Shown: positions 1 through 64,000, numbered from the stretch's first letter. The stretch is DNA of 64,000 bases from Archaeoglobus sp. JdFR-27 (GCA_002011235.1 MTMO01000008.1:62001-126000); one strand, 5' to 3'. The notes: generated from the sequence alone by a model not told the origin. Numbers and translations are program-made.

Positions 1-692
1 TCTCTTCTTGCGTTTGTCGAATCCCTTTCGTCAGGGCCAGCAATTACCTCTAAAAGTAAAGCCAAGTCATCGACACTCGCAGCAAAAGGACCTATCTGCT
101 CTAAACTGTTAGCATAGGGAATGAGGCCATACCTTGAAACAAGGCCGTAAGTTGGCTTCAAGCCTACAACACCGCAGAAGCTTGCTGGGCATCTTATGCT
201 TCCTCCCGTATCGCTTCCGAGTGAGAGAATGCTCTCTTCAGCTGCTATACAAGCTCCGCTTCCTCCACTGCTCCCGCCAGCAACCCTTTCCAGATCGTGG
301 GGGTTTCTGACTACGCCATAGTAGGAAGTTTCGGTTGTGGTTCCCATCGCGAATTCGTCCATGTTCGTTTTGCCGACTATTATCGCCCCTTCTGCTTTGA
401 GTCTTTCAACCACATGAGCATCAAATGGGGGGATATAGTCGTGAAGGATCTTTGAGCCACAGGTTGTTAGCAAACCTTCAGTAGTGATACAGTCCTTCAC
501 AGCAACTGGAATGCCAGCAAGCTTACCTTTAAGCTCACCGTTATCAAATTTTTCCACATCTCTCAGGCAATCCTCATTTATTGTTATGAATGCATTTAGC
601 TTGCTCTTCTTTATTCTCTCAATCAGTTCATCAATTGAGTCCCTTGCTCCCTCTCTCTCAACTTTCTCCTTCCAATCGCTGATTGTTAGCAT
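1..692 (-). CDS. gatA: Asp-tRNA(Asn)/Glu-tRNA(Gln) amidotransferase subunit A (3' end outside the window)
   Basis: The first about 230 residues of GatA are present; the gene runs off the left edge. GatA is the amidase subunit that releases ammonia from glutamine for transamidation of mischarged Asp-tRNA(Asn) or Glu-tRNA(Gln). The amidase-signature Ser-cisSer-Lys triad can be read: Lys66 in VAVKD, Ser142 in GGSSGGSG and the nucleophile Ser165 in [10 protein letters not shown]. The start ATG at 692 gives [10 protein letters not shown]. The gene lies 29 bases downstream of gatC on the same strand, which supports co-transcription. The assignment is secure, and only the truncation limits it. Confidence 0.95.
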
Positions 693-721
693 CTAACCAC
701 CTTGCCAATCACTTTTGCTTA

Positions 722-1003
722 TCATTCCACGACCCTAGGCCCTTTGAAGTATCCTTCTTCTACATGCTTTGCGTTCATGAGCACTTTCACCTGTTCAAGG
801 GATTTCTTGGGTTCATCCTCTCTGAAAACGTTCTTGAGGGGCAAAACCTGAAAGGTTGGCTCAACATCCTCCTCAACTTCATCAAGAATGTTAAAGTATT
901 CGAGGATATTCTGAAAACCCTCCCTGAATTTCTCAATCTCATCCTCCTTGAGTTCAACCTTTGCAAGTTTTGAGATGTGAATAACGTCCTCCCGTGTTAT
1001 CAT
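722..1003 (-). CDS. gatC: Asp-tRNA(Asn)/Glu-tRNA(Gln) amidotransferase subunit C
   Basis: A small subunit of about 93 residues that in GatCAB wraps around and stabilises GatA. The sequence has the usual GatC opening (MITREDVIHISKLAKVEL) and the conserved FQNILEYFNIL-type helix. The open frame extends nine codons upstream, but the ATG at 1003 is preferred. It is preceded by GGTGAT at 3-nt spacing, the ribosome-binding pattern seen repeatedly in this window, and it matches the family start. The gene lies just upstream of gatA on the same strand. gatB is not in the window. Confidence 0.9.
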   Translation of the reverse strand: MITREDVIHISKLAKVELKEDEIEKFREGFQNILEYFNILDEVEEDVEPTFQVLPLKNVFREDEPKKSLEQVKVLMNAKHVEEGYFKGPRVVE

Positions 1004-1101
1004 GAGATCACCGGGTTGATGTAAGTGCAAGGTAATAAAACATTTTGGATAGCTTTTTGTTAGATTTAGCTTATTTATAATTCTTCAAATTTTAAGGCCC
1101 T

Positions 1102-1506
1102 TTATTTATAATCGCAGCCGAATTCTTCCAGATAGTAATGCAGATTGAGAAGGAAATCGTTGAAAGATCTAAAGGGCACTATTATGCATCCTTCATACAT
1201 GTACAGTTCATCATCGATTAAGGAGACAATTACCGGAATCACCATAGATTTTACGATTTTTGAAAACCTTGAGCATCTATCCATGTGTTTCTGGGCCTCC
1301 CTTTTTAGCGCACTCCTTCTTTGCCATCCTCTATTGTATCTCTTGGCATCAACAGCTAGAATGAGCCCGAATTTCTCAGCAACAACGTCTATCTCAGCTC
1401 TACCCTCCTCATCTTTGAAAACAACTCTAAAATCGGTTTTGAAATTGTTACTTTCCAAGATAGCCTTTACCTTCTCCTCGAATTCCTGCCAAGAAATATC
1501 ATCCAT
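1102..1506 (-). CDS. PD-(D/E)XK nuclease-like small protein
   Basis: A 134-residue protein resembling archaeal restriction-endonuclease-like (Mrr/RecB-fold) proteins. What can be seen is an N-terminal helix region, then AEIDVVAEKFG followed by LAVDAKRYN, giving the Asp-x(n)-(Asp/Glu)-x-Lys arrangement of the PD-(D/E)XK active site, then a basic helix (QRRSALKREAQKH). Its start overlaps the end of the DUF1786 gene by 8 bases, so the two are probably translationally coupled. A role in DNA repair or nucleic acid cleavage is inferred only from the fold motif. No substrate can be named. Confidence 0.6.
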   Translation of the reverse strand: MDDISWQEFEEKVKAILESNNFKTDFRVVFKDEEGRAEIDVVAEKFGLILAVDAKRYNRGWQRRSALKREAQKHMDRCSRFSKIVKSMVIPVIVSLIDDELYMYEGCIIVPFRSFNDFLLNLHYYLEEFGCDYK

Positions 1507-2545
1507 CTCTCAACTCACCGTAGGCTTTTACCATCCCGAGATTTCCTGCGATCATCGTATCATAGAGGTTTGCGATTCTGTAAGGACTCAGTTCAGCATT
1601 TGGTCCAATTGAAATGAAATCCTTAGGCTTGACCACCGTTCTCACATAAGCTCCATGCCCCCCATCATCGAAAACGTCCTCGTTACTCACCTCCCCGTTT
1701 AGAAATCTGTTGAGAAATGAAGAAATCCACTCTTGACCTCTTTTTCGTAGTATGGAAGTATGGTGTTCGAACATCGAATAAATTTCTCCATTCTTATTTA
1801 CCACAGCCCCGATCGTGTGGGAATTCCCGAAATTTACTATAAAGGCTGGAAATTCTTTAGCATCAATCATAGCTCCTATCAGGGCAGCAAAAACCGTGTC
1901 TATAACATAAACATCGAATTCAAATCCATTTTCTCTGCCAAAATCATTTATGCTCTCCACAACACTCGTCATTCTATTGAAATAGTCAGGAACCTCATTA
2001 CCTGGGTAGAAAAAGGAGAATATGTCTCCTTTCTCGACAATCTTCTCAAAAACCTTGAACCTGAACTTTCTGTTGCTCATTTTCGGTGAAAAACCATGAT
2101 CTTGGACTGCGACAAAAATTTTGTTGGGTAAATCTACGTTTATGGAACCAAAAAAGGATTTAAGTTCTTTAAGCATCACATCTCTCAGCTCAATCTCAAC
2201 GAGATCGGTGTAGTCTGCGACTTCCTTTTCCTTGACAATCTCAATTCCCATCTCTTCTACCTTTTTCAGGTCATCTTTAAATGTTAAGGCAGGTTTTTCA
2301 AGGGAAAGAATCCGATTTCCGGCCTTCAGATGCTCTCTTGCAGCAAAAGTACTTGGTCCACCACCCATCGTATAACCTGAAAGGAAGATATCCTTACTCA
2401 ATTCTGTAGCTTTCTGGATTTTAGAGGCTATAATTCGAGTTGGAGATGGTAGTATGAGTTTTATACAATTTTTAAGTTTTTCATCACTGTCATACAATAG
2501 AATATCCTGTGTTCCAGTACCGATGTCGATCGTAAGAGTCTTCAT
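1499..2545 (-). CDS. DUF1786 family protein (ASKHA-like N-terminus)
   Basis: A 348-residue protein of the archaeal DUF1786 group, sometimes labelled as putative pyruvate formate-lyase activating enzyme without radical-SAM cysteines to justify it. The N-terminus IDIGTGTQDILLYD resembles the phosphate-1 loop of sugar kinase/Hsp70/actin folds, and a second Gly-rich stretch (SGYTMGGGPSTF) follows. There is a possible nucleotide-binding motif IVNFGNSHTIGAV near residue 240. No CxxxCxxC motif is present, so the radical-SAM label is not supported. Function is unknown. It is coupled to the downstream nuclease-like gene. Confidence 0.6.
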   Translation of the reverse strand: MKTLTIDIGTGTQDILLYDSDEKLKNCIKLILPSPTRIIASKIQKATELSKDIFLSGYTMGGGPSTFAAREHLKAGNRILSLEKPALTFKDDLKKVEEMGIEIVKEKEVADYTDLVEIELRDVMLKELKSFFGSINVDLPNKIFVAVQDHGFSPKMSNRKFRFKVFEKIVEKGDIFSFFYPGNEVPDYFNRMTSVVESINDFGRENGFEFDVYVIDTVFAALIGAMIDAKEFPAFIVNFGNSHTIGAVVNKNGEIYSMFEHHTSILRKRGQEWISSFLNRFLNGEVSNEDVFDDGGHGAYVRTVVKPKDFISIGPNAELSPYRIANLYDTMIAGNLGMVKAYGELRDG

Positions 2546-2858
2546 GAGTTTTATGAGTTTTAGTATGACATATAGATTTAATTATTTTTGTTTCTCGGTG
2601 TTTCCCAAATTTTCAGTTGGGTAGACTTTTACTTTTTAAAATTTTAAAAAATTTTATTTTTTAATCAGTTTGTTACAGTTATTGTAAAATGTTAATAATA
2701 TTTCTAACACAACTTTGCAGTCTAAAAAATTGGAGATTGGTTTATTTGGGCTAAAAGAAGCTTTGTGGCCTTAAGATATGATTAATCGTGTAAATATTAT
2801 TCGAAAGACTTATATAGGTTAGATAGGTTACAGTTTTTGGAAAGGGGGGTTGATTTGA
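2546..2858. other. Divergent AT-rich intergenic region upstream of sat
   Basis: About 313 bases without a credible gene separate the leftward DUF1786 gene from the rightward sulfate-reduction block. It is very AT-rich with several T and A runs (around 2625-2660). No convincing ORF, RNA or repeat was found. It must hold two divergent promoters; the one for sat is annotated separately. Confidence 0.6.
2809..2818 (+). promoter_or_regulatory. TATA box of the sat promoter
   Basis: CTTATATAGG lies about 45 bases before the sat ATG and fits an archaeal box A. Initiation about 25 bases downstream would give a short leader carrying the purine-rich GGGGGGTTGAT ribosome binding site at 2844-2854. This is inferred from sequence only. 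Confidence 0.55.
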
Positions 2859-4226
2859 ATGGTATTGTTGAGAACACCACCTCCTCACGGTGGCAATATA
2901 GTTGATAGAGTAGTTAGAAATCCAGATCGTGCTAAGAAAATGGCTGATGGGTGTGTCGCTTTTGACATAAAACCGACGTTGCTTGACGGTGTGCCCATAA
3001 GAAATGTTTACAGAGAAATAGTGTCGATTTGCTATGGTTTCTTCAGCCCTGTAGAGGGGTCGATGGTGAGAAATGAGGTAGAGAGAGTACTCGAGGAAAG
3101 AAGACTTCTCAGTGAATGGATATTTCCGTATCCACTTGTCTTCGATGTAACCGAGGAAGATTACAAGAATCTTGGTGTTGGAGAGGGTGATAGGCTTCTT
3201 TTAAGACTCAAGGGACAGCCTTTCGCAGTTCTCGATATTGATGAAATCTACAAAATAGATCCTGTTGACATTGCCACGAGAACGTTTGGAACACCAGAGA
3301 AAAATCCCGAGGTAGTGAGGGTTCCTTTTGATGAGAAACATCCTGGATATATGATTTACAGATCTTTAAATCCTGTTGTTATTGCAGGAAAATACACAAT
3401 AATAAATGAACCAAAATTCAGAGACCCTTACAACAAGTTCTGGTTCCCTCCAGCTAAATGCAGAGAGGAATTCAAGAAAAAGGGATGGAGGACTGCAATA
3501 GCACATCAAACAAGAAACGTTCCCCATGTTGGACATGAAGCTTTAATGAAGAACGCTGCATATACTGGAGACATAGAACCCTGCAATGGAATTCTTGTAA
3601 ATGCAATAATCGGGGCAAAGAGAAGGGGAGATTATCCGGACGAGGCGATTCTTGAAGGACATTCAGCTGTAAACAGATTCGGATATATAAAGCCAGAAAG
3701 ACACATGGTAACTTTCACACTCTGGGATATGAGATATGGCAATCCAATTGAATCGCTTTTGCATGGAATAATCAGGCAGAACATGGGGTGCACCCACCAC
3801 ATGTTCGGCAGGGATCATGCGGCTGTGGGAGAGTACTATGATATGTATGCAACCCAGATCCTGTGGAGAGACGGCATTCCGAGCTTTGGATTCGAGGCAC
3901 CACCGAATGAGGTTGACTATGGCTTGAAAATAATTCCACAAAACATGGCCGAGTTCTGGTACTGCCCGAAGTGTGGAGAGATGGCATATAGCCAGACGTG
4001 TGGGCATGAGAAGGAGAAGCAGAAACTCAGTGGTAGTTTCATTAGGGGCATGGTTGCAGAGGGAATTTTCCCACCGAATGTCATCATGAGACCTGAGGTT
4101 TATAAGGCAATAGTGAAATGGTGGAAGGTCTATGGTTATCCGTTCGTAAATCCGAAATATCTGGCAGAGAAAGACAAAACGCTAGAGATAGATGTCCCAC
4201 CAATGGAGGTAAATCTAAAGAGGTGA
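2859..4226 (+). CDS. sat: Sulfate adenylyltransferase (ATP sulfurylase)
   Basis: Activates sulfate with ATP to adenosine 5'-phosphosulfate in the cytoplasm, the first step of dissimilatory sulfate reduction (or the reverse in sulfur-compound oxidation). The length of 455 residues matches Archaeoglobus Sat. The QTRN...HVGH signature, with the family HxGH motif, is at residues 217-226. GRDHA is at 317-321. A zinc-type Cys set CPKC...CGH (Cys369, Cys372, Cys381, His383) lies in the C-terminal third. No APS kinase domain is present, as expected for a dissimilatory enzyme. It opens a block whose gene order matches Archaeoglobus sat-ORF-aprB-aprA. The start has a strong G-rich ribosome binding site. 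Confidence 0.97.
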   Translation: MVLLRTPPPHGGNIVDRVVRNPDRAKKMADGCVAFDIKPTLLDGVPIRNVYREIVSICYGFFSPVEGSMVRNEVERVLEERRLLSEWIFPYPLVFDVTEEDYKNLGVGEGDRLLLRLKGQPFAVLDIDEIYKIDPVDIATRTFGTPEKNPEVVRVPFDEKHPGYMIYRSLNPVVIAGKYTIINEPKFRDPYNKFWFPPAKCREEFKKKGWRTAIAHQTRNVPHVGHEALMKNAAYTGDIEPCNGILVNAIIGAKRRGDYPDEAILEGHSAVNRFGYIKPERHMVTFTLWDMRYGNPIESLLHGIIRQNMGCTHHMFGRDHAAVGEYYDMYATQILWRDGIPSFGFEAPPNEVDYGLKIIPQNMAEFWYCPKCGEMAYSQTCGHEKEKQKLSGSFIRGMVAEGIFPPNVIMRPEVYKAIVKWWKVYGYPFVNPKYLAEKDKTLEIDVPPMEVNLKR

Positions 4227-4231
4227 TGGCA

Positions 4232-4597
4232 ATGGTACACTACATAGGTTTACTGCTTGATGATGTGAGATTTTCAGCGATAAAGGGTACGGGACTTGAA
4301 GAGAAACTAACAACTCTTTTTGGCGGTCAGATAAAATCGTTGGTACTTGAAGTTCCTGAAGAATTGTCAAAGAAAATACTGGCAGAATTTCCGAATGCAA
4401 GAATTGACTCAAGAAGCTACCTTGAAGATTTGCCCGTTGCTTTCAAGAGAGCCCTCTTCAACGAGGTTGTTGAGAAGAAAACTCTTGGTACAGAAGTGAT
4501 CGAGGCTGTTTTCCAGAAGATGGATGAAATAAAGGAGCTTGCGGCAAAGGAATCCGAATATATACCACCACCGGACATAGATACCTCAGAAATTTAA
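4232..4597 (+). CDS. Conserved small protein between sat and aprB
   Basis: A 121-residue protein of unknown function. The frame is open further upstream inside sat. The ATG at 4232 is preferred because GGTGAT (4222-4227, overlapping the sat stop) lies four bases before it; MVHYIGLLL would be the N-terminus. An ORF at this place between sat and aprBA is part of the Archaeoglobus arrangement, so a role linked to APS formation or the AprAB complex is plausible but unproven. The sequence looks soluble, with mixed alpha/beta character, no cysteines and an acidic C-terminus. Confidence 0.75.
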   Translation: MVHYIGLLLDDVRFSAIKGTGLEEKLTTLFGGQIKSLVLEVPEELSKKILAEFPNARIDSRSYLEDLPVAFKRALFNEVVEKKTLGTEVIEAVFQKMDEIKELAAKESEYIPPPDIDTSEI

Positions 4598-4699
4598 ATT
4601 ATGTTAAATTTTTTTAAATTTAGTAAAAAATTTAAAAGGTTTCGAAATTAGGAGAGGAAAGAAATTGGAAAATTGGAAAGGTAGGTTGGAGGTGAAAAG
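4598..4699. other. T/A-rich spacer before aprB, possible terminator plus promoter
   Basis: About 100 bases, starting with a T7 run (from about 4609) and AAATTTA-like repeats, then a purine-rich stretch with a GGAGGTGA-type ribosome binding site just before aprB. The poly-T could terminate part of the sat transcript, so aprBA may also have its own promoter here. Confidence 0.35.
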
Positions 4700-5146
4700 A
4701 TGCCAAGTTTTGTAATAGCTGAAAAATGTGACGGATGCAAAGCACTGGACAGAACAGCGTGCCAATACATCTGCCCCAACGACCTGATGGTTTTGGATAA
4801 GGAGAGAGAGAAGGCATATAACCAGGAGCCTGAATGGTGCTGGGAATGCTATAGCTGCGTAAAGATCTGCCCGCAGCAGGCCATAGAAATAAGGAGTTAC
4901 GCGGATTTCATGCCACTCGGCGCCTCAACTATTCCTTTGAGAGGCTCAGAGGACATCATGTGGACAATAAAATACAGGGACGGGAGAATCAAGAGGTTTA
5001 AGTACAAAATAAGAACAACACCGGAAGGCTCTATAAGAGCTCTCGAAGGATTCCCAGAGCCAAGCCCAGAGGATCTCAAAAACCCGCTACTCATGGGAGA
5101 ACCTAATATAATGGGAGTGGATGAGCTCCCGACCTTAAAAAAATAG
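4700..5146 (+). CDS. aprB: Adenylylsulfate reductase, beta subunit
   Basis: The 148-residue Fe-S subunit that carries electrons to the FAD of AprA during reduction of APS to sulfite and AMP. Two [4Fe-4S] sets are visible: Cys10, Cys13, Cys21, Cys25 (CX2CX7CX3C) and Cys47, Cys50, Cys53, Cys57. Trp48, next to the second set, corresponds to the tryptophan lying between the clusters in the Archaeoglobus structure. The C-terminal tail wraps around AprA in known structures, and its length here fits. aprA follows 12 bases downstream. Confidence 0.97.
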   Translation: MPSFVIAEKCDGCKALDRTACQYICPNDLMVLDKEREKAYNQEPEWCWECYSCVKICPQQAIEIRSYADFMPLGASTIPLRGSEDIMWTIKYRDGRIKRFKYKIRTTPEGSIRALEGFPEPSPEDLKNPLLMGEPNIMGVDELPTLKK

Positions 5147-5158
5147 GGGGGGTATATA

Positions 5159-7081
5159 ATGCCGTACGAAGCGGAAACCGTAGAAATTGAAACGGATGTT
5201 TTAATACTCGGTGGAGGAATGGCTGGGTGCGGTGCTGTTGTAGAAGCAGCGTACTGGGCTAAGCCATTGGGATTGAAAGTAACGTGGGTTGATAAAGCTG
5301 CTGTTGATAGAAGTGGTCCAGTTGCAATGGGGCTTTCAGCAATGAACACATACATGGGACTGGATGGAAAGGTAACCCAGAACCCAAGAAGGCCTGAGAG
5401 GTTTGTTGAGTACGTAACAAACGACCAGATGGGTCTGGCAAGACAGGATCTCGTCTACGATGTCGCAAGGCATGTGGACTCAACTGTAAAGCTCTTTGAT
5501 AAGTGGGGCCTTCCCATATGGAAAGATGAGGCAGGAAACTATGTAAAATCTGGCGAATGGCAGGTGATGATCTCTGGCGAGAGCTACAAAGTGATCGTGG
5601 CGGAAGCTGCAAAGTCTGCCATTGAAGCTTTGGGTGATAAGGGTCAGCTCATAGAGAGGGTTTACATTACACATCTGCTTAAGGATGAAAAAGAGCCTGA
5701 CAGGGTTTGCGGTGCAGTAGGCTTTAGCGTAAGGGAAGATAAATTCTATGTGTTCAAGGCAAAGGCCGTTCTCTGTGTGTTGGGCGGCGCAGTGCATGTG
5801 TTCAGGCCGAGATCACAGGGAGAAGGATTTGGAAGGTCATGGATGGCTCCATTCCTTGGCGGAAGTACCTATGCCCTAACACTCCTTGCAGGGGGAGAAC
5901 TCACACAGATGGATGTGACATTTGTTCCACCAAGGTTCAGAGACACCTATGGTCCGGTAGGAACGTTCTTCCTACTCTTCAAAACTCCCGCAACGAACGC
6001 CTACCACGAGCCATATGTAGGCGCATACCCAGATGAACTGGCAAAGTGGGGGCCCTATGACAAGGCAACACCCGTGCCGACACCATTGAGGAACTACGAG
6101 ATGTTGCTTGCAATAAAGGAAGCAAAAGCTCCACCATTCTGGATGCATACAGAATGGGTAGTGCAAAGATTCAAAGAAGAGATAACCGATCCCAAGGAAC
6201 TGAAGAAAAAGCTAAAAGAGTGGGAATCTGAGTGCTGGGAAGACTTCCTCGACATGACAATCTCAGCAGCTACCTGGTGGGCAGCACACAATGTCGATCC
6301 CGCTGAACAACCATCAGAATTACAGCTTTCCGAACCTGTGTTCATAGGTTCGCATGCCTCCTCTGTGGGTGCATGGGTATGTGGGCCTGATGATCTCATG
6401 CCGAAAGAATATGCGGATATATTTCCTGAACAGTACAACCTGATGACAACGCTCAAAGGCTTGTTTACCGCAGGCTGCGGTGTTGGAGCTTGTGCTCACA
6501 AATTCTCAAGCGGTTCACATGCACAGGGAAGAATCGCAGGGAAGTCGGTGGTTAGATACGCATACGATCACCAGGATTACACACCGAATGTATCGGAAGA
6601 AACGATAAACAAGCTGAAGGAGGAAGTCTATAAACCACTGAATCTTTACGAAGAGTACAAGAACTACACCACTCAACCTGAGATAAATCCCAACTACGTC
6701 TCGCCGCAGATGTTCCTCTTCAGGGTTCAGAAGATCATGGGCGAGTATGCTGGCGGTTGGGAGACGAACTATGAAACATCGAACGTGAATCTTGAAAGAG
6801 CACTCTGGAAGCTAAACTTCTGCAGAGAGGACATGGGTAAACTTGCTGCGAAAAATCTCCACGAGCTGCTGAGAGCATGGGAGGCGAGACACAGATACTG
6901 GGTTGCAGAAGCATGCGTGAGAACAAGGCTTGCAAGGAAGGAATCGAGATGGCCGGGTTACTACCTCAAGACGGATTACCTCAAACTCGATGAGAACGAG
7001 AGGAAGTTCATAAACCTGAAATACGATGCTGAGAAGAACGAGTGGCAAGTGATTGAAAGGCCCATGATTCCAATCCTATAA
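5159..7081 (+). CDS. aprA: Adenylylsulfate reductase, alpha subunit
   Basis: The 640-residue FAD subunit that catalyses the reversible two-electron reduction of APS to sulfite and AMP. An N-terminal FAD-binding Rossmann motif LGGGMAGCGAVVEA lies at about residues 17-30. The fumarate-reductase/succinate-dehydrogenase-type fold is kept along the whole length. His399 in IGSHASS is probably the equivalent of the catalytic His398 of A. fulgidus. GCGVGACAHKFSSGSH and the ARKESRWPGYY C-terminal region are typical of AprA. The ribosome binding site is the GGGGGGT just before the ATG. It is co-transcribed with aprB. Confidence 0.97.
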   Translation: MPYEAETVEIETDVLILGGGMAGCGAVVEAAYWAKPLGLKVTWVDKAAVDRSGPVAMGLSAMNTYMGLDGKVTQNPRRPERFVEYVTNDQMGLARQDLVYDVARHVDSTVKLFDKWGLPIWKDEAGNYVKSGEWQVMISGESYKVIVAEAAKSAIEALGDKGQLIERVYITHLLKDEKEPDRVCGAVGFSVREDKFYVFKAKAVLCVLGGAVHVFRPRSQGEGFGRSWMAPFLGGSTYALTLLAGGELTQMDVTFVPPRFRDTYGPVGTFFLLFKTPATNAYHEPYVGAYPDELAKWGPYDKATPVPTPLRNYEMLLAIKEAKAPPFWMHTEWVVQRFKEEITDPKELKKKLKEWESECWEDFLDMTISAATWWAAHNVDPAEQPSELQLSEPVFIGSHASSVGAWVCGPDDLMPKEYADIFPEQYNLMTTLKGLFTAGCGVGACAHKFSSGSHAQGRIAGKSVVRYAYDHQDYTPNVSEETINKLKEEVYKPLNLYEEYKNYTTQPEINPNYVSPQMFLFRVQKIMGEYAGGWETNYETSNVNLERALWKLNFCREDMGKLAAKNLHELLRAWEARHRYWVAEACVRTRLARKESRWPGYYLKTDYLKLDENERKFINLKYDAEKNEWQVIERPMIPIL

Positions 7082-7113
7082 ATTTTTTATTTTTTGTGAT
7101 AAATGTGATAAAA

Positions 7114-7839
7114 ATGGAACATTTCGATACAACTAAAAGAACGTTAGACTCAAGATTCAAGTTCAGATGCCACAAAGACCTCGAATGCTTTAACACTTGT
7201 TGTGAGGGGGAGATAATCTTAACACCCTACGATGTTTTGAGAATAAAAAACAGGTTGGGAATCTCATCTGGAGAATTTCTTTCTAAGTATACGTCCATTC
7301 ACCTTGACAAATCCTCTTCACTCCCATATGCTGTAATCAGAAAGTGTCCGTTTGTGACTCCAGAAGGATGCAGCATATATGAGGATAGACCAACAACATG
7401 TAGATACTACCCGGTTGCTCAAGCTACGGGAATTGTAGGGGAGGGTGGAGTAAAAAGGATAGAGGAGTTTTATTTCTTTATAAAAGATCCAAAATGCCTC
7501 GGACATAATGAAGATAAGGAGTGGACGATTAGGGAATGGAAGATCGATCAAGGATTGGATGTATACGATGAGATGAACAGGGAATGGAAAAAGATTCAGC
7601 TTTGCAAGAGACAAGAAATTGATTCAAAAAAGCAATCTTTGATTTACATGGTAAGCTATGACATAGATAATTTTAGAAGATTTGTCTTTGAAAGCAAATT
7701 CTTGGATATCGTTGACCTCGATGACGAGGAGATCGAACGCATAAAAAATGATGAAGTTGCCTTGATGAAGTTTGGCTTTGAATATTTAAAATATATACTA
7801 AAGCTTGAAGATAATTTAAAAATAAAATCAAAAAATTAA
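7114..7839 (+). CDS. YkgJ-like zinc/iron-chelating cysteine-cluster protein
   Basis: About 241 residues with the YkgJ (UPF0153) cysteine pattern: CHKDLECFNTCC near the N-terminus, then CPF...GCSIYEDRPTTCRYYP. Proteins of this family are thought to bind a metal or Fe-S centre, and no enzymatic role is established. A GTG at 7096 is possible. The ATG at 7114 is preferred because GTGAT precedes it at four bases. The gene starts 32 bases after aprA, so it probably belongs to the apr transcript and may serve maturation or redox control of the sulfate-reduction enzymes (inference). The C-terminal third is rich in charged residues. Confidence 0.7.
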   Translation: MEHFDTTKRTLDSRFKFRCHKDLECFNTCCEGEIILTPYDVLRIKNRLGISSGEFLSKYTSIHLDKSSSLPYAVIRKCPFVTPEGCSIYEDRPTTCRYYPVAQATGIVGEGGVKRIEEFYFFIKDPKCLGHNEDKEWTIREWKIDQGLDVYDEMNREWKKIQLCKRQEIDSKKQSLIYMVSYDIDNFRRFVFESKFLDIVDLDDEEIERIKNDEVALMKFGFEYLKYILKLEDNLKIKSKN

Positions 7840-8165
7840 ACTTTGAAAGGCAACTTATTTTTCAACTCCATGGAGTTAGGTTGGTTGATGACGATCTTGG
7901 GAATAATCCTGGGAAAGACAAACCACTTCACACACTTCACCTTATGAACAGTATTCATGAGCTTTCTTAAGTCATCTTGTACTTTCCACAGCTTTCTAAT
8001 TTTATTAGTTTATTTTATTAAAATCAAATAAGATAAAGTTTTTAAGTAATTGGATCGGAAATTCGACGGGTTAAAAACGAGGTAAAAACGAGGTAAAAAC
8101 GAAGCGAAAATAAGGTAAAAATAGTAAACACAAGTTAAAAACGTGTAAATAAAGGAGGCATAGCA
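7840..8165. other. Intergenic region before qmoA
   Basis: About 326 bases without a credible gene. It holds a 14-bp perfect palindrome (AACTCCATGGAGTT, 7864-7877), a low-complexity AT stretch around 7990-8045 with a possible TATA element (TTTTTAAG, about 8039-8046), and a series of 11-base A-rich repeats running to the qmoA ribosome binding site GGAGG at 8154-8158. The palindrome may end the upstream transcript or bind a dimeric regulator. Confidence 0.5.
8067..8141 (+). repeat. In-phase 11-base A-rich repeats in the qmoA leader
   Basis: Five consecutive 11-base units start at 8067, 8078, 8089, 8100 and 8111, with consensus CGAGGTAAAAA (two exact copies, three variants). After a 2-base phase shift a further variant, CAAGTTAAAAA, lies at 8131-8141. 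The A5 tracts repeat about once per helical turn, which could bend the DNA or form a multi-site binding array. If the TATA element near 8040 is used, the array is transcribed as part of a leader of about 100 bases. Confidence 0.7.
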
Positions 8166-9437
8166 ATGAGAGATAGTATTCCGTCAGGGTCGCTAAACGG
8201 AAATATTTTGGTTATTGGTGGTGGCATCGCTGGCTTAAGTGCTGCTCTGGAGGCTTCGGAAGCAGGCTACGACGTTTTCGTGGTCGAAAAGAAACCTTAC
8301 CTTGGTGGAAGGGTTGCACAACTTTACCGCTATTTCCCGAAGCTTTGCCCACCTTATTGTGGCCTAGAGATTCTCTTCAGGAGGATAAGGACGAATCCGA
8401 AGATCAGGTATCTAACTATGGCAGAAGTCGTTGATGTTAGCGGTGAGCCCGGAGCGTTTGATGTTGACATTCGATTGAACCCGAGGTACGTTGATCTGGA
8501 AAAATGCACTGCATGCGGAGAGTGCGCTAAAGTTTGTCCTGTCGAAAGAGACAACGACTTCAACTACGGAATGGACAAAACGAAAGCGATCTATCTGCCT
8601 CATGATCTCGCATTTCCAATGAAGTACGTTATCGATGATAGCGTGTGCAAAAAGCTTGAGTGTGCGAAGTGCGTTGAAGCTTGCGACTACGATGCGATCA
8701 ATCTGAACATGGAGGCAAAAACGATCAGAATAAAGGCCGAGTCAATTGTCGTTGCGACAGGATGGAAACCCTACGATGCTGCCAAGCTCGACAACCTCGG
8801 TTTTGGAGTCTACGAAAACGTGATAACGAACGTGATGATGGAAAGACTTGCTGCCTTTAACGGGCCGACCAAAGGCAAGATCGTGAGGCCGAGTGATGGG
8901 AAGGAACCGAAAACCGTTGCATTCGTGCAATGCGCTGGATCGAGGGATGAGAACCATCTGCCTTACTGCTCGGCAATATGCTGCCTCGCTTCGATGAAGC
9001 AGGCGACATACCTGAGAGAGCAGATTCCGGATTCGAAGGCTTACATTTTCTACATCGATATAAGGGCTCCGGGGAGGCTCGAGGATTTCTATACCAAAGT
9101 GAGCCAGGATGAGAACATCGTATTCGTTAAGGGCAAGGTTGCGAAGGTTGAAGAAGCAGAAAACGGGAATCTCGTAGTGATTGCCGAGAACACACTAACC
9201 GGAGAAAAAACCAGAACCGAGGTTGAAATGGTTGTGCTCGCCACGGGAATGCAGCCGGAGCTTTTCGAAGTAAAGCTTCCGATAGAGGAACTCAAACTTG
9301 ACGACTACGGATTTGCGAACTTCGAATCGCCAGGGATATACGCAGCGGGAGTTGCTATGGGTCCGGCAGACGTCGCATCGGTTGTTGAGCAGGGAACGGC
9401 AGCAGCCTTGAAAGGAATCCAGATAGCTAAGAGGTGA
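8166..9437 (+). CDS. qmoA: Quinone-interacting oxidoreductase subunit QmoA
   Basis: A 423-residue HdrA-like flavoprotein of the membrane-associated Qmo complex, which is thought to pass electrons between menaquinone and AprBA. The FAD motif VIGGGIAGLSAALEA is at about 16-30. A CPPYCG motif follows near residue 60, typical of HdrA-type flavoproteins. A ferredoxin-like set Cys114, Cys117, Cys120, Cys124 is followed by CKKLECAKCVEAC. The second dinucleotide-binding half is complete. qmoB begins right after it. Direct adjacency to the apr block supports the assignment over other HdrA homologues. Confidence 0.93.
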   Translation: MRDSIPSGSLNGNILVIGGGIAGLSAALEASEAGYDVFVVEKKPYLGGRVAQLYRYFPKLCPPYCGLEILFRRIRTNPKIRYLTMAEVVDVSGEPGAFDVDIRLNPRYVDLEKCTACGECAKVCPVERDNDFNYGMDKTKAIYLPHDLAFPMKYVIDDSVCKKLECAKCVEACDYDAINLNMEAKTIRIKAESIVVATGWKPYDAAKLDNLGFGVYENVITNVMMERLAAFNGPTKGKIVRPSDGKEPKTVAFVQCAGSRDENHLPYCSAICCLASMKQATYLREQIPDSKAYIFYIDIRAPGRLEDFYTKVSQDENIVFVKGKVAKVEEAENGNLVVIAENTLTGEKTRTEVEMVVLATGMQPELFEVKLPIEELKLDDYGFANFESPGIYAAGVAMGPADVASVVEQGTAAALKGIQIAKR

Positions 9438-9442
9438 TTAGG

Positions 9443-11701
9443 ATGGCGGATGCTGAGCAGGTTGAGAAGAAATATATGCTCTACATATGTACGGGATGCG
9501 AGATCGGAAAATCTCTTGACATCGACAAGCTGAAAGAGGTTGCAGATGAGGAGTTTTCTGTTGAAACGAAAACCCACGAATTCCTCTGCAACTCAGATGG
9601 AGTTGAGCTGATAAAGAAGGATATCGAGGAAGGCGTTAATACGGTAATTATAGCTGCCTGTTCTCCCAGGGTCAACTTCGACACGTTCAACTTCCCCGAT
9701 GTTATAGTCGAGAGGGTGAACCTAAGAGAGCACGTCGTCTGGAGTCACAAACCCAACGATAGCGATACGCAGATGCTTGCAGAGGATTACATAAGGATGG
9801 GGATAGTTAAAGCCCAGAAAACAGAGCTGCCAGAGCCGTACAAGGAGGAGATTTCAAAGAACGTTCTGGTTATCGGTGGAGGGGTAACGGGATTAACCGC
9901 TGCTTTGGAGGCTGCAAACGCTGGATATGAGGTTTATCTCGTTGAGAAGGAGGCAGAACTCGGAGGATGGGTTAAAAAATTCACCTGGCTCACCCCCGAC
10001 AAACCACCGTTCAGAGATCTCCGCAAGCCCGATATAGATGAGAAGATAAAGGCTGTGATGGAGAACAAAAAGATCAAGGTTTTCACCTCATCCTATGTCG
10101 AGAAAATCTCAGGTCAGCCAGGTCTTTTCGATGTCGTGATAAGCAAAAATGGTACGAAGGAGGAAGTGAGGATTGGCTCGATAGTTGTTGCGGCGGGCTG
10201 GGAACCATACGATGCGACAAAGCTGGAACATCTGGGTTATGGAAAATATCCGGACGTCATTACAAACGTTCAGATGGAAGAGATGGCTGCAAATGGAAAA
10301 ATAGTCGTTCCATCCACGGGCGAGGAGGCAAAGAGCGTTGTTTTCATTCAGTGTGCGGGTCAGAGAGATCCCGATCATCTTCCGTATTGTTCGGGGATTT
10401 GCTGCATGGTATCGCTGAAGCAGGCTTTGTATGTTAGAAATCAGAATCCAGATGCTAAGGCCTTCATAATCTATAAGGATATTCGAACGCCCGGAGAGTA
10501 TGAGGACTTCTACAAACGCGTTCAGGAGGATCCGGGGGTATTCTTAACGAAAGGTGAGCTCAAGGAAATCAGCAAGACGAATGGTAAGATGATTGTAGAG
10601 GTGACCGATACCCTGCTGGGGGAGGACATAGAGATAGAGGCAGATCTCGTTGTTCTTGCAACGGGAATGGTTCCAAGATTCTATGAATACCAGAAGAGAT
10701 ACTTCAAGGCGAGAGAGTTAATGGGGCTGGGTGAGCCGCAACCGAATGAGACGTTGATCGTTGCCTCGGATAAGCTCTGGGAAGCTCTTGAGGAATACCA
10801 AGGAATTCTTAACCTTCAGTATAGGCAGGGCCCAGATCTGCCGCCGCTCAAGTACGGTTTCTCCGACTCGAATTTCATATGCTTCCCGTACGAAAGTGGA
10901 AGAACAGCAATCTATGCTGCCGGTCCGATAAGACAGCCAATGGGTGTTGTGGAAAGCGAATACGATGCTACGGGAGCAGCTTTGAAGGCTGTGCAGGCTT
11001 TGGAGCTGATAAGCATTGGAGCAGCCACCTTCCCGAGGGTTGGTGATCTAAGCTATCCGGAGTTTTTCCTGCAGCGTTGCACGCAGTGCAAGAGATGTAC
11101 TGAAGAGTGCCCATTTGGAGCTCTTGATGAAGATGAAAAAGGCACACCACTGCCAAATCCGAACAGATGCAGAAGATGTGGTGTCTGTATGGGTGCATGT
11201 CCAGAGAGGATTGTCTCCTTCAAGAATTACAGCGTTGACATGATCGGTTCGATAGTTAAAACAATCTATGTGCCAGAAGATGAGGACGAGGGGCTGAGAT
11301 TCTTGGCGTTCGTGTGCGAGAACGATGCATATCCCGCTTTCGACATGGCAGCTCTCAACAGACTTGAATGGCATCCTAACGTTAGAATAATCCCACTCAG
11401 ATGTCTGGGCTCATTCAACGTTGTCTGGATTGCCGATGCCCTTTCAAGAGGTATTGATGGAGCCATACTTATAGGCTGTAAGTATGGTGAAGACTATCAG
11501 TGTCACTTCCTCAGAGGTAGTGAACTTGCGAACAGGAGAATGGAGAACGTCAAGGAAACTTTAGAGAGACTTGCTCTTGAGCCTGAAAGAGTCAAGGTTG
11601 TACAGTTGCCTATCTCTGACTACGATAAGATACCGGAAATAATCCAGAAGTTCATTGAGGAAGTTGAAGAGATAGGTCCTAACCCATACAAAGGGTTCTA
11701 A
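9443..11701 (+). CDS. qmoB: Quinone-interacting oxidoreductase subunit QmoB
   Basis: About 752 residues: an HdrA-like FAD module (GGGVTGLTAALEAA), then two [4Fe-4S] motifs (CTQCKRCTEECP and CRRCGVCMGACP), then a C-terminal MvhD-like domain (about 610-752) with conserved Cys in RCLGS, IGCKYG and YQCHF. This HdrA plus MvhD-delta architecture is characteristic of QmoB. A GTG at 9434 would overlap qmoA; the ATG at 9443 is preferred because GGTGAT precedes it at four bases. With QmoA it would form the cytoplasmic face of the complex and could interact with AprAB or ferredoxin. Confidence 0.93.
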   Translation: MADAEQVEKKYMLYICTGCEIGKSLDIDKLKEVADEEFSVETKTHEFLCNSDGVELIKKDIEEGVNTVIIAACSPRVNFDTFNFPDVIVERVNLREHVVWSHKPNDSDTQMLAEDYIRMGIVKAQKTELPEPYKEEISKNVLVIGGGVTGLTAALEAANAGYEVYLVEKEAELGGWVKKFTWLTPDKPPFRDLRKPDIDEKIKAVMENKKIKVFTSSYVEKISGQPGLFDVVISKNGTKEEVRIGSIVVAAGWEPYDATKLEHLGYGKYPDVITNVQMEEMAANGKIVVPSTGEEAKSVVFIQCAGQRDPDHLPYCSGICCMVSLKQALYVRNQNPDAKAFIIYKDIRTPGEYEDFYKRVQEDPGVFLTKGELKEISKTNGKMIVEVTDTLLGEDIEIEADLVVLATGMVPRFYEYQKRYFKARELMGLGEPQPNETLIVASDKLWEALEEYQGILNLQYRQGPDLPPLKYGFSDSNFICFPYESGRTAIYAAGPIRQPMGVVESEYDATGAALKAVQALELISIGAATFPRVGDLSYPEFFLQRCTQCKRCTEECPFGALDEDEKGTPLPNPNRCRRCGVCMGACPERIVSFKNYSVDMIGSIVKTIYVPEDEDEGLRFLAFVCENDAYPAFDMAALNRLEWHPNVRIIPLRCLGSFNVVWIADALSRGIDGAILIGCKYGEDYQCHFLRGSELANRRMENVKETLERLALEPERVKVVQLPISDYDKIPEIIQKFIEEVEEIGPNPYKGF

Positions 11702-11724
11702 TTCTTTATTTTTGAGGTGAGAAA

Positions 11725-12900
11725 ATGATCAGAGTGGAACCGGATGTAAGGTTTGTAAAGGATTTGCTTAAGATGGGAGGAGCTTCGCTGAAGAAGTGCT
11801 TCCAGTGTGCAACTTGCTCTGTAGTTTGTCCCCAATCACCCGATGACAATCCCTTCCCGAGAAAGGAGATGATTTGGTCTCAATGGGGTTTGAAGGATAG
11901 ACTGCTTAACGATCCAGATATATGGCTCTGTCATCAATGCAACGATTGCTCTATAAACTGTCCAAGAGGTGCAAAGCCGGGAGAAGTTCTCAATGCTGTG
12001 AGAAACTACGTTTTTTATGAGTATTCCACGCCGAAGTTCATCGGCAAACTCTTCACTTCCCCTCTGTACCTTCCTATAGTTTTGGCGATACCACTCATTC
12101 TGATCTTTGCAGTTCTCCAGATCCCTGGAGTTTTGAAAACCCCGAACATGGAACACGTAATTTTTGGCTCGTTCATCAATGATTTAGCAATTGAGGTTGC
12201 AGGACTGACGATGGGAGCCTATGTCATCATTGTTGCATTGATTAGCTTCTACAAGTACTGGAAGGCAATTGGAATGTCCCAGGATCTCGTTTTCGAGGTT
12301 GAAAGGGGTATTGAAGGGAAGACTGAACAGAAAGTTGGGGGATTTCTGAGCGAGTTGTTGCAAGCTTTGCTTGAGATAATAAAGCACTCAAGGTTCCGTG
12401 AGTGCACTCAGAACAACTACAGATACTGGGCACATCTCGGAGCATTCTATGGCTTCATTCTTCTTGCCATCTCAACTGCCGGAGCCATAGTTTACATGTA
12501 TGGTTTTGGTATAGAGGAACTGGCACTCGAGATTTATGATCCTGTGAAAATTCTAGGGAATATAGGCTTTCTTTTCGTATTCGTAGGGGTTAGTTGGATT
12601 ATTTATGCGAGACTTTCAAGATCTGACGTGACAGGAAGTCCAAGCTATCAGGACTGGTTCTTTATAACTGATCTCTATCTCGTCGTGATAACTGGAATTC
12701 TCATGGAAACTTCGAGGTTTGCTGGAGCTGCGAGCATCGCATATCCGATTTACCTAGTGCATCTGTACTTCGTTTTCATGCTTCTAGTCTACGCTCCCTA
12801 CTCGAAGTTCGCACACCTGATGTATAGAGGTCTAGCATACGTCTGGGCAAAGAAAACAGGAAGGATGCCTGAGCTTCAAGTTCAAGAAGTTCAACAATAA
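11725..12900 (+). CDS. qmoC: Quinone-interacting oxidoreductase subunit QmoC
   Basis: A 391-residue fusion of an HdrC-like Fe-S domain with a membrane cytochrome-b-type (HdrE/NarI-like) domain. The Fe-S part has CFQCATCSVVCPQ and CHQCNDCSINCPRG within the first 90 residues. Hydrophobic segments follow from about residue 110 to the C-terminus, consistent with about six membrane helices and with quinone or haem binding. It anchors QmoAB to the membrane and is the last gene of the rightward block. It faces the leftward nuo-like/bzd operon, with only 56 bases between the two ends. Confidence 0.93.
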   Translation: MIRVEPDVRFVKDLLKMGGASLKKCFQCATCSVVCPQSPDDNPFPRKEMIWSQWGLKDRLLNDPDIWLCHQCNDCSINCPRGAKPGEVLNAVRNYVFYEYSTPKFIGKLFTSPLYLPIVLAIPLILIFAVLQIPGVLKTPNMEHVIFGSFINDLAIEVAGLTMGAYVIIVALISFYKYWKAIGMSQDLVFEVERGIEGKTEQKVGGFLSELLQALLEIIKHSRFRECTQNNYRYWAHLGAFYGFILLAISTAGAIVYMYGFGIEELALEIYDPVKILGNIGFLFVFVGVSWIIYARLSRSDVTGSPSYQDWFFITDLYLVVITGILMETSRFAGAASIAYPIYLVHLYFVFMLLVYAPYSKFAHLMYRGLAYVWAKKTGRMPELQVQEVQQ

Positions 12901-12942
12901 AGGGTAAAACACTAGGAATTTTTAATATATTTTTTTAATATT

Positions 12943-12958
12943 AATCAAAAAATTGATT
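12943..12958. terminator. Putative bidirectional terminator between convergent operons
   Basis: AATCAA-AAAA-TTGATT forms a 6-bp stem in a region of T runs (12921-12940), between the convergent qmoC and nuoG-like ends. It is short and AT-only, so this is a moderate call. Confidence 0.4.
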
Positions 12959-15218
12959 AGAATAGATCTTCAAGTTCATCGTTGTACTTCGGCATTCTGC
13001 CGTGTTTCTGCAGGAATTCCTGTATCAGCTCACTCTCCCTTTTCGTGAACATCTTATCTTCTTCGTAGGTGAAGTATTTAGCTTCTGGATCTTGGAGGTA
13101 TTCTTCTAGGAGAGATTTCATATCTTCGGTTCCTTTTATAAATATTATGTTCTTTTCTTCGTCAAAAAGCCTGACAACACCTTCGACTTCTGGAACAGTG
13201 GCGATGTTTTTCTCGGTCAACTCCATGAACTCCTCGGGTGGCAGTGGTGGCGACTCCAGCTTTAGTCTGAGATCACATCTGAGGCACCTAATAGCTTCTG
13301 CGCTAGCTTCCTTCTCTCCATATCCCAATTCGACCAGTTCAAAACCTCCTTTCTTTGAGAGTGGCATCTTTATTCTTCCTAGCTCTGCGAAGTTCTCGGT
13401 TCTTCCCAGCCAGAAGTCCGGTTCTTCCTCATAGGGTTGAGCTTCAGTAAAACCATTTCCACCCAAATATTTATCGATCTCCTCAACAGCCCTTCTTGCG
13501 GTTGCAATTGATCTTGCCACGGAAAACTCATCTAACACAGCAGAACCTGCCGCAAACACACCTCTTTGATAAGTCTCCAGATTCTGCTTTGTTACTAGCA
13601 AACCATCTTTAATCCTGAGACCTAATTCTTCATCCACTGAGAATCTTTCAGAAATGACTTTGTCCACCCTAATCATGTTTCCATTTACTATAACTTCGTA
13701 GCCCCCTTCAACCTCGTTAATTTTTACATCTTTTGCATCACCTTCGTAAATTTTCACACCCTCGCTTTCTGCTTCCTTCAATTCGTCCAAATGCAAATTA
13801 GATCTGTTTGATATGAGAACTGCATCTATGCCAAGCCTGACTAATGTTCTTGCGGCATCAAGACTCATAACTCCTCCGATCAGGGCCACTTTCTTGAACT
13901 CTAACTCTTTTCCAGAAATAGCCTCGGATATTATTGATCTTACATCTAAATCTTCGCTTTTTTGTCTTCCAATGGTTAAAAGGATTACATCATACTCTTT
14001 GAGATCATCGAGCTTGCTTATCTGTGTATTCGTTTTGAATTCGACTCCTAAGCTGGCTATTTTTTCTATTTCTTCTTTGACAATACTCTGGGGGAGCTTA
14101 AATTCAGGAATAAATCTTAATCCCCCCCCAATCTCAGATCCAGCTTCGAAAATTGTAACAGCATAGCCAAGGAGTGCTAGCCAATAAGCAGCTGAAAGGC
14201 CAGCAGGCCCTGAACCAACTACTGCTACTTTTTTACCCTTATCAGGCATCTTCATCGGTAGTTCTGCTTTATGTCTATCGAGCAAAAACCTCTCAATGGA
14301 TCTTATTGAAATCGGCTCGTTCAACACGCCCCGTCTACAATCTCTCTCGCAAGGAGCTTGACAGATGTAGCTAACTACCTTTGAAAGGGCCGCTTTTTCA
14401 AGGATTAACCTTGCACCCTCTTCGAATTTCTTCTTTGAAGTTAAATTGACCATCTTCGAAGGAGTATAGCCTAAGGGGCAAGCCACGTTGCACGGTGGAG
14501 CATCCCATCTTCTCGTTTTGTCTCTGAGAGCTCCTGTTGGACAAACTTCAACACAGCAACCATCGAACCTGCAGCCAACTTCGGCAAGGGGTAGATTGTA
14601 GGCGGTGGAGACCGTGATATCTGAACTCTTGTAAACGAACTCTAGGACTGAGGCCCCTATCACATCCTGACATACTCTAACGCATCTTCCACAAACTATG
14701 CAAAGTTCTGGATCTCGAATGAAGAAAGGCTCCTCAATTTGAGGGATTTTTCTGGGAACGTATTTTGGCGTGCCTTCTTCGATTCCAACGTACTCCACAG
14801 CCTTCCTGAATTCACATACATCGAATACCGGACAGCACCTCTCATCCTCTGGCACGTTTGATGAGCATTGCGTTCTGCTGCAACCTTCTCTTTGGGGGCA
14901 TATTATGCATTCATGAGGATGCTGTTCGAGTATCAACGAAAGGATCTCTTTTCTTAGCTCTTTCACCCTTTCCGTGTCAGTATATACAACCATTCCATCT
15001 TCTGCAGGAGTTGTGCAGGAAGTGGGAAACCCTTTAATCCCATCAATTTCAACGATGCATAATCTGCAAGCACCATGCGGTATGAGGTTGGGATGGTAGC
15101 AGAGGGTAGGAACGTATATTCCAGCAGCCCTGATGGCATCCAAAACTGTGGAGCCTTTTTCAACCTCTACTTCCGAACCGTTAATTTTGAGAGTTATCAT
15201 TTTTGTCATATCAGCCAT
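12957..15218 (-). CDS. NuoG-like Fe-S domain fused to a GltD/NfnB-like FAD-NAD(P) oxidoreductase
   Basis: A 753-residue fusion. Residues 1-240: a plant-type [2Fe-2S] domain (CYHPNLIPHGACRLC), the NuoG His-Cys motif HECIICPQREGCSRTQC and two [4Fe-4S] sets (CIVCGRCVRVC and GCCVEVCPTGAL). Residues about 245-640: a GltD-like part with CNVACP, CQAPCERDC, the FAD motif VGSGPAGLSAAYWLA and CLRCDLRL. The acidic tail (about 660-753) matches no family I recognise. It lacks the molybdopterin domain of formate dehydrogenases. The start at 15218 has GGTGAT four bases upstream, and the gene sits 8 bases after nuoF-like. It would move electrons between NAD(P)H and Fe-S partners; its place in the BCR operon suggests ferredoxin or BCR as partner. 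Confidence 0.8.
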   Translation of the reverse strand: MADMTKMITLKINGSEVEVEKGSTVLDAIRAAGIYVPTLCYHPNLIPHGACRLCIVEIDGIKGFPTSCTTPAEDGMVVYTDTERVKELRKEILSLILEQHPHECIICPQREGCSRTQCSSNVPEDERCCPVFDVCEFRKAVEYVGIEEGTPKYVPRKIPQIEEPFFIRDPELCIVCGRCVRVCQDVIGASVLEFVYKSSDITVSTAYNLPLAEVGCRFDGCCVEVCPTGALRDKTRRWDAPPCNVACPLGYTPSKMVNLTSKKKFEEGARLILEKAALSKVVSYICQAPCERDCRRGVLNEPISIRSIERFLLDRHKAELPMKMPDKGKKVAVVGSGPAGLSAAYWLALLGYAVTIFEAGSEIGGGLRFIPEFKLPQSIVKEEIEKIASLGVEFKTNTQISKLDDLKEYDVILLTIGRQKSEDLDVRSIISEAISGKELEFKKVALIGGVMSLDAARTLVRLGIDAVLISNRSNLHLDELKEAESEGVKIYEGDAKDVKINEVEGGYEVIVNGNMIRVDKVISERFSVDEELGLRIKDGLLVTKQNLETYQRGVFAAGSAVLDEFSVARSIATARRAVEEIDKYLGGNGFTEAQPYEEEPDFWLGRTENFAELGRIKMPLSKKGGFELVELGYGEKEASAEAIRCLRCDLRLKLESPPLPPEEFMELTEKNIATVPEVEGVVRLFDEEKNIIFIKGTEDMKSLLEEYLQDPEAKYFTYEEDKMFTKRESELIQEFLQKHGRMPKYNDELEDLF

Positions 15219-15226
15219 ACAATCAC

Positions 15227-16987
15227 CTACTCAATGGCCATGAAATCACAGGCTTCTATGCAAGCCTTACACTTTATGCACTTTTCCTTGATTATCTTTG
15301 CGTACTCTCCTTTTTCCCAGATTATAGCATTCTCAGGGCAGGCTTTGAAACAACTACCGCATTTCGTGCATTTCTCCTCATCAATCTCAAATTTTAATAG
15401 AGCAACACATTGATTTGCGGGGCATCTTTTCTCAAGGATGTGGGCTTCGTACTCATCTCTGAAATACTTCAGGGTTGTTAAAACCGGATTTGGGGCTGTT
15501 TTGCCTAGACCGCACAAAGCTGTATCCATTACGCTTTTTGCCAGGTTCTCGAGGTACTCCACATCTTTCAGCTCACCATTTCCGCTTACGATCTTGTTTA
15601 GAATTTCAAGCATCTTTTTTAAGCCTAATCTACACGGGAAGCATTTTCCGCAGGATTCATCGCTAGTGAAGCTGAGGAAGAATCTTGCGAGGTCAACCAT
15701 GCATGTTGAATCATCGAGTACTATGAGCCCACCTGAGCCCATAATCGCTCCCGCTCCGACGAGAGAATCAAAATCTATTGGAGTGTCGAAGAGATTTTCA
15801 GGTATACAACCGCCCGAAGGCCCTCCGATCTGGATAGCCTTTATCTTCCTCATCTTCTTCGCAGGCCCACCTCCCGGGCCATAAAGGAGTTCTCTAATCG
15901 TCGTACCTAATGGAACCTCAACTAAGCCGGTGTTTCTCACCTTCCCAGCTAAGGCAAAAACCTTCGTACCCTTGCTTTTCTCTGTTCCGATGGAGGCATA
16001 CCATTCTCCACCTTTAAGGATGATAGTGGGTACGTTGGCTAAAGTCTCTACATTGTTTATTATCGTCGGCTTTCCCCACAGCCCCTTTTGAGCTGGATAG
16101 GGGGGTCTGGGTCTTGGCATTCCCCGCTTTCCCTCAATCGATGCTATCAAAGCAGTCTCCTCGCCACAAACGAAAGCTCCTGCCCCCTCCGTAAGTTTGA
16201 TATCGAATGAAAAATCCGTTCCAAGGATATCTTCACCTATAAATCCCCTTTCTTTGGCCTGAGAAATGGCAATTTTCAATCTTTTAATCGCTAAAGGATA
16301 TTCGGCTCTGCAGTATATGTATCCCTCATTTGAACCGATCGCGTATCCGGCTATAGCCATTCCCTCCAGAACAGCATGGGGATCCCCCTCTAAAACACTT
16401 CTGTCCATAAATGCTCCCGGATCTCCCTCATCGGCATTGCAAATCACGTACTTGGGCTGAGCCTTCTGAGCCCTACATAATTCCCATTTGATACCTGTTG
16501 GAAAGCCAGCGCCACCTCTACCTCTCAAACCAGATTTTTTAATCTCTTCAATAACCTCTTCTGGTCTCATCTGGGTTAGGACTCTCTCTAAGGCTTTATA
16601 CCCACCATCTTTAAGGTAAAATTCTATGTTTTCAGGATCGATCTCTCCACATCTTCTCAAAACAATTCTTTTCTGTCCAGCAAAAAAATCCTGATAGGCC
16701 TTCTTTGCCGAATATTTTTTTACTATTTCACCATTTTTAACATGTCTTTCAACCAATTCCGGCACGATTTTCGGTTTAATGTTTTGATAAGTAACCCTTC
16801 CGGTATCAGGATGGATTATATCTACTAAAACATCTCTAAAATAACCCCTATCTCCTGTTTTTATCAGTTCACATGAGTCCAATAGGCCTTGCCTATCTAA
16901 CTCCTCTTCAAATTTTTTATAAACTTCTGAGGCTCCAGCTGACAAACCGCTCGTTCCGTGACAGACCATAATCTTTACATCTGACAT
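15227..16987 (-). CDS. NuoF/HymB-like NADH-binding flavoprotein
   Basis: A 586-residue FMN subunit. The core shows GRGGAGFPTGIKW, CNADEGDPGAFMD and the N3-type SCGKCFPCRLG [4Fe-4S] set. The C-terminus adds two ferredoxin sets (CTKCGSCFKACP and CIKCKACIEAC), as in HymB/HndC-type proteins and the BamH/BzdF-like context. The N-terminal thioredoxin-like domain has lost the usual [2Fe-2S] cysteines: CHGTSG and TGDRGYF stand where CxGTxC and TGCxGxC are normal. The expected reaction is NADH oxidation with transfer to Fe-S clusters. It lies between the NuoE-like and NuoG-like genes in one operon with the benzoyl-CoA reductase. Confidence 0.85.
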   Translation of the reverse strand: MSDVKIMVCHGTSGLSAGASEVYKKFEEELDRQGLLDSCELIKTGDRGYFRDVLVDIIHPDTGRVTYQNIKPKIVPELVERHVKNGEIVKKYSAKKAYQDFFAGQKRIVLRRCGEIDPENIEFYLKDGGYKALERVLTQMRPEEVIEEIKKSGLRGRGGAGFPTGIKWELCRAQKAQPKYVICNADEGDPGAFMDRSVLEGDPHAVLEGMAIAGYAIGSNEGYIYCRAEYPLAIKRLKIAISQAKERGFIGEDILGTDFSFDIKLTEGAGAFVCGEETALIASIEGKRGMPRPRPPYPAQKGLWGKPTIINNVETLANVPTIILKGGEWYASIGTEKSKGTKVFALAGKVRNTGLVEVPLGTTIRELLYGPGGGPAKKMRKIKAIQIGGPSGGCIPENLFDTPIDFDSLVGAGAIMGSGGLIVLDDSTCMVDLARFFLSFTSDESCGKCFPCRLGLKKMLEILNKIVSGNGELKDVEYLENLAKSVMDTALCGLGKTAPNPVLTTLKYFRDEYEAHILEKRCPANQCVALLKFEIDEEKCTKCGSCFKACPENAIIWEKGEYAKIIKEKCIKCKACIEACDFMAIE

Positions 16988-17061
16988 GGAAACACCTCTA
17001 TGGGTATTCTCCTATTCTTCCCATATCTTGTAATATTTCGTAGAGTACGAAAAATACATTC

Positions 17062-17508
17062 TCATTTGAAATCATCTATTAGTCTCTCGGTTTTCGAGAT
17101 ATCTATCCTCCCGTAGATTTTGTCGTCGACCATAATGACGGGAGCCATACCGCAGCAGCCCAGACATCTGACTTTGGTTAGTGTAAACAATCCATCTTCG
17201 GTTGTTTCGTTGTCCATAATCCCGAATTTTCTCTTCAAATGCTCGAAAATCTCATGGCCTCCCATTATGTGGCATGCTGTACCAAGGCAAACTTTTAGCG
17301 TGTACTTTCCAGGAGGAGTTAAGCGAAATTGAGAGTAAAAGGTTAGTATACCGTAGATTTGAGAAGGCGAGATCCCTGTTTTCATTGAAACCTCATCAAC
17401 CGCCTCCTTTGGAACATAACCGAGGTTGTTCTGAATTTCTTGCAGGATTTTAATGAGGCTTCCGCTATCTTTGTAATTCTCTAAAATTTCACTAACAACC
17501 TCAATCAA
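17062..17508 (-). CDS. NuoE-like [2Fe-2S] thioredoxin-fold subunit
   Basis: A 148-residue protein of the 24-kDa NADH dehydrogenase family. The [2Fe-2S] ligands are intact: Cys74 and Cys79 in CLGTACH, Cys115 and Cys119 in RCLGCCG. The N-terminal helical part (residues 1-60) carries the usual LQEIQNNLGYVP motif. It begins 35 bases after bzdQ-like and is followed by the NuoF-like gene. In this module it is the only subunit keeping the thioredoxin-fold cluster, since the NuoF-like copy is degenerate. Confidence 0.88.
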   Translation of the reverse strand: MIEVVSEILENYKDSGSLIKILQEIQNNLGYVPKEAVDEVSMKTGISPSQIYGILTFYSQFRLTPPGKYTLKVCLGTACHIMGGHEIFEHLKRKFGIMDNETTEDGLFTLTKVRCLGCCGMAPVIMVDDKIYGRIDISKTERLIDDFK

Positions 17509-17543
17509 AAAACCACCTCAAAAAAATAGGAGGTCTATTTAGT

Positions 17544-18452
17544 TTATCTTTTGCCAGTCTGCTTCTCGTAGAGAGCTTTCGCAAACAAAGCCGCACCTAT
17601 GGCTCCAGCTATCTGGGGATCGTATTCTGTCTCAAGAGCTTTCATGCCAAGCATGTCCTGCACTCTTACTACGACACCTGGATTTTTGGAGATCCCTCCT
17701 GTAATTGCAAAGTCCGCTTCAACCCCAACTCTCTCCAGCAATTCTACAACCCTTGTAGCTACAGATCTGAAGAATGCAGCCAGTATTCTGTTCTTGGGCC
17801 ATCCCTTTCTTATCAGGCCGAGAATTTCTGACTTTCCAAAGACTATACAAGTTGTGCTAACTGGCTCAGGTTCATCGTCTGGGTATACCTCTAGCGACAT
17901 AGAGCCCACTTCTGTTATCGGGATTGAAAGCAGGTCTGCGACAACTTCTATACCTCTACCAGTTCCAGCAGCGCATTTGTCGTTCATTAGGAAGTTTACA
18001 ACCTTCCCTCTGTGGTCTATCTTAATTGCCTTCAGGTCTTGACCTCCCATATCTAAGACTGTCCTAACACTTGGACCATAGATGTAGTTAGCTCCTCTTC
18101 CATGGCATGCAATCTCTGTAATAGTTTTGTGTGCAAAGGGTATGCTAACTCTGCCGTATCCAGTTCCGACTATGTAGTGTATGTCTTCCCTTTTCATGTC
18201 ACCAATTTTATCCAAAATTGATCCGAGTGCTTTTTCAGAGCTTGCTGCGCTGCTTGATCCAGTTCTAAGGTTGGAGTAAGCGTAAAGTTCTCCATCGAGC
18301 ATGATAACTGCCTGCGAACTGACAGAGCCAAGATCTATTCCGCAACTTATTACCTCTGCTTCTTTCCAGTTTTTACTCTCGTCTATCCAAACTGTTTCAG
18401 GCCATCTCCAATATTCACTTTCTTGAATTGCCTCCATCCAATTCACCTCCAA
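17544..18452 (-). CDS. bzdQ: Benzoyl-CoA reductase ATPase subunit, BzdQ/BcrA-like
   Basis: A 302-residue member of the BcrA/BcrD/HgdC ATPase family (ASKHA fold). It shows GIDLGSVSSQAV, GTGYGR, DMGGQD, NDKCAAGTGR and a late TGGISKN. Cys160 and Cys202 correspond to the two cysteines that hold the [4Fe-4S] cluster at the dimer interface. Together with BzdP it would hydrolyse ATP to drive electrons into the BzdN/BzdO subunits for ring reduction. An N-terminal extension of about 35 residues precedes the phosphate loop. The length and the N-O-P-Q order fit the Azoarcus Bzd type better than the longer Thauera BcrA. Confidence 0.9.
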   Translation of the reverse strand: MEVNWMEAIQESEYWRWPETVWIDESKNWKEAEVISCGIDLGSVSSQAVIMLDGELYAYSNLRTGSSSAASSEKALGSILDKIGDMKREDIHYIVGTGYGRVSIPFAHKTITEIACHGRGANYIYGPSVRTVLDMGGQDLKAIKIDHRGKVVNFLMNDKCAAGTGRGIEVVADLLSIPITEVGSMSLEVYPDDEPEPVSTTCIVFGKSEILGLIRKGWPKNRILAAFFRSVATRVVELLERVGVEADFAITGGISKNPGVVVRVQDMLGMKALETEYDPQIAGAIGAALFAKALYEKQTGKR

Positions 18453-18455
18453 AAA

Positions 18456-19226
18456 TTATAAACCGGAAAGCGCTGCTCCCAGTGCTGGAATAAGTTCGGG
18501 GGCGATTTTGTCAGGCACATAAACTTCTGTTCCAAGTTCTCGCTTGAGAGAATCAACGAAACCTACATCGTTTGCAAGCCCACCTATCACAACGACATCA
18601 TCCTCAATTCCAACTCTTCTGGCTATGGATGCAACTCTATCGGCTATTGCATCATGGATTGCTCTTGAAATCTCCGGTTTTGGTACGTTGTCATGCAAAA
18701 GGGAGACAACCTCAGATTCAGCGAAAATAACACACTGAGCGTTCATTGGAACTTCTCCCTTGGCATCGAGGGACATCCTTCCGAATTCTTCTAGGGGAAC
18801 CTCTAAATACCTCACCATCGCATCCACGAATGAGCCTGTGCCAGCTGCACATTTATCAGCTAAGGCAAAATCCTTGATGTTTCCATTCTCATCAACCTTC
18901 ACAGCCCTCGATTCTTCAGCACCAACCTCTATGACTGTTTTAACTTTTGGCCATACGAAATAGGCACCTTTTCCAGCGGCAACAACCTGTGTGAGTTCGC
19001 TGTCTGCGAATGGAACTGAAATCTTTCCGAACCCCGTTGCAACGAATTTATTAATATCATCTCTGGAAATACCTGCAGCTTTTAGTGCCTCATCTAAAGC
19101 CTCTTCGACAGTCTTTTGGTGGTCGATACCCGTTCTCACATTTGAGGTTCCTATGATCTCTTTATTTTCGTTTAGCAGAACAACCTTTGTATATTTTGAT
19201 CCCACATCAATTCCAGCCACAATCAT
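18456..19226 (-). CDS. bzdP: Benzoyl-CoA reductase ATPase subunit, BzdP/BcrD-like
   Basis: A 256-residue partner of the BzdQ-like subunit. The phosphate loop GIDVGSKYTKVV and the interface cluster ligands Cys126 (ADKCAAGTGS) and Cys165 (NAQCVIF) are present. The motif that reads GGQD in the BzdQ-like and HgdC-like copies reads GAEES here, so the two ATPase sites may not be equivalent. It is separated by only 3 bases from bzdQ-like and 21 bases from bzdO-like, so it is clearly part of the operon. Confidence 0.88.
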   Translation of the reverse strand: MIVAGIDVGSKYTKVVLLNENKEIIGTSNVRTGIDHQKTVEEALDEALKAAGISRDDINKFVATGFGKISVPFADSELTQVVAAGKGAYFVWPKVKTVIEVGAEESRAVKVDENGNIKDFALADKCAAGTGSFVDAMVRYLEVPLEEFGRMSLDAKGEVPMNAQCVIFAESEVVSLLHDNVPKPEISRAIHDAIADRVASIARRVGIEDDVVVIGGLANDVGFVDSLKRELGTEVYVPDKIAPELIPALGAALSGL

Positions 19227-19247
19227 CTCTCCACCTCCTACTTTTCA

Positions 19248-20588
19248 CTACTTTTCAGAGATCCTTTCAATACCCATACTCTGCATGAAGGAGTCTATTA
19301 CGTTAAAGGTTCTCGCCTCGTCAAAGTCTCTGGGGTCTGCCATGTTTCCTTCATATGTTGCAACTGGTATGTTATTTTTAACTAAGTAGTCTCTAACCTC
19401 AAGTGTTGACAAGTTCCATAACTCACATCCTCTGTTTATGTGCATGATAATGGCATCAGCATTCCAGTCCTTGATCATCTGGTATGTTTCAAGCTTTCTG
19501 ATCCAGTGGGAGTACTCATGCTGCCAAGAAGCCCTGTATCTGAGGTTGTATTCTGCAGTCCATCTAAGAGCCTCTTCTCTATTTGTTATCTCAACTCCAG
19601 CCTCCTCAGGAGTTGGAGCTGGCTCCCAAATCCATTTTTCTCCCTTTTCATCCATTCCCAGCCATCCTCCGGCAAGTCCAAATGTGTAAATCGCTCCCAA
19701 TGAAACGGCTCCATACTCCTTCTCCAGATATCTATAGACCTTCAAGAAAGCCCATGGTGGTGGATTGTCGGTGAGGAATCTGAATTGCTCGTAAGTTAAA
19801 GCCCCAATTCCTCTTTTCACCCTGCTTTCAACCTCATCGTAAAGCTTGTGGTAGAGCTTTGCCACTTCTGGGTCTGATCGGTTTATCAGGTTCAGTACAT
19901 AAAGACTGAACATCGATTTTTCCTCAAGCGGAGCTGGCTTCGCCTGATTCAGCTTGCAGATTCTCGCCCAAGTTGACATCGAATCGGCTTCTGCATAAAC
20001 GGCTTTGATTAGCAGCTCATCATCGTACTCTCTTCCTGTTATTTTCTCCATCCATGAAATCGCATCGTTTAGCTGCTTCACAACATAGTTTATTCTCTTG
20101 TCATCAAGCAGATAACCGGGTCCTACCGAGATATCTACAGCATACGTTGGAACTCCGCCTTCTAGTTCAGCCGCATAATGGTACCATTTTGCATGAGTAC
20201 AACATATGTGAATTGTGAAGTTGAAATCCGGTTTTGGAAACGGCTCGACTGTCGTCCCATCTGGAAGGAGGTATTTGTTTTGGGCAATTGAGCCCCAGTA
20301 GTTCCTCATGTATCCGCAGAGATCTCTTGCAACTCCTCTCCTCTCAATTGTTTCAAGGCATTGCCGCGAGAAATCATGGAAGAACGCGCATGTTGCACCA
20401 TAAGGTTCGCCCGTAAGTGGATAAACGTCTTCCCCCAATCCATGGGGTATCGCATCGAAGGCCCAAGCGGAACCGGCCCATCTGATGCCGCCTTTATCTT
20501 TCGCCTCCAAATAGTTCTTGTAGTATCTCTCCCTATACTTCTTAAAATCGTTCCAACATTCAAGTGGTCTTACTTTTACTTCCATCAT
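19248..20588 (-). CDS. bzdO: Benzoyl-CoA reductase subunit, BzdO/BcrB-like
   Basis: A 446-residue subunit of the 2-hydroxyacyl-CoA dehydratase/BCR family that takes part in binding and reduction of benzoyl-CoA to cyclohexa-1,5-diene-1-carbonyl-CoA. Candidate [4Fe-4S] ligands are Cys91 (DLCGYMRN), Cys129/Cys130 (HICCTHAKW) and a Cys in the later INRGCELW motif. The length equals that of BzdO-type subunits. GAGGTGAG precedes the ATG, and a second in-frame ATG follows immediately. It lies between the BzdN-like and BzdP-like genes. Confidence 0.9.
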   Translation of the reverse strand: MMEVKVRPLECWNDFKKYRERYYKNYLEAKDKGGIRWAGSAWAFDAIPHGLGEDVYPLTGEPYGATCAFFHDFSRQCLETIERRGVARDLCGYMRNYWGSIAQNKYLLPDGTTVEPFPKPDFNFTIHICCTHAKWYHYAAELEGGVPTYAVDISVGPGYLLDDKRINYVVKQLNDAISWMEKITGREYDDELLIKAVYAEADSMSTWARICKLNQAKPAPLEEKSMFSLYVLNLINRSDPEVAKLYHKLYDEVESRVKRGIGALTYEQFRFLTDNPPPWAFLKVYRYLEKEYGAVSLGAIYTFGLAGGWLGMDEKGEKWIWEPAPTPEEAGVEITNREEALRWTAEYNLRYRASWQHEYSHWIRKLETYQMIKDWNADAIIMHINRGCELWNLSTLEVRDYLVKNNIPVATYEGNMADPRDFDEARTFNVIDSFMQSMGIERISEK

Positions 20589-20594
20589 CTCACC

Positions 20595-21773
20595 TCAGAA
20601 GAATAAATCCTCTTCACCCAAAGCCTCGAGAAACGCCTCAACTCGAGTCCTGAACTGTCCAACTGGCTGAGTTATATCAAGTTCTAGCGTTAGGTGTTTC
20701 ACGTCATGTTTGTCAAACAGATCTCTTAAAGCTGGAATATCCAGCTCATGTGGATCGCAGAACTTCATCTGAGTGATAATAGCTCCCTGCACGTTATAAT
20801 CTTTAATCACTCTCTCAATATGCTGAAATCTCCTTCTGATGAGTTCTCCAGTAGCCCAATCCTTTGCGGGACATGGAATTCTATAGACGTACCTCTCTGC
20901 GAGGGCCATCAATCTGTCCTCATTCGGTCTAACCTCATCCCAGAAATATCTGGCTCCTGTGCAGCACTCCTCATAAACAAACGTTGCAGGGTAGTTTATT
21001 CCGTATTCAACCAGCTCAAGGAAACTTCTGTCATCATCTTCACTACCTATCAGGATCAGTCTTGTTCCAGCTTCTCTCTCCACTTCAGCATCTTTCAACT
21101 CCTCCAAAAGAGCCTCCAAAACCTCATTGTGGTCTTTCTTATCAACTATCTGTGAAGAAACTACCATTTCCATTGCATGCAGTCCGGTGATCGGTGGATT
21201 ATCGCTTTTTCTCAGCTCAAAAACCTCCTTCATAAGCTGACGGTTTTTGTTATAGACCTCAATCGCCCCATCAAGTTCTTTGTTGGTTATCGTCGTCCCA
21301 GTCCATTCCTCAACCGCAGACTTAAATTTCTCAAGCTCACTCCTGAGATAGGGTGCTGCATGGGGGTTGTTCACACCGTGAGGGAAAGGCATGTAGTAGC
21401 TCCATTGGATGTTTGGAACCCTATCTACAAAGCTGAAATAGGATTGTCTCATATGTAGGCACGACTGAGCTAACGTTACTCCATCCAGATAATCATACCT
21501 TCCCTGCAATCCTTGAGCTAAGGTGTCGTGGCAAAATGGACAGTACATGTCATGTAAATAAGGCCTTGTAATACTTTCAGGCTCGTGAGAACCGAGAATT
21601 CTTACTGGAAGCACTCCAGCAGCGTATAGAATTTCTTCGGGGCAGTAAGTGCAATAGTAGCCAACAACTTTCCCACCATTTTTTCTTTTCCATTCCTTAG
21701 CGTATTCATGTCGCTTTTCGAACCACTCTCTGAACTGTTTGAGCTGTGGGAGCTCCTCTACCTTTTTTCCCAT
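20595..21773 (-). CDS. bzdN: Benzoyl-CoA reductase subunit, BzdN/BcrC-like
   Basis: A 392-residue subunit, the first gene of the leftward BCR operon. The family motif YCTYCPEEILYAAGVLPVR is at about 40-58. Further cysteines are Cys78 and Cys81 (YCPFCHD) and Cys105 (AQSCLHMRQ), with KFCDPHE near the C-terminus. GGAGGTGAG stands 3 bases before the ATG. The next gene follows after 6 bases. The closest identifiable type is the ATP-dependent class I enzyme of Azoarcus (BzdN). It could also act on substituted benzoyl-CoAs, which sequence cannot decide. Confidence 0.9.
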   Translation of the reverse strand: MGKKVEELPQLKQFREWFEKRHEYAKEWKRKNGGKVVGYYCTYCPEEILYAAGVLPVRILGSHEPESITRPYLHDMYCPFCHDTLAQGLQGRYDYLDGVTLAQSCLHMRQSYFSFVDRVPNIQWSYYMPFPHGVNNPHAAPYLRSELEKFKSAVEEWTGTTITNKELDGAIEVYNKNRQLMKEVFELRKSDNPPITGLHAMEMVVSSQIVDKKDHNEVLEALLEELKDAEVEREAGTRLILIGSEDDDRSFLELVEYGINYPATFVYEECCTGARYFWDEVRPNEDRLMALAERYVYRIPCPAKDWATGELIRRRFQHIERVIKDYNVQGAIITQMKFCDPHELDIPALRDLFDKHDVKHLTLELDITQPVGQFRTRVEAFLEALGEEDLFF

Positions 21774-21836
21774 CTACTCACCTCCAATATAAATTGTCAA
21801 GTTTTTTCTTAATTTAGTTAGTTTCCGTAAACATAG

Positions 21837-21844
21837 TATATAAA
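21837..21844 (-). promoter_or_regulatory. TATA box of the bzdNOPQ/nuo-like operon
   Basis: Read on the minus strand, TTTATATAC lies about 65-70 bases before the bzdN ATG, giving a leader of roughly 40 bases with GGAGGTGAG. GTAAAC (21827-21832) and GTTTAC (21875-21880) flank it, and a further GTAAAC lies just upstream of the neighbouring regulator gene (22437-22442). Confidence 0.5.
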
Positions 21845-21901
21845 CATTTTGATAATCTGAAAAATAATTAAGGGGTTTACCTTTACATTGTATAATCTGG
21901 G

Positions 21902-22429
21902 TTATTTGTTTGACCCCCCAAGAAGGTCATCAAGCAACCTGTCGTCGAATTTGAATTTGAGTATTCGATAAACGATGAGGAGATTCATATCATTTACAAT
22001 ATCACCGTGCTCCTTCAAAAAGTTATGAACCCACCTCGAAACCTCTTGAAAGCTCCTGAAGACCATTATAAATTTCCATCGAAAGATCCCATCTGTTATG
22101 AAGAAAAGAATGACGTTTGGGCAATTTATCAGATATTCGTAAGTCCTTCTCCAGTTATTTGCAAAATTCTTGTTGTCAAAGCTGAACTCCATGAAGGAGA
22201 AGATGAAATAATTTTCATTAGGTATTACAGTTTCTCTGAAAACCTCAGTTTCTTTCATCTCTTTTATAATCTCTGCTATCCTTGCATGACTCATTGAAAT
22301 GTCGTATTTATCCTTCAGAACCTGACTGAGCTTTCTTGTTGTAATATTTGGATCTGAAATCTTCTCTTTGAGTATCGCTATTTTTGTTTTATCGAGTCTG
22401 ACAATTGGCATTCGAATGTCAAATTCCAT
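21902..22429 (-). CDS. Lrp/AsnC-like winged-helix transcriptional regulator
   Basis: A 175-residue protein with an N-terminal helix-turn-helix (about residues 15-60) resembling archaeal Lrp-type regulators: ITTRKLSQVLKDKYDISMSHARIAEIIKEM. An alpha/beta effector-type domain of about 100 residues follows. It is transcribed towards the BCR operon and lies 128 bases upstream of it, so control of benzoate degradation is a natural inference. No ligand can be deduced. Its effector domain is not a standard RAM sequence that I recognise. Confidence 0.65.
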   Translation of the reverse strand: MEFDIRMPIVRLDKTKIAILKEKISDPNITTRKLSQVLKDKYDISMSHARIAEIIKEMKETEVFRETVIPNENYFIFSFMEFSFDNKNFANNWRRTYEYLINCPNVILFFITDGIFRWKFIMVFRSFQEVSRWVHNFLKEHGDIVNDMNLLIVYRILKFKFDDRLLDDLLGGSNK

Positions 22430-22525
22430 AAAAGTTGTAAACCATCAATATTATTTAAATTTAACTTAGTATGAGGAATTTAAAAATAATTTCTTACAGA
22501 ATTAGTATGGGTTTGATAACTTAGT

Positions 22526-22741
22526 TTACTTCTCTTGCTCACCTTCAGATTCGTCGGACCTCTCCTTTATAAAGATCTCAACGTAGTCACCATGAAGGTA
22601 GCAAACCCTGCATTCATCTTTTAAATCACATTCCGCAGCATCAACGACCCTCACATCATAACCCATCGATTCGTACAGCTCGATGTACTCTTGGGCTCTC
22701 TCCTTTTCAATGGTAAATGCTTTTTTCCACTCTTGTGTCAT
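22526..22741 (-). CDS. Small protein of unknown function next to a ferredoxin
   Basis: A 71-residue acidic protein with two cysteines close together (CDLKDECRVC region has three). It starts 4 bases after the ferredoxin stop, so it is translationally linked to it. I do not recognise the family. Small proteins are found beside ferredoxins in several anaerobic aromatic gene clusters, but no homology is claimed. The Glu/Lys-rich helix at the N-terminus and the Glu-rich tail suggest a soluble protein. Confidence 0.6.
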   Translation of the reverse strand: MTQEWKKAFTIEKERAQEYIELYESMGYDVRVVDAAECDLKDECRVCYLHGDYVEIFIKERSDESEGEQEK

Positions 22742-22745
22742 AATT

Positions 22746-23054
22746 TTACCAAGAATGTGTTATCGCATTTTTGGGGCAAGATTTGACACATGGGAGTTCG
22801 CTTATATCCCAACCACCTGCTGGCTTACATGGTGCACAACTAAATCTGAGCTTTTTTCTGTGCTCCTCCCTCACCTTTGCCACGGGTTCCTCTCTAAAGG
22901 GGTCAACCTCGTCCTCTCCAACCTCAAAAATACCTGCCGGACAAACCTCAACGCACTTTGGTTGGGAAATCGAAGTACAGCCATCACAGAGGTCTGTGTC
23001 TATGCTGATATAATAAACTCCAGAGCCGTCCCGATAACCGTATTGCGCTATCAT
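22746..23054 (-). CDS. Two-[4Fe-4S] ferredoxin with unusual loops
   Basis: A 102-residue ferredoxin. The first set is CX2CX7CX3CP (CDGCTSISQPKCVEVCP), the same spacing as in AprB of this window. The second is CX2CX12CX3CP (CAPC...PCVKSCP), a much longer loop than in ordinary bacterial ferredoxins. About 35 charged residues separate the two. It is a candidate electron donor to BCR, as dedicated ferredoxins accompany BCR in Thauera and Azoarcus. A link to Apr-type electron transfer is also possible. No clear ribosome binding site precedes the ATG. Confidence 0.75.
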   Translation of the reverse strand: MIAQYGYRDGSGVYYISIDTDLCDGCTSISQPKCVEVCPAGIFEVGEDEVDPFREEPVAKVREEHRKKLRFSCAPCKPAGGWDISELPCVKSCPKNAITHSW

Positions 23055-23090
23055 CGTTTAATTTCAATGCAGCATCTTTAAAAATCTTTG

Positions 23091-23900
23091 CTATTTGATG
23101 TCCAGAATCTTAGCTGCGTTTATTCTAAGAATCCTTTCAATTGCATTTTCGCTAATGGGGAGGCTTTTAATATCTTCTATAAGCCTCTCTAACCTACATC
23201 CAGGCCAGTCAGATCCAAATATAACTTTTTCAGCTAGACTCTCAAGATTTGGGAAGTAATCGAGCAACTTTTTTGCAGGGAGGCCCGATATTTCAAGGTA
23301 AACGTTCTCATGGATCCTCGCAAGCATCGCAGCAGAATTGTACCACAATCCTCTGCCTGCATGAGCCATGATTATTGTAAGCTCCGGGAAATCGACGGCA
23401 ACATCATCCAAGTAAATGGGATCTGCGAATTTCTGTCTTACGTTCTTGAAGACCGATGTACCTGTGTGGAAGATAATGGGGATCTTAAGCTCAACGGCTT
23501 TCTCATAAAGGGGATATATCCTCTTCTCGTTGGGGTAAAAGTACATGTAAGAGGGAAGGAGCTTCAAACCCCTCATCCCAAGTTCTTTTATGCAATATTC
23601 AAGATCTCTGACCGGATCAGGGGATATATTTGGATTGACAGATGCAAATGGAATTAGTCTATCACTTTTGCTACAAAAGTTTGAAACGAACTCGTTACTG
23701 ACAATTCCTGTAACCTGAGGTGTACTCTCAGCGAACACTACCCCATACTTGACACCAGCTCTATCCATATCCCCAAGCAAATGTTCGGGCTTAACAGGCT
23801 TGGTATAGTCGATTGCAGGATTCACTTTTTCCAGAAACCTAATCACCCAATCTTTCCATGGTTCTTCGTAGACGTGCATGTGGAAATCAATTATCAGCAT
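23091..23900 (-). CDS. Amidohydrolase-2 family protein (TIM barrel)
   Basis: About 269 residues. The metal-binding motifs of the ACMSD/amidohydrolase-2 family are visible: DFHMH at the N-terminus, FHTG, MAHAG and GSDWPG. This family contains metal-dependent hydrolases and non-oxidative decarboxylases of aromatic or dicarboxylic acids. A longer frame starts 19 codons upstream, but the ATG at 23900 fits the family start. The position beside the aromatic genes and a second amidohydrolase suggests ring-acid decarboxylation or lactone/ring hydrolysis. The substrate is unknown. Confidence 0.7.
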   Translation of the reverse strand: MLIIDFHMHVYEEPWKDWVIRFLEKVNPAIDYTKPVKPEHLLGDMDRAGVKYGVVFAESTPQVTGIVSNEFVSNFCSKSDRLIPFASVNPNISPDPVRDLEYCIKELGMRGLKLLPSYMYFYPNEKRIYPLYEKAVELKIPIIFHTGTSVFKNVRQKFADPIYLDDVAVDFPELTIIMAHAGRGLWYNSAAMLARIHENVYLEISGLPAKKLLDYFPNLESLAEKVIFGSDWPGCRLERLIEDIKSLPISENAIERILRINAAKILDIK

Positions 23901-23989
23901 CCTATAAAGGACTGAAAAGGGCTTTTTAAATTTTTTGAAATGAATATATTGTAACAAAAAATTATTTAGTTAGAGCCTCAAATTCAAAG

Positions 23990-24697
23990 TTATTCAAAAG
24001 AAAGATCACATAACCTTACAACATTTTTAAACAAAATCCTCTCCTCATCTCTTTTCCCCAAATTTAATCGTTTTATCTTGCTAAGCTCACTCCACATTTC
24101 CCCAAAAGGTACATCAGAACCGAACAGAATCCTCTCACTTCCGATCTCATCGATGAAGTTCTTTATCGTAATTTGTGATGCGAGAGCGGTATCGAAATAG
24201 ACATTCTCAAAATCTTTGAACTCCTGAAGAAAATCCATTGGATTTCCACCGAGTAATCCGAGATGAGGAATTATCAATTTTACCTCAGGAAACCTTCTAA
24301 CGAAGATGGATGTGAATTCGAGTTCCTCTTCGAAGATAACGGGCATTTCAAGTTCTGCAACCCCTTCAGCGAATTCTGGTAGCCTTTCGTTCTCCAAGGT
24401 ATCGTAGTTTGAGGATGTATCGGAAACGCCACCAACCCAATGCCACTTAACAGCTACAAACCTTTTGTCGGGAGGGTCGAATTTTTCAGTAACGTAAAAA
24501 ACTGGAAAGAACCTTTGATATTGTTTACACACATCAAGAATCCACTCGCAGCCGTGCACATCACCATAAGATGGGAATGGAAACACCAAACATCTGTCGA
24601 TTCCGGCATTATCCATGCTCCTAACAACGTTATCCGGCTCTACGTTTGTGTATAGAGCTAAAGAGGGCCCTATATGAACATGACTGTCGATTATCAT
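23990..24697 (-). CDS. Amidohydrolase-2 family protein, short form
   Basis: A 235-residue relative of the downstream gene, with DSHVHIG at the N-terminus, IPHLG and FGSDVPFGE. It lacks a clear HTG motif in the middle, where a stretch with FEEELEF stands, so the metal site differs from its neighbour. It is shorter than typical members (about 270-350). Paired, non-identical amidohydrolases might form a heteromer, but this is inference. Confidence 0.65.
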   Translation of the reverse strand: MIIDSHVHIGPSLALYTNVEPDNVVRSMDNAGIDRCLVFPFPSYGDVHGCEWILDVCKQYQRFFPVFYVTEKFDPPDKRFVAVKWHWVGGVSDTSSNYDTLENERLPEFAEGVAELEMPVIFEEELEFTSIFVRRFPEVKLIIPHLGLLGGNPMDFLQEFKDFENVYFDTALASQITIKNFIDEIGSERILFGSDVPFGEMWSELSKIKRLNLGKRDEERILFKNVVRLCDLSFE

Positions 24698-24750
24698 AGG
24701 TAAAATTAGAAAAATTAAATTTTAATTTTTTGTTCACTCAACTTTCTCCT

Positions 24751-25233
24751 TCAAATCTTCCTAAAGCAGTACCAGTACCTTTTCTTCTCTCCTGGTCCTT
24801 GAATCTCAATTACTTCCCATTTCACCTTGTCTCCGATCTTGAGTTCCTCATACTTTGAATCGAAGATTATACCGCTTATCTGCACACCATTCTCAGGATA
24901 ATCTCCGAATCTTGCAATTGCAACGACAAATGGTGCATACGTATCGATAATCAGAGGAACACCAAGGGCCATGACTGAGAATGCGTAAAGCTCTCCTTCT
25001 TCAGGTATCTTTACCCATTCCAGATTGTTGCTAAGACAGTTCGAGCAGAGCATTGTCGGTGGGAAGTTCATCTTTCCGCAATCCTTGCATTTCGTTGTGG
25101 TTAAATCTCCTTCGGCAAGGTTTCTGTAAAAATTATATATGCCTGTTGCATCTGGGCCGGAAGGCTCTTGCTGATCCCATGGATCTAGGAGGGTTGGCAA
25201 TTTTATTGTATCAGGAAGCTTTATCGTTCTCAT
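24751..25233 (-). CDS. DUF35 zinc-ribbon/OB-fold protein, thiolase partner
   Basis: A 160-residue protein: a rubredoxin-like zinc ribbon CKDCGKM...CSNCLSN (about 46-65), then an OB-fold (GELYAFSVMALG onwards). Such proteins bind a thiolase and act as an acyl-CoA-handling partner, for example in archaeal acetoacetyl-CoA thiolase/HMG-CoA synthase complexes and in the BbsA/BbsB pair. The gene starts just 3 bases downstream of the thiolase stop, which supports a stable complex with it. Confidence 0.85.
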   Translation of the reverse strand: MRTIKLPDTIKLPTLLDPWDQQEPSGPDATGIYNFYRNLAEGDLTTTKCKDCGKMNFPPTMLCSNCLSNNLEWVKIPEEGELYAFSVMALGVPLIIDTYAPFVVAIARFGDYPENGVQISGIIFDSKYEELKIGDKVKWEVIEIQGPGEKKRYWYCFRKI

Positions 25234-25236
25234 GCT

Positions 25237-26433
25237 TCACCTCCCGAATTTTAACTCCTTTGGTTTCTCAATGCTGTATCCCATTATGTGGTGAAGCTGA
25301 GCCATACCGCTGAGGTTGTGAGCTATCGCCACTTTAGCCCCATCGACGTATCTGCCTTTTGGCACATCTCCTCTAAACTGCATCAGAACCTCCCATGCCT
25401 GCCTTATGCCTGTCGCTCCCAAAGGATGACCGTTGGAAAGCAATCCGCCACTTGGGTTTACCGCCACCTTGCCACCGATGTAGCTCTGCCCCTCTTCAAT
25501 GAACTTTCCACCCTCTCCCTTCTTGCAGAATCCAAGTTCCTCGTATTCTATTATCTCGCTTATCGTAAAGCAGTCGTGAACCTCTGCAATATCTATTTTT
25601 TCAGGTTCAAGCTTTGTTAGGCTATAGAATTCTTTGGCAGCCTCTCTCAGCCCAAGCCACTCGCTCAGCTCGCCCATCTGGTTTACGGTGTGTGCATGGA
25701 GAACGCTCTGTGCCCCTCCAAGCACCCATACGGGCGTGTCTGTGAGCTCTTTCGCTCTCTCTTCTGAGGCAAGTATAACTGCAGCAGCTCCATCCGTCAT
25801 GGCCGAGCAGTCGAGGAGTGTGAGCGGTGGAGAAATCATTCTCGATCCCAGAACCTTCTCAACCGTAACCTCTTTCTGGAACTGTGCATATGGGTTGAGA
25901 GCACCGTACTTGGCATTTTTCACCCTGATCATCGCGAGCTGCTCGTTGGTAGTGCCATACTCATGCATGTGCCTCTGTGCAACCATCGCGAAAAAAGGTG
26001 GAGCTGTGAATCCATTCGGCCCGTCGAATTCTCGGTTTCCAACGTTTACCATGCAAGTCTGGCTAACGTCCATGAATTTTGTGTTCATCTTTTCGACTCC
26101 TAACACGAGCGCCACATCGCTTAAGCCGGTTGCTATGGAGAGCCATGCGTAGCGGATCGCTGCCTGTCCACTCGCACAGGCAACCTCCGTTCTTGCAATA
26201 ACCCTTCTTACATCTATCCCAAGGAGTTCTGCAACCAAAGGTGCTACATGGGTTTGGTAAACCCACCTTTCGGGCTGTGAAGCTCCAACAATAAGGGAAT
26301 CAATATCCTTTCTATCTAAATTCGGGCAATCCTCAAAAACCGCTTTTCCAGCTTCCTGCACGAGATCTTTCCAGCTTGCTTCCCTGACACCGAACTTCGT
26401 TATTCCACCGGCAACCAGTGCAACGTTTCGCAC
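25237..26433 (-). CDS. Thiolase (SCP-x/archaeal type)
   Basis: A 398-residue thiolase. The nucleophilic cysteine is Cys86 in EVACASGQAA. His in EVHDCFTISE and the late GHPLGATGIRQ motif complete the active site, although the usual second C-terminal Cys-Gly is replaced by NLSGMAQLH, as in SCP-x-like members. It would cleave 3-oxoacyl-CoA, here probably 3-oxopimelyl-CoA to glutaryl-CoA and acetyl-CoA. It sits between the DUF35 partner and the 3-hydroxyacyl-CoA dehydrogenase fusion (4-base gap). Confidence 0.9.
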   Translation of the reverse strand: MRNVALVAGGITKFGVREASWKDLVQEAGKAVFEDCPNLDRKDIDSLIVGASQPERWVYQTHVAPLVAELLGIDVRRVIARTEVACASGQAAIRYAWLSIATGLSDVALVLGVEKMNTKFMDVSQTCMVNVGNREFDGPNGFTAPPFFAMVAQRHMHEYGTTNEQLAMIRVKNAKYGALNPYAQFQKEVTVEKVLGSRMISPPLTLLDCSAMTDGAAAVILASEERAKELTDTPVWVLGGAQSVLHAHTVNQMGELSEWLGLREAAKEFYSLTKLEPEKIDIAEVHDCFTISEIIEYEELGFCKKGEGGKFIEEGQSYIGGKVAVNPSGGLLSNGHPLGATGIRQAWEVLMQFRGDVPKGRYVDGAKVAIAHNLSGMAQLHHIMGYSIEKPKELKFGR

Positions 26434-26437
26434 TCTA

Positions 26438-28414
26438 TCACCTTCCTTTAAATTCTGGTTTTCTTCGGTACATGAAAGCGGTTATACCTTCGGCGATATC
26501 CTCTGACAGCACGATATCTCCGCCGGCAGAAGCCTCTAAGAATAATCCAGTCCTTATGTTCGGCTGGAAGCCATAATTTATCACCTTCTTCACCATTTTA
26601 TAAGCGAGCGGTGGACCTTCTGCAATTTTCTTGGTGATTTCGAACACGGTCTCCTCAAACTTCTCCGCATCGGCTATATAGTTCGCTATTCCGAAGTCCA
26701 AAGCAGTTTCAGCGTCGATCTGCTCCCTCATCAGAATTATCTGCTTTGCTCTCGAGAGTCCGATAAGCCTTGCAAGCCTCTGCGTTCCACCCCATCCCGG
26801 GAATAGGCCGAGGTTTAGCTCCGGCAATGCCAAAACCGCTCGTTTGCTCATAACCCTGAGATCGCAAGCTAACGCAAGCTCAAAGCCACCGCCCATCGCA
26901 GGGCCGTTTATCGCTGCAATAACTGGCTTTGCAAGAGTCTCGATTTTGGTGAAGGTGTTATGCCCCTTCTCGCTGAAGTCAACCATAGCTTGGGTGCTCC
27001 CTCTGGCGAAAACTGCGAGATCCGCTCCGGCACAGAAGTTTCTACCCTTGCCCGTTATCACTATGCATCTAACATCATCATTCGCTTCAAGGTCAGTGAG
27101 GGCGCAGTTTAACTCATCGAGAAACGTTGGATTCAAAGCATTCGCCCTCTGGGGACGATTCAAGACTACGGTTGCAATTTTATTCTCTTTATCGATTTTA
27201 ACCTCTAGGAACTCGTATTCGCCTATGTAATTAAAGAATCCCCTTGCGGTTTTTCTACCGAGCTTTCCTTCCTCAATCATTTTGAGAAGGACGGGATTCG
27301 GCTTGTATCTTTCCTCCTTGTACTTTTCGTAGAGCTTCTCAAGTTCGGCAACTATTTTGTCAATTCCGATATCGTCAGCCATCCTTAGCAGTCCCCTCGG
27401 ATAGTTCAGGCCATGCAGAACTCCCAGGTCGATTTCTTCCGGCGTAGCTACTCCTTTCTCTATGAGCCATGCCGCCTCGTTTATTGCTGGGGCGATTAGC
27501 CTGAGTTCATCGAACTTCGCCCCAGCTCTAACACTAACTTCATTTCTCTTCCCCTCACTCCAATCGTAGAATCCCTTTCCGCTTTTCTTGCCCAGATGCC
27601 CTTCTTTGAAAAGCCTTACAAATGGTGGAGCTGGCCTATAGCTCTCTCCTAGGGTTTCTTGGAAATACTCGAGGACGTGGTAGCTAACGTCAATGCATCC
27701 ACCACCAAGCAAATCATGAAGCTCGAAAAGACCCATAGGCAAACCCATCTTGTACTTTACAGCAGAATCGATCTCTTCCACGTTCCCTTCTCCATTCTCA
27801 AGTGCCCAGGCAGCCTCATTCGCCATCGTAACAAAAATCCTGTTCACAACGAATCCTGGAACATCCTTCCTAACATGGATGATAACTCTGTTGAGCTTTT
27901 TTGAGAGATCATCTACGATCTTTACGACATCCTCAGATGTTTTCTCCCCCCATACAATCTCCACAAGTCTCATGTATTTTGGAGGATTAAAGAAGTGGAG
28001 CCCGATAACTTTCTCAGGCCTCTTAATATATTCTGCAAGCTTTGATATGCTTAACGAAGAGGTATTCGTTGCAAAAATAGTATGCTCCGGGCAATTCTCT
28101 TCGCATTCTTGGAATACCCTGCCCTTTAAATCGAGTATCTCGGGGATCGCCTCGATTATAATATCCGCATCCTTAACCGCCTCTTTTAAGTCTACTACAG
28201 GCTTAATTCTTGCAAGGATTTCTCTAGCATCCTCTTTAAGCCTTCCTTTTTTTGCATCCTTTTCCAAACTGGATTTTATTCGCTCATAACCTTTGTTGAC
28301 CAGTTCTTCATTTATATCTCTGAGAACAACGTTGAAACCAGAGACTGCACATAACTCAGCAATCGCATGCCCCATTGCTCCAGCTCCCAAAACACACACA
28401 TTTTTGATTTCCAT
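26438..28414 (-). CDS. 3-hydroxyacyl-CoA dehydrogenase / enoyl-CoA hydratase fusion
   Basis: 658 residues in the archaeal order, dehydrogenase first and crotonase last. Residues 1-180: NAD-binding GAGAMGHAIAELC. Residues 180-395: two 3HCDH C-terminal repeats (KSGKGFYDW and KTARGFFNY). Residues about 400-658: crotonase, with GKGRNFCAGAD, GGGFELALACD and PELNLGLFPGWGGTQRL, keeping both likely catalytic glutamates. It catalyses hydration of enoyl-CoA and NAD-dependent oxidation of 3-hydroxyacyl-CoA. Here it may oxidise 3-hydroxypimelyl-CoA and later process crotonyl-CoA. The operon partner is the thiolase. Confidence 0.92.
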   Translation of the reverse strand: MEIKNVCVLGAGAMGHAIAELCAVSGFNVVLRDINEELVNKGYERIKSSLEKDAKKGRLKEDAREILARIKPVVDLKEAVKDADIIIEAIPEILDLKGRVFQECEENCPEHTIFATNTSSLSISKLAEYIKRPEKVIGLHFFNPPKYMRLVEIVWGEKTSEDVVKIVDDLSKKLNRVIIHVRKDVPGFVVNRIFVTMANEAAWALENGEGNVEEIDSAVKYKMGLPMGLFELHDLLGGGCIDVSYHVLEYFQETLGESYRPAPPFVRLFKEGHLGKKSGKGFYDWSEGKRNEVSVRAGAKFDELRLIAPAINEAAWLIEKGVATPEEIDLGVLHGLNYPRGLLRMADDIGIDKIVAELEKLYEKYKEERYKPNPVLLKMIEEGKLGRKTARGFFNYIGEYEFLEVKIDKENKIATVVLNRPQRANALNPTFLDELNCALTDLEANDDVRCIVITGKGRNFCAGADLAVFARGSTQAMVDFSEKGHNTFTKIETLAKPVIAAINGPAMGGGFELALACDLRVMSKRAVLALPELNLGLFPGWGGTQRLARLIGLSRAKQIILMREQIDAETALDFGIANYIADAEKFEETVFEITKKIAEGPPLAYKMVKKVINYGFQPNIRTGLFLEASAGGDIVLSEDIAEGITAFMYRRKPEFKGR

Positions 28415-28454
28415 AAAACAAACCTCCTAACAAAGCTTAAATCAAACCTCCAGG

Positions 28455-29042
28455 TCAAACAGCCTCGTAACCAGCTTTTAAAGCCTTGAGATTTGGATCT
28501 CGAAGTTTTTCAGGAAAAACGTCCATTATTGTCTCCTCAAATTTACTGTATTCAATTGGGAGATCGACAAGCTTTGAAAGCATACCAATAACGACCACAT
28601 TTGTTGCCTGAACCGTTCCAGCAACCTCACTTGCTATTTTAGATGCCTCAACGACTTTTATGTTCTTCGTTATTTTCTCTAGGTTAGATATTATTTCTTC
28701 AAGGTTTGGATAGGTCGCTAAACCTGCTGAAACGGTGGTTGGTACTATGCTCCTATTGTTGAGAATCACAAGTGTGTTTTCGTTGAGGTACTGAGCGTAT
28801 CTCGCGGCTTCAACGGGTTCCAGAGAAACAACAACGTCTGCTCCAGCATACGGTATCAATGGAGAATGTACATCTCCTAACCTTACATGTACCTCAACAC
28901 TTCCCCCCCTTTGAGCCATTCCGTGGGTTTCTGCCGTCACAACATTCACGCCAGCCCGCAATGCAGCTCTTGCAATGATTCCGGAGGTTGTAAGGATTCC
29001 CTGCCCTCCAACACCTACAAGAAGAATGTTTAGTTTGGTCAT
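28455..29042 (-). CDS. iorB: Indolepyruvate ferredoxin oxidoreductase, beta subunit
   Basis: A 195-residue gamma-domain-type subunit, with GVGGQGILTTSGIIARAA at the N-terminus and ETHGMAQRGGSVEVHVR. It pairs with IorA to convert aryl pyruvates (from Trp, Phe, Tyr) and CoA into arylacetyl-CoA, CO2 and reduced ferredoxin. It is divergent from iorA across 134 bases rather than in the more usual head-to-tail order. Phenylacetyl-CoA from this enzyme could feed an aromatic pathway. Confidence 0.9.
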   Translation of the reverse strand: MTKLNILLVGVGGQGILTTSGIIARAALRAGVNVVTAETHGMAQRGGSVEVHVRLGDVHSPLIPYAGADVVVSLEPVEAARYAQYLNENTLVILNNRSIVPTTVSAGLATYPNLEEIISNLEKITKNIKVVEASKIASEVAGTVQATNVVVIGMLSKLVDLPIEYSKFEETIMDVFPEKLRDPNLKALKAGYEAV

Positions 29043-29176
29043 CTTTCTTAATTTTTGAAAATGAAGTATTTCAATTTTACTAAAACTTTGGGACTCAATG
29101 CTCCATTGTCACATACTCTATAGGCCCAAACTTCAAAATCAGAAATTATTTTAAAGATTCCAGCAAGGAAAAGATT

Positions 29177-31060
29177 ATGATTAAAGATGTTGTTAAGGAT
29201 GCCGTAGGTGAAAAGGTCTTTTTCTTAGGTAACGAAGCGATTGCGAGGGGAGCAATTGAGGCTGGAATCGATGTTTATGCAACCTATCCCGGCACACCTT
29301 CTTCCGAGATTTCCGATACACTTTCGGAAGCTTGCAAGCTCCTCGACAAGATGGAGTTCTATATGGAATACTCTACAAACGAGAAAGTAGCCTTTGAGGT
29401 TGCGGCAGCGGCTTCGATGGTCGGAAAGCGAGGAATGTGCGCGATGAAGCACGTCGGCTTGAATGTTGCTGCAGACGCTTTGTTCAGCTTTGCTTACGTC
29501 GGAGCAAAAGGTGGATTCGTTGTTGTAAGTGCAGATGATCCTACGATGCACAGCAGCCAGAACGAGCAGGATAACAGGTGGTACGGAGAGGCAGCAAAGG
29601 TTCCAGTGCTTGAGCCATCATCAATTCCAGAGTCTAAGGAGCTGGTTAAAGAGGCCTTCAAGATTTCCGAGGAGTTCGGTATGCCTGTTATCTATCGCAC
29701 ATGCACGAGGTTGAATCATGCAAGCGGCATAGTGGAGCTTGGAGAGATTCCGGAAAAGAAGCTGGAAAAGGTCGATTGGGAAAGAGATCCTCTTTCCCAA
29801 GTCATAGTTCCAGCAATTGCAAGGCAGAGAAAACTCGTAGTCCTTGAAAAAATGGAGAAAATAAAGAAAGCCTTCAACAACTCCCCCTTCAACTGGGTTT
29901 TGGATGGAAACAGAAGAGAGGGGGTTATTGCATGTGGGCTCGATTATCCCTACGTTGTCGAGGCTTTGGAAAGGCTTAACGTAAACCTATCTGTGTTAAA
30001 GCTCTCAACCGCCTATCCACTTCCAGAGAAGACAATCGAGGACTTTTTGAGCAGGCTGGATAAAATTGCAATTGTGGAGGAGGTAGATCCCTTCGTAGAA
30101 CTTCACGTTAGGGCCTTGGCCAAAGATTACGGGGTTGAGATTTACGGCAAGTACAACGGATACTTCCCACTTAACTACGAACTCAATATTCCCACCGTTG
30201 AGAAGGGAATTGCGAAAATGCTCGGGGTGAAACCTGTCGCAGACTATGACTCAGCCCTTCAGAGGGCTTCAGAAATTCAGAAAATAGCCCCGCCAAGACC
30301 ACCGGTTTTCTGCCCGGGCTGTCCACATGCAGCATCTTTCTATGCTATAAAGAAAGTCTCTGAAAAATATGGGGGGGCTGCATTGCCAAGCGATATCGGA
30401 TGCTACACTCTTGGCGTGAACAAGCCCTTCGAAGCTGTGGACATCTGTCTCTGTATGGGAGGGGGAATAGGGATTTCTAACGGATTGGTTAGGGTAGTGA
30501 GGAATAAGGTGATTGCAACCGTCGGAGATTCTACCTTTTATCATGCGGCCATCCCAGCTCTCATAAATGCTGTGCATACGAACGCAAACCTGACTTTGAT
30601 CGTGCTTGATAACTCGACCACCGCTATGACTGGCCACCAGCCGCATCCTGGGATAGTAGAGAGGGGTTGCGGTGTTCAGGCAAAAGCTGTAAGTGTAGAG
30701 GAATTGGCCAAAGGACTTGGAGTCGAATTCGTAGAAGTTGTCAGACCTTACAACATCAAAAAGTTGGAAGACACGATTAAGAGAGCCGTTGAGCACGATG
30801 GGGTTTCGGTGATAGTTGCAAAACAGCTCTGCGCAATCCTCTGGAACAGACAGAGGAAGTCAAAGGGAATAGAGATAAGACCTTTTGAAGTACTAGACAA
30901 CTGCAATCTCTGTCTTGAATGCGTTAGCTCCTTTGCATGTCCAGCTATAATCTATGATGGAGAGAAGGTCTGGATAGATGCAACACAATGTGCTGGCTGT
31001 GGTGTTTGTGCAAGGGTTTGTCCCGGGGATGCGATAAAACCAAAGAAAAAGGGCGGTTGA
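29177..31060 (+). CDS. iorA: Indolepyruvate ferredoxin oxidoreductase, alpha subunit
   Basis: 627 residues. The N-terminal pyrimidine-type domain has ATYPGTPSSEI. The TPP domain is near 375-540, with CPGCPHAASFYA, GDSTFYHAAIPALINA and a late NSTTAMTGHQPHPG. A C-terminal two-cluster ferredoxin domain (CNLCLECVSSFACP and CAGCGVCARVCP) completes the protein. It yields reduced ferredoxin, the electron currency needed by the benzoyl-CoA reductase. A TATA-like ATTATTTTA (about 29143-29152) lies 25-30 bases before the ATG, suggesting a leaderless transcript. Confidence 0.93.
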   Translation: MIKDVVKDAVGEKVFFLGNEAIARGAIEAGIDVYATYPGTPSSEISDTLSEACKLLDKMEFYMEYSTNEKVAFEVAAAASMVGKRGMCAMKHVGLNVAADALFSFAYVGAKGGFVVVSADDPTMHSSQNEQDNRWYGEAAKVPVLEPSSIPESKELVKEAFKISEEFGMPVIYRTCTRLNHASGIVELGEIPEKKLEKVDWERDPLSQVIVPAIARQRKLVVLEKMEKIKKAFNNSPFNWVLDGNRREGVIACGLDYPYVVEALERLNVNLSVLKLSTAYPLPEKTIEDFLSRLDKIAIVEEVDPFVELHVRALAKDYGVEIYGKYNGYFPLNYELNIPTVEKGIAKMLGVKPVADYDSALQRASEIQKIAPPRPPVFCPGCPHAASFYAIKKVSEKYGGAALPSDIGCYTLGVNKPFEAVDICLCMGGGIGISNGLVRVVRNKVIATVGDSTFYHAAIPALINAVHTNANLTLIVLDNSTTAMTGHQPHPGIVERGCGVQAKAVSVEELAKGLGVEFVEVVRPYNIKKLEDTIKRAVEHDGVSVIVAKQLCAILWNRQRKSKGIEIRPFEVLDNCNLCLECVSSFACPAIIYDGEKVWIDATQCAGCGVCARVCPGDAIKPKKKGG

Positions 31061-31158
31061 AAATCGGTTGAAGATGGAAGTGGAGATCGGTCAAGAGTAA
31101 TAAGGATTAAGAAATTTAAGAATTAAAAATAAATTTTGAATTGTTCCTTTATTTTCCT

Positions 31159-31923
31159 TTATTTTCCTTTCCACTCTGGTTTTCTTTTCTCAAGAAAAGC
31201 CCTCAAGCCTTCGACGGCATCTTCCGTCTTTATAAGCTGAGAAAGATAAATGTCATTGATTATATGGCTCTTAACGTCGAAGCAGAGTGCAAGAGAACTC
31301 TTAAATGCTTTTTTGGTTATCTTCAAGGCTATCGGGCTTTTTTCCACCAATTTCTCGACGAACTTTTTTACTTCTTCGTCGAATTCCTCATCTGGATAAA
31401 CGCGGTTCACAATCCCCATCTCCTTCGCAGCCTTTGCATCGAAGTTATCTCCTGTTATGATTAGCTCAAAAGCACTCTTCGCAGCAATTGTATGGGGGAG
31501 TATGGCCAGAGATATGGGAGGATAATGGGCAAGCACTATCTCAGGGTTTCCAAGCTTTGCTGTCTCGGAAGCGAGGATAATATCACATGCCAAAGGAATC
31601 TCAAATCCCCCACCTAATGCAACCCCTCTTATGGCCGCTATGGTTATTTTCTCGGATTTCAGGATTGTCTCTATAAGCTTGGTGAATTTTTCGATCATCT
31701 CAGGGGCTTTATCCGGGAAATGATCTTTTATCTCAGCTCCGGCACTGAAATGTTTTCCTTCTGCTGTTATAACCGTCACAATAGTATCTTTTTTTTCTAT
31801 CTCTTCCAAAGCATCGATCATTTCTTGCATTGTTTTTATATCGACAACGTTTAAAGGTGGTTTAGAAATCCTGAGCCAAGCGACTTTCCCATCATACTCT
31901 ACCTTAATATTTTCGAAATCCAT
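31159..31923 (-). CDS. dch: Cyclohexa-1,5-diene-1-carbonyl-CoA hydratase
   Basis: A 254-residue crotonase-family protein. Its family-specific features are KPPLNVVDIKTMQEM near the N-terminus, GKHFSAGAEIKDHF, GGGFEIPLACD and AHYPPISLAILP in place of the LGLxPGxGGTQ of ordinary enoyl-CoA hydratases. These match dienoyl-CoA hydratases (Dch/BzdW/BamR), which add water to the BCR product to give 6-hydroxycyclohex-1-ene-1-carbonyl-CoA. The stop codon is followed by short tandem GGAAAATAAA repeats. It lies downstream of the oxo-hydrolase gene. Confidence 0.85.
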   Translation of the reverse strand: MDFENIKVEYDGKVAWLRISKPPLNVVDIKTMQEMIDALEEIEKKDTIVTVITAEGKHFSAGAEIKDHFPDKAPEMIEKFTKLIETILKSEKITIAAIRGVALGGGFEIPLACDIILASETAKLGNPEIVLAHYPPISLAILPHTIAAKSAFELIITGDNFDAKAAKEMGIVNRVYPDEEFDEEVKKFVEKLVEKSPIALKITKKAFKSSLALCFDVKSHIINDIYLSQLIKTEDAVEGLRAFLEKRKPEWKGK

Positions 31924-32057
31924 GGTTGACTTGCTTTTTATTTCATATTTAAAGATTAGGATTTTTGGTTTGAAATTAAGTAGAATTGGAGTAGAAAAGA
32001 ATATTGATCTTTTAGGTCACAAAAATTTAATCTTTCCTAAAAATAAAAAAATTGGCG

Positions 32058-32999
32058 TTACTCAAGTTCTGCTCCACACTCCAGACAGTACTTTGAATCT
32101 TCAGGCAGATATTTGGCTCCGCATTTCGCACATCTCTTTCTGTATGGTCCGAAGGGGTATCTTGGATCTCCACCCTTTGCAATGAAATCTCTAATCTCTC
32201 TCATCTCTGTCTTTCTCTTCTCCTTAAATGACCACAGTCCTTCAGTCGGCTCCACAGAGCCGATGTTAAGGGAGAACCAAGCTTTACCATGCTCCCAGGT
32301 AAGTCTCCAGACGAGATCCCTCCACCAGTTGAGGTGGACTTTAAAGTACCACAGGCTTGAAGGTGACAGATCGAGCATTCTGTCGATGTATTCTTTCACC
32401 TTATCATCGAGTTTATCTTGTGGAACAACCTCATTTACCACTCCCCATTCCAAGGCGGTTTTCGCGTCTATCTCGCCACTGAGCATCACAATTTCTGCGG
32501 CTCTCTTCAGCCCCATATGTAGGGGTAACCACTGTGACAGACCACCGATGGAGGTCATTCCGACTCTTGGGCCAGGAGAGATAAATCTAGCGTTTTCTGA
32601 AGCGATCGCAAGATCGCATGCTGAAACGAATTCGAAGCCACCACCGGCAGTAACGCCATTGACCCTCGCAATCACAGGCTTACCGCAGTGCAGTATCATG
32701 TCAAAAACTCTCCCATAGATCTCCCCCCATTTCCAGAAGTCCCACGGTTTCTTGTTGTACTCTTCCGCATACTCATGTACATTTCCCCCTGTGCAAAATG
32801 CCTTATCGCCCACCCCACTAAGGACGATGAACTGCACATCATCATCGAACATCGATTTCTCGATTGCATCGACCATTTCTCTCAGCGTCGTCAGGGTATA
32901 AGAGTTGTATTCTTGGGGGCGGTTTATGGCAATCAGTGCTGTGTGCTCGTACCAATTTTTATCATATATGATCTCTTTATACTCCGATTCTCCAGACAT
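32058..32999 (-). CDS. oah: 6-oxocyclohex-1-ene-1-carbonyl-CoA hydrolase with C-terminal zinc ribbon
   Basis: A 313-residue crotonase-family ring-opening hydrolase (BamA/BzdY/Oah type). Diagnostic stretches are NRPQEYNSYT, GVGDKAFCTGGNVHEYAEEY, GKPVIARVNGVTAGGG and SIGGLSQWLPLHMG. It would cleave the ring of the 6-oxo compound to 3-hydroxypimelyl-CoA. Two oddities stand out. The usual BamA-type insert of roughly 50 residues after the ring-binding core is missing (bacterial enzymes are about 375-380 residues). The C-terminus carries CAKCGAKY...CLECGAEL, a zinc ribbon not typical of bacterial Oah. It lies between dch and an HgdC-like ATPase gene. Confidence 0.82.
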   Translation of the reverse strand: MSGESEYKEIIYDKNWYEHTALIAINRPQEYNSYTLTTLREMVDAIEKSMFDDDVQFIVLSGVGDKAFCTGGNVHEYAEEYNKKPWDFWKWGEIYGRVFDMILHCGKPVIARVNGVTAGGGFEFVSACDLAIASENARFISPGPRVGMTSIGGLSQWLPLHMGLKRAAEIVMLSGEIDAKTALEWGVVNEVVPQDKLDDKVKEYIDRMLDLSPSSLWYFKVHLNWWRDLVWRLTWEHGKAWFSLNIGSVEPTEGLWSFKEKRKTEMREIRDFIAKGGDPRYPFGPYRKRCAKCGAKYLPEDSKYCLECGAELE

Positions 33000-33100
33000 A
33001 AATTTTTAAAGAATTTATCATGGATTTAAATCTTGCGAAATTTTCTGAAAAACAGTGTCCAGACAAAGTTGGATAGAATTTAGGTAAAATTGGGTAAAAT

Positions 33101-33886
33101 TCATTTTTTAAACTTCTTAGAAGCGATTAAAGCAGCCCCAAGCGCTCCAACGATCTGAGGCTCATCGGGAACTTTTATTTTATGCTTTATTTCGTTCTCT
33201 AGTGCTTTGACAACTCCCTTATTCTTCGCAACCCCTCCAGTCATTATGACATCATCCTCTATACCCACCTGCCTAATCAGTCCGCTTACCCTCTTTGCGA
33301 TCGCCTCGTTCAGCCCTGCGACTATGTCTTCAGGCTTGTTTCCAGAGGCAATCAGCGAAATAACTTCTGATTCAGCAAATACTGTGCAAGTGCTGGTGAT
33401 AGAAACCTTGTTTTTCGACTTGAAAGCAGCTTCCACCATTTCATCCATCTCCATCCCAAGCACGCTCGCCATAACTTCGAGAAATCTGCCTGTTCCAGCA
33501 GCACATTTGTCGTTCATCGTGAATTTTACAACCTTTCCATTGTCATCGAGTCTCATCACCTTGGAATCTTGCCCTCCAACATCTATGACTGTGTGACAGT
33601 TCGGAAAAAGATGCTTTGCTCCGTTAGAATGGCACGTTATTTCAGTTATCTTTTCATCGGCAAGCGTAGTCACAGCTAGGTTTCTTCCATATCCTGTCAC
33701 GATGGAATAGGCAATATCGTTCTCACTCAGCCCCGTTTTCTCTAAACACTCTTCATATATCCTCTTTCCAACTTCAACTATGTTGGCTGTCGTCCTTTTG
33801 ATCAAGTATCCAATTATCTTCTTTTCCTCATCGATTATGCATATTTTTGTGGCAAGAGAGCCAATATCTATCCCTGCAAAGTACAT
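33101..33886 (-). CDS. HgdC/BcrA-D-family ATPase (2-hydroxyacyl-CoA dehydratase activator-like)
   Basis: A 261-residue third member of the BCR/dehydratase ATPase family in this window. Cys128 (NDKCAAGTGR) and Cys167 (TSTCTVF) fall where Acidaminococcus HgdC has its interface-cluster cysteines (127 and 166). GIDIGSLATKI, GTGYGR (as VTGYGR) and VGGQD are intact. Being single, it may form a homodimer as HgdC does and activate the lone pair of dehydratase-like subunits at 51173-53579. It lies with oah and dch, so a part in the benzoyl-CoA route is also possible. Confidence 0.85.
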   Translation of the reverse strand: MYFAGIDIGSLATKICIIDEEKKIIGYLIKRTTANIVEVGKRIYEECLEKTGLSENDIAYSIVTGYGRNLAVTTLADEKITEITCHSNGAKHLFPNCHTVIDVGGQDSKVMRLDDNGKVVKFTMNDKCAAGTGRFLEVMASVLGMEMDEMVEAAFKSKNKVSITSTCTVFAESEVISLIASGNKPEDIVAGLNEAIAKRVSGLIRQVGIEDDVIMTGGVAKNKGVVKALENEIKHKIKVPDEPQIVGALGAALIASKKFKK

Positions 33887-34118
33887 TTTTTCACCTGAAT
33901 TTGTTTCTTTAGGATAGGTTGCAGCAGTATATTACTTTATTTTTTGGGGGTTTTGTTTTGTGATTTACTATCTTTGTCTCTGTTTTTGTTTTTAGATTTT
34001 AGTCTAACCAGAGCATGGTGGATAAATCAAATAAATCAAAAATTAAAAATCAAAAAATCAAAAAATTCTTATCCTTTTTCCAGTAAGAAAATTTGCTAAG
34101 GCTTTATAAGGTGATAGA

Positions 34119-35711
34119 ATGATGAAGTACAATCTCAACCTCCTTTCAATTCTCAGAAGAGCCAATGAACTTTACCCAAAAAAGGAGATCGTCACAAAGG
34201 AAGAGGATGGAGAAATCTTCCGATACAATTATTCGGAGTTTTACAAGAGAGTTTGTAAGCTTGCGAACGCTCTTGAGGATCTTGGAATAAAAAAAGGAGA
34301 TAAAGTAGGTACTCTATGTTGGAACACCCATCGTCATCTTGAACTCTATTTTGCTCCCTCTTGCATGGGAGCAGTTTATCATACTGTAAACCTAAGACTC
34401 TCTCCCGAGCAAATCGCCTATGTAATCAATCATGCTGAAGATAGGATTCTCTTTCTGGACAGCGATCAAATTGCGGCGGCAGAGAAAATCCATGAAAAAC
34501 TCAAAACCGTTGAAAATTTCGTTATCGTTGGAAAAGAAAAGGATTACGAGACGTCTTTTCCCTCAATATCATATGAAAAACTTATTTCAGGAGAGAAGGG
34601 TAGCTATGACTGGCCAGATATAGATGAATGGAGTCCTGCGGGCATGGCTTATACCTCTGGCACTACAGGATTGCCGAAGGGGGTAATCTACACCCATCGG
34701 GGTTTGGTTCTCCACACGTTAGCAATATCTCTGCCTGATGGAATGAACATGAGCGAGAGAAGGGTGGTTATGAATGTCGTTCCAATGTTCCACGTGAATT
34801 CGTGGGGAATTCCCTTCGCAGCCACGATGGTTGGAGCGAAACAGGTTTTTCCTGGACAACATCCAACGCCAAAGGATTACGTTGAGCTGATTCAGAGCGA
34901 GAAGGTGGATTTCATCGCTTGCGTTCCTACTGTTTGGTACATGATCTATCAGTTTCTGAAAGAGAACGAAGGTTATGATATAAGTAGCTTGAAAGAGTCT
35001 TATACTGGCGGCAGTCCACCACCTGCTTCACTTCTAAAGGCTTTTAAAGAGGAATTTGGAGTAACCATAATTCATACTTACGGCCTAACAGAAACAACAC
35101 CCGTTCTGACTGTTAACAGGCCAAAAAGCTATATGGAGCTGGAAGAAAATGAATACTACAACCACATGAGGAGGCAAGGCCTTCTGCTACCCCTACTTGA
35201 TTTCAAAATCAGAATCATAGGAGAGGAAGAAAATGTAGGAGAACTTCTGATAAGAGGTCCTTGGATTGTAGCTGAATATTATAGAGACGAGGAGAAGACC
35301 AAGGAGAAATTCGTTGACGGATGGTTCAGAACGGAAGATATAGTGGAGCTGGATGAAGAGGGATATATAAAGATAGTTGATAGGGCAAAAGATCTGATAA
35401 AGAGTGGTGGTGAATGGATTTCATCCATCGAGCTCGAAAATCATCTGATGCTACATCCGGCAATAAAGGAGGCTGTTGTTATCGGTATACCCCATCCCAA
35501 GTGGCAGGAGAGGCCGGTAGCCTTTGTTTCTTTGGAAAAAGAGAAGAAAATTGATAAGGAGGAAATAAAGAAATTCCTTTCTGAGAAATTCCCCAAATGG
35601 TGGTTGCCGGATGAAATTATATTTGTAGATGAGATTCCAAAGACCAGTGTTGGTAAATTCAATAAGAGAGAGTTAAAAGAAAGGTACAGAGAATACTTTG
35701 AAAGTCTTTGA
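34119..35711 (+). CDS. Acyl-CoA synthetase (AMP-forming), ligase 1
   Basis: A 530-residue ANL-family enzyme, with P-loop YTSGTTGLPKGVIYTHRG at about 180-197, YGLTETTP, GWFRTEDIV, the hinge DRAKDLIKSGGEWIS and the C-terminal lysine region KTSVGKFNKRELK. It resembles medium/long-chain acyl-CoA ligases. It forms acyl-CoA with ATP to AMP and PPi. GGTGAT precedes the ATG at 3 bases. Substrate preference (fatty, dicarboxylic or aromatic acid) cannot be read from sequence. Confidence 0.85.
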   Translation: MMKYNLNLLSILRRANELYPKKEIVTKEEDGEIFRYNYSEFYKRVCKLANALEDLGIKKGDKVGTLCWNTHRHLELYFAPSCMGAVYHTVNLRLSPEQIAYVINHAEDRILFLDSDQIAAAEKIHEKLKTVENFVIVGKEKDYETSFPSISYEKLISGEKGSYDWPDIDEWSPAGMAYTSGTTGLPKGVIYTHRGLVLHTLAISLPDGMNMSERRVVMNVVPMFHVNSWGIPFAATMVGAKQVFPGQHPTPKDYVELIQSEKVDFIACVPTVWYMIYQFLKENEGYDISSLKESYTGGSPPPASLLKAFKEEFGVTIIHTYGLTETTPVLTVNRPKSYMELEENEYYNHMRRQGLLLPLLDFKIRIIGEEENVGELLIRGPWIVAEYYRDEEKTKEKFVDGWFRTEDIVELDEEGYIKIVDRAKDLIKSGGEWISSIELENHLMLHPAIKEAVVIGIPHPKWQERPVAFVSLEKEKKIDKEEIKKFLSEKFPKWWLPDEIIFVDEIPKTSVGKFNKRELKERYREYFESL

Positions 35712-35757
35712 TTTGGGCAAGAATATTTTAGTGGATATTTTTGGCTGAAAGGTTAAT

Positions 35758-36411
35758 CTAAACCAGCATCAGGTCACAAAAGTAAAAGCCATCTTGAAGT
35801 ACGGTTTCTCCAATTTTAAAGGGGATTCTGCTCTTGAATATCGGACCATCGTATACAAAGGAATGGAATTCTCCATTTTCGCCACAAGGATCGACATTTG
35901 GTGGAAGCTCTTGCAAAAAGTCCTCATCGTAAATTCTACCGACAAAGCTCTCATCGAGAAACTTTGAATCTATACAGGTAATAATCGCCTTAAAACCAAG
36001 ATCTATGAATTTTTGAGCTAGTTTTGCTGTATCTCTGCCCCATAATGGAAATATTCCTTTTATACCAATCTTCTTCAAGTTCTCTTCCCTGTATCTTCTT
36101 ACATCTTCAAGGAAGATATCTCCGAAAGCCATGTATGGTACCTTTTCACGATACCTCTCCAGAACTTCCTTCATCTTAGCTTCATACTCTTCATTTGAAG
36201 CGTTCTTTGATATCAAAATCTTCTCAAGAGGAAATCCAAGGGATTCTGCCTGTTTTTCAAGGAGAGCCACTCTCACTCCGTGCATGCTTATTCTTTCATA
36301 ATCCTCGGTTACCGTTGTAAGTAAGGCAGCCACTTCATGGCTTTTCTCAATCTCATATAAGGTCAAAGCGCTATCCTTCCCACCACTCCAGCCGATAAGG
36401 ATTTTGGTCAT
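35758..36411 (-). CDS. dph6: Diphthine--ammonia ligase-like PP-loop ATPase
   Basis: A 217-residue member of the archaeal DPH6/MJ0570-type family, with the PP-loop WSGGKDSALTLYE at the N-terminus and FGDIFLEDVRRYRE, then VDPCGENGEFHSFVYDGP. It would catalyse amidation of diphthine on elongation factor 2. It is a housekeeping gene with no evident link to its neighbours, convergent with ligase 1 (46 bases apart). Confidence 0.88.
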   Translation of the reverse strand: MTKILIGWSGGKDSALTLYEIEKSHEVAALLTTVTEDYERISMHGVRVALLEKQAESLGFPLEKILISKNASNEEYEAKMKEVLERYREKVPYMAFGDIFLEDVRRYREENLKKIGIKGIFPLWGRDTAKLAQKFIDLGFKAIITCIDSKFLDESFVGRIYDEDFLQELPPNVDPCGENGEFHSFVYDGPIFKSRIPFKIGETVLQDGFYFCDLMLV

Positions 36412-36656
36412 GTATTACCCCCATCATTAGAAGCTTATCAAGATTATCTAAATTTAGAGTCATAAACATCATTATCTGCTTAAAAGTTTACCATATATAT
36501 GAGCAAAATAGGCATTGATTGTTTGTACAGGTAGTTTTATGTTAGGGGATTTTATCGGCTTGCAGTTAGAAGTTTTTTAATTCTCTGAAGATTTTTTACA
36601 TCTCCACTGCTATCTACTAATTTTGAACTTTTTAAATGTTACATCGCACTTAGATG

Positions 36657-38321
36657 TTACATTGCACCGACTTTTCTTTGCTCTTCATCTCTAAGCTCTC
36701 TTCTTAGTACTTTTCCAACCTTTGATTTTGGTAGAAAATCTCTAAATTCAATGTATTCTGGAACTTTATAGGGAGCTAGTCTTTCCCTACACCATCTTAT
36801 TAATTCTTGGGCGGTCACTCCTCTAGCATCCTCTTTAAGAACTACAAAGGCTTTAACTCTTTCTCCAACCTTTGGATCACGTACACCCACGACACTTGCA
36901 GCTATAACTGCTGGATGATCTTGTAACACTACTTCAACTTCGGATGCTGCGATTCTATAGCCTTTATATTTAATTATGTCTTTTCTTCTATCAACAAAAT
37001 AGATTTCTCCGTCTTTTACAACCACATAGTCCCCTGTCCTGCACCAGATTCTGTCATTCAGTTTAACGTATGTTTCTGCAGTCTCATCGTCTCTTTTCCA
37101 ATATCCAGGAGTTGGGAAGTCTGCTGAAACTATCAGCTCTCCCGGGTCATCATTTTGTACCGGTTCAAGAGTTTCTGGGTCTACTAACATTATATATCTC
37201 CCGGGGATGGGTGGCCCAACACTACCCATCTTTGGTTCACGACTAACATCTGTTACGGAGATACAAACCGTCTCCGTAGATCCGTAAACCTGATGGAGAG
37301 GTATACCAAACTTTTCTTTCCATCTGTTGTAAACCTCCTTTGGCAAAACATCTCCTGCGCTCCAGCAGATCTGCAAGGAGGAGATATCGTACATGTCTAA
37401 TCTATCATGCTCTAAAATCATTCGATAAAGGGTTGGAACTCCAGCAAAAAGCGTTGCTTGGTATCGTTGGATATGGTCAAGTATAGCGTCGATATTGGGT
37501 TTGGGCATTATTATAGCCGTGTTTCCTTTGTGTAATACCGTAGAAAAAAGCATATCGATACTAAACATATGGAAAAGTGGAGTTACAAGGACAAGTACGT
37601 GTTCTCTTTCTCTGATATTTTTGTAGAATTCTCTCATGCCTATGATTCCACTGAGTAGATATGAATGGGTATGGGGGACCCCTTTTGGCAATCCTGTAGT
37701 TCCACCTGTATAAAGCAATTCGGCCAGATCTTTATTTGGATTGATCTCAACTTGAGGGGGATTAGGAGAATTTTTGAGTAATTTACCAAAAAAGTAAACA
37801 TTCTCTTCTTTTGAAATGTTCCCGGTCGGAATCCTGTCAAACATCCTTCCGAGAATCCTTTTCCACGATGGAAGCATTTCAGCCACATTTGTAATGATTA
37901 CCTTTTCAACGTCTGTCTCGGGAAGGACGGACACAACATAACCAAAGTTGGTGTCCATACAAATGACGACCTTGGCTTCGGAATTGTTGAGCATATATTT
38001 GATTTCAAATGGCGTATAAATGGGTGAAACTGGAACTGGAACCGCTCCTATCTTTTGAAGACCCAAATACGCAATAACATACTGTGGGGAATTTGACACA
38101 TATAATAAAACCCTATCTCCTTTTTTTACCCCCATTTCATGAAGAGAATTTGCAAACCTGTTTATTAATTCAAGGAGATCGGCGTAGGTAAAATTTTTAC
38201 CGAGATATACGAGAGCTGACTCTTTTGGGTACTTATTGCACATCTCCTCAAATCTTGTTAGCAGCCATCTCTCTTCCTGCGTAAGTTTTGCGACCTGTTG
38301 ATTAAGATCCATATAATCCAT
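36657..38321 (-). CDS. Acyl-CoA synthetase (AMP-forming), ligase 2
   Basis: About 554 residues of the ANL family: YTGGTTGLPKGVPHTHSY, YGSTETVCIS, WCRTGDYVV, DRRKDIIKYKGYRIA and the C-terminal KSKVGKVLRREL. A TTG at 38336 also opens the frame. The ATG at 38321 is chosen because a minus-strand TATA element (GATATATTTA, about 38343-38352) would start transcription almost at it. It is divergent from the ABC importer, so it may be co-regulated with import of its substrate. The exact substrate is unknown. Confidence 0.85.
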   Translation of the reverse strand: MDYMDLNQQVAKLTQEERWLLTRFEEMCNKYPKESALVYLGKNFTYADLLELINRFANSLHEMGVKKGDRVLLYVSNSPQYVIAYLGLQKIGAVPVPVSPIYTPFEIKYMLNNSEAKVVICMDTNFGYVVSVLPETDVEKVIITNVAEMLPSWKRILGRMFDRIPTGNISKEENVYFFGKLLKNSPNPPQVEINPNKDLAELLYTGGTTGLPKGVPHTHSYLLSGIIGMREFYKNIREREHVLVLVTPLFHMFSIDMLFSTVLHKGNTAIIMPKPNIDAILDHIQRYQATLFAGVPTLYRMILEHDRLDMYDISSLQICWSAGDVLPKEVYNRWKEKFGIPLHQVYGSTETVCISVTDVSREPKMGSVGPPIPGRYIMLVDPETLEPVQNDDPGELIVSADFPTPGYWKRDDETAETYVKLNDRIWCRTGDYVVVKDGEIYFVDRRKDIIKYKGYRIAASEVEVVLQDHPAVIAASVVGVRDPKVGERVKAFVVLKEDARGVTAQELIRWCRERLAPYKVPEYIEFRDFLPKSKVGKVLRRELRDEEQRKVGAM

Positions 38322-38408
38322 ATAATCAGTTATCAATAGGTAAATATATCATTTTTGATAATGAAAAATGACGAAAAAATTTTTAAAAGTTGATCGCCTA
38401 TTTTATGT

Positions 38409-39686
38409 ATGAATTATAAGGGAGCTTTAGTAGTTGGGGCGATTCTAGCCCTCCTTTTAGTTGCCGGTTGCGCAGCCCCGGAAGAGGCTAAGAAAGAAAA
38501 AGAACCGATTATTATAGGAATGCCCTTGCCAACAGCTTACGTGTACGGTTACGGGCCAGAACATGCTGCAAAACTTGCTGTGGAAGAGATTAATGCGAAA
38601 GGGGGAGTTAAGGTAGGGGATGAATATAGGCCACTTAAATTGGAGATTATCGATACACGTGATCTCGAACCGGGAGTTCCGGTAACGGATGCTCTTGCAG
38701 CGATTGAAAAGTTAATTCTGGAGAAAAAGGTCAATGTTTTGGTTGGCGGCCCTGCAAGATCCGAAGCTGCCCTTGCTGCAATGGATATTTCAGCTAAGTA
38801 TAAGGTACCGACAATAATCTCTACGGGTGTTTTAACGCCTGCGTATCATAAAAGGATAGAGGAAAATTATGAGAAATACAAATATTGCTTTAGATTGAAC
38901 TCTTTTGCCGTTCCTTTGGCGGTAGAAAATGTCGAAATTCTAGAAGACCTCAAAAGCAACTACGGTTATGATAAGGTTTACGTAATGGTTCAGGATGTTG
39001 AGCATGCAAGAAAGTTTGGAGAAGTTATTGCAGGATTGCTGGAAAAGAAGGGTTGGAAAATCGTAGGTTTTGACAAATTCCCGACAGGCACAACAGATTT
39101 CTCTGCCAGCTTGCTGAAAGCCAAGACTGAAGGAGCTCAGATACTTCTTATACAGATGGATATGCCGGAGAGCACCATTCTATTAAAGCAGTGGACCGAT
39201 ATGAAAATGCCTGCAATTCCCATAGGCTTCATTGCTGCAGCCCAGGAACAGAAAGCTTGGGAGGCGACTGGTGGAAAAATAAATTATTTGATTGTCAGTT
39301 CAGGAGCTTTTATTGGAAACGCAGAGGTCAATTATGAACCAGCCATGAAATTCTACAAGGATTATGAGAAAAGATGGGGTTTCCCACCTGAGGCCCATGG
39401 AACCTCCTCAACCTACGCGGCCATTTACGCTGTGGCTGCTGCCATTGAAAAGGCAGGTACGTTAGATTCAGATGCAGTTGTAAAGGCTTTAGAGGAAATA
39501 GATCTAAAAGGTACTCCTGTAGGAAGAATAAAATTCGATCCGAAGTCCCATCAGGTGGTTGTTGCTAAAAATCCAGAGGAAGGAGTCGTTGACTGTTGGT
39601 TCCAGTGGCAAGATGGTGTTAGGGCTACAATTTACCCACAATCAGTGGCAATTGCTGAGGTAAAACTCCCACCTTGGATGAAGTAA
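38409..39686 (+). CDS. ABC importer substrate-binding lipoprotein (LivK-like), system 1
   Basis: A 425-residue periplasmic-binding-protein family 6 member. The signal peptide ends in lipobox LVAGC with Cys21. Mature-domain motifs IIIGMPLP, AVEEINAKGGV and WTDMKMPAIPI follow. Members bind branched-chain amino acids, amides, urea or aromatic acids. The neighbouring CoA ligases, acyl-CoA dehydrogenase and Etf genes favour an organic acid. It is the first gene of a complete K-H-M-G-F set. Confidence 0.88.
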   Translation: MNYKGALVVGAILALLLVAGCAAPEEAKKEKEPIIIGMPLPTAYVYGYGPEHAAKLAVEEINAKGGVKVGDEYRPLKLEIIDTRDLEPGVPVTDALAAIEKLILEKKVNVLVGGPARSEAALAAMDISAKYKVPTIISTGVLTPAYHKRIEENYEKYKYCFRLNSFAVPLAVENVEILEDLKSNYGYDKVYVMVQDVEHARKFGEVIAGLLEKKGWKIVGFDKFPTGTTDFSASLLKAKTEGAQILLIQMDMPESTILLKQWTDMKMPAIPIGFIAAAQEQKAWEATGGKINYLIVSSGAFIGNAEVNYEPAMKFYKDYEKRWGFPPEAHGTSSTYAAIYAVAAAIEKAGTLDSDAVVKALEEIDLKGTPVGRIKFDPKSHQVVVAKNPEEGVVDCWFQWQDGVRATIYPQSVAIAEVKLPPWMK

Positions 39687-39726
39687 TCTTTTAATTTACA
39701 TATTTTCTATTTTTTGTGGTGACGAT

Positions 39727-40605
39727 ATGCAGGAAATCCTAAATGTGCTTATCTATGGTCTTGTTCAGAGTTCTTATCTTGCTCTAGTTTCTATTGGGTT
39801 TTCTCTAACCTATGGTATAAGCAGAATGCCAAATTTTGCTCATGGGGCGCTTTATATCTTAGCAGCATTTATTGTTTGGATCGGTCTTAATGTTCTGGGC
39901 TTAACTCATATCTTTTCAATTCTAGTGGCTATATTGATAGCAGCTGGAATTGGTGGATTGTTATACTGGGGTGTTTTGATCAGGGTTAGGGGAATGGAAG
40001 CATCAGAAATAATCGCAACCTTCGCTTTATCAATTGTGATTGTTGAATTAATCCGATACTTCGGATTTTTTGGCACCTCATATGGTCTCCCACCCTTTTT
40101 TGAAGGTGTTGTAACCATAGGTGGGATCACGATAGACTATCAAAGGATTATAGTTATTGCAACCACCTTCCTTTTAGTGCTGTTTCTTTGGGTTTTCACG
40201 CATCACACAAAACTGGGATTAGGTTTTAGGGCCATAGCTCAAGATGAACATGTTGCAATGATGCTTGGGATCGATTCTGATTTGATGGCAGCATTAAGTT
40301 TGGCTTTTGGCTCAGCGCTTGCTGCATTAGCGGCTGTTGTATGGACACCAATCACTCAGATAGCTTCTGAAGCGGCTCTCAACGTCTTGTTATATGCGAT
40401 GATAATCTGCATACTCGGCGGACTGGGAAGCACAATTGGTGTCTTGATTGCCAGCTTAGTGATAGGCTATTCACAGATTCTTACATCAACCCTTATTGGA
40501 CCAGAATATCAGATGATAGTTCCTTTGGCAGCGATACTGGTAATCCTCATAGTTAAACCCTCTGGAATATTTGGTAAACAGAAAGAACTTGAGGAAAGAG
40601 TGTGA
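39727..40605 (+). CDS. ABC importer permease (LivH-like), system 1
   Basis: A 292-residue integral membrane protein with about eight hydrophobic segments. The LivH hallmarks are SIGFSLTYGISRMPNFAHGAL near the N-terminus, GFRAIAQDEHVAMMLGID and ILGGLGSTIG near the C-terminus. It forms the membrane channel with the LivM-like protein. GGTGACG precedes the ATG, and the next gene starts 4 bases after the stop. Confidence 0.9.
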   Translation: MQEILNVLIYGLVQSSYLALVSIGFSLTYGISRMPNFAHGALYILAAFIVWIGLNVLGLTHIFSILVAILIAAGIGGLLYWGVLIRVRGMEASEIIATFALSIVIVELIRYFGFFGTSYGLPPFFEGVVTIGGITIDYQRIIVIATTFLLVLFLWVFTHHTKLGLGFRAIAQDEHVAMMLGIDSDLMAALSLAFGSALAALAAVVWTPITQIASEAALNVLLYAMIICILGGLGSTIGVLIASLVIGYSQILTSTLIGPEYQMIVPLAAILVILIVKPSGIFGKQKELEERV

Positions 40606-40609
40606 AATT

Positions 40610-41641
40610 ATGCATCAAATAAAAGAAGTAGAAGAAAAGGGATTGAGAAAAGAAAGAATAGATAGGCCTATTAAAGCAAGAACTGATGATATTTATTTTC
40701 TTTCATCTTTTAGAGAGATTTTATATTTATTAGGTCCAAGAATCGTTCTCATTCTTTTTTTGTTATTATTTCCGGTTTTTTCACCAAACCCATATGTTCT
40801 CAGGATTTTTGAGCTAACTTGTGCCAGTGCTATTATCGCGCTAAGCTGGGATTTTCTTGTGAGTTCGGTTGGTTTAGTTTCATTAGGCCATGCTCTCTTT
40901 TTTGGACTTGGAGGCTACATAGCAGCATCTTTTTCGGCTTATCTTGGATTTCCAATATTCCTGACAATTCCTATAGCAATGGTTGGTGGAGCAGCAATTT
41001 CAACACTTCTTATTCTTCCTTGTCTGAGATTAAGAGGAATCTATTTTGCTCTGGTTACGTTAATCTATCCTTTGCTTTTAGTTAGGGTCATAGAAGCTAC
41101 TGCGATCCTCGGTGGGACTCTTGGGATAACGGATGTTGAAGGATTTCCTAATTATTTGGTTGAGGTTTATTTAGTTGTTATCGCCCTTCTTATCTCCTTT
41201 TTTGGGTTAAGAAGGCTTTTAAATGAAGATATTGGAATGGTTTTGAGGGCGATTAGGGATAATGACCAGATGGTCAGAGCATCAGGGATAAATGTAACTT
41301 CATATAGGGCCTTGGGAGTATTCATATCTTCGATGATGACCTCTTTTGCAGGAGCATATGTCGCTCATCTTTACATGTTCGTTGGACTGCCCCATTTCGG
41401 CTTGGATTACTCGATCTTTCCGATAGCTGCGACAATTGTTGGAGGAATTGGCACCATATCTGGCCCGCTTATAGGCAGTTTTCTCCTCCTTCCAGCAAGC
41501 GAAGCCCTTCGAGCTTTGGGCCCTTTAAGAATCGTATTGTATGCTTTACTACTAGTCGTGTTTATTGTTGGAAAGCCCGAAGGTATAATGAGTTACTTGC
41601 AAAGGAAGTACCATCAAATTGAGAGGTGGATCGAGGTATGA
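40610..41641 (+). CDS. ABC importer permease (LivM-like), system 1
   Basis: About 343 residues with a charged N-terminal stretch of about 45 residues before the first membrane helix, then eight or more helices. LivM motifs are LGHALFFGLGGYIAA, VLRAIRDNDQMVRASGI and VGGIGTISGPLIG. The frame is open 13 codons upstream inside livH, but the ATG at 40610 follows the livH stop directly and is preferred. It overlaps livG by four bases (ATGA). Confidence 0.9.
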   Translation: MHQIKEVEEKGLRKERIDRPIKARTDDIYFLSSFREILYLLGPRIVLILFLLLFPVFSPNPYVLRIFELTCASAIIALSWDFLVSSVGLVSLGHALFFGLGGYIAASFSAYLGFPIFLTIPIAMVGGAAISTLLILPCLRLRGIYFALVTLIYPLLLVRVIEATAILGGTLGITDVEGFPNYLVEVYLVVIALLISFFGLRRLLNEDIGMVLRAIRDNDQMVRASGINVTSYRALGVFISSMMTSFAGAYVAHLYMFVGLPHFGLDYSIFPIAATIVGGIGTISGPLIGSFLLLPASEALRALGPLRIVLYALLLVVFIVGKPEGIMSYLQRKYHQIERWIEV

Positions 41642-42387
41642 AAACCATTCTAAAAGTTTCAAACGTCAGCAAATATTTTGGTGGAGTGAAGGCGTTAGAA
41701 AGCGTCTCTTTTGATTTAAATGAAGGTGAGATTTTAGGGATTATTGGTCCAAATGGATCAGGAAAAACCACGCTTGTTAATGTCATAACTGGGTTCTTAA
41801 AACCGAACTCTGGGGATGTGATTTTTAAAAATGAAAAAATTACAGGGTTACCACCATACAAAATAGCAAATCTTGGAATAGCAAGAACTTTTCAAAACGT
41901 TAGACCGTTTTACCATTTACCTGCTTTTAAGAACCTAATAATTCCTCTATATTCTTCAAGATCGAGAAGGTTTGCTGAAAGTAAGTTTGGAGACAGAGAT
42001 CATGTGGCTTTGGATTTAATGGAAGATGTTGGATTTGAAAGGGATTCCCCAATTCCTTATAAGGCTGCTGCAGCATTACCTCATGGATACATAAAAAGAC
42101 TCGAGTTAGCGAGATGTCTAGCGTTGAAGCCCGAGATATTGATCACAGATGAGATTTTTTCAGGTTTGAGTGCTGCTGAAGTTGCAAGTATGGTACCAAT
42201 TCTTGAAAAACTACAGATGGGTGGCATAACATTGGTCATGGTAGAACACAGGCTTAGAGAACTTTTTAGAATCGCAGATCGTGTGATAGTGCTTGAATAC
42301 GGCTCAAAGATAGCAGAAGGTAAACCAGATGAAATAGTAGAAAACGAAAGGGTTAAGGAAGCTTATCTCGGTACTGAGGTGGTTTGA
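41638..42387 (+). CDS. ABC importer ATPase (LivG-like), system 1
   Basis: About 249 residues, with Walker A GPNGSGKTT and Walker B ILITDE. Two departures from consensus stand out: the ABC signature reads PHGYIKRLELARCLA instead of LSGGQ, and Walker B ends ITDEIF rather than LLDEPF. Such changes in one ATPase of a heterodimeric importer are compatible with function. The start ATG overlaps the livM stop, and a four-codon-longer GTG start is less likely. Confidence 0.88.
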   Translation: MKTILKVSNVSKYFGGVKALESVSFDLNEGEILGIIGPNGSGKTTLVNVITGFLKPNSGDVIFKNEKITGLPPYKIANLGIARTFQNVRPFYHLPAFKNLIIPLYSSRSRRFAESKFGDRDHVALDLMEDVGFERDSPIPYKAAAALPHGYIKRLELARCLALKPEILITDEIFSGLSAAEVASMVPILEKLQMGGITLVMVEHRLRELFRIADRVIVLEYGSKIAEGKPDEIVENERVKEAYLGTEVV

Positions 42388-43133
42388 TGCTTGAAGTAAA
42401 GGAGTTAATGGTGTTTTATGAGAATGCACTCGGGGTCAATAACGTCTCTTTAAGCGTTGAAGAAGGTGAGATTGTAGGTGTGTTTGGATCAAATGGAGCG
42501 GGAAAATCCACATTAATGTATACTATTTCAGGCATCATCCTTGATGTAAAAAAGAAAGAGGAGATGAGAGGTGGGGAAAGAATAACGATTCTGGGTAAAA
42601 TCCTTTTTAAGGGAAAAGAAATTACTTTTGAGAAACCAAGTAAAAGGGCTAAAGAGGGTATTGTATTGTGTCCTGAACGGAGGAGAGTTTTTCCAGAGAG
42701 TTCAACAATTGAAAATCTCAAAATAGGTGGATATTTGAGAAACAGATCGGAGACAGCAGAGACGATTAATTATGTATTTAAACTCTTTCCTGAATTAAAT
42801 GATCGCCGAAACATGCCAGCAGGATTTTTGAGCGGTGGTGAGCAGCAGATGCTTGCCATAGGTAGAGCATTAATGGCTAAACCAAAACTCCTTTTGTTAG
42901 ATGAGCCTTTATTAGGCTTGGCCCCATCCATCCAACAAAGATTGGTAAAAGCGATAGAGGAGATACGAGATGAAGCGGGAATAACCGTTCTAATTTCGGA
43001 ACAATATGCAAGGCCAATTCTTCCGATTGTAGACAGAGGATATGTGATTGAAAATGGTTCGGTAGCATTTCAAGGGAGTGGAGAGGAGTTAATGGACAAT
43101 CCACATGTTAAGTCCGCCTACTTTGGTATTTGA
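42387..43133 (+). CDS. ABC importer ATPase (LivF-like), system 1
   Basis: About 248 residues with canonical motifs: Walker A GSNGAGKST, signature LSGGEQQMLAIGRAL and Walker B LLLLDEP. It overlaps the livG stop by one base (TGATG), and GAGGTGG provides the ribosome binding site. With the LivG-like protein it energises uptake. It ends the K-H-M-G-F operon, and an AT-rich spacer of about 280 bases follows. Confidence 0.9.
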   Translation: MLEVKELMVFYENALGVNNVSLSVEEGEIVGVFGSNGAGKSTLMYTISGIILDVKKKEEMRGGERITILGKILFKGKEITFEKPSKRAKEGIVLCPERRRVFPESSTIENLKIGGYLRNRSETAETINYVFKLFPELNDRRNMPAGFLSGGEQQMLAIGRALMAKPKLLLLDEPLLGLAPSIQQRLVKAIEEIRDEAGITVLISEQYARPILPIVDRGYVIENGSVAFQGSGEELMDNPHVKSAYFGI

Positions 43134-43415
43134 TTTTTATAAGATGATACTAAAGTGAAGGCATATATTCAGTAATATATATTTATTTCTTTATTTTCAA
43201 TGATTATGTACAAAAAGTATGATTAATTTATATTTTAATCTTTGAGAATTATTGAAAACATCAATAATATTATCCATATCATTAGGCTCAATTACGTTTT
43301 TGAATTCGAGTTTTGTAAAGCATCTATAAAAATATCAGTTTACATTGGAAGAAAAATCAGCAAAAATTATATATGGTGAATCTCTAAAATAGTGCAAAAA
43401 CTTAACGTGGTTCAA

Positions 43416-44696
43416 ATGGAGGAAAAATTTGATGCAATCGTTGTTGGAGCTGGAGCAGCTGGCTTAGGGGCTGCCTACAGACTTGCAAAAAATGGACTCA
43501 ACATCGTCTTACTTGAAAGAGGTCAAAGAATAGGAGCGAAAAACGTTTATGGAGGTAGGATATATAGTCATATCTTCGAAAAGGAAATTCCTGAATTCAG
43601 GAAAGAAGCTCCAATCGAGAGGTGGGTAAAAAAGGAAAGACTAACGCTGATGAACAGCGATGATGCTGTGACGTTGGAGCTTTTCTCTGATTTCTCTCCT
43701 AACGATAGTTTCATTTCGATTCTCTCAAAATTCAATGAATGGCTTGGCAAAAAAGTTGAGGAGGCAGGAGGACTCGTAATTCCAGGGATAAAGGTTGACG
43801 ATCTCATTATGGAAGATGGAACGGTCAAAGGAATTGTAGCTGGAGATGAAAAACTTTATGCTGATGTTGTAATCGATGCAGAGGGAATTAACCCAATTTT
43901 AGCGAGAAAAGCAGGGCTGAGAGATGACTGGAAACCAAATCAGGTGGCAGTTGGGGTTAAAGAGGTGATAAAAATATCTGAAGACAAGATCAATGACATC
44001 TTTCAGCTCAACGAGGGAGAAGGTGTTGCAAACCTCTTTTTGGGATATCCAAGCAGCTATGGGTTGGGGGGAGGCTTCCTCTACACGAATAGAGATACAA
44101 TTTCCTTAGGAGTTGTGGTGAGAGTTGACAGTGCTATCGCCAAGCAGATACCAATTTATGATATTGTAGAGGACTTCAGAAATCATCCTTTTGTTGCCCG
44201 ACTGCTTAAGGAAGGAAGTCCAATTGAGTATTCAGCACATCTGGTGCCTGAAGAAGGTTTTAACGGAATTCCAAGGAATCTTGCAGGCAATGGAATCTTA
44301 CTCGCCGGAGACGTGGCTGGCTTCGTGCTAAACAGAGGGATAACGATTAGAGGCGTAGACTTGGCTTTTCTCTCTGGTTTGATTGCGGCAGAAACAGTAA
44401 AGGAAGCTCATGAGGCTGGAGACTTTTCAAGAACAAGTCTTAAAGCTTATGAGGAAAAGCTTAAAAATTCGATTGTACTCAGCGAACTGGAGACATTCAA
44501 GAGAACCTCAACTTTGCTGGGAAATCTTAGATTCTACGAAACCTATCCACAAATCCTCTGTGAGATTTTGAAAGAAGCGTATACAGTTGGAGAGAGTTCC
44601 AGAAAGGTGTATCCAATTTTAAGAGAGAAAATGAAGGGCAGGCTTTCTCTCTTTACGTTGATAAGGGATGTTATTTCGGCGGTGAGGAATTTATGA
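43416..44696 (+). CDS. fixC: FixC/EtfC-like flavoprotein:quinone oxidoreductase
   Basis: About 426 residues of the ETF-quinone-oxidoreductase/FixC family. The N-terminal FAD motif is VVGAGAAGLGAAYRLA, then GRIYSHIFEKEIPEF, and GILLAGDVAGFVLNRGI. A GTG start at 43392 would add eight residues; MEEKFDAIVVGAG is the usual beginning. A TATA-like TTATATATGG lies near 43365-43374. The protein takes electrons from EtfAB and passes them to menaquinone, either as an ETF dehydrogenase or as part of an electron-bifurcating EtfABCX complex. fixX overlaps by 4 bases. Confidence 0.88.
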   Translation: MEEKFDAIVVGAGAAGLGAAYRLAKNGLNIVLLERGQRIGAKNVYGGRIYSHIFEKEIPEFRKEAPIERWVKKERLTLMNSDDAVTLELFSDFSPNDSFISILSKFNEWLGKKVEEAGGLVIPGIKVDDLIMEDGTVKGIVAGDEKLYADVVIDAEGINPILARKAGLRDDWKPNQVAVGVKEVIKISEDKINDIFQLNEGEGVANLFLGYPSSYGLGGGFLYTNRDTISLGVVVRVDSAIAKQIPIYDIVEDFRNHPFVARLLKEGSPIEYSAHLVPEEGFNGIPRNLAGNGILLAGDVAGFVLNRGITIRGVDLAFLSGLIAAETVKEAHEAGDFSRTSLKAYEEKLKNSIVLSELETFKRTSTLLGNLRFYETYPQILCEILKEAYTVGESSRKVYPILREKMKGRLSLFTLIRDVISAVRNL

Positions 44697-45040
44697 GTGA
44701 TGTAGATGTGGGCGAAAAACTAGGTGAAAAGGAAAAACCAGGTGAAAAACCAGGTGAAAAACCAGGTGAAAAACTATCAATTGAAGCAAGACTGGGCTTA
44801 GTAGCCTTCACTATAGACAGTGAAGCTCACATAAAAGTGAAGGAAGAAGTATGTAAAGAATGCAAGCTTAGATACTGTCTTTTCGTATGTCCAGCCAAAC
44901 TGTATACTGAAGAAGACGGCGAGATCAAATTTAATTACGAGGGCTGTCTTGAGTGCGGGACATGTAGGATAGCCTGTCCGCAAGATCTGGACTGGAACTA
45001 CCCCAAAGGAGGTTTTGGGGCACACTATCAATATGGGTGA
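44693..45040 (+). CDS. fixX: FixX/EtfX-like ferredoxin with N-terminal GEK repeats
   Basis: A 115-residue ferredoxin-like partner of FixC. The C-terminal part has CKECKLRYCLFVCP and CLECGTCRIACP, then the family ending LDWNYPKGGFGAHYQYG. The first about 28 residues are a Gly-Glu-Lys-Pro repeat of low complexity, not part of normal FixX. The start overlaps the fixC stop (ATGA). The acyl-CoA dehydrogenase and etfBA follow, together forming an EtfABCX set. Confidence 0.9.
   Translation: MSDVDVGEKLGEKEKPGEKPGEKPGEKLSIEARLGLVAFTIDSEAHIKVKEEVCKECKLRYCLFVCPAKLYTEEDGEIKFNYEGCLECGTCRIACPQDLDWNYPKGGFGAHYQYG
44738..44773 (+). repeat. Three tandem 12-base repeats inside fixX
   Basis: CCAGGTGAAAAA occurs three times without a change, encoding Pro-Gly-Glu-Lys each time. 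Partial copies (GGTGAAAAG, GGCGAAAAA) precede it. The repeat lies in the 5' coding part and can expand or contract in frame. Confidence 0.85.
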
Positions 45041-45159
45041 GAGAATGCATACCTCAAAAAATTTTTGCCCGATTAATTTTTTTAAAATTCCGAAAGGTTT
45101 AAGAATTAGGCTGTATGAAAGATTCAAAGTAAATTTAGCAAATTTTGAGGTGGTTTGAG

Positions 45160-46422
45160 ATGGAGAGAATTTTGGAGTATCCGAAAGACCCAATAATAAC
45201 CTTTTCGAAGGAGGAAGAGCTCTTTAGGCAGATGGTGAGAGAATTCTGTGAGAAGTATATCGAACCCAACTGGATTGAAGTTGATAAGGCTGCTGAAAAG
45301 GATCCGATGAACATGCCTCTCGATCTAATCAAAAAGATGGGTCAACAGGGATTGTTCTGCATCCCATGCAGCGAAGAATACGGAGGACAAGGAGGAACCT
45401 ATACCATGGCAACCATAGCAACTGAAGAAATTGCCTATTCAGATCCATCTGTTGCATTAGCCGTCTATGCATTGCTGAACAACGGCTGGCCCTTCGCCTT
45501 AGAGCTTTTTGGCAGCGAAGAAGTGTGCCAGGAAATTTTGCCAGAGGTTGCAAGGGGAAATGCCTTCTTTGGAATAGCCTCAACCGAGCCGCAAGGAGGT
45601 TCTGATGTTGCAGGCATAAGAACAACTGCAACCAAGAAGGGAGACGTCTACGTTTTCAACGGAGAGAAAGCTTATATCAGCGGAGTTGGAGAAGTGCAGA
45701 AACTCCCCTGGGGTGGAGGGTGGTTCCTTATAGCGAGAACTGGAGGAGAAGGACACCAGGGTCTTTCAGCCTTCGCTTTCTTGGCTAGAAAGAACGGAGA
45801 ACTCAAGGAAGGTTGGAATCCAACTCTCTATGAGGACATCGGAAGACATGGATTGACTACAGGCGGCTTCATAATGAACGACTTCGAACTCGAAGCGAAA
45901 TACCTCATCGGTGAGGAAAACAAAGGCTTCTACCACGTGATGGAAGGATTCAACTTGGCAAGAATAGTTGTTGCTGCAGCTACAATAGGGGCTGCCCGAT
46001 GGCTGCTCGAGAGAGCGGTTGAATGGTTCAGGAGCAGGAAGCTTTTCGGCAGAAACATCTCGTCCTTCCAGGGAGTAAGCTTCAAGTTCGCAGAACTCTA
46101 TGCGAGATGGGAAGCTGCTCGCTACTTCGTTTACAGAGCTTCGAGACTGGCAGACAAGATATACATGGAGAAGGATCCAAGCCTGAACCCCAAGGATTTG
46201 AACGTGCCGGTTGCCTTAGCAAAGAACTATGGGCCAGAGACATGCGTTGATCTGGCAGAAGAGGTAATGAAATGGTATGGAGCTTATGCATTCACAAAGG
46301 AAGCTCCGATTTTCAGAGCCTGGCTTGGGCCGTTCTCCTATGTTATCGGGGCTGAAGGGGCTCAGAACATAATGAAGGTTATCATTGCAAGAGATCTGAT
46401 CGGTAAAGAGTTTATCCGGTAG
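45160..46422 (+). CDS. Acyl-CoA dehydrogenase
   Basis: A flavoprotein of about 420 residues. Acyl-CoA dehydrogenase motifs include FFGIASTEPQGGSDVAGI, FNGEKAYISG, and RNISSFQGVSFKFAEL followed by the C-terminal VIGAEGAQNIMKVIIAR. The family Glu-Gly-Thr near the C-terminus is altered to AEGAQ. GAGGTGG at 45147-45153 fixes the start at 45160. It would oxidise an acyl-CoA and reduce EtfAB encoded just downstream. Glutaryl-CoA or pimelyl-type substrates are plausible from the pathway context but not shown. Confidence 0.88.
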   Translation: MERILEYPKDPIITFSKEEELFRQMVREFCEKYIEPNWIEVDKAAEKDPMNMPLDLIKKMGQQGLFCIPCSEEYGGQGGTYTMATIATEEIAYSDPSVALAVYALLNNGWPFALELFGSEEVCQEILPEVARGNAFFGIASTEPQGGSDVAGIRTTATKKGDVYVFNGEKAYISGVGEVQKLPWGGGWFLIARTGGEGHQGLSAFAFLARKNGELKEGWNPTLYEDIGRHGLTTGGFIMNDFELEAKYLIGEENKGFYHVMEGFNLARIVVAAATIGAARWLLERAVEWFRSRKLFGRNISSFQGVSFKFAELYARWEAARYFVYRASRLADKIYMEKDPSLNPKDLNVPVALAKNYGPETCVDLAEEVMKWYGAYAFTKEAPIFRAWLGPFSYVIGAEGAQNIMKVIIARDLIGKEFIR

Positions 46423-46445
46423 TTTAATCAAAAAGGTGAAGACGG

Positions 46446-47219
46446 ATGGACATCATAGTCTGCGTCAAACAATCATACGATGTACAACAGCTCAAATTCG
46501 ATCCTAAGACAGGAGAACCGATGCTTGCTGGAGCTCCAAGGAAAATGAGTGACATGGACAGAAGGGCGCTTGAAGAAGCTCTGAGGATCAAAGAAAAAGT
46601 TGGGGGGACTGTTAAAACTGTTAGTGTAGGCCCTCCTGAGACTAGAGATGTGGTCAAGGAAATCTACGCAATGGGAGCGGATGAGGCATTCGTTGTTACT
46701 GACATGAAACTTGATAAAGCGGATTCAGATTTGACAGCTAAAATAATTGTGGAGGCTATAAAAAAGATCGGAAATTTCGACCTAATCCTCGCTGGAGCAG
46801 CATCAACCGATGGCTATAGCTGGCAGATTCCTGCGAAAGTTGCTGCCTTGCTGGATTTACCATTCTTCCCTAATGCCATTTCGCTATCGGTTAACGGTGA
46901 GTTAGTCGCTGAATGCGATCTTGGAGAGGCAATTTACAAGTACAAAGCTCCTCTCCCATCGGTTGTTTCAGTCTCACTTGAGATAAACGAACCAAGGATT
47001 CCGACACTTTCCGCCATCCTTAAAGCCTCTAGGAAACAGTTCACAGATTTCTATATCAAAGATCTTGGAATCGATATTGTAACGGAGCTTGAAGTGAGGA
47101 AGGTGACGATGCCAAAGGTCGAAAGGAAGAACATGGTCGTTGAGGCCACCGACCCATCGAAGATGGAAGACGAGATAAAGAAAATCCTTGATGAGTTGAG
47201 GAAGGAGAACATTCTCTAG
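46446..47219 (+). CDS. etfB: Electron transfer flavoprotein, beta subunit (FixA-like)
   Basis: A 257-residue EtfB, starting IIVCVKQSYD, with the AGAASTDGYSWQIPAKVAALL middle motif and the signature region EINEPRIPTLSAILKASRK. It accepts electrons from acyl-CoA dehydrogenase or, in bifurcating EtfABCX, from NADH. It lies 23 bases after the dehydrogenase and 9 bases before etfA. Confidence 0.93.
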   Translation: MDIIVCVKQSYDVQQLKFDPKTGEPMLAGAPRKMSDMDRRALEEALRIKEKVGGTVKTVSVGPPETRDVVKEIYAMGADEAFVVTDMKLDKADSDLTAKIIVEAIKKIGNFDLILAGAASTDGYSWQIPAKVAALLDLPFFPNAISLSVNGELVAECDLGEAIYKYKAPLPSVVSVSLEINEPRIPTLSAILKASRKQFTDFYIKDLGIDIVTELEVRKVTMPKVERKNMVVEATDPSKMEDEIKKILDELRKENIL

Positions 47220-47228
47220 GGTGATATC

Positions 47229-48164
47229 ATGGAGGTAATGGTTTATTCGGAAAATGAAAAGCTCTTCAAAGAGCTTGTTACGGCTGCTGTACAATTAAAC
47301 GCAAGCAAAATAACTTCTGCTGTCATCGGTTCTAAGGAAGATGCAGAAAAGGCTGCGAAGTACACAGACAAAGCATTCTTCGTTGATTCTTCACAGCTTG
47401 GAGAGTACAAGCCAAAAGAGTATGCTGAAGCACTACACAGTATCGTGAAAGCATCGGATCCACAAGTTCTGCTTATTGGAGGAACTCACAAGGGTAATGC
47501 TTTAGCTGCCATACTTTCTGTGAAGTTGGGCGAACCATCTGTAACGGAGGTATCTGAGCTTAAGGTTACCGAGGAAGGTCTAATAGTGTTAAGGAGCGCC
47601 TTTGGCGGAGTTGCAGTTGCAGAAGTTAGAGTGGGGAGGAAGCTTTTTACAAAAGTAGCCTCCCCGAAGATTGCTTGTGTTAAACCCGGGTTCTTCACAC
47701 CCGCAGAGGAGTCAAAGAATGGAGAAGTCGAGAAGATAAATGTGGACGTCAAATCTTCTATAGAGGTCTTAGAGGTTAAAAAGAAGGAAGCAGGAGTGGG
47801 GCTTGAAGACGCTGACGTTGTTGTTGTGGCAGGGAGAGGGGTGAGGAAGAAAGAAGATCTTTCACTTATTGAAGAACTTGCAAAAATCTTGGGTGGAGTT
47901 GTCGGTGTTACCAGACCGCTTTCAGCCGACCTTCATTGGGCCCCAACCTGGGTCGGAATGTCGGGTATTCCAATAAAACCGAAGCTCTATGTTGGGATCG
48001 GTGTCTCGGGACAGATCCAGCACGTGGCTGGCATAAGAAACTCGAAGATAATAATGGTGGTGAACAACGATCCGAAAGCTCCGATTTTCGAGCATGCAGA
48101 CTATGGGGTTATAGGAGATCTATACCAAGTTGTTCCAAAGCTGATAGAAATGCTCAAGTCCTAA
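47229..48164 (+). CDS. etfA: Electron transfer flavoprotein, alpha subunit (FixB-like)
   Basis: A 311-residue EtfA. The FAD-binding C-terminal half shows VVVAGRGVRKKED, the signature YVGIGVSGQIQHVAGI and NNDPKAPIFEHADYGVIGD. The usual IGQTG loop reads VGMSG. There is no N-terminal ferredoxin domain, as found in some clostridial bifurcating Etfs. It is the last gene of the fixCX-acd-etfBA operon. Confidence 0.93.
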   Translation: MEVMVYSENEKLFKELVTAAVQLNASKITSAVIGSKEDAEKAAKYTDKAFFVDSSQLGEYKPKEYAEALHSIVKASDPQVLLIGGTHKGNALAAILSVKLGEPSVTEVSELKVTEEGLIVLRSAFGGVAVAEVRVGRKLFTKVASPKIACVKPGFFTPAEESKNGEVEKINVDVKSSIEVLEVKKKEAGVGLEDADVVVVAGRGVRKKEDLSLIEELAKILGGVVGVTRPLSADLHWAPTWVGMSGIPIKPKLYVGIGVSGQIQHVAGIRNSKIIMVVNNDPKAPIFEHADYGVIGDLYQVVPKLIEMLKS

Positions 48165-48285
48165 GATCACTAATTTTTTCTTTTCCTTTCTTAAAAACTG
48201 AAGATACATCTAAAAATCCCGCATATGTTTTTGTGAACTGTGATTATGTTTAATTTTTTATATGTATATTTTTTTCAAAAAAGTT

Positions 48286-48305
48286 TGATATGCTATAGCA
48301 TATCA
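48286..48305. promoter_or_regulatory. Perfect 20-bp palindrome upstream of the alcohol dehydrogenase promoter
   Basis: TGATATGCTATAGCATATCA reads the same on both strands and ends 10 bases before the TATA box TTTATATAAC (48315-48324) of the next gene. Its position directly upstream of BRE/TATA fits a dimeric activator or repressor site. No T-run follows to suggest a terminator. Confidence 0.7.
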
Positions 48306-48314
48306 TTAAAAAAA

Positions 48315-48324
48315 TTTATATAAC
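48315..48324 (+). promoter_or_regulatory. TATA box of the alcohol dehydrogenase gene
   Basis: TTTATATAAC lies about 24 bases from its centre to the ATG at 48343, which predicts a leaderless transcript. There is no GGTGAT-like site before this gene, in agreement. Confidence 0.6.
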
Positions 48325-48342
48325 ATTATAGATAATGTAAAA

Positions 48343-49410
48343 ATGATGAAAGCGTTTGTTATGAAAAAGGTAGGGGAAGTAGGGTTCATAGACAAGCCCA
48401 TTCCAGAGCCAGGACCATACGATGCCCTTATAAGGACAACAAAGGCTTTGATCTGTACCTCTAACATCCACGAAGTTCATGGAAGGGTAAAGGCGATGCT
48501 TGATAAGAAAAATGTCACCCTTGGTCATGAGGCTGTTGGAATTGTAGAGAAGGTTGGATCACATGTTAAGGTATTCAAGCCTGGGGATAGAGTTGCTTTA
48601 GGGGGTAAGACACCAAACTGGCTTGATCCAATTTCTCAGACAGGTCATTCATCTCATGCGGGAGGACCAATGGGAGGGCACGAATTTGAACTAAAGAGGG
48701 ACGGTGTATTTGCAGAGTACTTTTTGGTGACTCAAGCTGACGGAAATCTTGCTCATATACCTGATTCTGTTGCTGATGAAGCAGCGGTCTTTGCAGGAGA
48801 TATAGTCACAACTGGAATTGGAGGAGCTGAAAACGCTCATATACCGCCTGGAGGCATTGTAGCTGTTTTTGGGGCTGGGCCTATAGGTTTAATGTGTGTA
48901 AGAGGGTGCAGATTACTCGGTGCTGGGCTTGTTATAGCCGTTGAAACGATACCAAAGAGGAAAGAGCTCGCAAAATACTATGGTGCAGATGTGGTAATAG
49001 ATTTTAAAGAAGAAGATCCGGTTGAAAAGATAATCTCACTAAGTGAGGGTGGTTTGGGAATAGATTCCGCCATCGAGGCTGTTGGAACTCAGATAACCTT
49101 TGAGAGTTGTGTCAAGGTTACAAGACCAGGAGGTACGATCTCTAATATCGGATACCATGGAGGTAGAGAATACGTGAACATTCCAGTTGAGGCTTGGGGT
49201 GGCGGAATGGCCGAAAAAACGATTACCACAATAATGAGTCCTGGTGGAAGAGAGAGACTTACGAGGATGCTTAGGCTAATTGAGAATGGAAGGGTAGATC
49301 CCACAAAGCTCATCTCCCATAGATTCAAGTTCGATGACATTGAAAAAGGATTCAGACTTGTTGAAAGCAAGGATCCTGATGTGCTCAAAGTTCTGATTGA
49401 TTTCGAATGA
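48343..49410 (+). CDS. Zinc-dependent alcohol dehydrogenase (secondary-alcohol type)
   Basis: A 355-residue medium-chain dehydrogenase/reductase resembling Thermoanaerobacter NADP-dependent secondary-alcohol dehydrogenase along its whole length. The catalytic zinc ligands are likely Cys in CTSNIHE, His in GHEAVG and Asp in AGDIVTTG. The structural-zinc cysteine loop is absent. The nucleotide-binding motif is GAGPIGLMCV. It could oxidise a secondary alcohol such as the 6-hydroxycyclohexenecarbonyl-CoA intermediate, replacing the missing Had. A solvent-type alcohol dehydrogenase is the alternative. It stands alone behind its own palindrome and promoter. Confidence 0.85.
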   Translation: MMKAFVMKKVGEVGFIDKPIPEPGPYDALIRTTKALICTSNIHEVHGRVKAMLDKKNVTLGHEAVGIVEKVGSHVKVFKPGDRVALGGKTPNWLDPISQTGHSSHAGGPMGGHEFELKRDGVFAEYFLVTQADGNLAHIPDSVADEAAVFAGDIVTTGIGGAENAHIPPGGIVAVFGAGPIGLMCVRGCRLLGAGLVIAVETIPKRKELAKYYGADVVIDFKEEDPVEKIISLSEGGLGIDSAIEAVGTQITFESCVKVTRPGGTISNIGYHGGREYVNIPVEAWGGGMAEKTITTIMSPGGRERLTRMLRLIENGRVDPTKLISHRFKFDDIEKGFRLVESKDPDVLKVLIDFE

Positions 49411-49470
49411 CTCTATTGAGTTGAAATTAAGTTGAAATCGAATCAAAATCAAAAAAATTATCTATTCGAG

Positions 49471-49478
49471 TATATAAC
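49471..49478 (+). promoter_or_regulatory. TATA box of ligase 3
   Basis: TATATAAC lies 27-34 bases before the ATG at 49505. This favours that ATG over the ATG at 49487, which would lie too close to the box to be inside the transcript. Confidence 0.55.
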
Positions 49479-49504
49479 AATAAATCATGCAGGAGAGGTA
49501 TCCC

Positions 49505-51169
49505 ATGGAAACGAAACCTTGGAAGAGGTGGTATCCTTATATAGGCTGGCCAGAGGATATTGAAGAGCCTAGAGAAACCCCTCCAGAGGTGCTCAGGAGG
49601 ATTGCACAGGAATATCCCGATAAAGATGCAATAGTCTTTTATGGAAACGTTTTGACGTATTCAGAGTTTTATGAGAACGTTTGCAGACTCGCAAATGCCT
49701 TTAAAGAGCTTGGTATGGGAAAAGGAGATAGAGTCTCCTTTTTCATGCCGAATTGTCCGCAGTTCAACATCGGCTACTTTGCCTGTCTTACGAATGGAAT
49801 GATCTCCGTCCATACAAACGTGATGTACACACCGAGGGAGCTGGAATATCAGCTCAACCATGCTGGTGCAAAGGCCATAGTTACTCTTGACGTGATGTAT
49901 GATAGGGTTGAAGCTATTAGAGACAAAACCGGGCTGGAACATGTTATAGTTACAAGTCTTAGAGATTTCCTTCCGAAATCTTCACAAAGATTTATTGAAT
50001 TCAGAAATGAAAAGGTTCTTAGGGAGAAAGAAGGAGTTCATCTCTTTACAGATCTTCTTAAAAGTTCTGCTAAACCTCCGGAAATTCAGGCTGGGTTAAA
50101 CGATGTTGCATCGCTAACCTATACCGGTGGCACGACCGGATTGCCTAAGGGGGCTGTCTACACCCACAGGAACATAATGATCGATGCAGAGATATTCTCC
50201 ATAATGCTTGATGTTAAGAAGGAGAAAGATGTTTTTTCTGGCTTAATGCCAATGTTTCACGGGAATGGAATCTGGAATTCGAACATGAACATATTTTACA
50301 ATGCATGTACGGTGGTCCTCTTTCCGTATTTCGATCCCGGAGATCTGCTTAAGGCCATAGAAACCTACCGCATAAGCCAGATCCATTGTGTTCCAACTCA
50401 TCTTGTTGCCCTCGTTAACCATCCGAGGGTCAAAAGCTTCGATTTGTCGTCGGTGAGAGTTATAAGCGTTGGATCAGCTCCCGTTCCAATTGAATTATTG
50501 CATAAGGTTAAGGAGTTGATGCCCGATTGCACTGTTATAGAGCAGTGGGGTTTGACTGAAGCTGCGATAATCGGAACGAGTAATCCCGTGCATGGGATCA
50601 TAAAAGTTGGAAGTGCAGGCTTACCAGTGCCATCGGTTGAAATCAAGATAACTGACAGCAACACCGGCGAGCATCTACCCCTAGGGGAGGAGAATGTTGG
50701 GGAGATAGTACTCAGAAGCAAGAAGATAATAAAAGAGTACTGGAATGATCCTGAAAGAACTAAAGAGAGCATAAGGGATGGTTGGCTTTACACAGGTGAT
50801 ATAGGGTACATGGATGAGGATGGCTATGTTTACATTGTAGACAGGAAAAAGGACATGATCATCGCCGGAGGCTACAACATCTATCCAGCTGAGGTTGAAC
50901 AAGTGCTTTATACCCATCCTAAAGTCAAGGAATGCGCAGTAATTGGAGTGCCGGATCCTTATAGGGGTGAAAACGTTAAGGCGTTCATTGTTCTAAAAGA
51001 AGGGGAAACGGCCAGCGAAGAAGAGATAATAGAGTTCACAAAACAGCATCTTGCAAAGTATAAGGTTCCAAGGATCATCGAGTTCAGGGAAGAGCTGCCG
51101 AAGTCTCCAGTGGGTAAGATTCTGAGAAGGGTTCTTAAAGAAGAGGAGCTGAAGAAGGCAAAAGGCTAA
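49505..51169 (+). CDS. Acyl-CoA synthetase (AMP-forming), ligase 3
   Basis: About 554 residues, ANL family: YTGGTTGLPKGAVYTHRN, WGLTEAA, GWLYTGDIGYMDEDG, DRKKDMIIAGGYNIYPAE and KSPVGKILRRVL. GGAGAGGT six bases upstream supports the ATG at 49505. It is followed after 3 bases by the dehydratase-like subunit genes, so its product acyl-CoA may be their substrate. It resembles long-chain/medium-chain ligases in general; the substrate is open. Confidence 0.87.
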   Translation: METKPWKRWYPYIGWPEDIEEPRETPPEVLRRIAQEYPDKDAIVFYGNVLTYSEFYENVCRLANAFKELGMGKGDRVSFFMPNCPQFNIGYFACLTNGMISVHTNVMYTPRELEYQLNHAGAKAIVTLDVMYDRVEAIRDKTGLEHVIVTSLRDFLPKSSQRFIEFRNEKVLREKEGVHLFTDLLKSSAKPPEIQAGLNDVASLTYTGGTTGLPKGAVYTHRNIMIDAEIFSIMLDVKKEKDVFSGLMPMFHGNGIWNSNMNIFYNACTVVLFPYFDPGDLLKAIETYRISQIHCVPTHLVALVNHPRVKSFDLSSVRVISVGSAPVPIELLHKVKELMPDCTVIEQWGLTEAAIIGTSNPVHGIIKVGSAGLPVPSVEIKITDSNTGEHLPLGEENVGEIVLRSKKIIKEYWNDPERTKESIRDGWLYTGDIGYMDEDGYVYIVDRKKDMIIAGGYNIYPAEVEQVLYTHPKVKECAVIGVPDPYRGENVKAFIVLKEGETASEEEIIEFTKQHLAKYKVPRIIEFREELPKSPVGKILRRVLKEEELKKAKG

Positions 51170-51172
51170 AGA

Positions 51173-52321
51173 ATGCTGGCAAAAAAGGTAGATAGGATGG
51201 AAAAGATTGAGAAAGTTGAGAAGATCGATGCTCTATACAATTTTTTTCTTACCCGAAGCTTGCTTAGAAAATACAAAGAGAATGGAAAGAAAATCATAGC
51301 TTCGCTCTGCAATAACGTTCCTGAGGAGATAATTCATTCTATGGGAGCTGTTCCTGTTAGATTGCTTGGACTGGCAAAGTCCACAGAGCTTGCAAGTGCG
51401 AAGATCCCCACATGGCTTTGCCTCTATTCGAAGAGGCTTATGGAAGATGGGCTCAGAAGAGAATTCGATTTCCTCGATGGTATAGTTGGGATGACATCCG
51501 ACGACACGAAAACCCATCTTTTTTCTGCTTACAGCTTTTATCTCAAGCCAGGGTTCTCCTATCTGATCCAGATTCCGTATGTGAGGGATAAGAGTTCCAT
51601 TGAATTCTTTGAAAAGGAGCTGAAGAGGTTTGTAGAAAAATTTGAATCCTTCTTCAATACCGAATTCAGCGAAGAAAAGCTTGGGGAGTCTATCGAAATC
51701 TATAACAGATTCAGGGATCTACTAAACGATCTTTCGAGGCTGAGATGGGAGGATGAGCCGAAAGTTTCAGGTGAGGAGTGGCTTAAGATTTTACTCGCAA
51801 GCACGAGCATGCTTAAGGAAGAGTTAATCGAGCATCTCGAAGACATACTGGAAAAAGTGAATGATTCAGAGGGTTACAAAGATTACAAGCTCAGAATACA
51901 CCTTTCAGGTACGGACTTCTACGATGTGGAGATCGTGAAGATGATTGAGGATCTCGGTGGAATAGTTGTTTCGGATGATCTTTGCACATCTTCTGGATAT
52001 TATATAGGTAATGTAGGCGGAAGAACTCTGAGAGATCTGGCAAGGAGGTATCTCACTCAATCAGCTTGCGTTCTTACAGCCAGACTCGAACATCTGTCTA
52101 TCGAGGACAGATTGAATTTCATCATGGAAAGGATAGGAGAAAGCAGAGCTAATGCCATCGTGCTTTTAAAGGATAGGGGTTGCGAGATATGTGGCCATCA
52201 ATGCCCATTCATCCTCCAGGAGTTTACCGATATCCCAACACTTGTTCTCGATCTGGATACCCCATATCCAACTGAGCAACTGAAGACGAGAGTTGAGGCT
52301 TTTGTGGAGTCGTACGGGTGA
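51173..52321 (+). CDS. 2-hydroxyacyl-CoA dehydratase/BCR-like subunit with altered cysteines
   Basis: A 382-residue relative of BzdN/BcrC. The NNVPEEIIHSMGAVPVRLLG stretch aligns with the BzdN-like copy in the window with a constant offset of 5 residues. On that alignment Cys41 and Cys78 are kept (Cys46, Cys83), but Cys44, Cys81 and Cys105 are replaced by Val49, Ser86 and Asp110. The C-terminal part has CEICGHQCP, absent from the BzdN-like copy. It may be an alternative dehydratase, an aryl-CoA reductase or an electron-transfer partner. Met9 (51197) is an alternative start. It is linked to ligase 3 and to the next subunit. Confidence 0.75.
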   Translation: MLAKKVDRMEKIEKVEKIDALYNFFLTRSLLRKYKENGKKIIASLCNNVPEEIIHSMGAVPVRLLGLAKSTELASAKIPTWLCLYSKRLMEDGLRREFDFLDGIVGMTSDDTKTHLFSAYSFYLKPGFSYLIQIPYVRDKSSIEFFEKELKRFVEKFESFFNTEFSEEKLGESIEIYNRFRDLLNDLSRLRWEDEPKVSGEEWLKILLASTSMLKEELIEHLEDILEKVNDSEGYKDYKLRIHLSGTDFYDVEIVKMIEDLGGIVVSDDLCTSSGYYIGNVGGRTLRDLARRYLTQSACVLTARLEHLSIEDRLNFIMERIGESRANAIVLLKDRGCEICGHQCPFILQEFTDIPTLVLDLDTPYPTEQLKTRVEAFVESYG

Positions 52322-52340
52322 TTGGTAGAAAGGTGATATG

Positions 52341-53579
52341 ATGGAACTTCAAGAATGGAATCCTTTGGGTTATAAAAATCTCTATCGTGATCTCTTCAAA
52401 AAGCATCTCGCCAGACAAGATAGTCTTTTAAAGCAAGGCAGGCCTGTAGGTTGGTTTTTCTCCTTCCATCCATCCGAAATCATCTACATCTTTGACGTCG
52501 TTCCTGCTTATCCAGAGCAGTATTCTGCCTATTGTGCAGCTCGTGGCTCATCAGTCGACCTTATCGATGCTAGCATTAGTAAAGGCTATGGTCACTTTCT
52601 TTGTGATTACTTCAAAACCACGGTTGGAATGATAGAGGAGCCAGAAAAAGCAACCAAACCTCTCATGCCGAAACCGGATTTCATTGTAGATACTAGAGCA
52701 TTATGTGTTGCCCATCATGAAATGACGGAGGTTTTTGCTAGAAAGTACGGGATCCCGAAATACACGATAAATTACCCCTTCTGGACTTCCGATGCCCTTG
52801 GCTACGTTGATGAACTGACAAAGATCCCAGAAATGGTTGAAGAGCTTTACATAGAGTACTCCATTTCCAAACTAAAGGGACTGCTGGAATTTATGGAAAA
52901 GGTGACGAAAATACCGTTGAGCGATGAAAAGTTCAAAAGCGTATTTGAAACCTCTGAAAAAACATCCAAACTCTTGATAGAGGTAGCAAAACTTATGATG
53001 TCCAAACCCACTCCCGGAAGTCAGAGGGAGATAGCAGACCTCGTTTTCCTGGCTTTCTTCGTTCTTGGAAGCAATTATGCCTTGGAATTTGCAGAAAAAG
53101 GCTATGAAATGATAAAGGGAAGGGTGAAAAGAAAGGAAGGAGTGGTTCCTGAGGAAAAGTTCAGACTCTTAACCTTTGGTATCATGCCTTGGCATTCCCT
53201 CTCGCTTTACGAATACTGTGAGATGTTAGGAGCAACTTTTCCAGTGAATCTTTACGTAAATGCTTCTCTACATCTGTGCGATTCCAAAAAGCCATTTGAA
53301 AGCATGGTCAGAAGATCCATGCACTTCACAAATTCAACCTATGACCTGATGGATGGTGTTATTGAAAATGCAAGAAAAGCGGATTTGGATGGAGCTTTAC
53401 TCCTTGAAAACACCGGTTGCAGAATCACCTCTATGATAATTAGACCTCTGGCTGATACTCTTCAGGAGGAATTGGGTCTTCCAAGCCTCATCCTTGAAGC
53501 ACCGCAATGTGATCCAAGGATAATGCCTCTGGAAAGGGCCAAAACTCAGGTTGAAGCTTTTATCGAATCTTTAAAATAA
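52341..53579 (+). CDS. 2-hydroxyacyl-CoA dehydratase/BCR-like subunit, BzdO/BcrB-like
   Basis: A 412-residue partner of the preceding gene. The motifs FLCDYFK (Cys88), ALCVAHHE (Cys122) and NTGCRIT (Cys360) align with the cysteine motifs LCGYMRN, CCTHAKW and RGCELW of the BzdO-like protein, so its cluster site looks intact. GGTGAT is 3 bases before the ATG at 52341, and another ATG lies one codon earlier. No second ATPase gene follows; the HgdC-like gene at 33101 is the only spare activator in the window. Substrate unknown. Confidence 0.78.
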   Translation: MELQEWNPLGYKNLYRDLFKKHLARQDSLLKQGRPVGWFFSFHPSEIIYIFDVVPAYPEQYSAYCAARGSSVDLIDASISKGYGHFLCDYFKTTVGMIEEPEKATKPLMPKPDFIVDTRALCVAHHEMTEVFARKYGIPKYTINYPFWTSDALGYVDELTKIPEMVEELYIEYSISKLKGLLEFMEKVTKIPLSDEKFKSVFETSEKTSKLLIEVAKLMMSKPTPGSQREIADLVFLAFFVLGSNYALEFAEKGYEMIKGRVKRKEGVVPEEKFRLLTFGIMPWHSLSLYEYCEMLGATFPVNLYVNASLHLCDSKKPFESMVRRSMHFTNSTYDLMDGVIENARKADLDGALLLENTGCRITSMIIRPLADTLQEELGLPSLILEAPQCDPRIMPLERAKTQVEAFIESLK

Positions 53580-53616
53580 TTTTAAAAATTTAAACAAATT
53601 TTTGGTTTAGTTTGCT

Positions 53617-54663
53617 TTAGCCCGATTTAACTCTTACCATTTCGATGAGTTTTTTCAGGTAACTCCAGATTCCGTGGGGGGCGCGGATTGCAACAATTAT
53701 CAGGATAATGTAGAGGATAGCCTCATCGTTTAACGGTAGAAATTCACCGATATGCTCTGCCACACCTTTTAACCACCAGTTTTTAGCGAGGAAGATAAGA
53801 AATCCTCCGAGAACAGGCCCGAAAAGTGTCCCGAGTCCACCGATAACGGTTGCGAGGATTATCAGCAACATCAGGGGTATATCAAACACATCAGGGCCTA
53901 TCGTTATTCTGTAATGGATTATTGCTGCACCCGCAAGCCCGGCAAAGAAAGAGCTTATAACAAAAGAAAGAACCTTGTACCTAACTATGTCAATTCCCAC
54001 AGACTCAGCCAAAACCTCATCATCCCGAATAGCCCTGAACTTGTAGCCAATTGAGCTTCTTAAAATTATGTATAAGATGGCTATCGATATGACGAGCAGG
54101 AAAAGGGCGATGTAATATCTGCCTGTTGGATCTGGAGCCAAGGCCTTTTCGAGTCCTACAGAGAATCCCTCTTCTCCTCCCAGAATATCACTCCATACAT
54201 AGAGGAACTGTATGAAAACGAGGGGAAGCACAGCTGTGACGAGTGCGAAGTAGTATCCTTTAAGTCTGAGAGTTATAACTCCAATCACAAAACCAACGAA
54301 AGCGGCCATTAAACCTCCGATCAGGATTGTGAGGAAGATTGGCAGAGGGGGGATTCCGGCCATGAATGAAAGGAACGAACCCTCAAATCTCGATGGAACC
54401 TGCAATAAAGCGGTTGTGTACGCTCCGATGCCAACGAAAACCGTATGTCCGAGATTTACTTGTCCAGTATAGCCTACGATCACGTCCCAGCTTATGGCGA
54501 GAATTATGAAGAGATAAGTCAGGCCTATGAGGTATATAAAAGCTCCTGGCACAAAAAAGGGTGCAACAAAAGCAAGTATCAAGATAATGATTGCAACAAA
54601 TATCCTTGGATCTTTCGCATCTCTTGTTTGTAGATTTCTCATTTTCGTAGTATTGACTCTCAT
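53617..54663 (-). CDS. ABC importer permease (LivM-like), system 2
   Basis: A 348-residue membrane protein with LivM motifs: YTGQVNLGHTVFVGIGAYTTA, FRAIRDDEVLAESVGIDI and TVIGGLGTLFGPVLGG. It has about nine hydrophobic segments after a basic N-terminus of about 20 residues. It overlaps the upstream permease gene by four bases. It converges with the dehydratase-like subunit gene (37 bases between ends). Confidence 0.9.
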   Translation of the reverse strand: MRVNTTKMRNLQTRDAKDPRIFVAIIILILAFVAPFFVPGAFIYLIGLTYLFIILAISWDVIVGYTGQVNLGHTVFVGIGAYTTALLQVPSRFEGSFLSFMAGIPPLPIFLTILIGGLMAAFVGFVIGVITLRLKGYYFALVTAVLPLVFIQFLYVWSDILGGEEGFSVGLEKALAPDPTGRYYIALFLLVISIAILYIILRSSIGYKFRAIRDDEVLAESVGIDIVRYKVLSFVISSFFAGLAGAAIIHYRITIGPDVFDIPLMLLIILATVIGGLGTLFGPVLGGFLIFLAKNWWLKGVAEHIGEFLPLNDEAILYIILIIVAIRAPHGIWSYLKKLIEMVRVKSG

Positions 54664-55520
54664 TCTTCCACCCCAAAGAGTCCTGTTGGCCTGAAAATAA
54701 GAATTGCTATTATTGTTATAAGAACAGCAAATTCACCCCATCTAGCACCGAAGGTTGTGATTGTGGCCGTTAGAATGTAGCCTACAATGAAGGATGCTAC
54801 TATGCTCCCCCTAACACTTCCCAAACCACCAAGAATTACGATGGCAAAGGCAAAGATCAATGATTTTACAGCGAATATCGGATTTGCAGCGAAAACCTGA
54901 CCGTAGAGCAAACCTCCAAAGGCAGCAAGCGAGGCTGAGATGAACATTGTTATTACGAAAAGCCTCTCAACGTTCATTCCGACTATCATTGCAGCCTCAG
55001 GATCCTGTGATGCAGCTGAAATCATCTTTCCAGTTCTTGTTCTGTTTATGAAGTATTCTAATAGGATTATAACCACGATCGCTGACAGAAACGCCATTAC
55101 TCTTTTCATCGTTACTGGAACTCCGGCAATCTCAACAACCCCTCTTACGAAAGAAGGAACTGATATGCCATGCTCACCAAAGATGATCAGTAATATCTGT
55201 TCAACTAGGAGGGCGAAAGCTAGGGTTACGATTATAACCATAACTTCATGTTCCCTTATGGGGGACATCATCAACTTATAGGCGACTATGCCAATCAAAC
55301 CAACAAGAAGCACAGCTAACACATAAGAAACAAAAAGGTTTACTCCAAGGTTTTTAATCAAAACAATGCTGATATATGCACCAAGAACGAAAAAAACCCC
55401 ATGTGAAAAGTTCAGAATCCTTGCAACACCAAAGATAAGCGAAAAACCCGATGCAGCTAAGGCCCAGATCCCGCTTACAACGGCACCATATATCAGTACC
55501 CTCAGCAAGACGTCAATCAT
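54660..55520 (-). CDS. ABC importer permease (LivH-like), system 2
   Basis: About 286 residues with LivH motifs: AASGFSLIFGVARILNFSHGVF, AASQDPEAAMIVGMN and ILGGLGSVRG. The ATG at 55520 matches the family start (MIDVLLRVLIYG). An upstream GAGGTGAT followed at four bases by TTG (55586) would add 22 residues and cannot be excluded; it is the stronger ribosome binding site. The AT-rich upstream region to 55793 shows no gene. Confidence 0.88.
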   Translation of the reverse strand: MIDVLLRVLIYGAVVSGIWALAASGFSLIFGVARILNFSHGVFFVLGAYISIVLIKNLGVNLFVSYVLAVLLVGLIGIVAYKLMMSPIREHEVMVIIVTLAFALLVEQILLIIFGEHGISVPSFVRGVVEIAGVPVTMKRVMAFLSAIVVIILLEYFINRTRTGKMISAASQDPEAAMIVGMNVERLFVITMFISASLAAFGGLLYGQVFAANPIFAVKSLIFAFAIVILGGLGSVRGSIVASFIVGYILTATITTFGARWGEFAVLITIIAILIFRPTGLFGVEE

Positions 55521-55793
55521 ATGTCTGTAAACTGTAACAATTAAATAAAAAAATTTCGGAAAATCGTTAAGAATTTGTAGGTTCAACAAAATCACCTCAG
55601 CAGGATTGACAAAAAATAAAAACTTTTGACAGTTTAAAATAATTAAAAAAGTGGAATTAATATTATTAAGAATTAATTACCTTGCTAATGTTTGACAAAT
55701 TAAACCACTTTTTTAAATCAAATTTAAAGATGTAAGGAAATACTACAAAAAATGAAACACTTAGTTAAAAATAAAAAAAGACAGAAAGATTTA

Positions 55794-57134
55794 CTACAAC
55801 CAGGGTGGAAGCTTTAGTTCACTTTTCGCAACCTTTGATGGATGGATTATGTACTGCTTTCCGTCCTGCCACTGCGATACCCAATTTCTTACGAAATCAT
55901 CTCCCCATGCAAGGGCATGGTTCTTGTGCCAGGCAATCGTCCTCGTTAGAACAAGCGGATTCTTTGTGTCATGTTTCTCGAGGTATTTCACAACCACTTC
56001 TGGGTCAAATGGGTTCTTCTCTCCAGCCTTGTACGCTTCTTCTACAGCAATCTTGTAGGCATAGACAGCATCATAAGCTCCATAAGCTTGGTGGGATTCT
56101 GGGTAGTGGCCGTATTTTGCTTTATACGCTTCTACGAATTTAGCACACATGTCTGTTGGTGGAGACGTTACGAGAGCTCCACCATCTGCGATGAATATCT
56201 CGTAATTGGCCATTCCGTTTGTTTTATCATAGAACTGGTAGTCGATGGCAGCGAGATCATGACCGGCAAGCAAGGCGGGAATCTGCAGTTCTCCCCATGC
56301 CTTTGCGAGAACGTCTCCAGTTCCTGCTATAGCGAGAATCGGCATTATCACATCTGCTCCTCTTGCTTTGGCATCCAGCAGTAGAGTTTCGTACTCAGTG
56401 AATCCCCTTCCAACCTTCTTGTCGGCAACTATCTCAACATTTCTCTCTTCGAGAAGTGGGGTAAGTCCCTTCATGACAGCATCCGTCCACACGTGCTCGT
56501 CTCTGATTATATAAACCTTATCGACCTTTACACCCTTGTCACGGAGGAAGTCTATCATATCAGCAAGGTCCCATGCAAATGTTGAACCATTGTTTTGGCT
56601 TATTCTGAACCAATACTTGTACTTATCATAATTCTCAGCCACCTTTGCCGGATGAGCTGGAGAAGAAGCATCGCCTAAGAATACTGTTTTTGTCTCGGCA
56701 ACTGCTTCCATGATTGACATCATTACACCACTTGAAAAGCCCCCGGTAACCATATCTGCATGCTCAACGGTTGCGAGTCTTCTCATTTCTGAAGCAGCAG
56801 CATCTGGATTGAGCTTCGTATCTCCAACAACAACCTTCACTTGCAATCCAAGGATTCCTCCCTGCTTGTTTATCTCTTCAGCGGCGAGTTTTGCACCTTT
56901 CTCTTCGGCTGTACCTTCAGGCAATGCCATTGGTCCTAGAACTCCTATAACAACTTCCTTTTTGCCACCAAATGGTGGTGGGGTTGGTGTGGGTGTTGGC
57001 TTGGGTGTTGGTGTGGGTGTTGCTGCTGGCGTTGCAGTAGGTGTGGGAGTTGGTGTGGGCTTTGGAGCTGGTTGGGCACATCCGAACAACAGCAGTCCTA
57101 CAAACACCAATATTAGCAATTTTTTCATCATCAA
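55794..57134 (-). CDS. ABC importer substrate-binding lipoprotein with Pro/Thr linker, system 2
   Basis: A 446-residue family-6 binding protein. The signal peptide ends in lipobox LFGC (Cys19). Residues about 20-53 are an almost pure Pro-Thr-Ala linker (PTPTPTPTATPAATP and similar), then the folded domain from VVIGVLGPMALPEGT. The linker would hold the binding domain away from the membrane, and in archaea it is a likely glycosylation region. It is separated from its permeases by about 270 bases and from the divergent ATPases by 52 bases. Confidence 0.9.
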   Translation of the reverse strand: MMMKKLLILVFVGLLLFGCAQPAPKPTPTPTPTATPAATPTPTPKPTPTPTPPPFGGKKEVVIGVLGPMALPEGTAEEKGAKLAAEEINKQGGILGLQVKVVVGDTKLNPDAAASEMRRLATVEHADMVTGGFSSGVMMSIMEAVAETKTVFLGDASSPAHPAKVAENYDKYKYWFRISQNNGSTFAWDLADMIDFLRDKGVKVDKVYIIRDEHVWTDAVMKGLTPLLEERNVEIVADKKVGRGFTEYETLLLDAKARGADVIMPILAIAGTGDVLAKAWGELQIPALLAGHDLAAIDYQFYDKTNGMANYEIFIADGGALVTSPPTDMCAKFVEAYKAKYGHYPESHQAYGAYDAVYAYKIAVEEAYKAGEKNPFDPEVVVKYLEKHDTKNPLVLTRTIAWHKNHALAWGDDFVRNWVSQWQDGKQYIIHPSKVAKSELKLPPWL

Positions 57135-57186
57135 TAGTAAATAATTTAAGTAATACTTAAATATTCCGACTATTTAACAGACATTA

Positions 57187-57870
57187 ATGGCAATAATGAA
57201 GGTTGAGAACGTCACGAAAAAGTTTGGAGAGCTTGTCGCTGTTGACAACGTCAGCCTTGAAGTCAAAAAGGAGGAAACATTGGGCATTATAGGTCCAAAT
57301 GGAGCTGGAAAAACGACCCTTTTTAACGTAATTTCTGGAGAAATGAAGCCAACCTCTGGGAAAGTTATATTCAGGGATGTTGACATTACGGGTAAAAGGC
57401 CAAGCAAAATTGTGAAGCTCGGACTCGTAAAAACTTTTCAGATAATGAGGGTATTCGGTGAGATGACGGTTCTAGAGAACATTATAGCTGTTAATCCGGA
57501 TGGAGTAGACATTTTAAAGGATTTCAACCTTTGGGACAAAAGAGATATGAAGGCTTTAGATCTGCCTCAAGGGGAAATGAGAAAGCTCGGTATTGCAATC
57601 GCCATGGCAACAAATCCAAGAATGCTCTTGTTAGACGAGCCATTCTCAGGTTTAAGTCCGAGAGAGTGCCTTGAACTTCACAGGATAATAGGGAGGCTTA
57701 GGGAGTTTGGGATCACCATGGTTATCATTGAGCATAAGCTCAAAGAACTCTTTAATGAAGCGGAGAGAGTAATCTGTCTTAATGCGGGTAGAATTCTGAA
57801 GGAAGGCACTCCAGAGGAGGTTGTTAGAGATCCGAAAGTTATTGAGGCTTATATTGGTTATTCGGGGTAG
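57187..57870 (+). CDS. ABC importer ATPase (LivG-like, short), system 2
   Basis: A 227-residue ATPase, about 20-25 residues shorter than usual LivG because the helical stretch after the Q-loop (TFQIMRVFGEMTVLENI) is reduced. Walker A is GPNGAGKTT, the signature is LPQGEMRKLGIAIA and Walker B is LLLDEPFSG. It is divergent from the binding protein and followed 5 bases later by LivF-like. The short form may be stable in a thermophile. Confidence 0.88.
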   Translation: MAIMKVENVTKKFGELVAVDNVSLEVKKEETLGIIGPNGAGKTTLFNVISGEMKPTSGKVIFRDVDITGKRPSKIVKLGLVKTFQIMRVFGEMTVLENIIAVNPDGVDILKDFNLWDKRDMKALDLPQGEMRKLGIAIAMATNPRMLLLDEPFSGLSPRECLELHRIIGRLREFGITMVIIEHKLKELFNEAERVICLNAGRILKEGTPEEVVRDPKVIEAYIGYSG

Positions 57871-57875
57871 ATATA

Positions 57876-58565
57876 ATGGCTATACTTGAGGTGGAAGATT
57901 TAAGAGCGTACTACGGCAAAGCTCAAATCTTGCAGGGCATAAATTTTGGAATCGAAGAGGGTGAAACGTTCACAATTCTAGGCCCTAACGGAGCTGGGAA
58001 AACGACACTTATCAAGTCCATTCTAGGGTTGGTAAAAACAGAAGGAAACATCAAATTTAAGGGAGAGGAATTCACCGAACTCAAAACCCATGAGAGAATA
58101 GCCAAAGGCGTTGCTGTATGTCCAGAGGGTAGGAAACTTTTCCCAAATCTCACTGTTGAGGATAATCTGAAAATGGGTGCGATAGGAAAAGACAGCGATG
58201 ATATGCTTGAGGTAGTTTACAATCTCTTTCCAAGGCTGAAGGAGCGGAGAAATCATATCGCAAAGAGAGCAAGTGGTGGAGAGCAACAGATGGTTGCGAT
58301 AGGCAGAGCTTTAATGTCCAAGCCTAGCTTGTTGCTCTTTGACGAACCCTCGATGGGTCTTGCTCCAATAGTCGTCGAGAACATCAAAGAATCGCTTTTG
58401 AAAATGAAGGATGAAATGGATGTATCCATTCTGATGGTTGAACAGAACGTTAAGATGGCTCTGGATCTCGCAGACAAGGTTGCAGTTCTTGTCAAGGGAA
58501 GATTCGTGAAGGAAGGAGATAGAAGCTCATTGGGCGAGGTGGAAAAGCTATACTTCGAGATCTAA
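57876..58565 (+). CDS. ABC importer ATPase (LivF-like), system 2
   Basis: A 229-residue ATPase with Walker A GPNGAGKTT, signature ASGGEQQMVAIGRAL and Walker B LLLFDEPSMGL. It completes importer 2: K, H and M on the minus strand, G and F on the plus strand. A hairpin with T-run follows at 58601. Confidence 0.9.
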   Translation: MAILEVEDLRAYYGKAQILQGINFGIEEGETFTILGPNGAGKTTLIKSILGLVKTEGNIKFKGEEFTELKTHERIAKGVAVCPEGRKLFPNLTVEDNLKMGAIGKDSDDMLEVVYNLFPRLKERRNHIAKRASGGEQQMVAIGRALMSKPSLLLFDEPSMGLAPIVVENIKESLLKMKDEMDVSILMVEQNVKMALDLADKVAVLVKGRFVKEGDRSSLGEVEKLYFEI

Positions 58566-58600
58566 TTTTGGTGAATGTAATTTTGTAATTATCAATCGTC

Positions 58601-58622
58601 ATCTGAATTTTTTCAGATTTTT
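58601..58622 (+). terminator. Hairpin plus T-run after LivF-like gene of system 2
   Basis: ATCTGAA-TTTT-TTCAGAT is a perfect 7-bp stem with a 4-base loop, followed directly by TTTTT. It lies 36 bases after the stop codon and fits a factor-independent terminator. Confidence 0.6.
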
Positions 58623-58641
58623 ACATTTCTTATTCAAGTCG

Positions 58642-58672
58642 ATGAGATATTGAGAGAAAGTAATGAGATATT
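58642..58672 (+). promoter_or_regulatory. Two direct repeats ATGAGATATT 21 bp apart upstream of the glycyl radical enzyme gene
   Basis: Exact 10-base copies at 58642-58651 and 58663-58672 are spaced two helical turns apart. They lie upstream of a TATA-like TTTAAGTA (about 58688-58695), which stands 22-29 bases before the ATG. Same-face repeats upstream of the promoter suggest an activator site. Confidence 0.45.
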
Positions 58673-58716
58673 AGATGTCAGACAAGGTTTAAGTAATAAT
58701 ATTCTGTGATCTGTTT

Positions 58717-61065
58717 ATGGAAAGGGTTGAAAGATTAATCTCAAACGTCAGAAGGCCCGCGAGACTCAGCATTGAAAGAGCAAAACTGTATACTGAGTCG
58801 ATGAAACAGACAGAAGGAGAACCTATGATAATCAGACAGGCCAAGGCTTTAAAACACATACTCGAAAACATTCCGATTCAGATTCTCGATGGTGAGCTGA
58901 TCGTGGGAACGATGCTTCCGAATCCGCCGGGGGCAATTCTCTTCCCCGAAGGGGTTGGCTTAAGACTAATAAACGATCTCGATATCCTTCCTTCAAGAGA
59001 GACTAACAGGCTGAATGTTAGCGAGGGGGATGCAGAAGTTTTTCTTAAAGATATAGCTCCTTACTGGCAGAACAGAACTATAGAAGCATTTGCAGCTCCC
59101 CTTATGCAAGGAATAATGGAGATCTTGTATTCTGGCTCTCTTTTCGTCCTCACGGAGATGGCTGGGATATCACACGTGGCCATCAATTATCCATACATCA
59201 TGAAAAAAGGCTTCAGATGGTTTGTGGAGGAAAGTAGAAGGAGAATTGAAGAAATCGAAAGCAAGGGTGTATGGGATGCAGAAAAATTTGCATTTTATAA
59301 AGCATCTGAAATAGTATCTCAGGCTATCACTGAATATGGAGTTAGATACGCAAAACTGGCAATGAAAATGGCTGAAGGAGAAGAGGATGAGCAGAGAAGA
59401 GAAGAACTGATGAAGATAGCTGAAATCTGCAGAAAGGTTCCTGGAAATCCGCCAGAAAACTTCTGGGAGGCGGTTCAATTCCTATGGCTGGTTCAGTCTG
59501 CTTTACATCAGGAGAACTACGAGCAGGCGATTTCAATGGGAAGGATAGATCAGTATCTCTTTCCTTTTTACATTAAAGGTATCAAGGGAGGCAGAATTGA
59601 CAGAAAGCTCGCCTTCGAAATCCTCGCGAATCTCTGGGTAAAAACGAATGAAATCGTGCCACCATTCGATTCTCTACTGGAGCAGTACTTTAGCGGACAA
59701 ACGACCAATCAAGCCCTCACGATAGGTGGAACAGTCTATGCCAACGATGCAACGAATGAACTCACCTTTCTGATGCTTGAAATTACGGAGAAACTGAGAC
59801 TGAGACAGCCAAATGTTCATGTGCGAATTAGCAGCAAAACGCCTGAAGAATTTCTGAACAGACTTTCTGAGGCTATTGCAAGTGGATGCAACACCATTGC
59901 CGTTTTTAACGATGAAATTGCGGTTAAAGCTCTTAAATTTGCCGGAGTGAGCGATGAGGATGCATGGAATTACACGACTGTTGGATGTGTTGAGATAGCC
60001 CCATTTGGCAACAGCTTCACCTCCAGCGATGCGGCACTCATCAACATTGCAAAGGCCTTGGAATACGCGATGAACGAAGGCAGAGATATGATGTTTGGTT
60101 ATGAGTTTGGAGTGAAGACACAAAAGGCCAAATCTCTTGAAGAACTCATCGAAAATTTCAGGAAGCAGCTCTCACACATAGTCAAGCTTGTTGTTACGGG
60201 GTGTAACATCTTGGAGTATGCCAATTCAAAGGTAAAACCAACTCCTCTACTATCGCTCTGCATTGAGGACTGCTTTGAGAAAGGAATGGATGTGACCGAA
60301 GGGGGAGCTAGATACAATTTTACTGGAATCCAGGCGGTTGGAATTGCTGATGTCGCTGATTCCTTTGCAGCAATTGAAAATGCCGTTAAAGCTGGATACT
60401 CGATCGATGATGTCATCGAGGCATGTAAGAGTGATTTCAGCAATTCGGAACTCCATGAACTCCATGAACTCCATAAACTCCATAAGCTTCTTGAAAACAG
60501 CCCCAAATACGGAAACGATGTTGATTCAGCAGACAGATACGCGAGGATGGTTCTTGAGATGTACTGTGATGAGGTCAACAAATACCGCAACTACAGGAAT
60601 GGAAGGTTCACAGCTGGCTGCTATCCGATGACAACAAACGTGGGCTTTGGATTCTTCACATCAGCTCTTCCGTCAGGGAGGAAGAGTGGCAAACCCCTCA
60701 ATCCCGGGGTAAGTCCGAGTACAGGGGCTGAAAGGGAGGGCGTTACCGCAGCAATAAAATCTGCATGCAAGCTGAACTATGAAAAGGTATCCAATGGCGC
60801 ATCTTTTACTCTCCACCTTAGCGGAGACGTTCTTGGTGCAAAGGGAAGAGACGTGATAAAAGCAATGTTGAAAAGCTTTGTTGAGCTTGGAGGTATGCAT
60901 GTCCAGTTTAACATTCTCGATGCCGAAGTGCTAAAAAAGGCTCAGGAACAGCCGGAAAACTATAGGTGGTTGCTTGTAAGGGTTGCTGGTTGGAGTTCTT
61001 ACTTTGTGGAGCTATCGAGCGCGGTTCAAGATGAGATAATAGCCAGATTATCGTGTAAGGTTTAG
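58717..61065 (+). CDS. Glycyl radical enzyme (PFL-like, GCVE type)
   Basis: 782 residues. The catalytic thiyl cysteine is Cys424 in TTVGCVEIAP, followed by Glu426. The radical glycine is Gly758 in VRVAGWSSYFVEL, near the C-terminus as required. The Cys-Val-Glu triplet is found in dehydratases, C-N/C-O lyases and arylacetate decarboxylases; pyruvate formate-lyase has Cys-Cys. The enzyme is oxygen-sensitive and needs the activase encoded next. An insert of four ELH/KLH triplets lies at 578-589. Candidate reactions include decarboxylation of an arylacetate or elimination from a diol-type substrate. Sequence alone does not decide. Confidence 0.88.
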   Translation: MERVERLISNVRRPARLSIERAKLYTESMKQTEGEPMIIRQAKALKHILENIPIQILDGELIVGTMLPNPPGAILFPEGVGLRLINDLDILPSRETNRLNVSEGDAEVFLKDIAPYWQNRTIEAFAAPLMQGIMEILYSGSLFVLTEMAGISHVAINYPYIMKKGFRWFVEESRRRIEEIESKGVWDAEKFAFYKASEIVSQAITEYGVRYAKLAMKMAEGEEDEQRREELMKIAEICRKVPGNPPENFWEAVQFLWLVQSALHQENYEQAISMGRIDQYLFPFYIKGIKGGRIDRKLAFEILANLWVKTNEIVPPFDSLLEQYFSGQTTNQALTIGGTVYANDATNELTFLMLEITEKLRLRQPNVHVRISSKTPEEFLNRLSEAIASGCNTIAVFNDEIAVKALKFAGVSDEDAWNYTTVGCVEIAPFGNSFTSSDAALINIAKALEYAMNEGRDMMFGYEFGVKTQKAKSLEELIENFRKQLSHIVKLVVTGCNILEYANSKVKPTPLLSLCIEDCFEKGMDVTEGGARYNFTGIQAVGIADVADSFAAIENAVKAGYSIDDVIEACKSDFSNSELHELHELHKLHKLLENSPKYGNDVDSADRYARMVLEMYCDEVNKYRNYRNGRFTAGCYPMTTNVGFGFFTSALPSGRKSGKPLNPGVSPSTGAEREGVTAAIKSACKLNYEKVSNGASFTLHLSGDVLGAKGRDVIKAMLKSFVELGGMHVQFNILDAEVLKKAQEQPENYRWLLVRVAGWSSYFVELSSAVQDEIIARLSCKV
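60448..60483 (+). repeat. Tandem 9-base repeat inside the glycyl radical enzyme gene
   Basis: Three exact GAACTCCAT units and one AAACTCCAT encode Glu/Lys-Leu-His triplets, followed by Lys-Leu-Leu. It is an in-frame microsatellite in a region that looks like a surface loop or helix. Confidence 0.85.
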
Positions 61066-61066
61066 A

Positions 61067-61086
61067 TTGTCTAGAGTCTAGAACAA
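61067..61086 (+). promoter_or_regulatory. Hairpin between glycyl radical enzyme and activase genes
   Basis: TTGTCTAGA-G-TCTAGAACAA forms a stem with one bulged A, starting one base after the enzyme stop codon. It may reduce expression of the downstream activase or protect the 3' end of the enzyme message. The function is inferred. Confidence 0.4.
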
Positions 61087-61116
61087 TGGAAAATTGAGAA
61101 TAGAGTTAGGGTGATC

Positions 61117-62034
61117 ATGCTGGGAAGGATCTTCAGGATACAAAGGTTCTCGATTCATGATGGATACGGCATAAGAACGACGGTTTTCTTGAAAGGTTGC
61201 CCTCTCCGCTGCATATGGTGCCACAATCCTGAATCACAGAACTTTGAAAGGGATATTGCCTACAAGGAGGAGAAGTGCCTTTTTTGTCTTAACTGCGTAG
61301 CTGTATGTGAGAGAAAGGCAATCAGAGTAAATTATGAGGCGAAAAAGATAGAGATAAATAGAAACATCTGCGATTCATGCGGAAGATGTTCGGGGGTGTG
61401 TAATGGAAATGCGATTGAAATCTTCGGATTTGATGTTGAAGCAGTGGAAGTGATCGATATCGTTGAAAGGGACAGGATTTTCTACAAACATTCCGGAGGA
61501 GGCGTTACTTTCTCTGGAGGCGAACCTTATTCACAACCAGAATTTCTTCTCTGTTTACTCTCTCTTTGCAAAGAGAGAGGAATAAACACAGCAGTTGACA
61601 CTTCAGGCTATGCAAGCTGGAAAACGATAGAGAAATCGATTGATTTCGTTGATCTTTTTCTCTACGATATCAAAGATTACCTCAGTGAGAGGCACAAAGT
61701 CATTACAGGTGTGAGAAACGAACTCATATTAACTAATCTCAAAAAGTTGGTCGATTCAGCAGTAGACGTGGTGGTGAGGGTTCCTTTCATTCCTGGGTGC
61801 AACTTCAAAAGTAAAGACGATTTTATCGGTTTCATCAAAATGCTTTCACAGGTAGGAGTTGAAAAGGTTGATCTGCTGCCTTACCATTCGCTTGCGAGAG
61901 ACAAGTATAGATGGCTGGGGAGAGAGTTTCATGATTTCAGCTCTAGTTCCGGTTCCAACTTAAACACTCTCGACGAATTCGCTGAAGTTCTTAGAAATGT
62001 GGGGTTCAAAGTTACGGAGAGGGGATATTTTTAG
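61117..62034 (+). CDS. Glycyl radical enzyme activase (radical SAM)
   Basis: About 305 residues. The radical-SAM motif CPLRCIWCHNPE (CX3CX2C) is near residue 28. Two further [4Fe-4S] sets, CLFCLNCVAVC and CDSCGRCSGVC, lie at about 65-100, the insertion typical of activases for glycerol dehydratase, benzylsuccinate synthase and arylacetate decarboxylases, and absent from PFL-activase. SGGEPYSQPEF contacts SAM. It generates the glycyl radical on the preceding enzyme. A GTG at 61111 is another possible start; the ATG at 61117 follows GGGTGATC. Confidence 0.92.
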   Translation: MLGRIFRIQRFSIHDGYGIRTTVFLKGCPLRCIWCHNPESQNFERDIAYKEEKCLFCLNCVAVCERKAIRVNYEAKKIEINRNICDSCGRCSGVCNGNAIEIFGFDVEAVEVIDIVERDRIFYKHSGGGVTFSGGEPYSQPEFLLCLLSLCKERGINTAVDTSGYASWKTIEKSIDFVDLFLYDIKDYLSERHKVITGVRNELILTNLKKLVDSAVDVVVRVPFIPGCNFKSKDDFIGFIKMLSQVGVEKVDLLPYHSLARDKYRWLGREFHDFSSSSGSNLNTLDEFAEVLRNVGFKVTERGYF

Positions 62035-62203
62035 AAATTTTAAAGAATTTTAGATTTTAAAGGTTTTAAATTTTAGAAACATGGTGCAACCGAAAAGCTA
62101 GATAACATATGATAGTATCCGGTTAAAGTAACTCCAACACCAAAACAAATCATTTACCATTAACTTTTTATGGGCTTCGGATGTTTATGCCTTTGGTGAT
62201 AGA

Positions 62204-62956
62204 ATGAAGTTTAAGGACAAAGTGGTTCTTGTTACTGGAGCTGGAAGGGGAATAGGGAGAGCAATTGCTCTTGCTTTTGGAAAAGAAGGTGCAAAGGTTG
62301 TTGTGAACGATTTAAACCTAGACTCTGCGAATGAGGTTGTAAAGGAGATCGAATCGAATGGTGGAGCAGCAATGGCAATTAAGGCGGATATAACAAAGCT
62401 GGAAGAAGTCCAGAAGATGGTCGATGAGGTAAAGCAAAAATTTGGTAGCGTGGATATACTCGTGAACAACGCTGGCTACTGGACGATAAAGCTCTTCAAA
62501 GACACAACTCCAGAGGACTGGCAGAAGGACATTGGAGTGTGCTATATTGGGACGCTGAATTGCTGCAAAGCAGTAATCGACGACATGATCGAGAAGAGGT
62601 ATGGACGCATCATAAACATAGTTTCCGATGCTGGCAGGATTGGAGAGCCCTTCCTTTCAGTCTATTCAGGAGCAAAGGCAGCTGTTATCGCTTTTGGGAA
62701 GGCTCTCGCTAAAGAGGTAGCCAGGTATGATGTTACGGTGAATAACATCGCAGCAGGAGTTACGAAGACTCCAGGAGTTGAGAGCTTCTTGAAGGGTGTC
62801 GGTGGAGAGGAAAAGCTTATAAAAGCTTACCCGAGAGGCAGACTTGGAGAGCCAGAGGACATAGCGAACGGTGTGCTGTTCTTTGCTGCTGATGAATCGG
62901 ATTACATTACGGGTCAAACGATTAGCATAAGCGGCGGTTATACAACTGTGGGCTAG
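62204..62956 (+). CDS. Short-chain dehydrogenase/reductase (FabG-like)
   Basis: A 250-residue classical SDR: GAGRGIGRAIALAFG cofactor motif, NNAGYW, catalytic Ser in IVSDAGRIG, and Tyr and Lys in VYSGAK. The C-terminus YITGQTISISGGYTT is family-typical. Asp in VVNDLN after beta-2 favours NAD(H). It would interconvert a 3-hydroxyacyl or alicyclic alcohol and its ketone. It is a second candidate for the missing 6-hydroxycyclohexenecarbonyl-CoA dehydrogenase. GGTGAT is three bases before the ATG. Confidence 0.88.
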   Translation: MKFKDKVVLVTGAGRGIGRAIALAFGKEGAKVVVNDLNLDSANEVVKEIESNGGAAMAIKADITKLEEVQKMVDEVKQKFGSVDILVNNAGYWTIKLFKDTTPEDWQKDIGVCYIGTLNCCKAVIDDMIEKRYGRIINIVSDAGRIGEPFLSVYSGAKAAVIAFGKALAKEVARYDVTVNNIAAGVTKTPGVESFLKGVGGEEKLIKAYPRGRLGEPEDIANGVLFFAADESDYITGQTISISGGYTTVG

Positions 62957-63045
62957 TGTTGGACATACTTAAGTTGGGCAATACTTTAAAGTCAATCTCA
63001 AAAAATCTCAAAAAATATTTTAACTTCCATTATTATTTCAAAAAT

Positions 63046-63948
63046 ATGATCTGTGCTTCCATTGGTAAGGTTTACTGCATTGACACACTGGTTGCTGGTA
63101 TGCGGGACTTTCTCTCCTGTTTTGTGGTCGATGATGAGCATGCTCTTCTCTCCGATCCAGGGCCCCCATGCATTGCTGATGAGGTTTTGAACTCTATAAA
63201 TGAGTTAGGATTGAATAAAATAGATTATATCGCTCTATCCCACATTCACGTTGATCATGCTGGAGCAACCTATATACTCGCCAAAGAGCTCGATGCTAAA
63301 ATTTTGGTCCATCCAAAAGCTGCTAAGCATCTGATAGATCCTGAAAGGCTCTGGAAATCATCTCTGGAGGCTTTGGGGGATGTTGCAAGCATCTATGGCA
63401 AGCCGGAGCCGATAGATGAAAACAGGATAATTCCGGTTGAGGACAACCAGATAATCGATCTCGGAAAGGAAAGGGTAAAGGTGGTATATACTCCCGGCCA
63501 TGCGGTGCATCACGTCTCTTACTTCCTTGAGAAATCCAAGGTTCTTCTCTCCGGGGAGAGCATAGCGATGTTTTTGAAGGGAAAGCCAATCTTAACCTCC
63601 CCAATACCACCGATGGGTGTGGAAGATGTTATGAACACTTTTAGAAGAATAGAACAGCTAACTCCAAATACAATCGCGTTCTGTCATTTTGGATTTTCAT
63701 CGCCCGATAATCTGCTGGAAAGGGTAAGAGAAAAGACGAAAAAGTGGTTTGAGATCGCAAAAGAAGTGGTTAAGCTAGGTTTAGAAAATCAGGATTTAAT
63801 TGAAGAGTTCAATAGAAGGCTGATAGAAAGAGATGAAGACTATCGAGCCTTGGTAGAGTATTACAAAAACGACTACAAGGAGAGTCTCATATTTTCCTAT
63901 CCTTACAGGACGGTTTTGGGAGGAATTTTGGCCTTAGTGAGGGAGTAA
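63046..63948 (+). CDS. Metallo-beta-lactamase-fold hydrolase
   Basis: About 300 residues. The metal-binding motif SHIHVDHAGA (HxHxDH), then TPGHAVHH, LSGESI and CHFG, gives a complete dinuclear-metal site. The frame is open 30 codons further upstream (GTG at 62956), but that stretch is AT-rich and low in complexity. A TATA-like AAATATTTTA (63013-63022) stands about 26 bases before the ATG at 63046, suggesting a leaderless start there. It could be a thioesterase/lactonase acting on a pathway intermediate. The window ends 52 bases after it. Confidence 0.78.
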   Translation: MICASIGKVYCIDTLVAGMRDFLSCFVVDDEHALLSDPGPPCIADEVLNSINELGLNKIDYIALSHIHVDHAGATYILAKELDAKILVHPKAAKHLIDPERLWKSSLEALGDVASIYGKPEPIDENRIIPVEDNQIIDLGKERVKVVYTPGHAVHHVSYFLEKSKVLLSGESIAMFLKGKPILTSPIPPMGVEDVMNTFRRIEQLTPNTIAFCHFGFSSPDNLLERVREKTKKWFEIAKEVVKLGLENQDLIEEFNRRLIERDEDYRALVEYYKNDYKESLIFSYPYRTVLGGILALVRE

Positions 63949-64000
63949 GAACTCTCCATTCTCCATTATTGCTTGGAAGTATTAACCGCCAATAATTTAA

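Follow-up and report, generated by a model that had tools for sequence, protein, structure and literature searches.

Two adjacent archaeal genes, here called X1 and X2, encode the beta and alpha subunits of a predicted BCR/HAD heterodimer that is separate from the canonical bzdNOPQ of the same genome. X1X2 probably represents its own kind of ATP-driven enzyme for aromatic acid breakdown, because one cysteine expected to bind the cluster of X1 is always replaced by aspartate and a new cysteine has been gained nearby. More specifically, it may be a second, differently tuned ATP-driven aryl-CoA or dienoyl-CoA reductase beside BzdNOPQ, with a rebuilt proximal cluster site, a reading to which we assign a probability of roughly 0.47. 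The window, the whole stretch of DNA analysed, covers 64 kb out of a 2.36 Mb archaeal genome (Table 1).

Table 1. Features of the window discussed in the text, with the X1 codons aligned to the cluster ligands of BzdN
Feature	Position	Strand	Length	Remark
X1, beta subunit (BzdN/HadC-like, PF06050)	51173..52321	+	382 aa	
X2, alpha (catalytic) subunit (HadB/BzdO-like, PF06050)	52338..53579	+	413 aa	
AMP-forming acyl-CoA ligase	49487..51169	+	560 aa	directly upstream of X1
Zn alcohol dehydrogenase	48343..49410	+		upstream of ligase, co-directional; Archaeoglobus-type genomes only
BadF/BcrA-type activase ATPase	33101..33886	-	261 aa	
Crotonase ECH2	32058..32999	-	313 aa	MenB/BadI/Oah-like core and C-terminal zinc-ribbon-like CxxC..CxxC
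Canonical bzdQ-P-O-N	17544..21773	-		comparison copy within the same window
X1 Cys46 codon	51308..51310	+		BzdN C36, kept (alignment to BzdN ligand list)
X1 Cys83 codon	51419..51421	+		BzdN C73 (proximal sub-cluster), kept
X1 Asp110 codon	51500..51502	+		BzdN C100 (proximal sub-cluster ligand), replaced
X1 Cys271 codon	51983..51985	+		BzdN C263, kept
X1 Cys299 codon	52067..52069	+		BzdN C293, kept
X1 C337-E-I-C340-G-H-Q-C344	52181..52204	+		C337 is the BzdN C327 ligand, not new

The X1-X2 Pair and Its Folds

The earlier note had placed a benzoyl-CoA-reductase/dehydratase-like pair, one subunit having 382 residues, between 51173 and 53579, 3 bases after an acyl-CoA ligase; both open reading frames (382 and 413 amino acids) are present as described, and the gap is exact (ligase end 51169, X1 start 51173). 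The two proteins exceed the gathering score of PF06050 (HGD-D domain, 28.4 bits), X1 with 238.6 bits (E-value 1.9e-70) and X2 with 178 bits (4.9e-52). Among known structures, the AF2 model of X1 (mean pLDDT 84) lies closest to BzdN (8s02_B, TM 0.86), and that of X2 (mean pLDDT 85) closest to HadB (3o3m, TM 0.85), followed by MbdO and BzdO. These fold matches of predicted models to BzdNO and HadBC agree with the PF06050 membership. In sequence, X2 is also slightly nearer HadB (123 bits) than BzdO (103 bits). X1 and X2 are always consecutive genes, and the pairs fit a heterodimer as the predicted assembly.

The same genome encodes a third PF06050 pair outside the window (G000:C13:82095-84291; L045 8075-10295), with no activase or ligase recognised beside it; the six canonical cysteines are all present in its beta subunit, and its alpha subunit is HadB-like, with Val at the His position discussed below. 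The canonical BzdN of the window (20595-21773) scores 425 bits, narrowly below the TIGR03190 cut-off of 453.8, and archaeal BzdN could in this way escape automatic annotation.

The Predicted Double-Cubane Cluster Site of X1

In BzdN, C36, C73, C100, C263, C293, and C327 are the ligands of an [8Fe-9S] double-cubane cluster, whose distal sub-cluster is contacted by His330 (PMC11971306). Since the cluster of BzdO occupies the place of the BzdN proximal sub-cluster (PMC11971306) and its cysteines align with BzdN C73, C100, and C327, these three would form the proximal half. At the six ligand positions X1 carries C46, C83, Asp110, C271, C299, and C337, so that five of six are kept, and a profile built from nine X1 orthologues aligns with BzdN in the register of the pairwise alignment.

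An alignment of X1 with the BzdN copy of the window at a constant offset, in which three of five early cysteines become Val, Ser, and Asp, had already been described. It proved exact: BzdN cysteines 41, 44, 78, 81, and 105 correspond to X1 C46, V49, C83, S86, and D110 at an offset of +5. As an account of an altered cluster site, this early-cysteine loss stands for Asp110, which lies at a cluster ligand, and falls for Val49 and Ser86, which lie at non-ligand positions in 8S02. The latter two were rejected as lost ligands, given that BzdN (8S02) has Thr and the non-ligand Cys76 there and that DCCP carries Val and Ile. The terminal CEICGHQCP is present as well, with cysteines 337, 340, and 344. 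Of its two new cysteines, C340, which takes the position of BzdN H330, is invariant among 17 X1 orthologues, and C344 is confined to those of the Archaeoglobaceae.

The distal half of the site is intact in X1 (C46, C271, and C299). This distinguishes it from HadC, in which two distal cysteines are missing (Pro and Ala at the positions of X1 C46 and C271), and from MbdN, which has lost its distal cysteines. The Archaeoglobaceae orthologues of X1 have lost two out of three arginines close to the distal sub-cluster. X1 is predicted to bind a modified double-cubane cluster, to which Asp110 and Cys340 may bind, and the aspartate near the proximal cluster together with the arginine loss near the distal one, in the Archaeoglobaceae form, would lower its potential.

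Alternatively, the proximal sub-cluster could have been lost, leaving C46, C271, C299, and C340 as the ligands of a single distal [4Fe-4S] cluster that relays electrons. This reading concerns the cofactor alone and fits either a reductase or a dehydratase. It draws on the placement of C340 at the position of BzdN His330, a residue in contact with the distal sub-cluster, and on the gain of C340 by every orthologue that lacks the proximal Cys100. We consider it the less likely reading, as none of the 17 X1 sequences varies at the proximal ligands C83 and C337 or at the residues surrounding them, and two Desulfobacterota proteins combine C340 with C100, so that the extra cysteine can coexist with a full complement of ligands.

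Conservation of the Rebuilt Site

Asp110 and Cys340 occur in 17/17 X1 orthologues, which come from the Archaeoglobaceae and a second family of the same phylum and descend to 39-40% identity. The TSDDT motif also occurs in a partial eighteenth sequence (L077). By contrast, every one of the 43 further family members in the alignment, comprising BzdN, DCCP, HadC, MbdN, anammox, Desulfobacterota, and other sequences, has Cys at position 110. The pattern is not due to chance, because it is invariant in 17/17 against Cys in 43/43. Cys340 appears in only two of the 43, both of which retain Cys110.

X1 has ten invariant residues that seldom occur elsewhere in the family. Of these, six (W81, Y85, T108, D110, G336, and C340) lie no more than three residues from the three proximal ligand positions, a clustering with a hypergeometric probability of 2e-6, or 3e-4 when D110 and C340 are left out. 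Judged from the sequences, the invariance of Asp110 and Cys340 and the X1-specific residues near the proximal ligands indicate that the proximal site was remodelled as a whole and has been maintained since.

Decay of X1 into a paralogue devoid of electron-transfer function is very improbable. Its identity of 49-56% in Ferroglobus, Geoglobus, and distant Archaeoglobus-type genomes is low against 70-76% for X2 and 73-87% for the ligase, but the open reading frames are intact in every translated orthologue, 51 positions are invariant, and the operon is fixed, with the five kept ligands found in two families. Across the Archaeoglobaceae, X1 changes faster than X2 and the ligase, and its cluster-site residues are nevertheless invariant.

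Several further matches were set aside. Those from anammox bacteria and Desulfobacterota were rejected as orthologues, since they lie outside the X1 clade and retain the Cys of position 110; none of the 11 matches read from part of one other phylum has the Asp110 form. In-frame TGA codons in some Desulfobacterota matches, considered as possible selenocysteine, stand in the printed contexts outside the conserved protein (before the start or at the stop), and the G304 match is a wrong-frame fragment and was excluded. The two Desulfobacterota beta subunits with Cys340 (L142 and L146; RYCDTCELEG) present seven candidate ligands, possibly an intermediate state. Additionally, a Candidatus Brocadiaceae locus (L007 7218-9119) encodes an activase ATPase fused to a PF06050 beta subunit in a protein of 633 aa, followed by an alpha subunit, and a plasmid of Azoarcus KH32C carries a beta gene of similar length (L131 5026-7083).

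The Catalytic Site of X2

The catalytic [4Fe-4S]-OH2 cluster of BzdO is bound by C95, C128, and C380, with Glu65 and His131 beside it (PMC11971306). X2 has all of the equivalents, C89, C123, C361, Glu60, and His126, and these five active-site residues are invariant in 13 orthologues; the retention of three cysteine motifs in the partner, noted earlier, is accordingly borne out for C89, C123, and C361. At the position of BzdO His131, the alignment places Val in HadB and Phe in MbdO, differing from the alanine given for HadB in the literature (PMC11971306). X2 also has its own conserved residues round the active-site cluster (Q61, S63, and Y65; F87, D90, and F92; E357, T359, and I363), which suggests action on another substrate or another chemistry.

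Phylogeny and Relation to Known Enzymes

In trees that include BzdNO, HadBC, MbdNO, and DCCP sequences, X1 and X2 each form one clade with branch support of 99-100, outside all four groups. The claim of a second pair distinct from BzdNO with altered cysteines therefore holds up, X1 lying inside none of the HadC, MbdN, DCCP, or BzdN clades in the best tree. For its deeper placement, neither grouping with BzdN (AU p 0.36) nor grouping with HadC (AU p 0.30) is rejected.

Both proteins score below every curated equivalog cut-off. The bzd-type profiles TIGR03190 and TIGR03191 give 99.8 bits against a cut-off of 453.8 and 86.4 against 448.6, and the HadBC profiles NF052455 and NF052456 give 113.2 against 750 and 103.9 against 700. 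The best NCBIfam score of X1 is to the DCCP profile NF040772, at 143.7 bits against 350. In terms of defining residues, X1 has five of the six double-cubane cysteines of a bzd-type N subunit, and X2 has the three cysteines and the Glu65/His131 pair of a bzd-type O subunit. The X operons contain one activase gene in place of the heterodimeric PQ activase of the bzd type. The lone [4Fe-5S] beta site of the HadBC type does not describe X1, which has C46, C271, and C299. The dedicated BadF/BcrA-type activase of the BCR/HAD superfamily is found in the gene neighbourhood.

The pair shares features with four known systems and departs from each. It resembles BzdNOPQ (8S02) as a predicted PF06050 heterodimer with five of six double-cubane cysteines, the catalytic cysteines, the Glu/His pair, and a benzoate neighbourhood, but differs in Asp for Cys100, Cys for His330, a single activase instead of BzdPQ, and a separate clade. 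With HadBC/HadI (3O3M, 4EHT) it shares an X2 nearest HadB in sequence and fold and an activase nearest HadI, whereas HadB lacks the histidine and HadC two distal cysteines that X1X2 have. DCCP with DCCP-R (6ENO, 7YYL) has cysteines of the double-cubane type and a single activase gene, yet it is homodimeric and keeps Cys at the Asp110 position, whereas X1 is predicted to have a distinct catalytic partner. MbdONPQ (9G87, 9GAI), a 3-methylbenzoyl-CoA reductase, belongs to the same family and fold and is a heterodimer for an arene-CoA, but MbdN lacks the distal cysteines, MbdO lacks the histidine, and the activase is heterodimeric.

Gene Neighbourhood and Distribution

In Ferroglobus placidus (G015), a Geoglobus-type genome (G006), and several relatives, the gene order is ligase-X1-X2-activase-ECH2, and this block adjoins a branched-chain-type ABC transporter. 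Ferroglobus, Geoglobus, and a second archaeal family (f9) have the activase gene immediately after X2. In Archaeoglobus-type genomes, the pair stands apart from the activase and ECH2, which here lie 17 kb off, at 32058-33886. The activase of the X operon is a single gene, nearest to the HadI and MbdQ activators, and two cysteines for the bridging [4Fe-4S] cluster are retained in it.

Ferp_1044 has a measured benzoate-CoA ligase activity, and Ferp_1033/1034 is a 2-oxoacid:ferredoxin oxidoreductase (PMC6500515). By gene order, with genes counted from Ferp_1033/1034 rather than read by locus tag, Ferp_1044 is the Ferroglobus orthologue of the ligase upstream of X1.

ECH2 has equal NCBIfam scores for the ring-opening hydrolases BadI and Oah, both far under the cut-off. 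It is 83-88% conserved across operon-bearing genomes, and its zinc-ribbon-like CxxC...CxxC tail (CAKCGAKYLPEDSKYCLECG) is unusual within the family.

These matches bear on a reading in which X1X2 performs the second reduction, from cyclohexadienoyl-CoA to cyclohexenoyl-CoA, in a Rhodopseudomonas-type branch together with a BadH-like SDR (62204-62956) and a BadI-like ECH2. The best NCBIfam matches are indeed BadH for the SDR and BadI for ECH2, both far under the cut-off, and the SDR lies near the X module in Geoglobus-type and G017 genomes. Nevertheless, this branch is improbable, as ECH2 scores just as high for Oah, and dienoyl-CoA reduction should not require an ATP-driven low potential. Biochemical work on F. 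placidus, moreover, reportedly favoured the Thauera-type route.

Among 57 Archaeoglobales genomes, 11 have both X2 and bzdN, two X2 only, three bzdN only, and 41 neither, a co-occurrence with a Fisher probability of 1e-7 that is uncorrected for shared ancestry. The two X-bearing genomes in which bzdN was not found are fragmented MAGs, and a closed genome of the genus Geoglobus (G018) has neither gene, as reported for G. ahangari.

In the second family (f9), a sister lineage, X1X2 was present in 5/5 genomes searched, and these genomes encode MCR. Where the contig is readable, the genes are arranged as thiolase-DUF35-SDR-HCD-ECH-X1-X2-activase-B12 mutase-MeaB; X1X2-activase thus has a B12 acyl-CoA mutase as neighbour, and no ligase or ECH2 stands beside it. 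Because the f9 operon has this composition, the substrate of X1X2 need not be benzoyl-CoA, and its chemistry need not be tied to benzoate alone. In four f9 loci (L052, L087, L088, and L089), the B12 acyl-CoA mutase is split (motif RGCYPNMYRGRVFTMRQLSGAGSPE).

Elsewhere in the window, positions 58717-62034 encode a PFL2-like glycyl radical enzyme of 782 aa and its activase, with scores under all equivalog cut-offs; a close relative also follows the ABC transporter in L002.

Proposed Function and Mechanism

In the proposed mechanism, ATP hydrolysis by the homodimer-type activase (33101-33886) would push low-potential electrons into X1. The X1 cluster would have a distal half held by C46, C271, and C299 and a proximal half held by C83 and C337, with Asp110 and Cys340 adjacent. 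Electrons would then pass from X1 to the catalytic [4Fe-4S]-OH2 cluster of X2 (C89, C123, and C361), where Glu60 and His126 could give hydrogen atoms or protons to the CoA thioester. The substrate, most likely an aromatic or cyclohexadienoyl-CoA, may be made by the upstream ligase, and the end product may go to the ring-opening ECH2. Cluster binding in X1, the way in which Asp110 and Cys340 take part in it, the direction of electron flow, the reductase activity, and the substrate are all predictions.

A reductase of the benzoyl-CoA pathway is favoured because of the Ferp_1044-like ligase, the ring-hydrolase-like ECH2, the co-occurrence with bzdNOPQ, and the Glu/His pair, and an electron-storing reductase because the distal cysteines and the same pair are kept. 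Several points count against this reading. X2 is nearer HadB than BzdO in both sequence and fold; the activase is a single HadI/MbdQ-like gene, an arrangement known from dehydratases and DCCP, and not a BzdPQ pair; a complete BzdNOPQ is already encoded in the host genome; three bzdN genomes lack X, and bzdN was not found in two X genomes. Furthermore, MbdNO reduces arenes without His131 or the distal cysteines.

Because X2 is HadB-like and the activase single, X1X2 could instead be a 2-hydroxyacyl-CoA dehydratase, acting for example on aryl-lactyl-CoA with one recycled electron and with X1 as an odd HadC-type relay; the earlier note had named aryl- or alkyl-2-hydroxyacyl-CoA as a possible substrate. 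The CoA ester could come from the AMP-forming ligase, the window contains IOR genes for arylpyruvates, and the trees tolerate a grouping of X1 with HadC. Opposed to this are the three distal cysteines of X1 and the BzdO histidine of X2, set against a HadC without two of these cysteines and a HadB without the histidine, as well as the orthology of the ligase to a benzoate-CoA ligase. A dehydratase is further disfavoured by the genes adjoining X1X2, in which neither a 2-hydroxyacid dehydrogenase nor a CoA-transferase was recognised. On this evidence a dehydratase is a serious minority candidate.

The ATP-driven reductase can also be drawn more boldly, as a tentative and rather doubtful proposal: X1 would hold an [8Fe-9S]-type cluster of very low potential with new proximal ligands (Asp and/or a relocated Cys), and X1X2 would be a third type of ATP-driven acyl-CoA reductase, with a substrate other than benzoyl-CoA, common to aromatic-degrading Archaeoglobaceae and the MCR-bearing family.

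Significance

To date, DCCP and BzdN are the only proteins with reported double-cubane clusters, and BzdNO variants with alanine in place of cysteine were unstable (PMC11971306). The invariant exchange of Cys for Asp in X1, together with a possibly compensating Cys, offers a natural variant with which each half of the cluster may be probed. Present annotation would label X1X2 a generic dehydratase or reductase. At the level of sequence, the best reading is a new subfamily inside a known superfamily, a well-supported structural novelty, and archaeal benzoate degraders are predicted to hold a second ATP-driven enzyme in the operon of their benzoate-CoA ligase.
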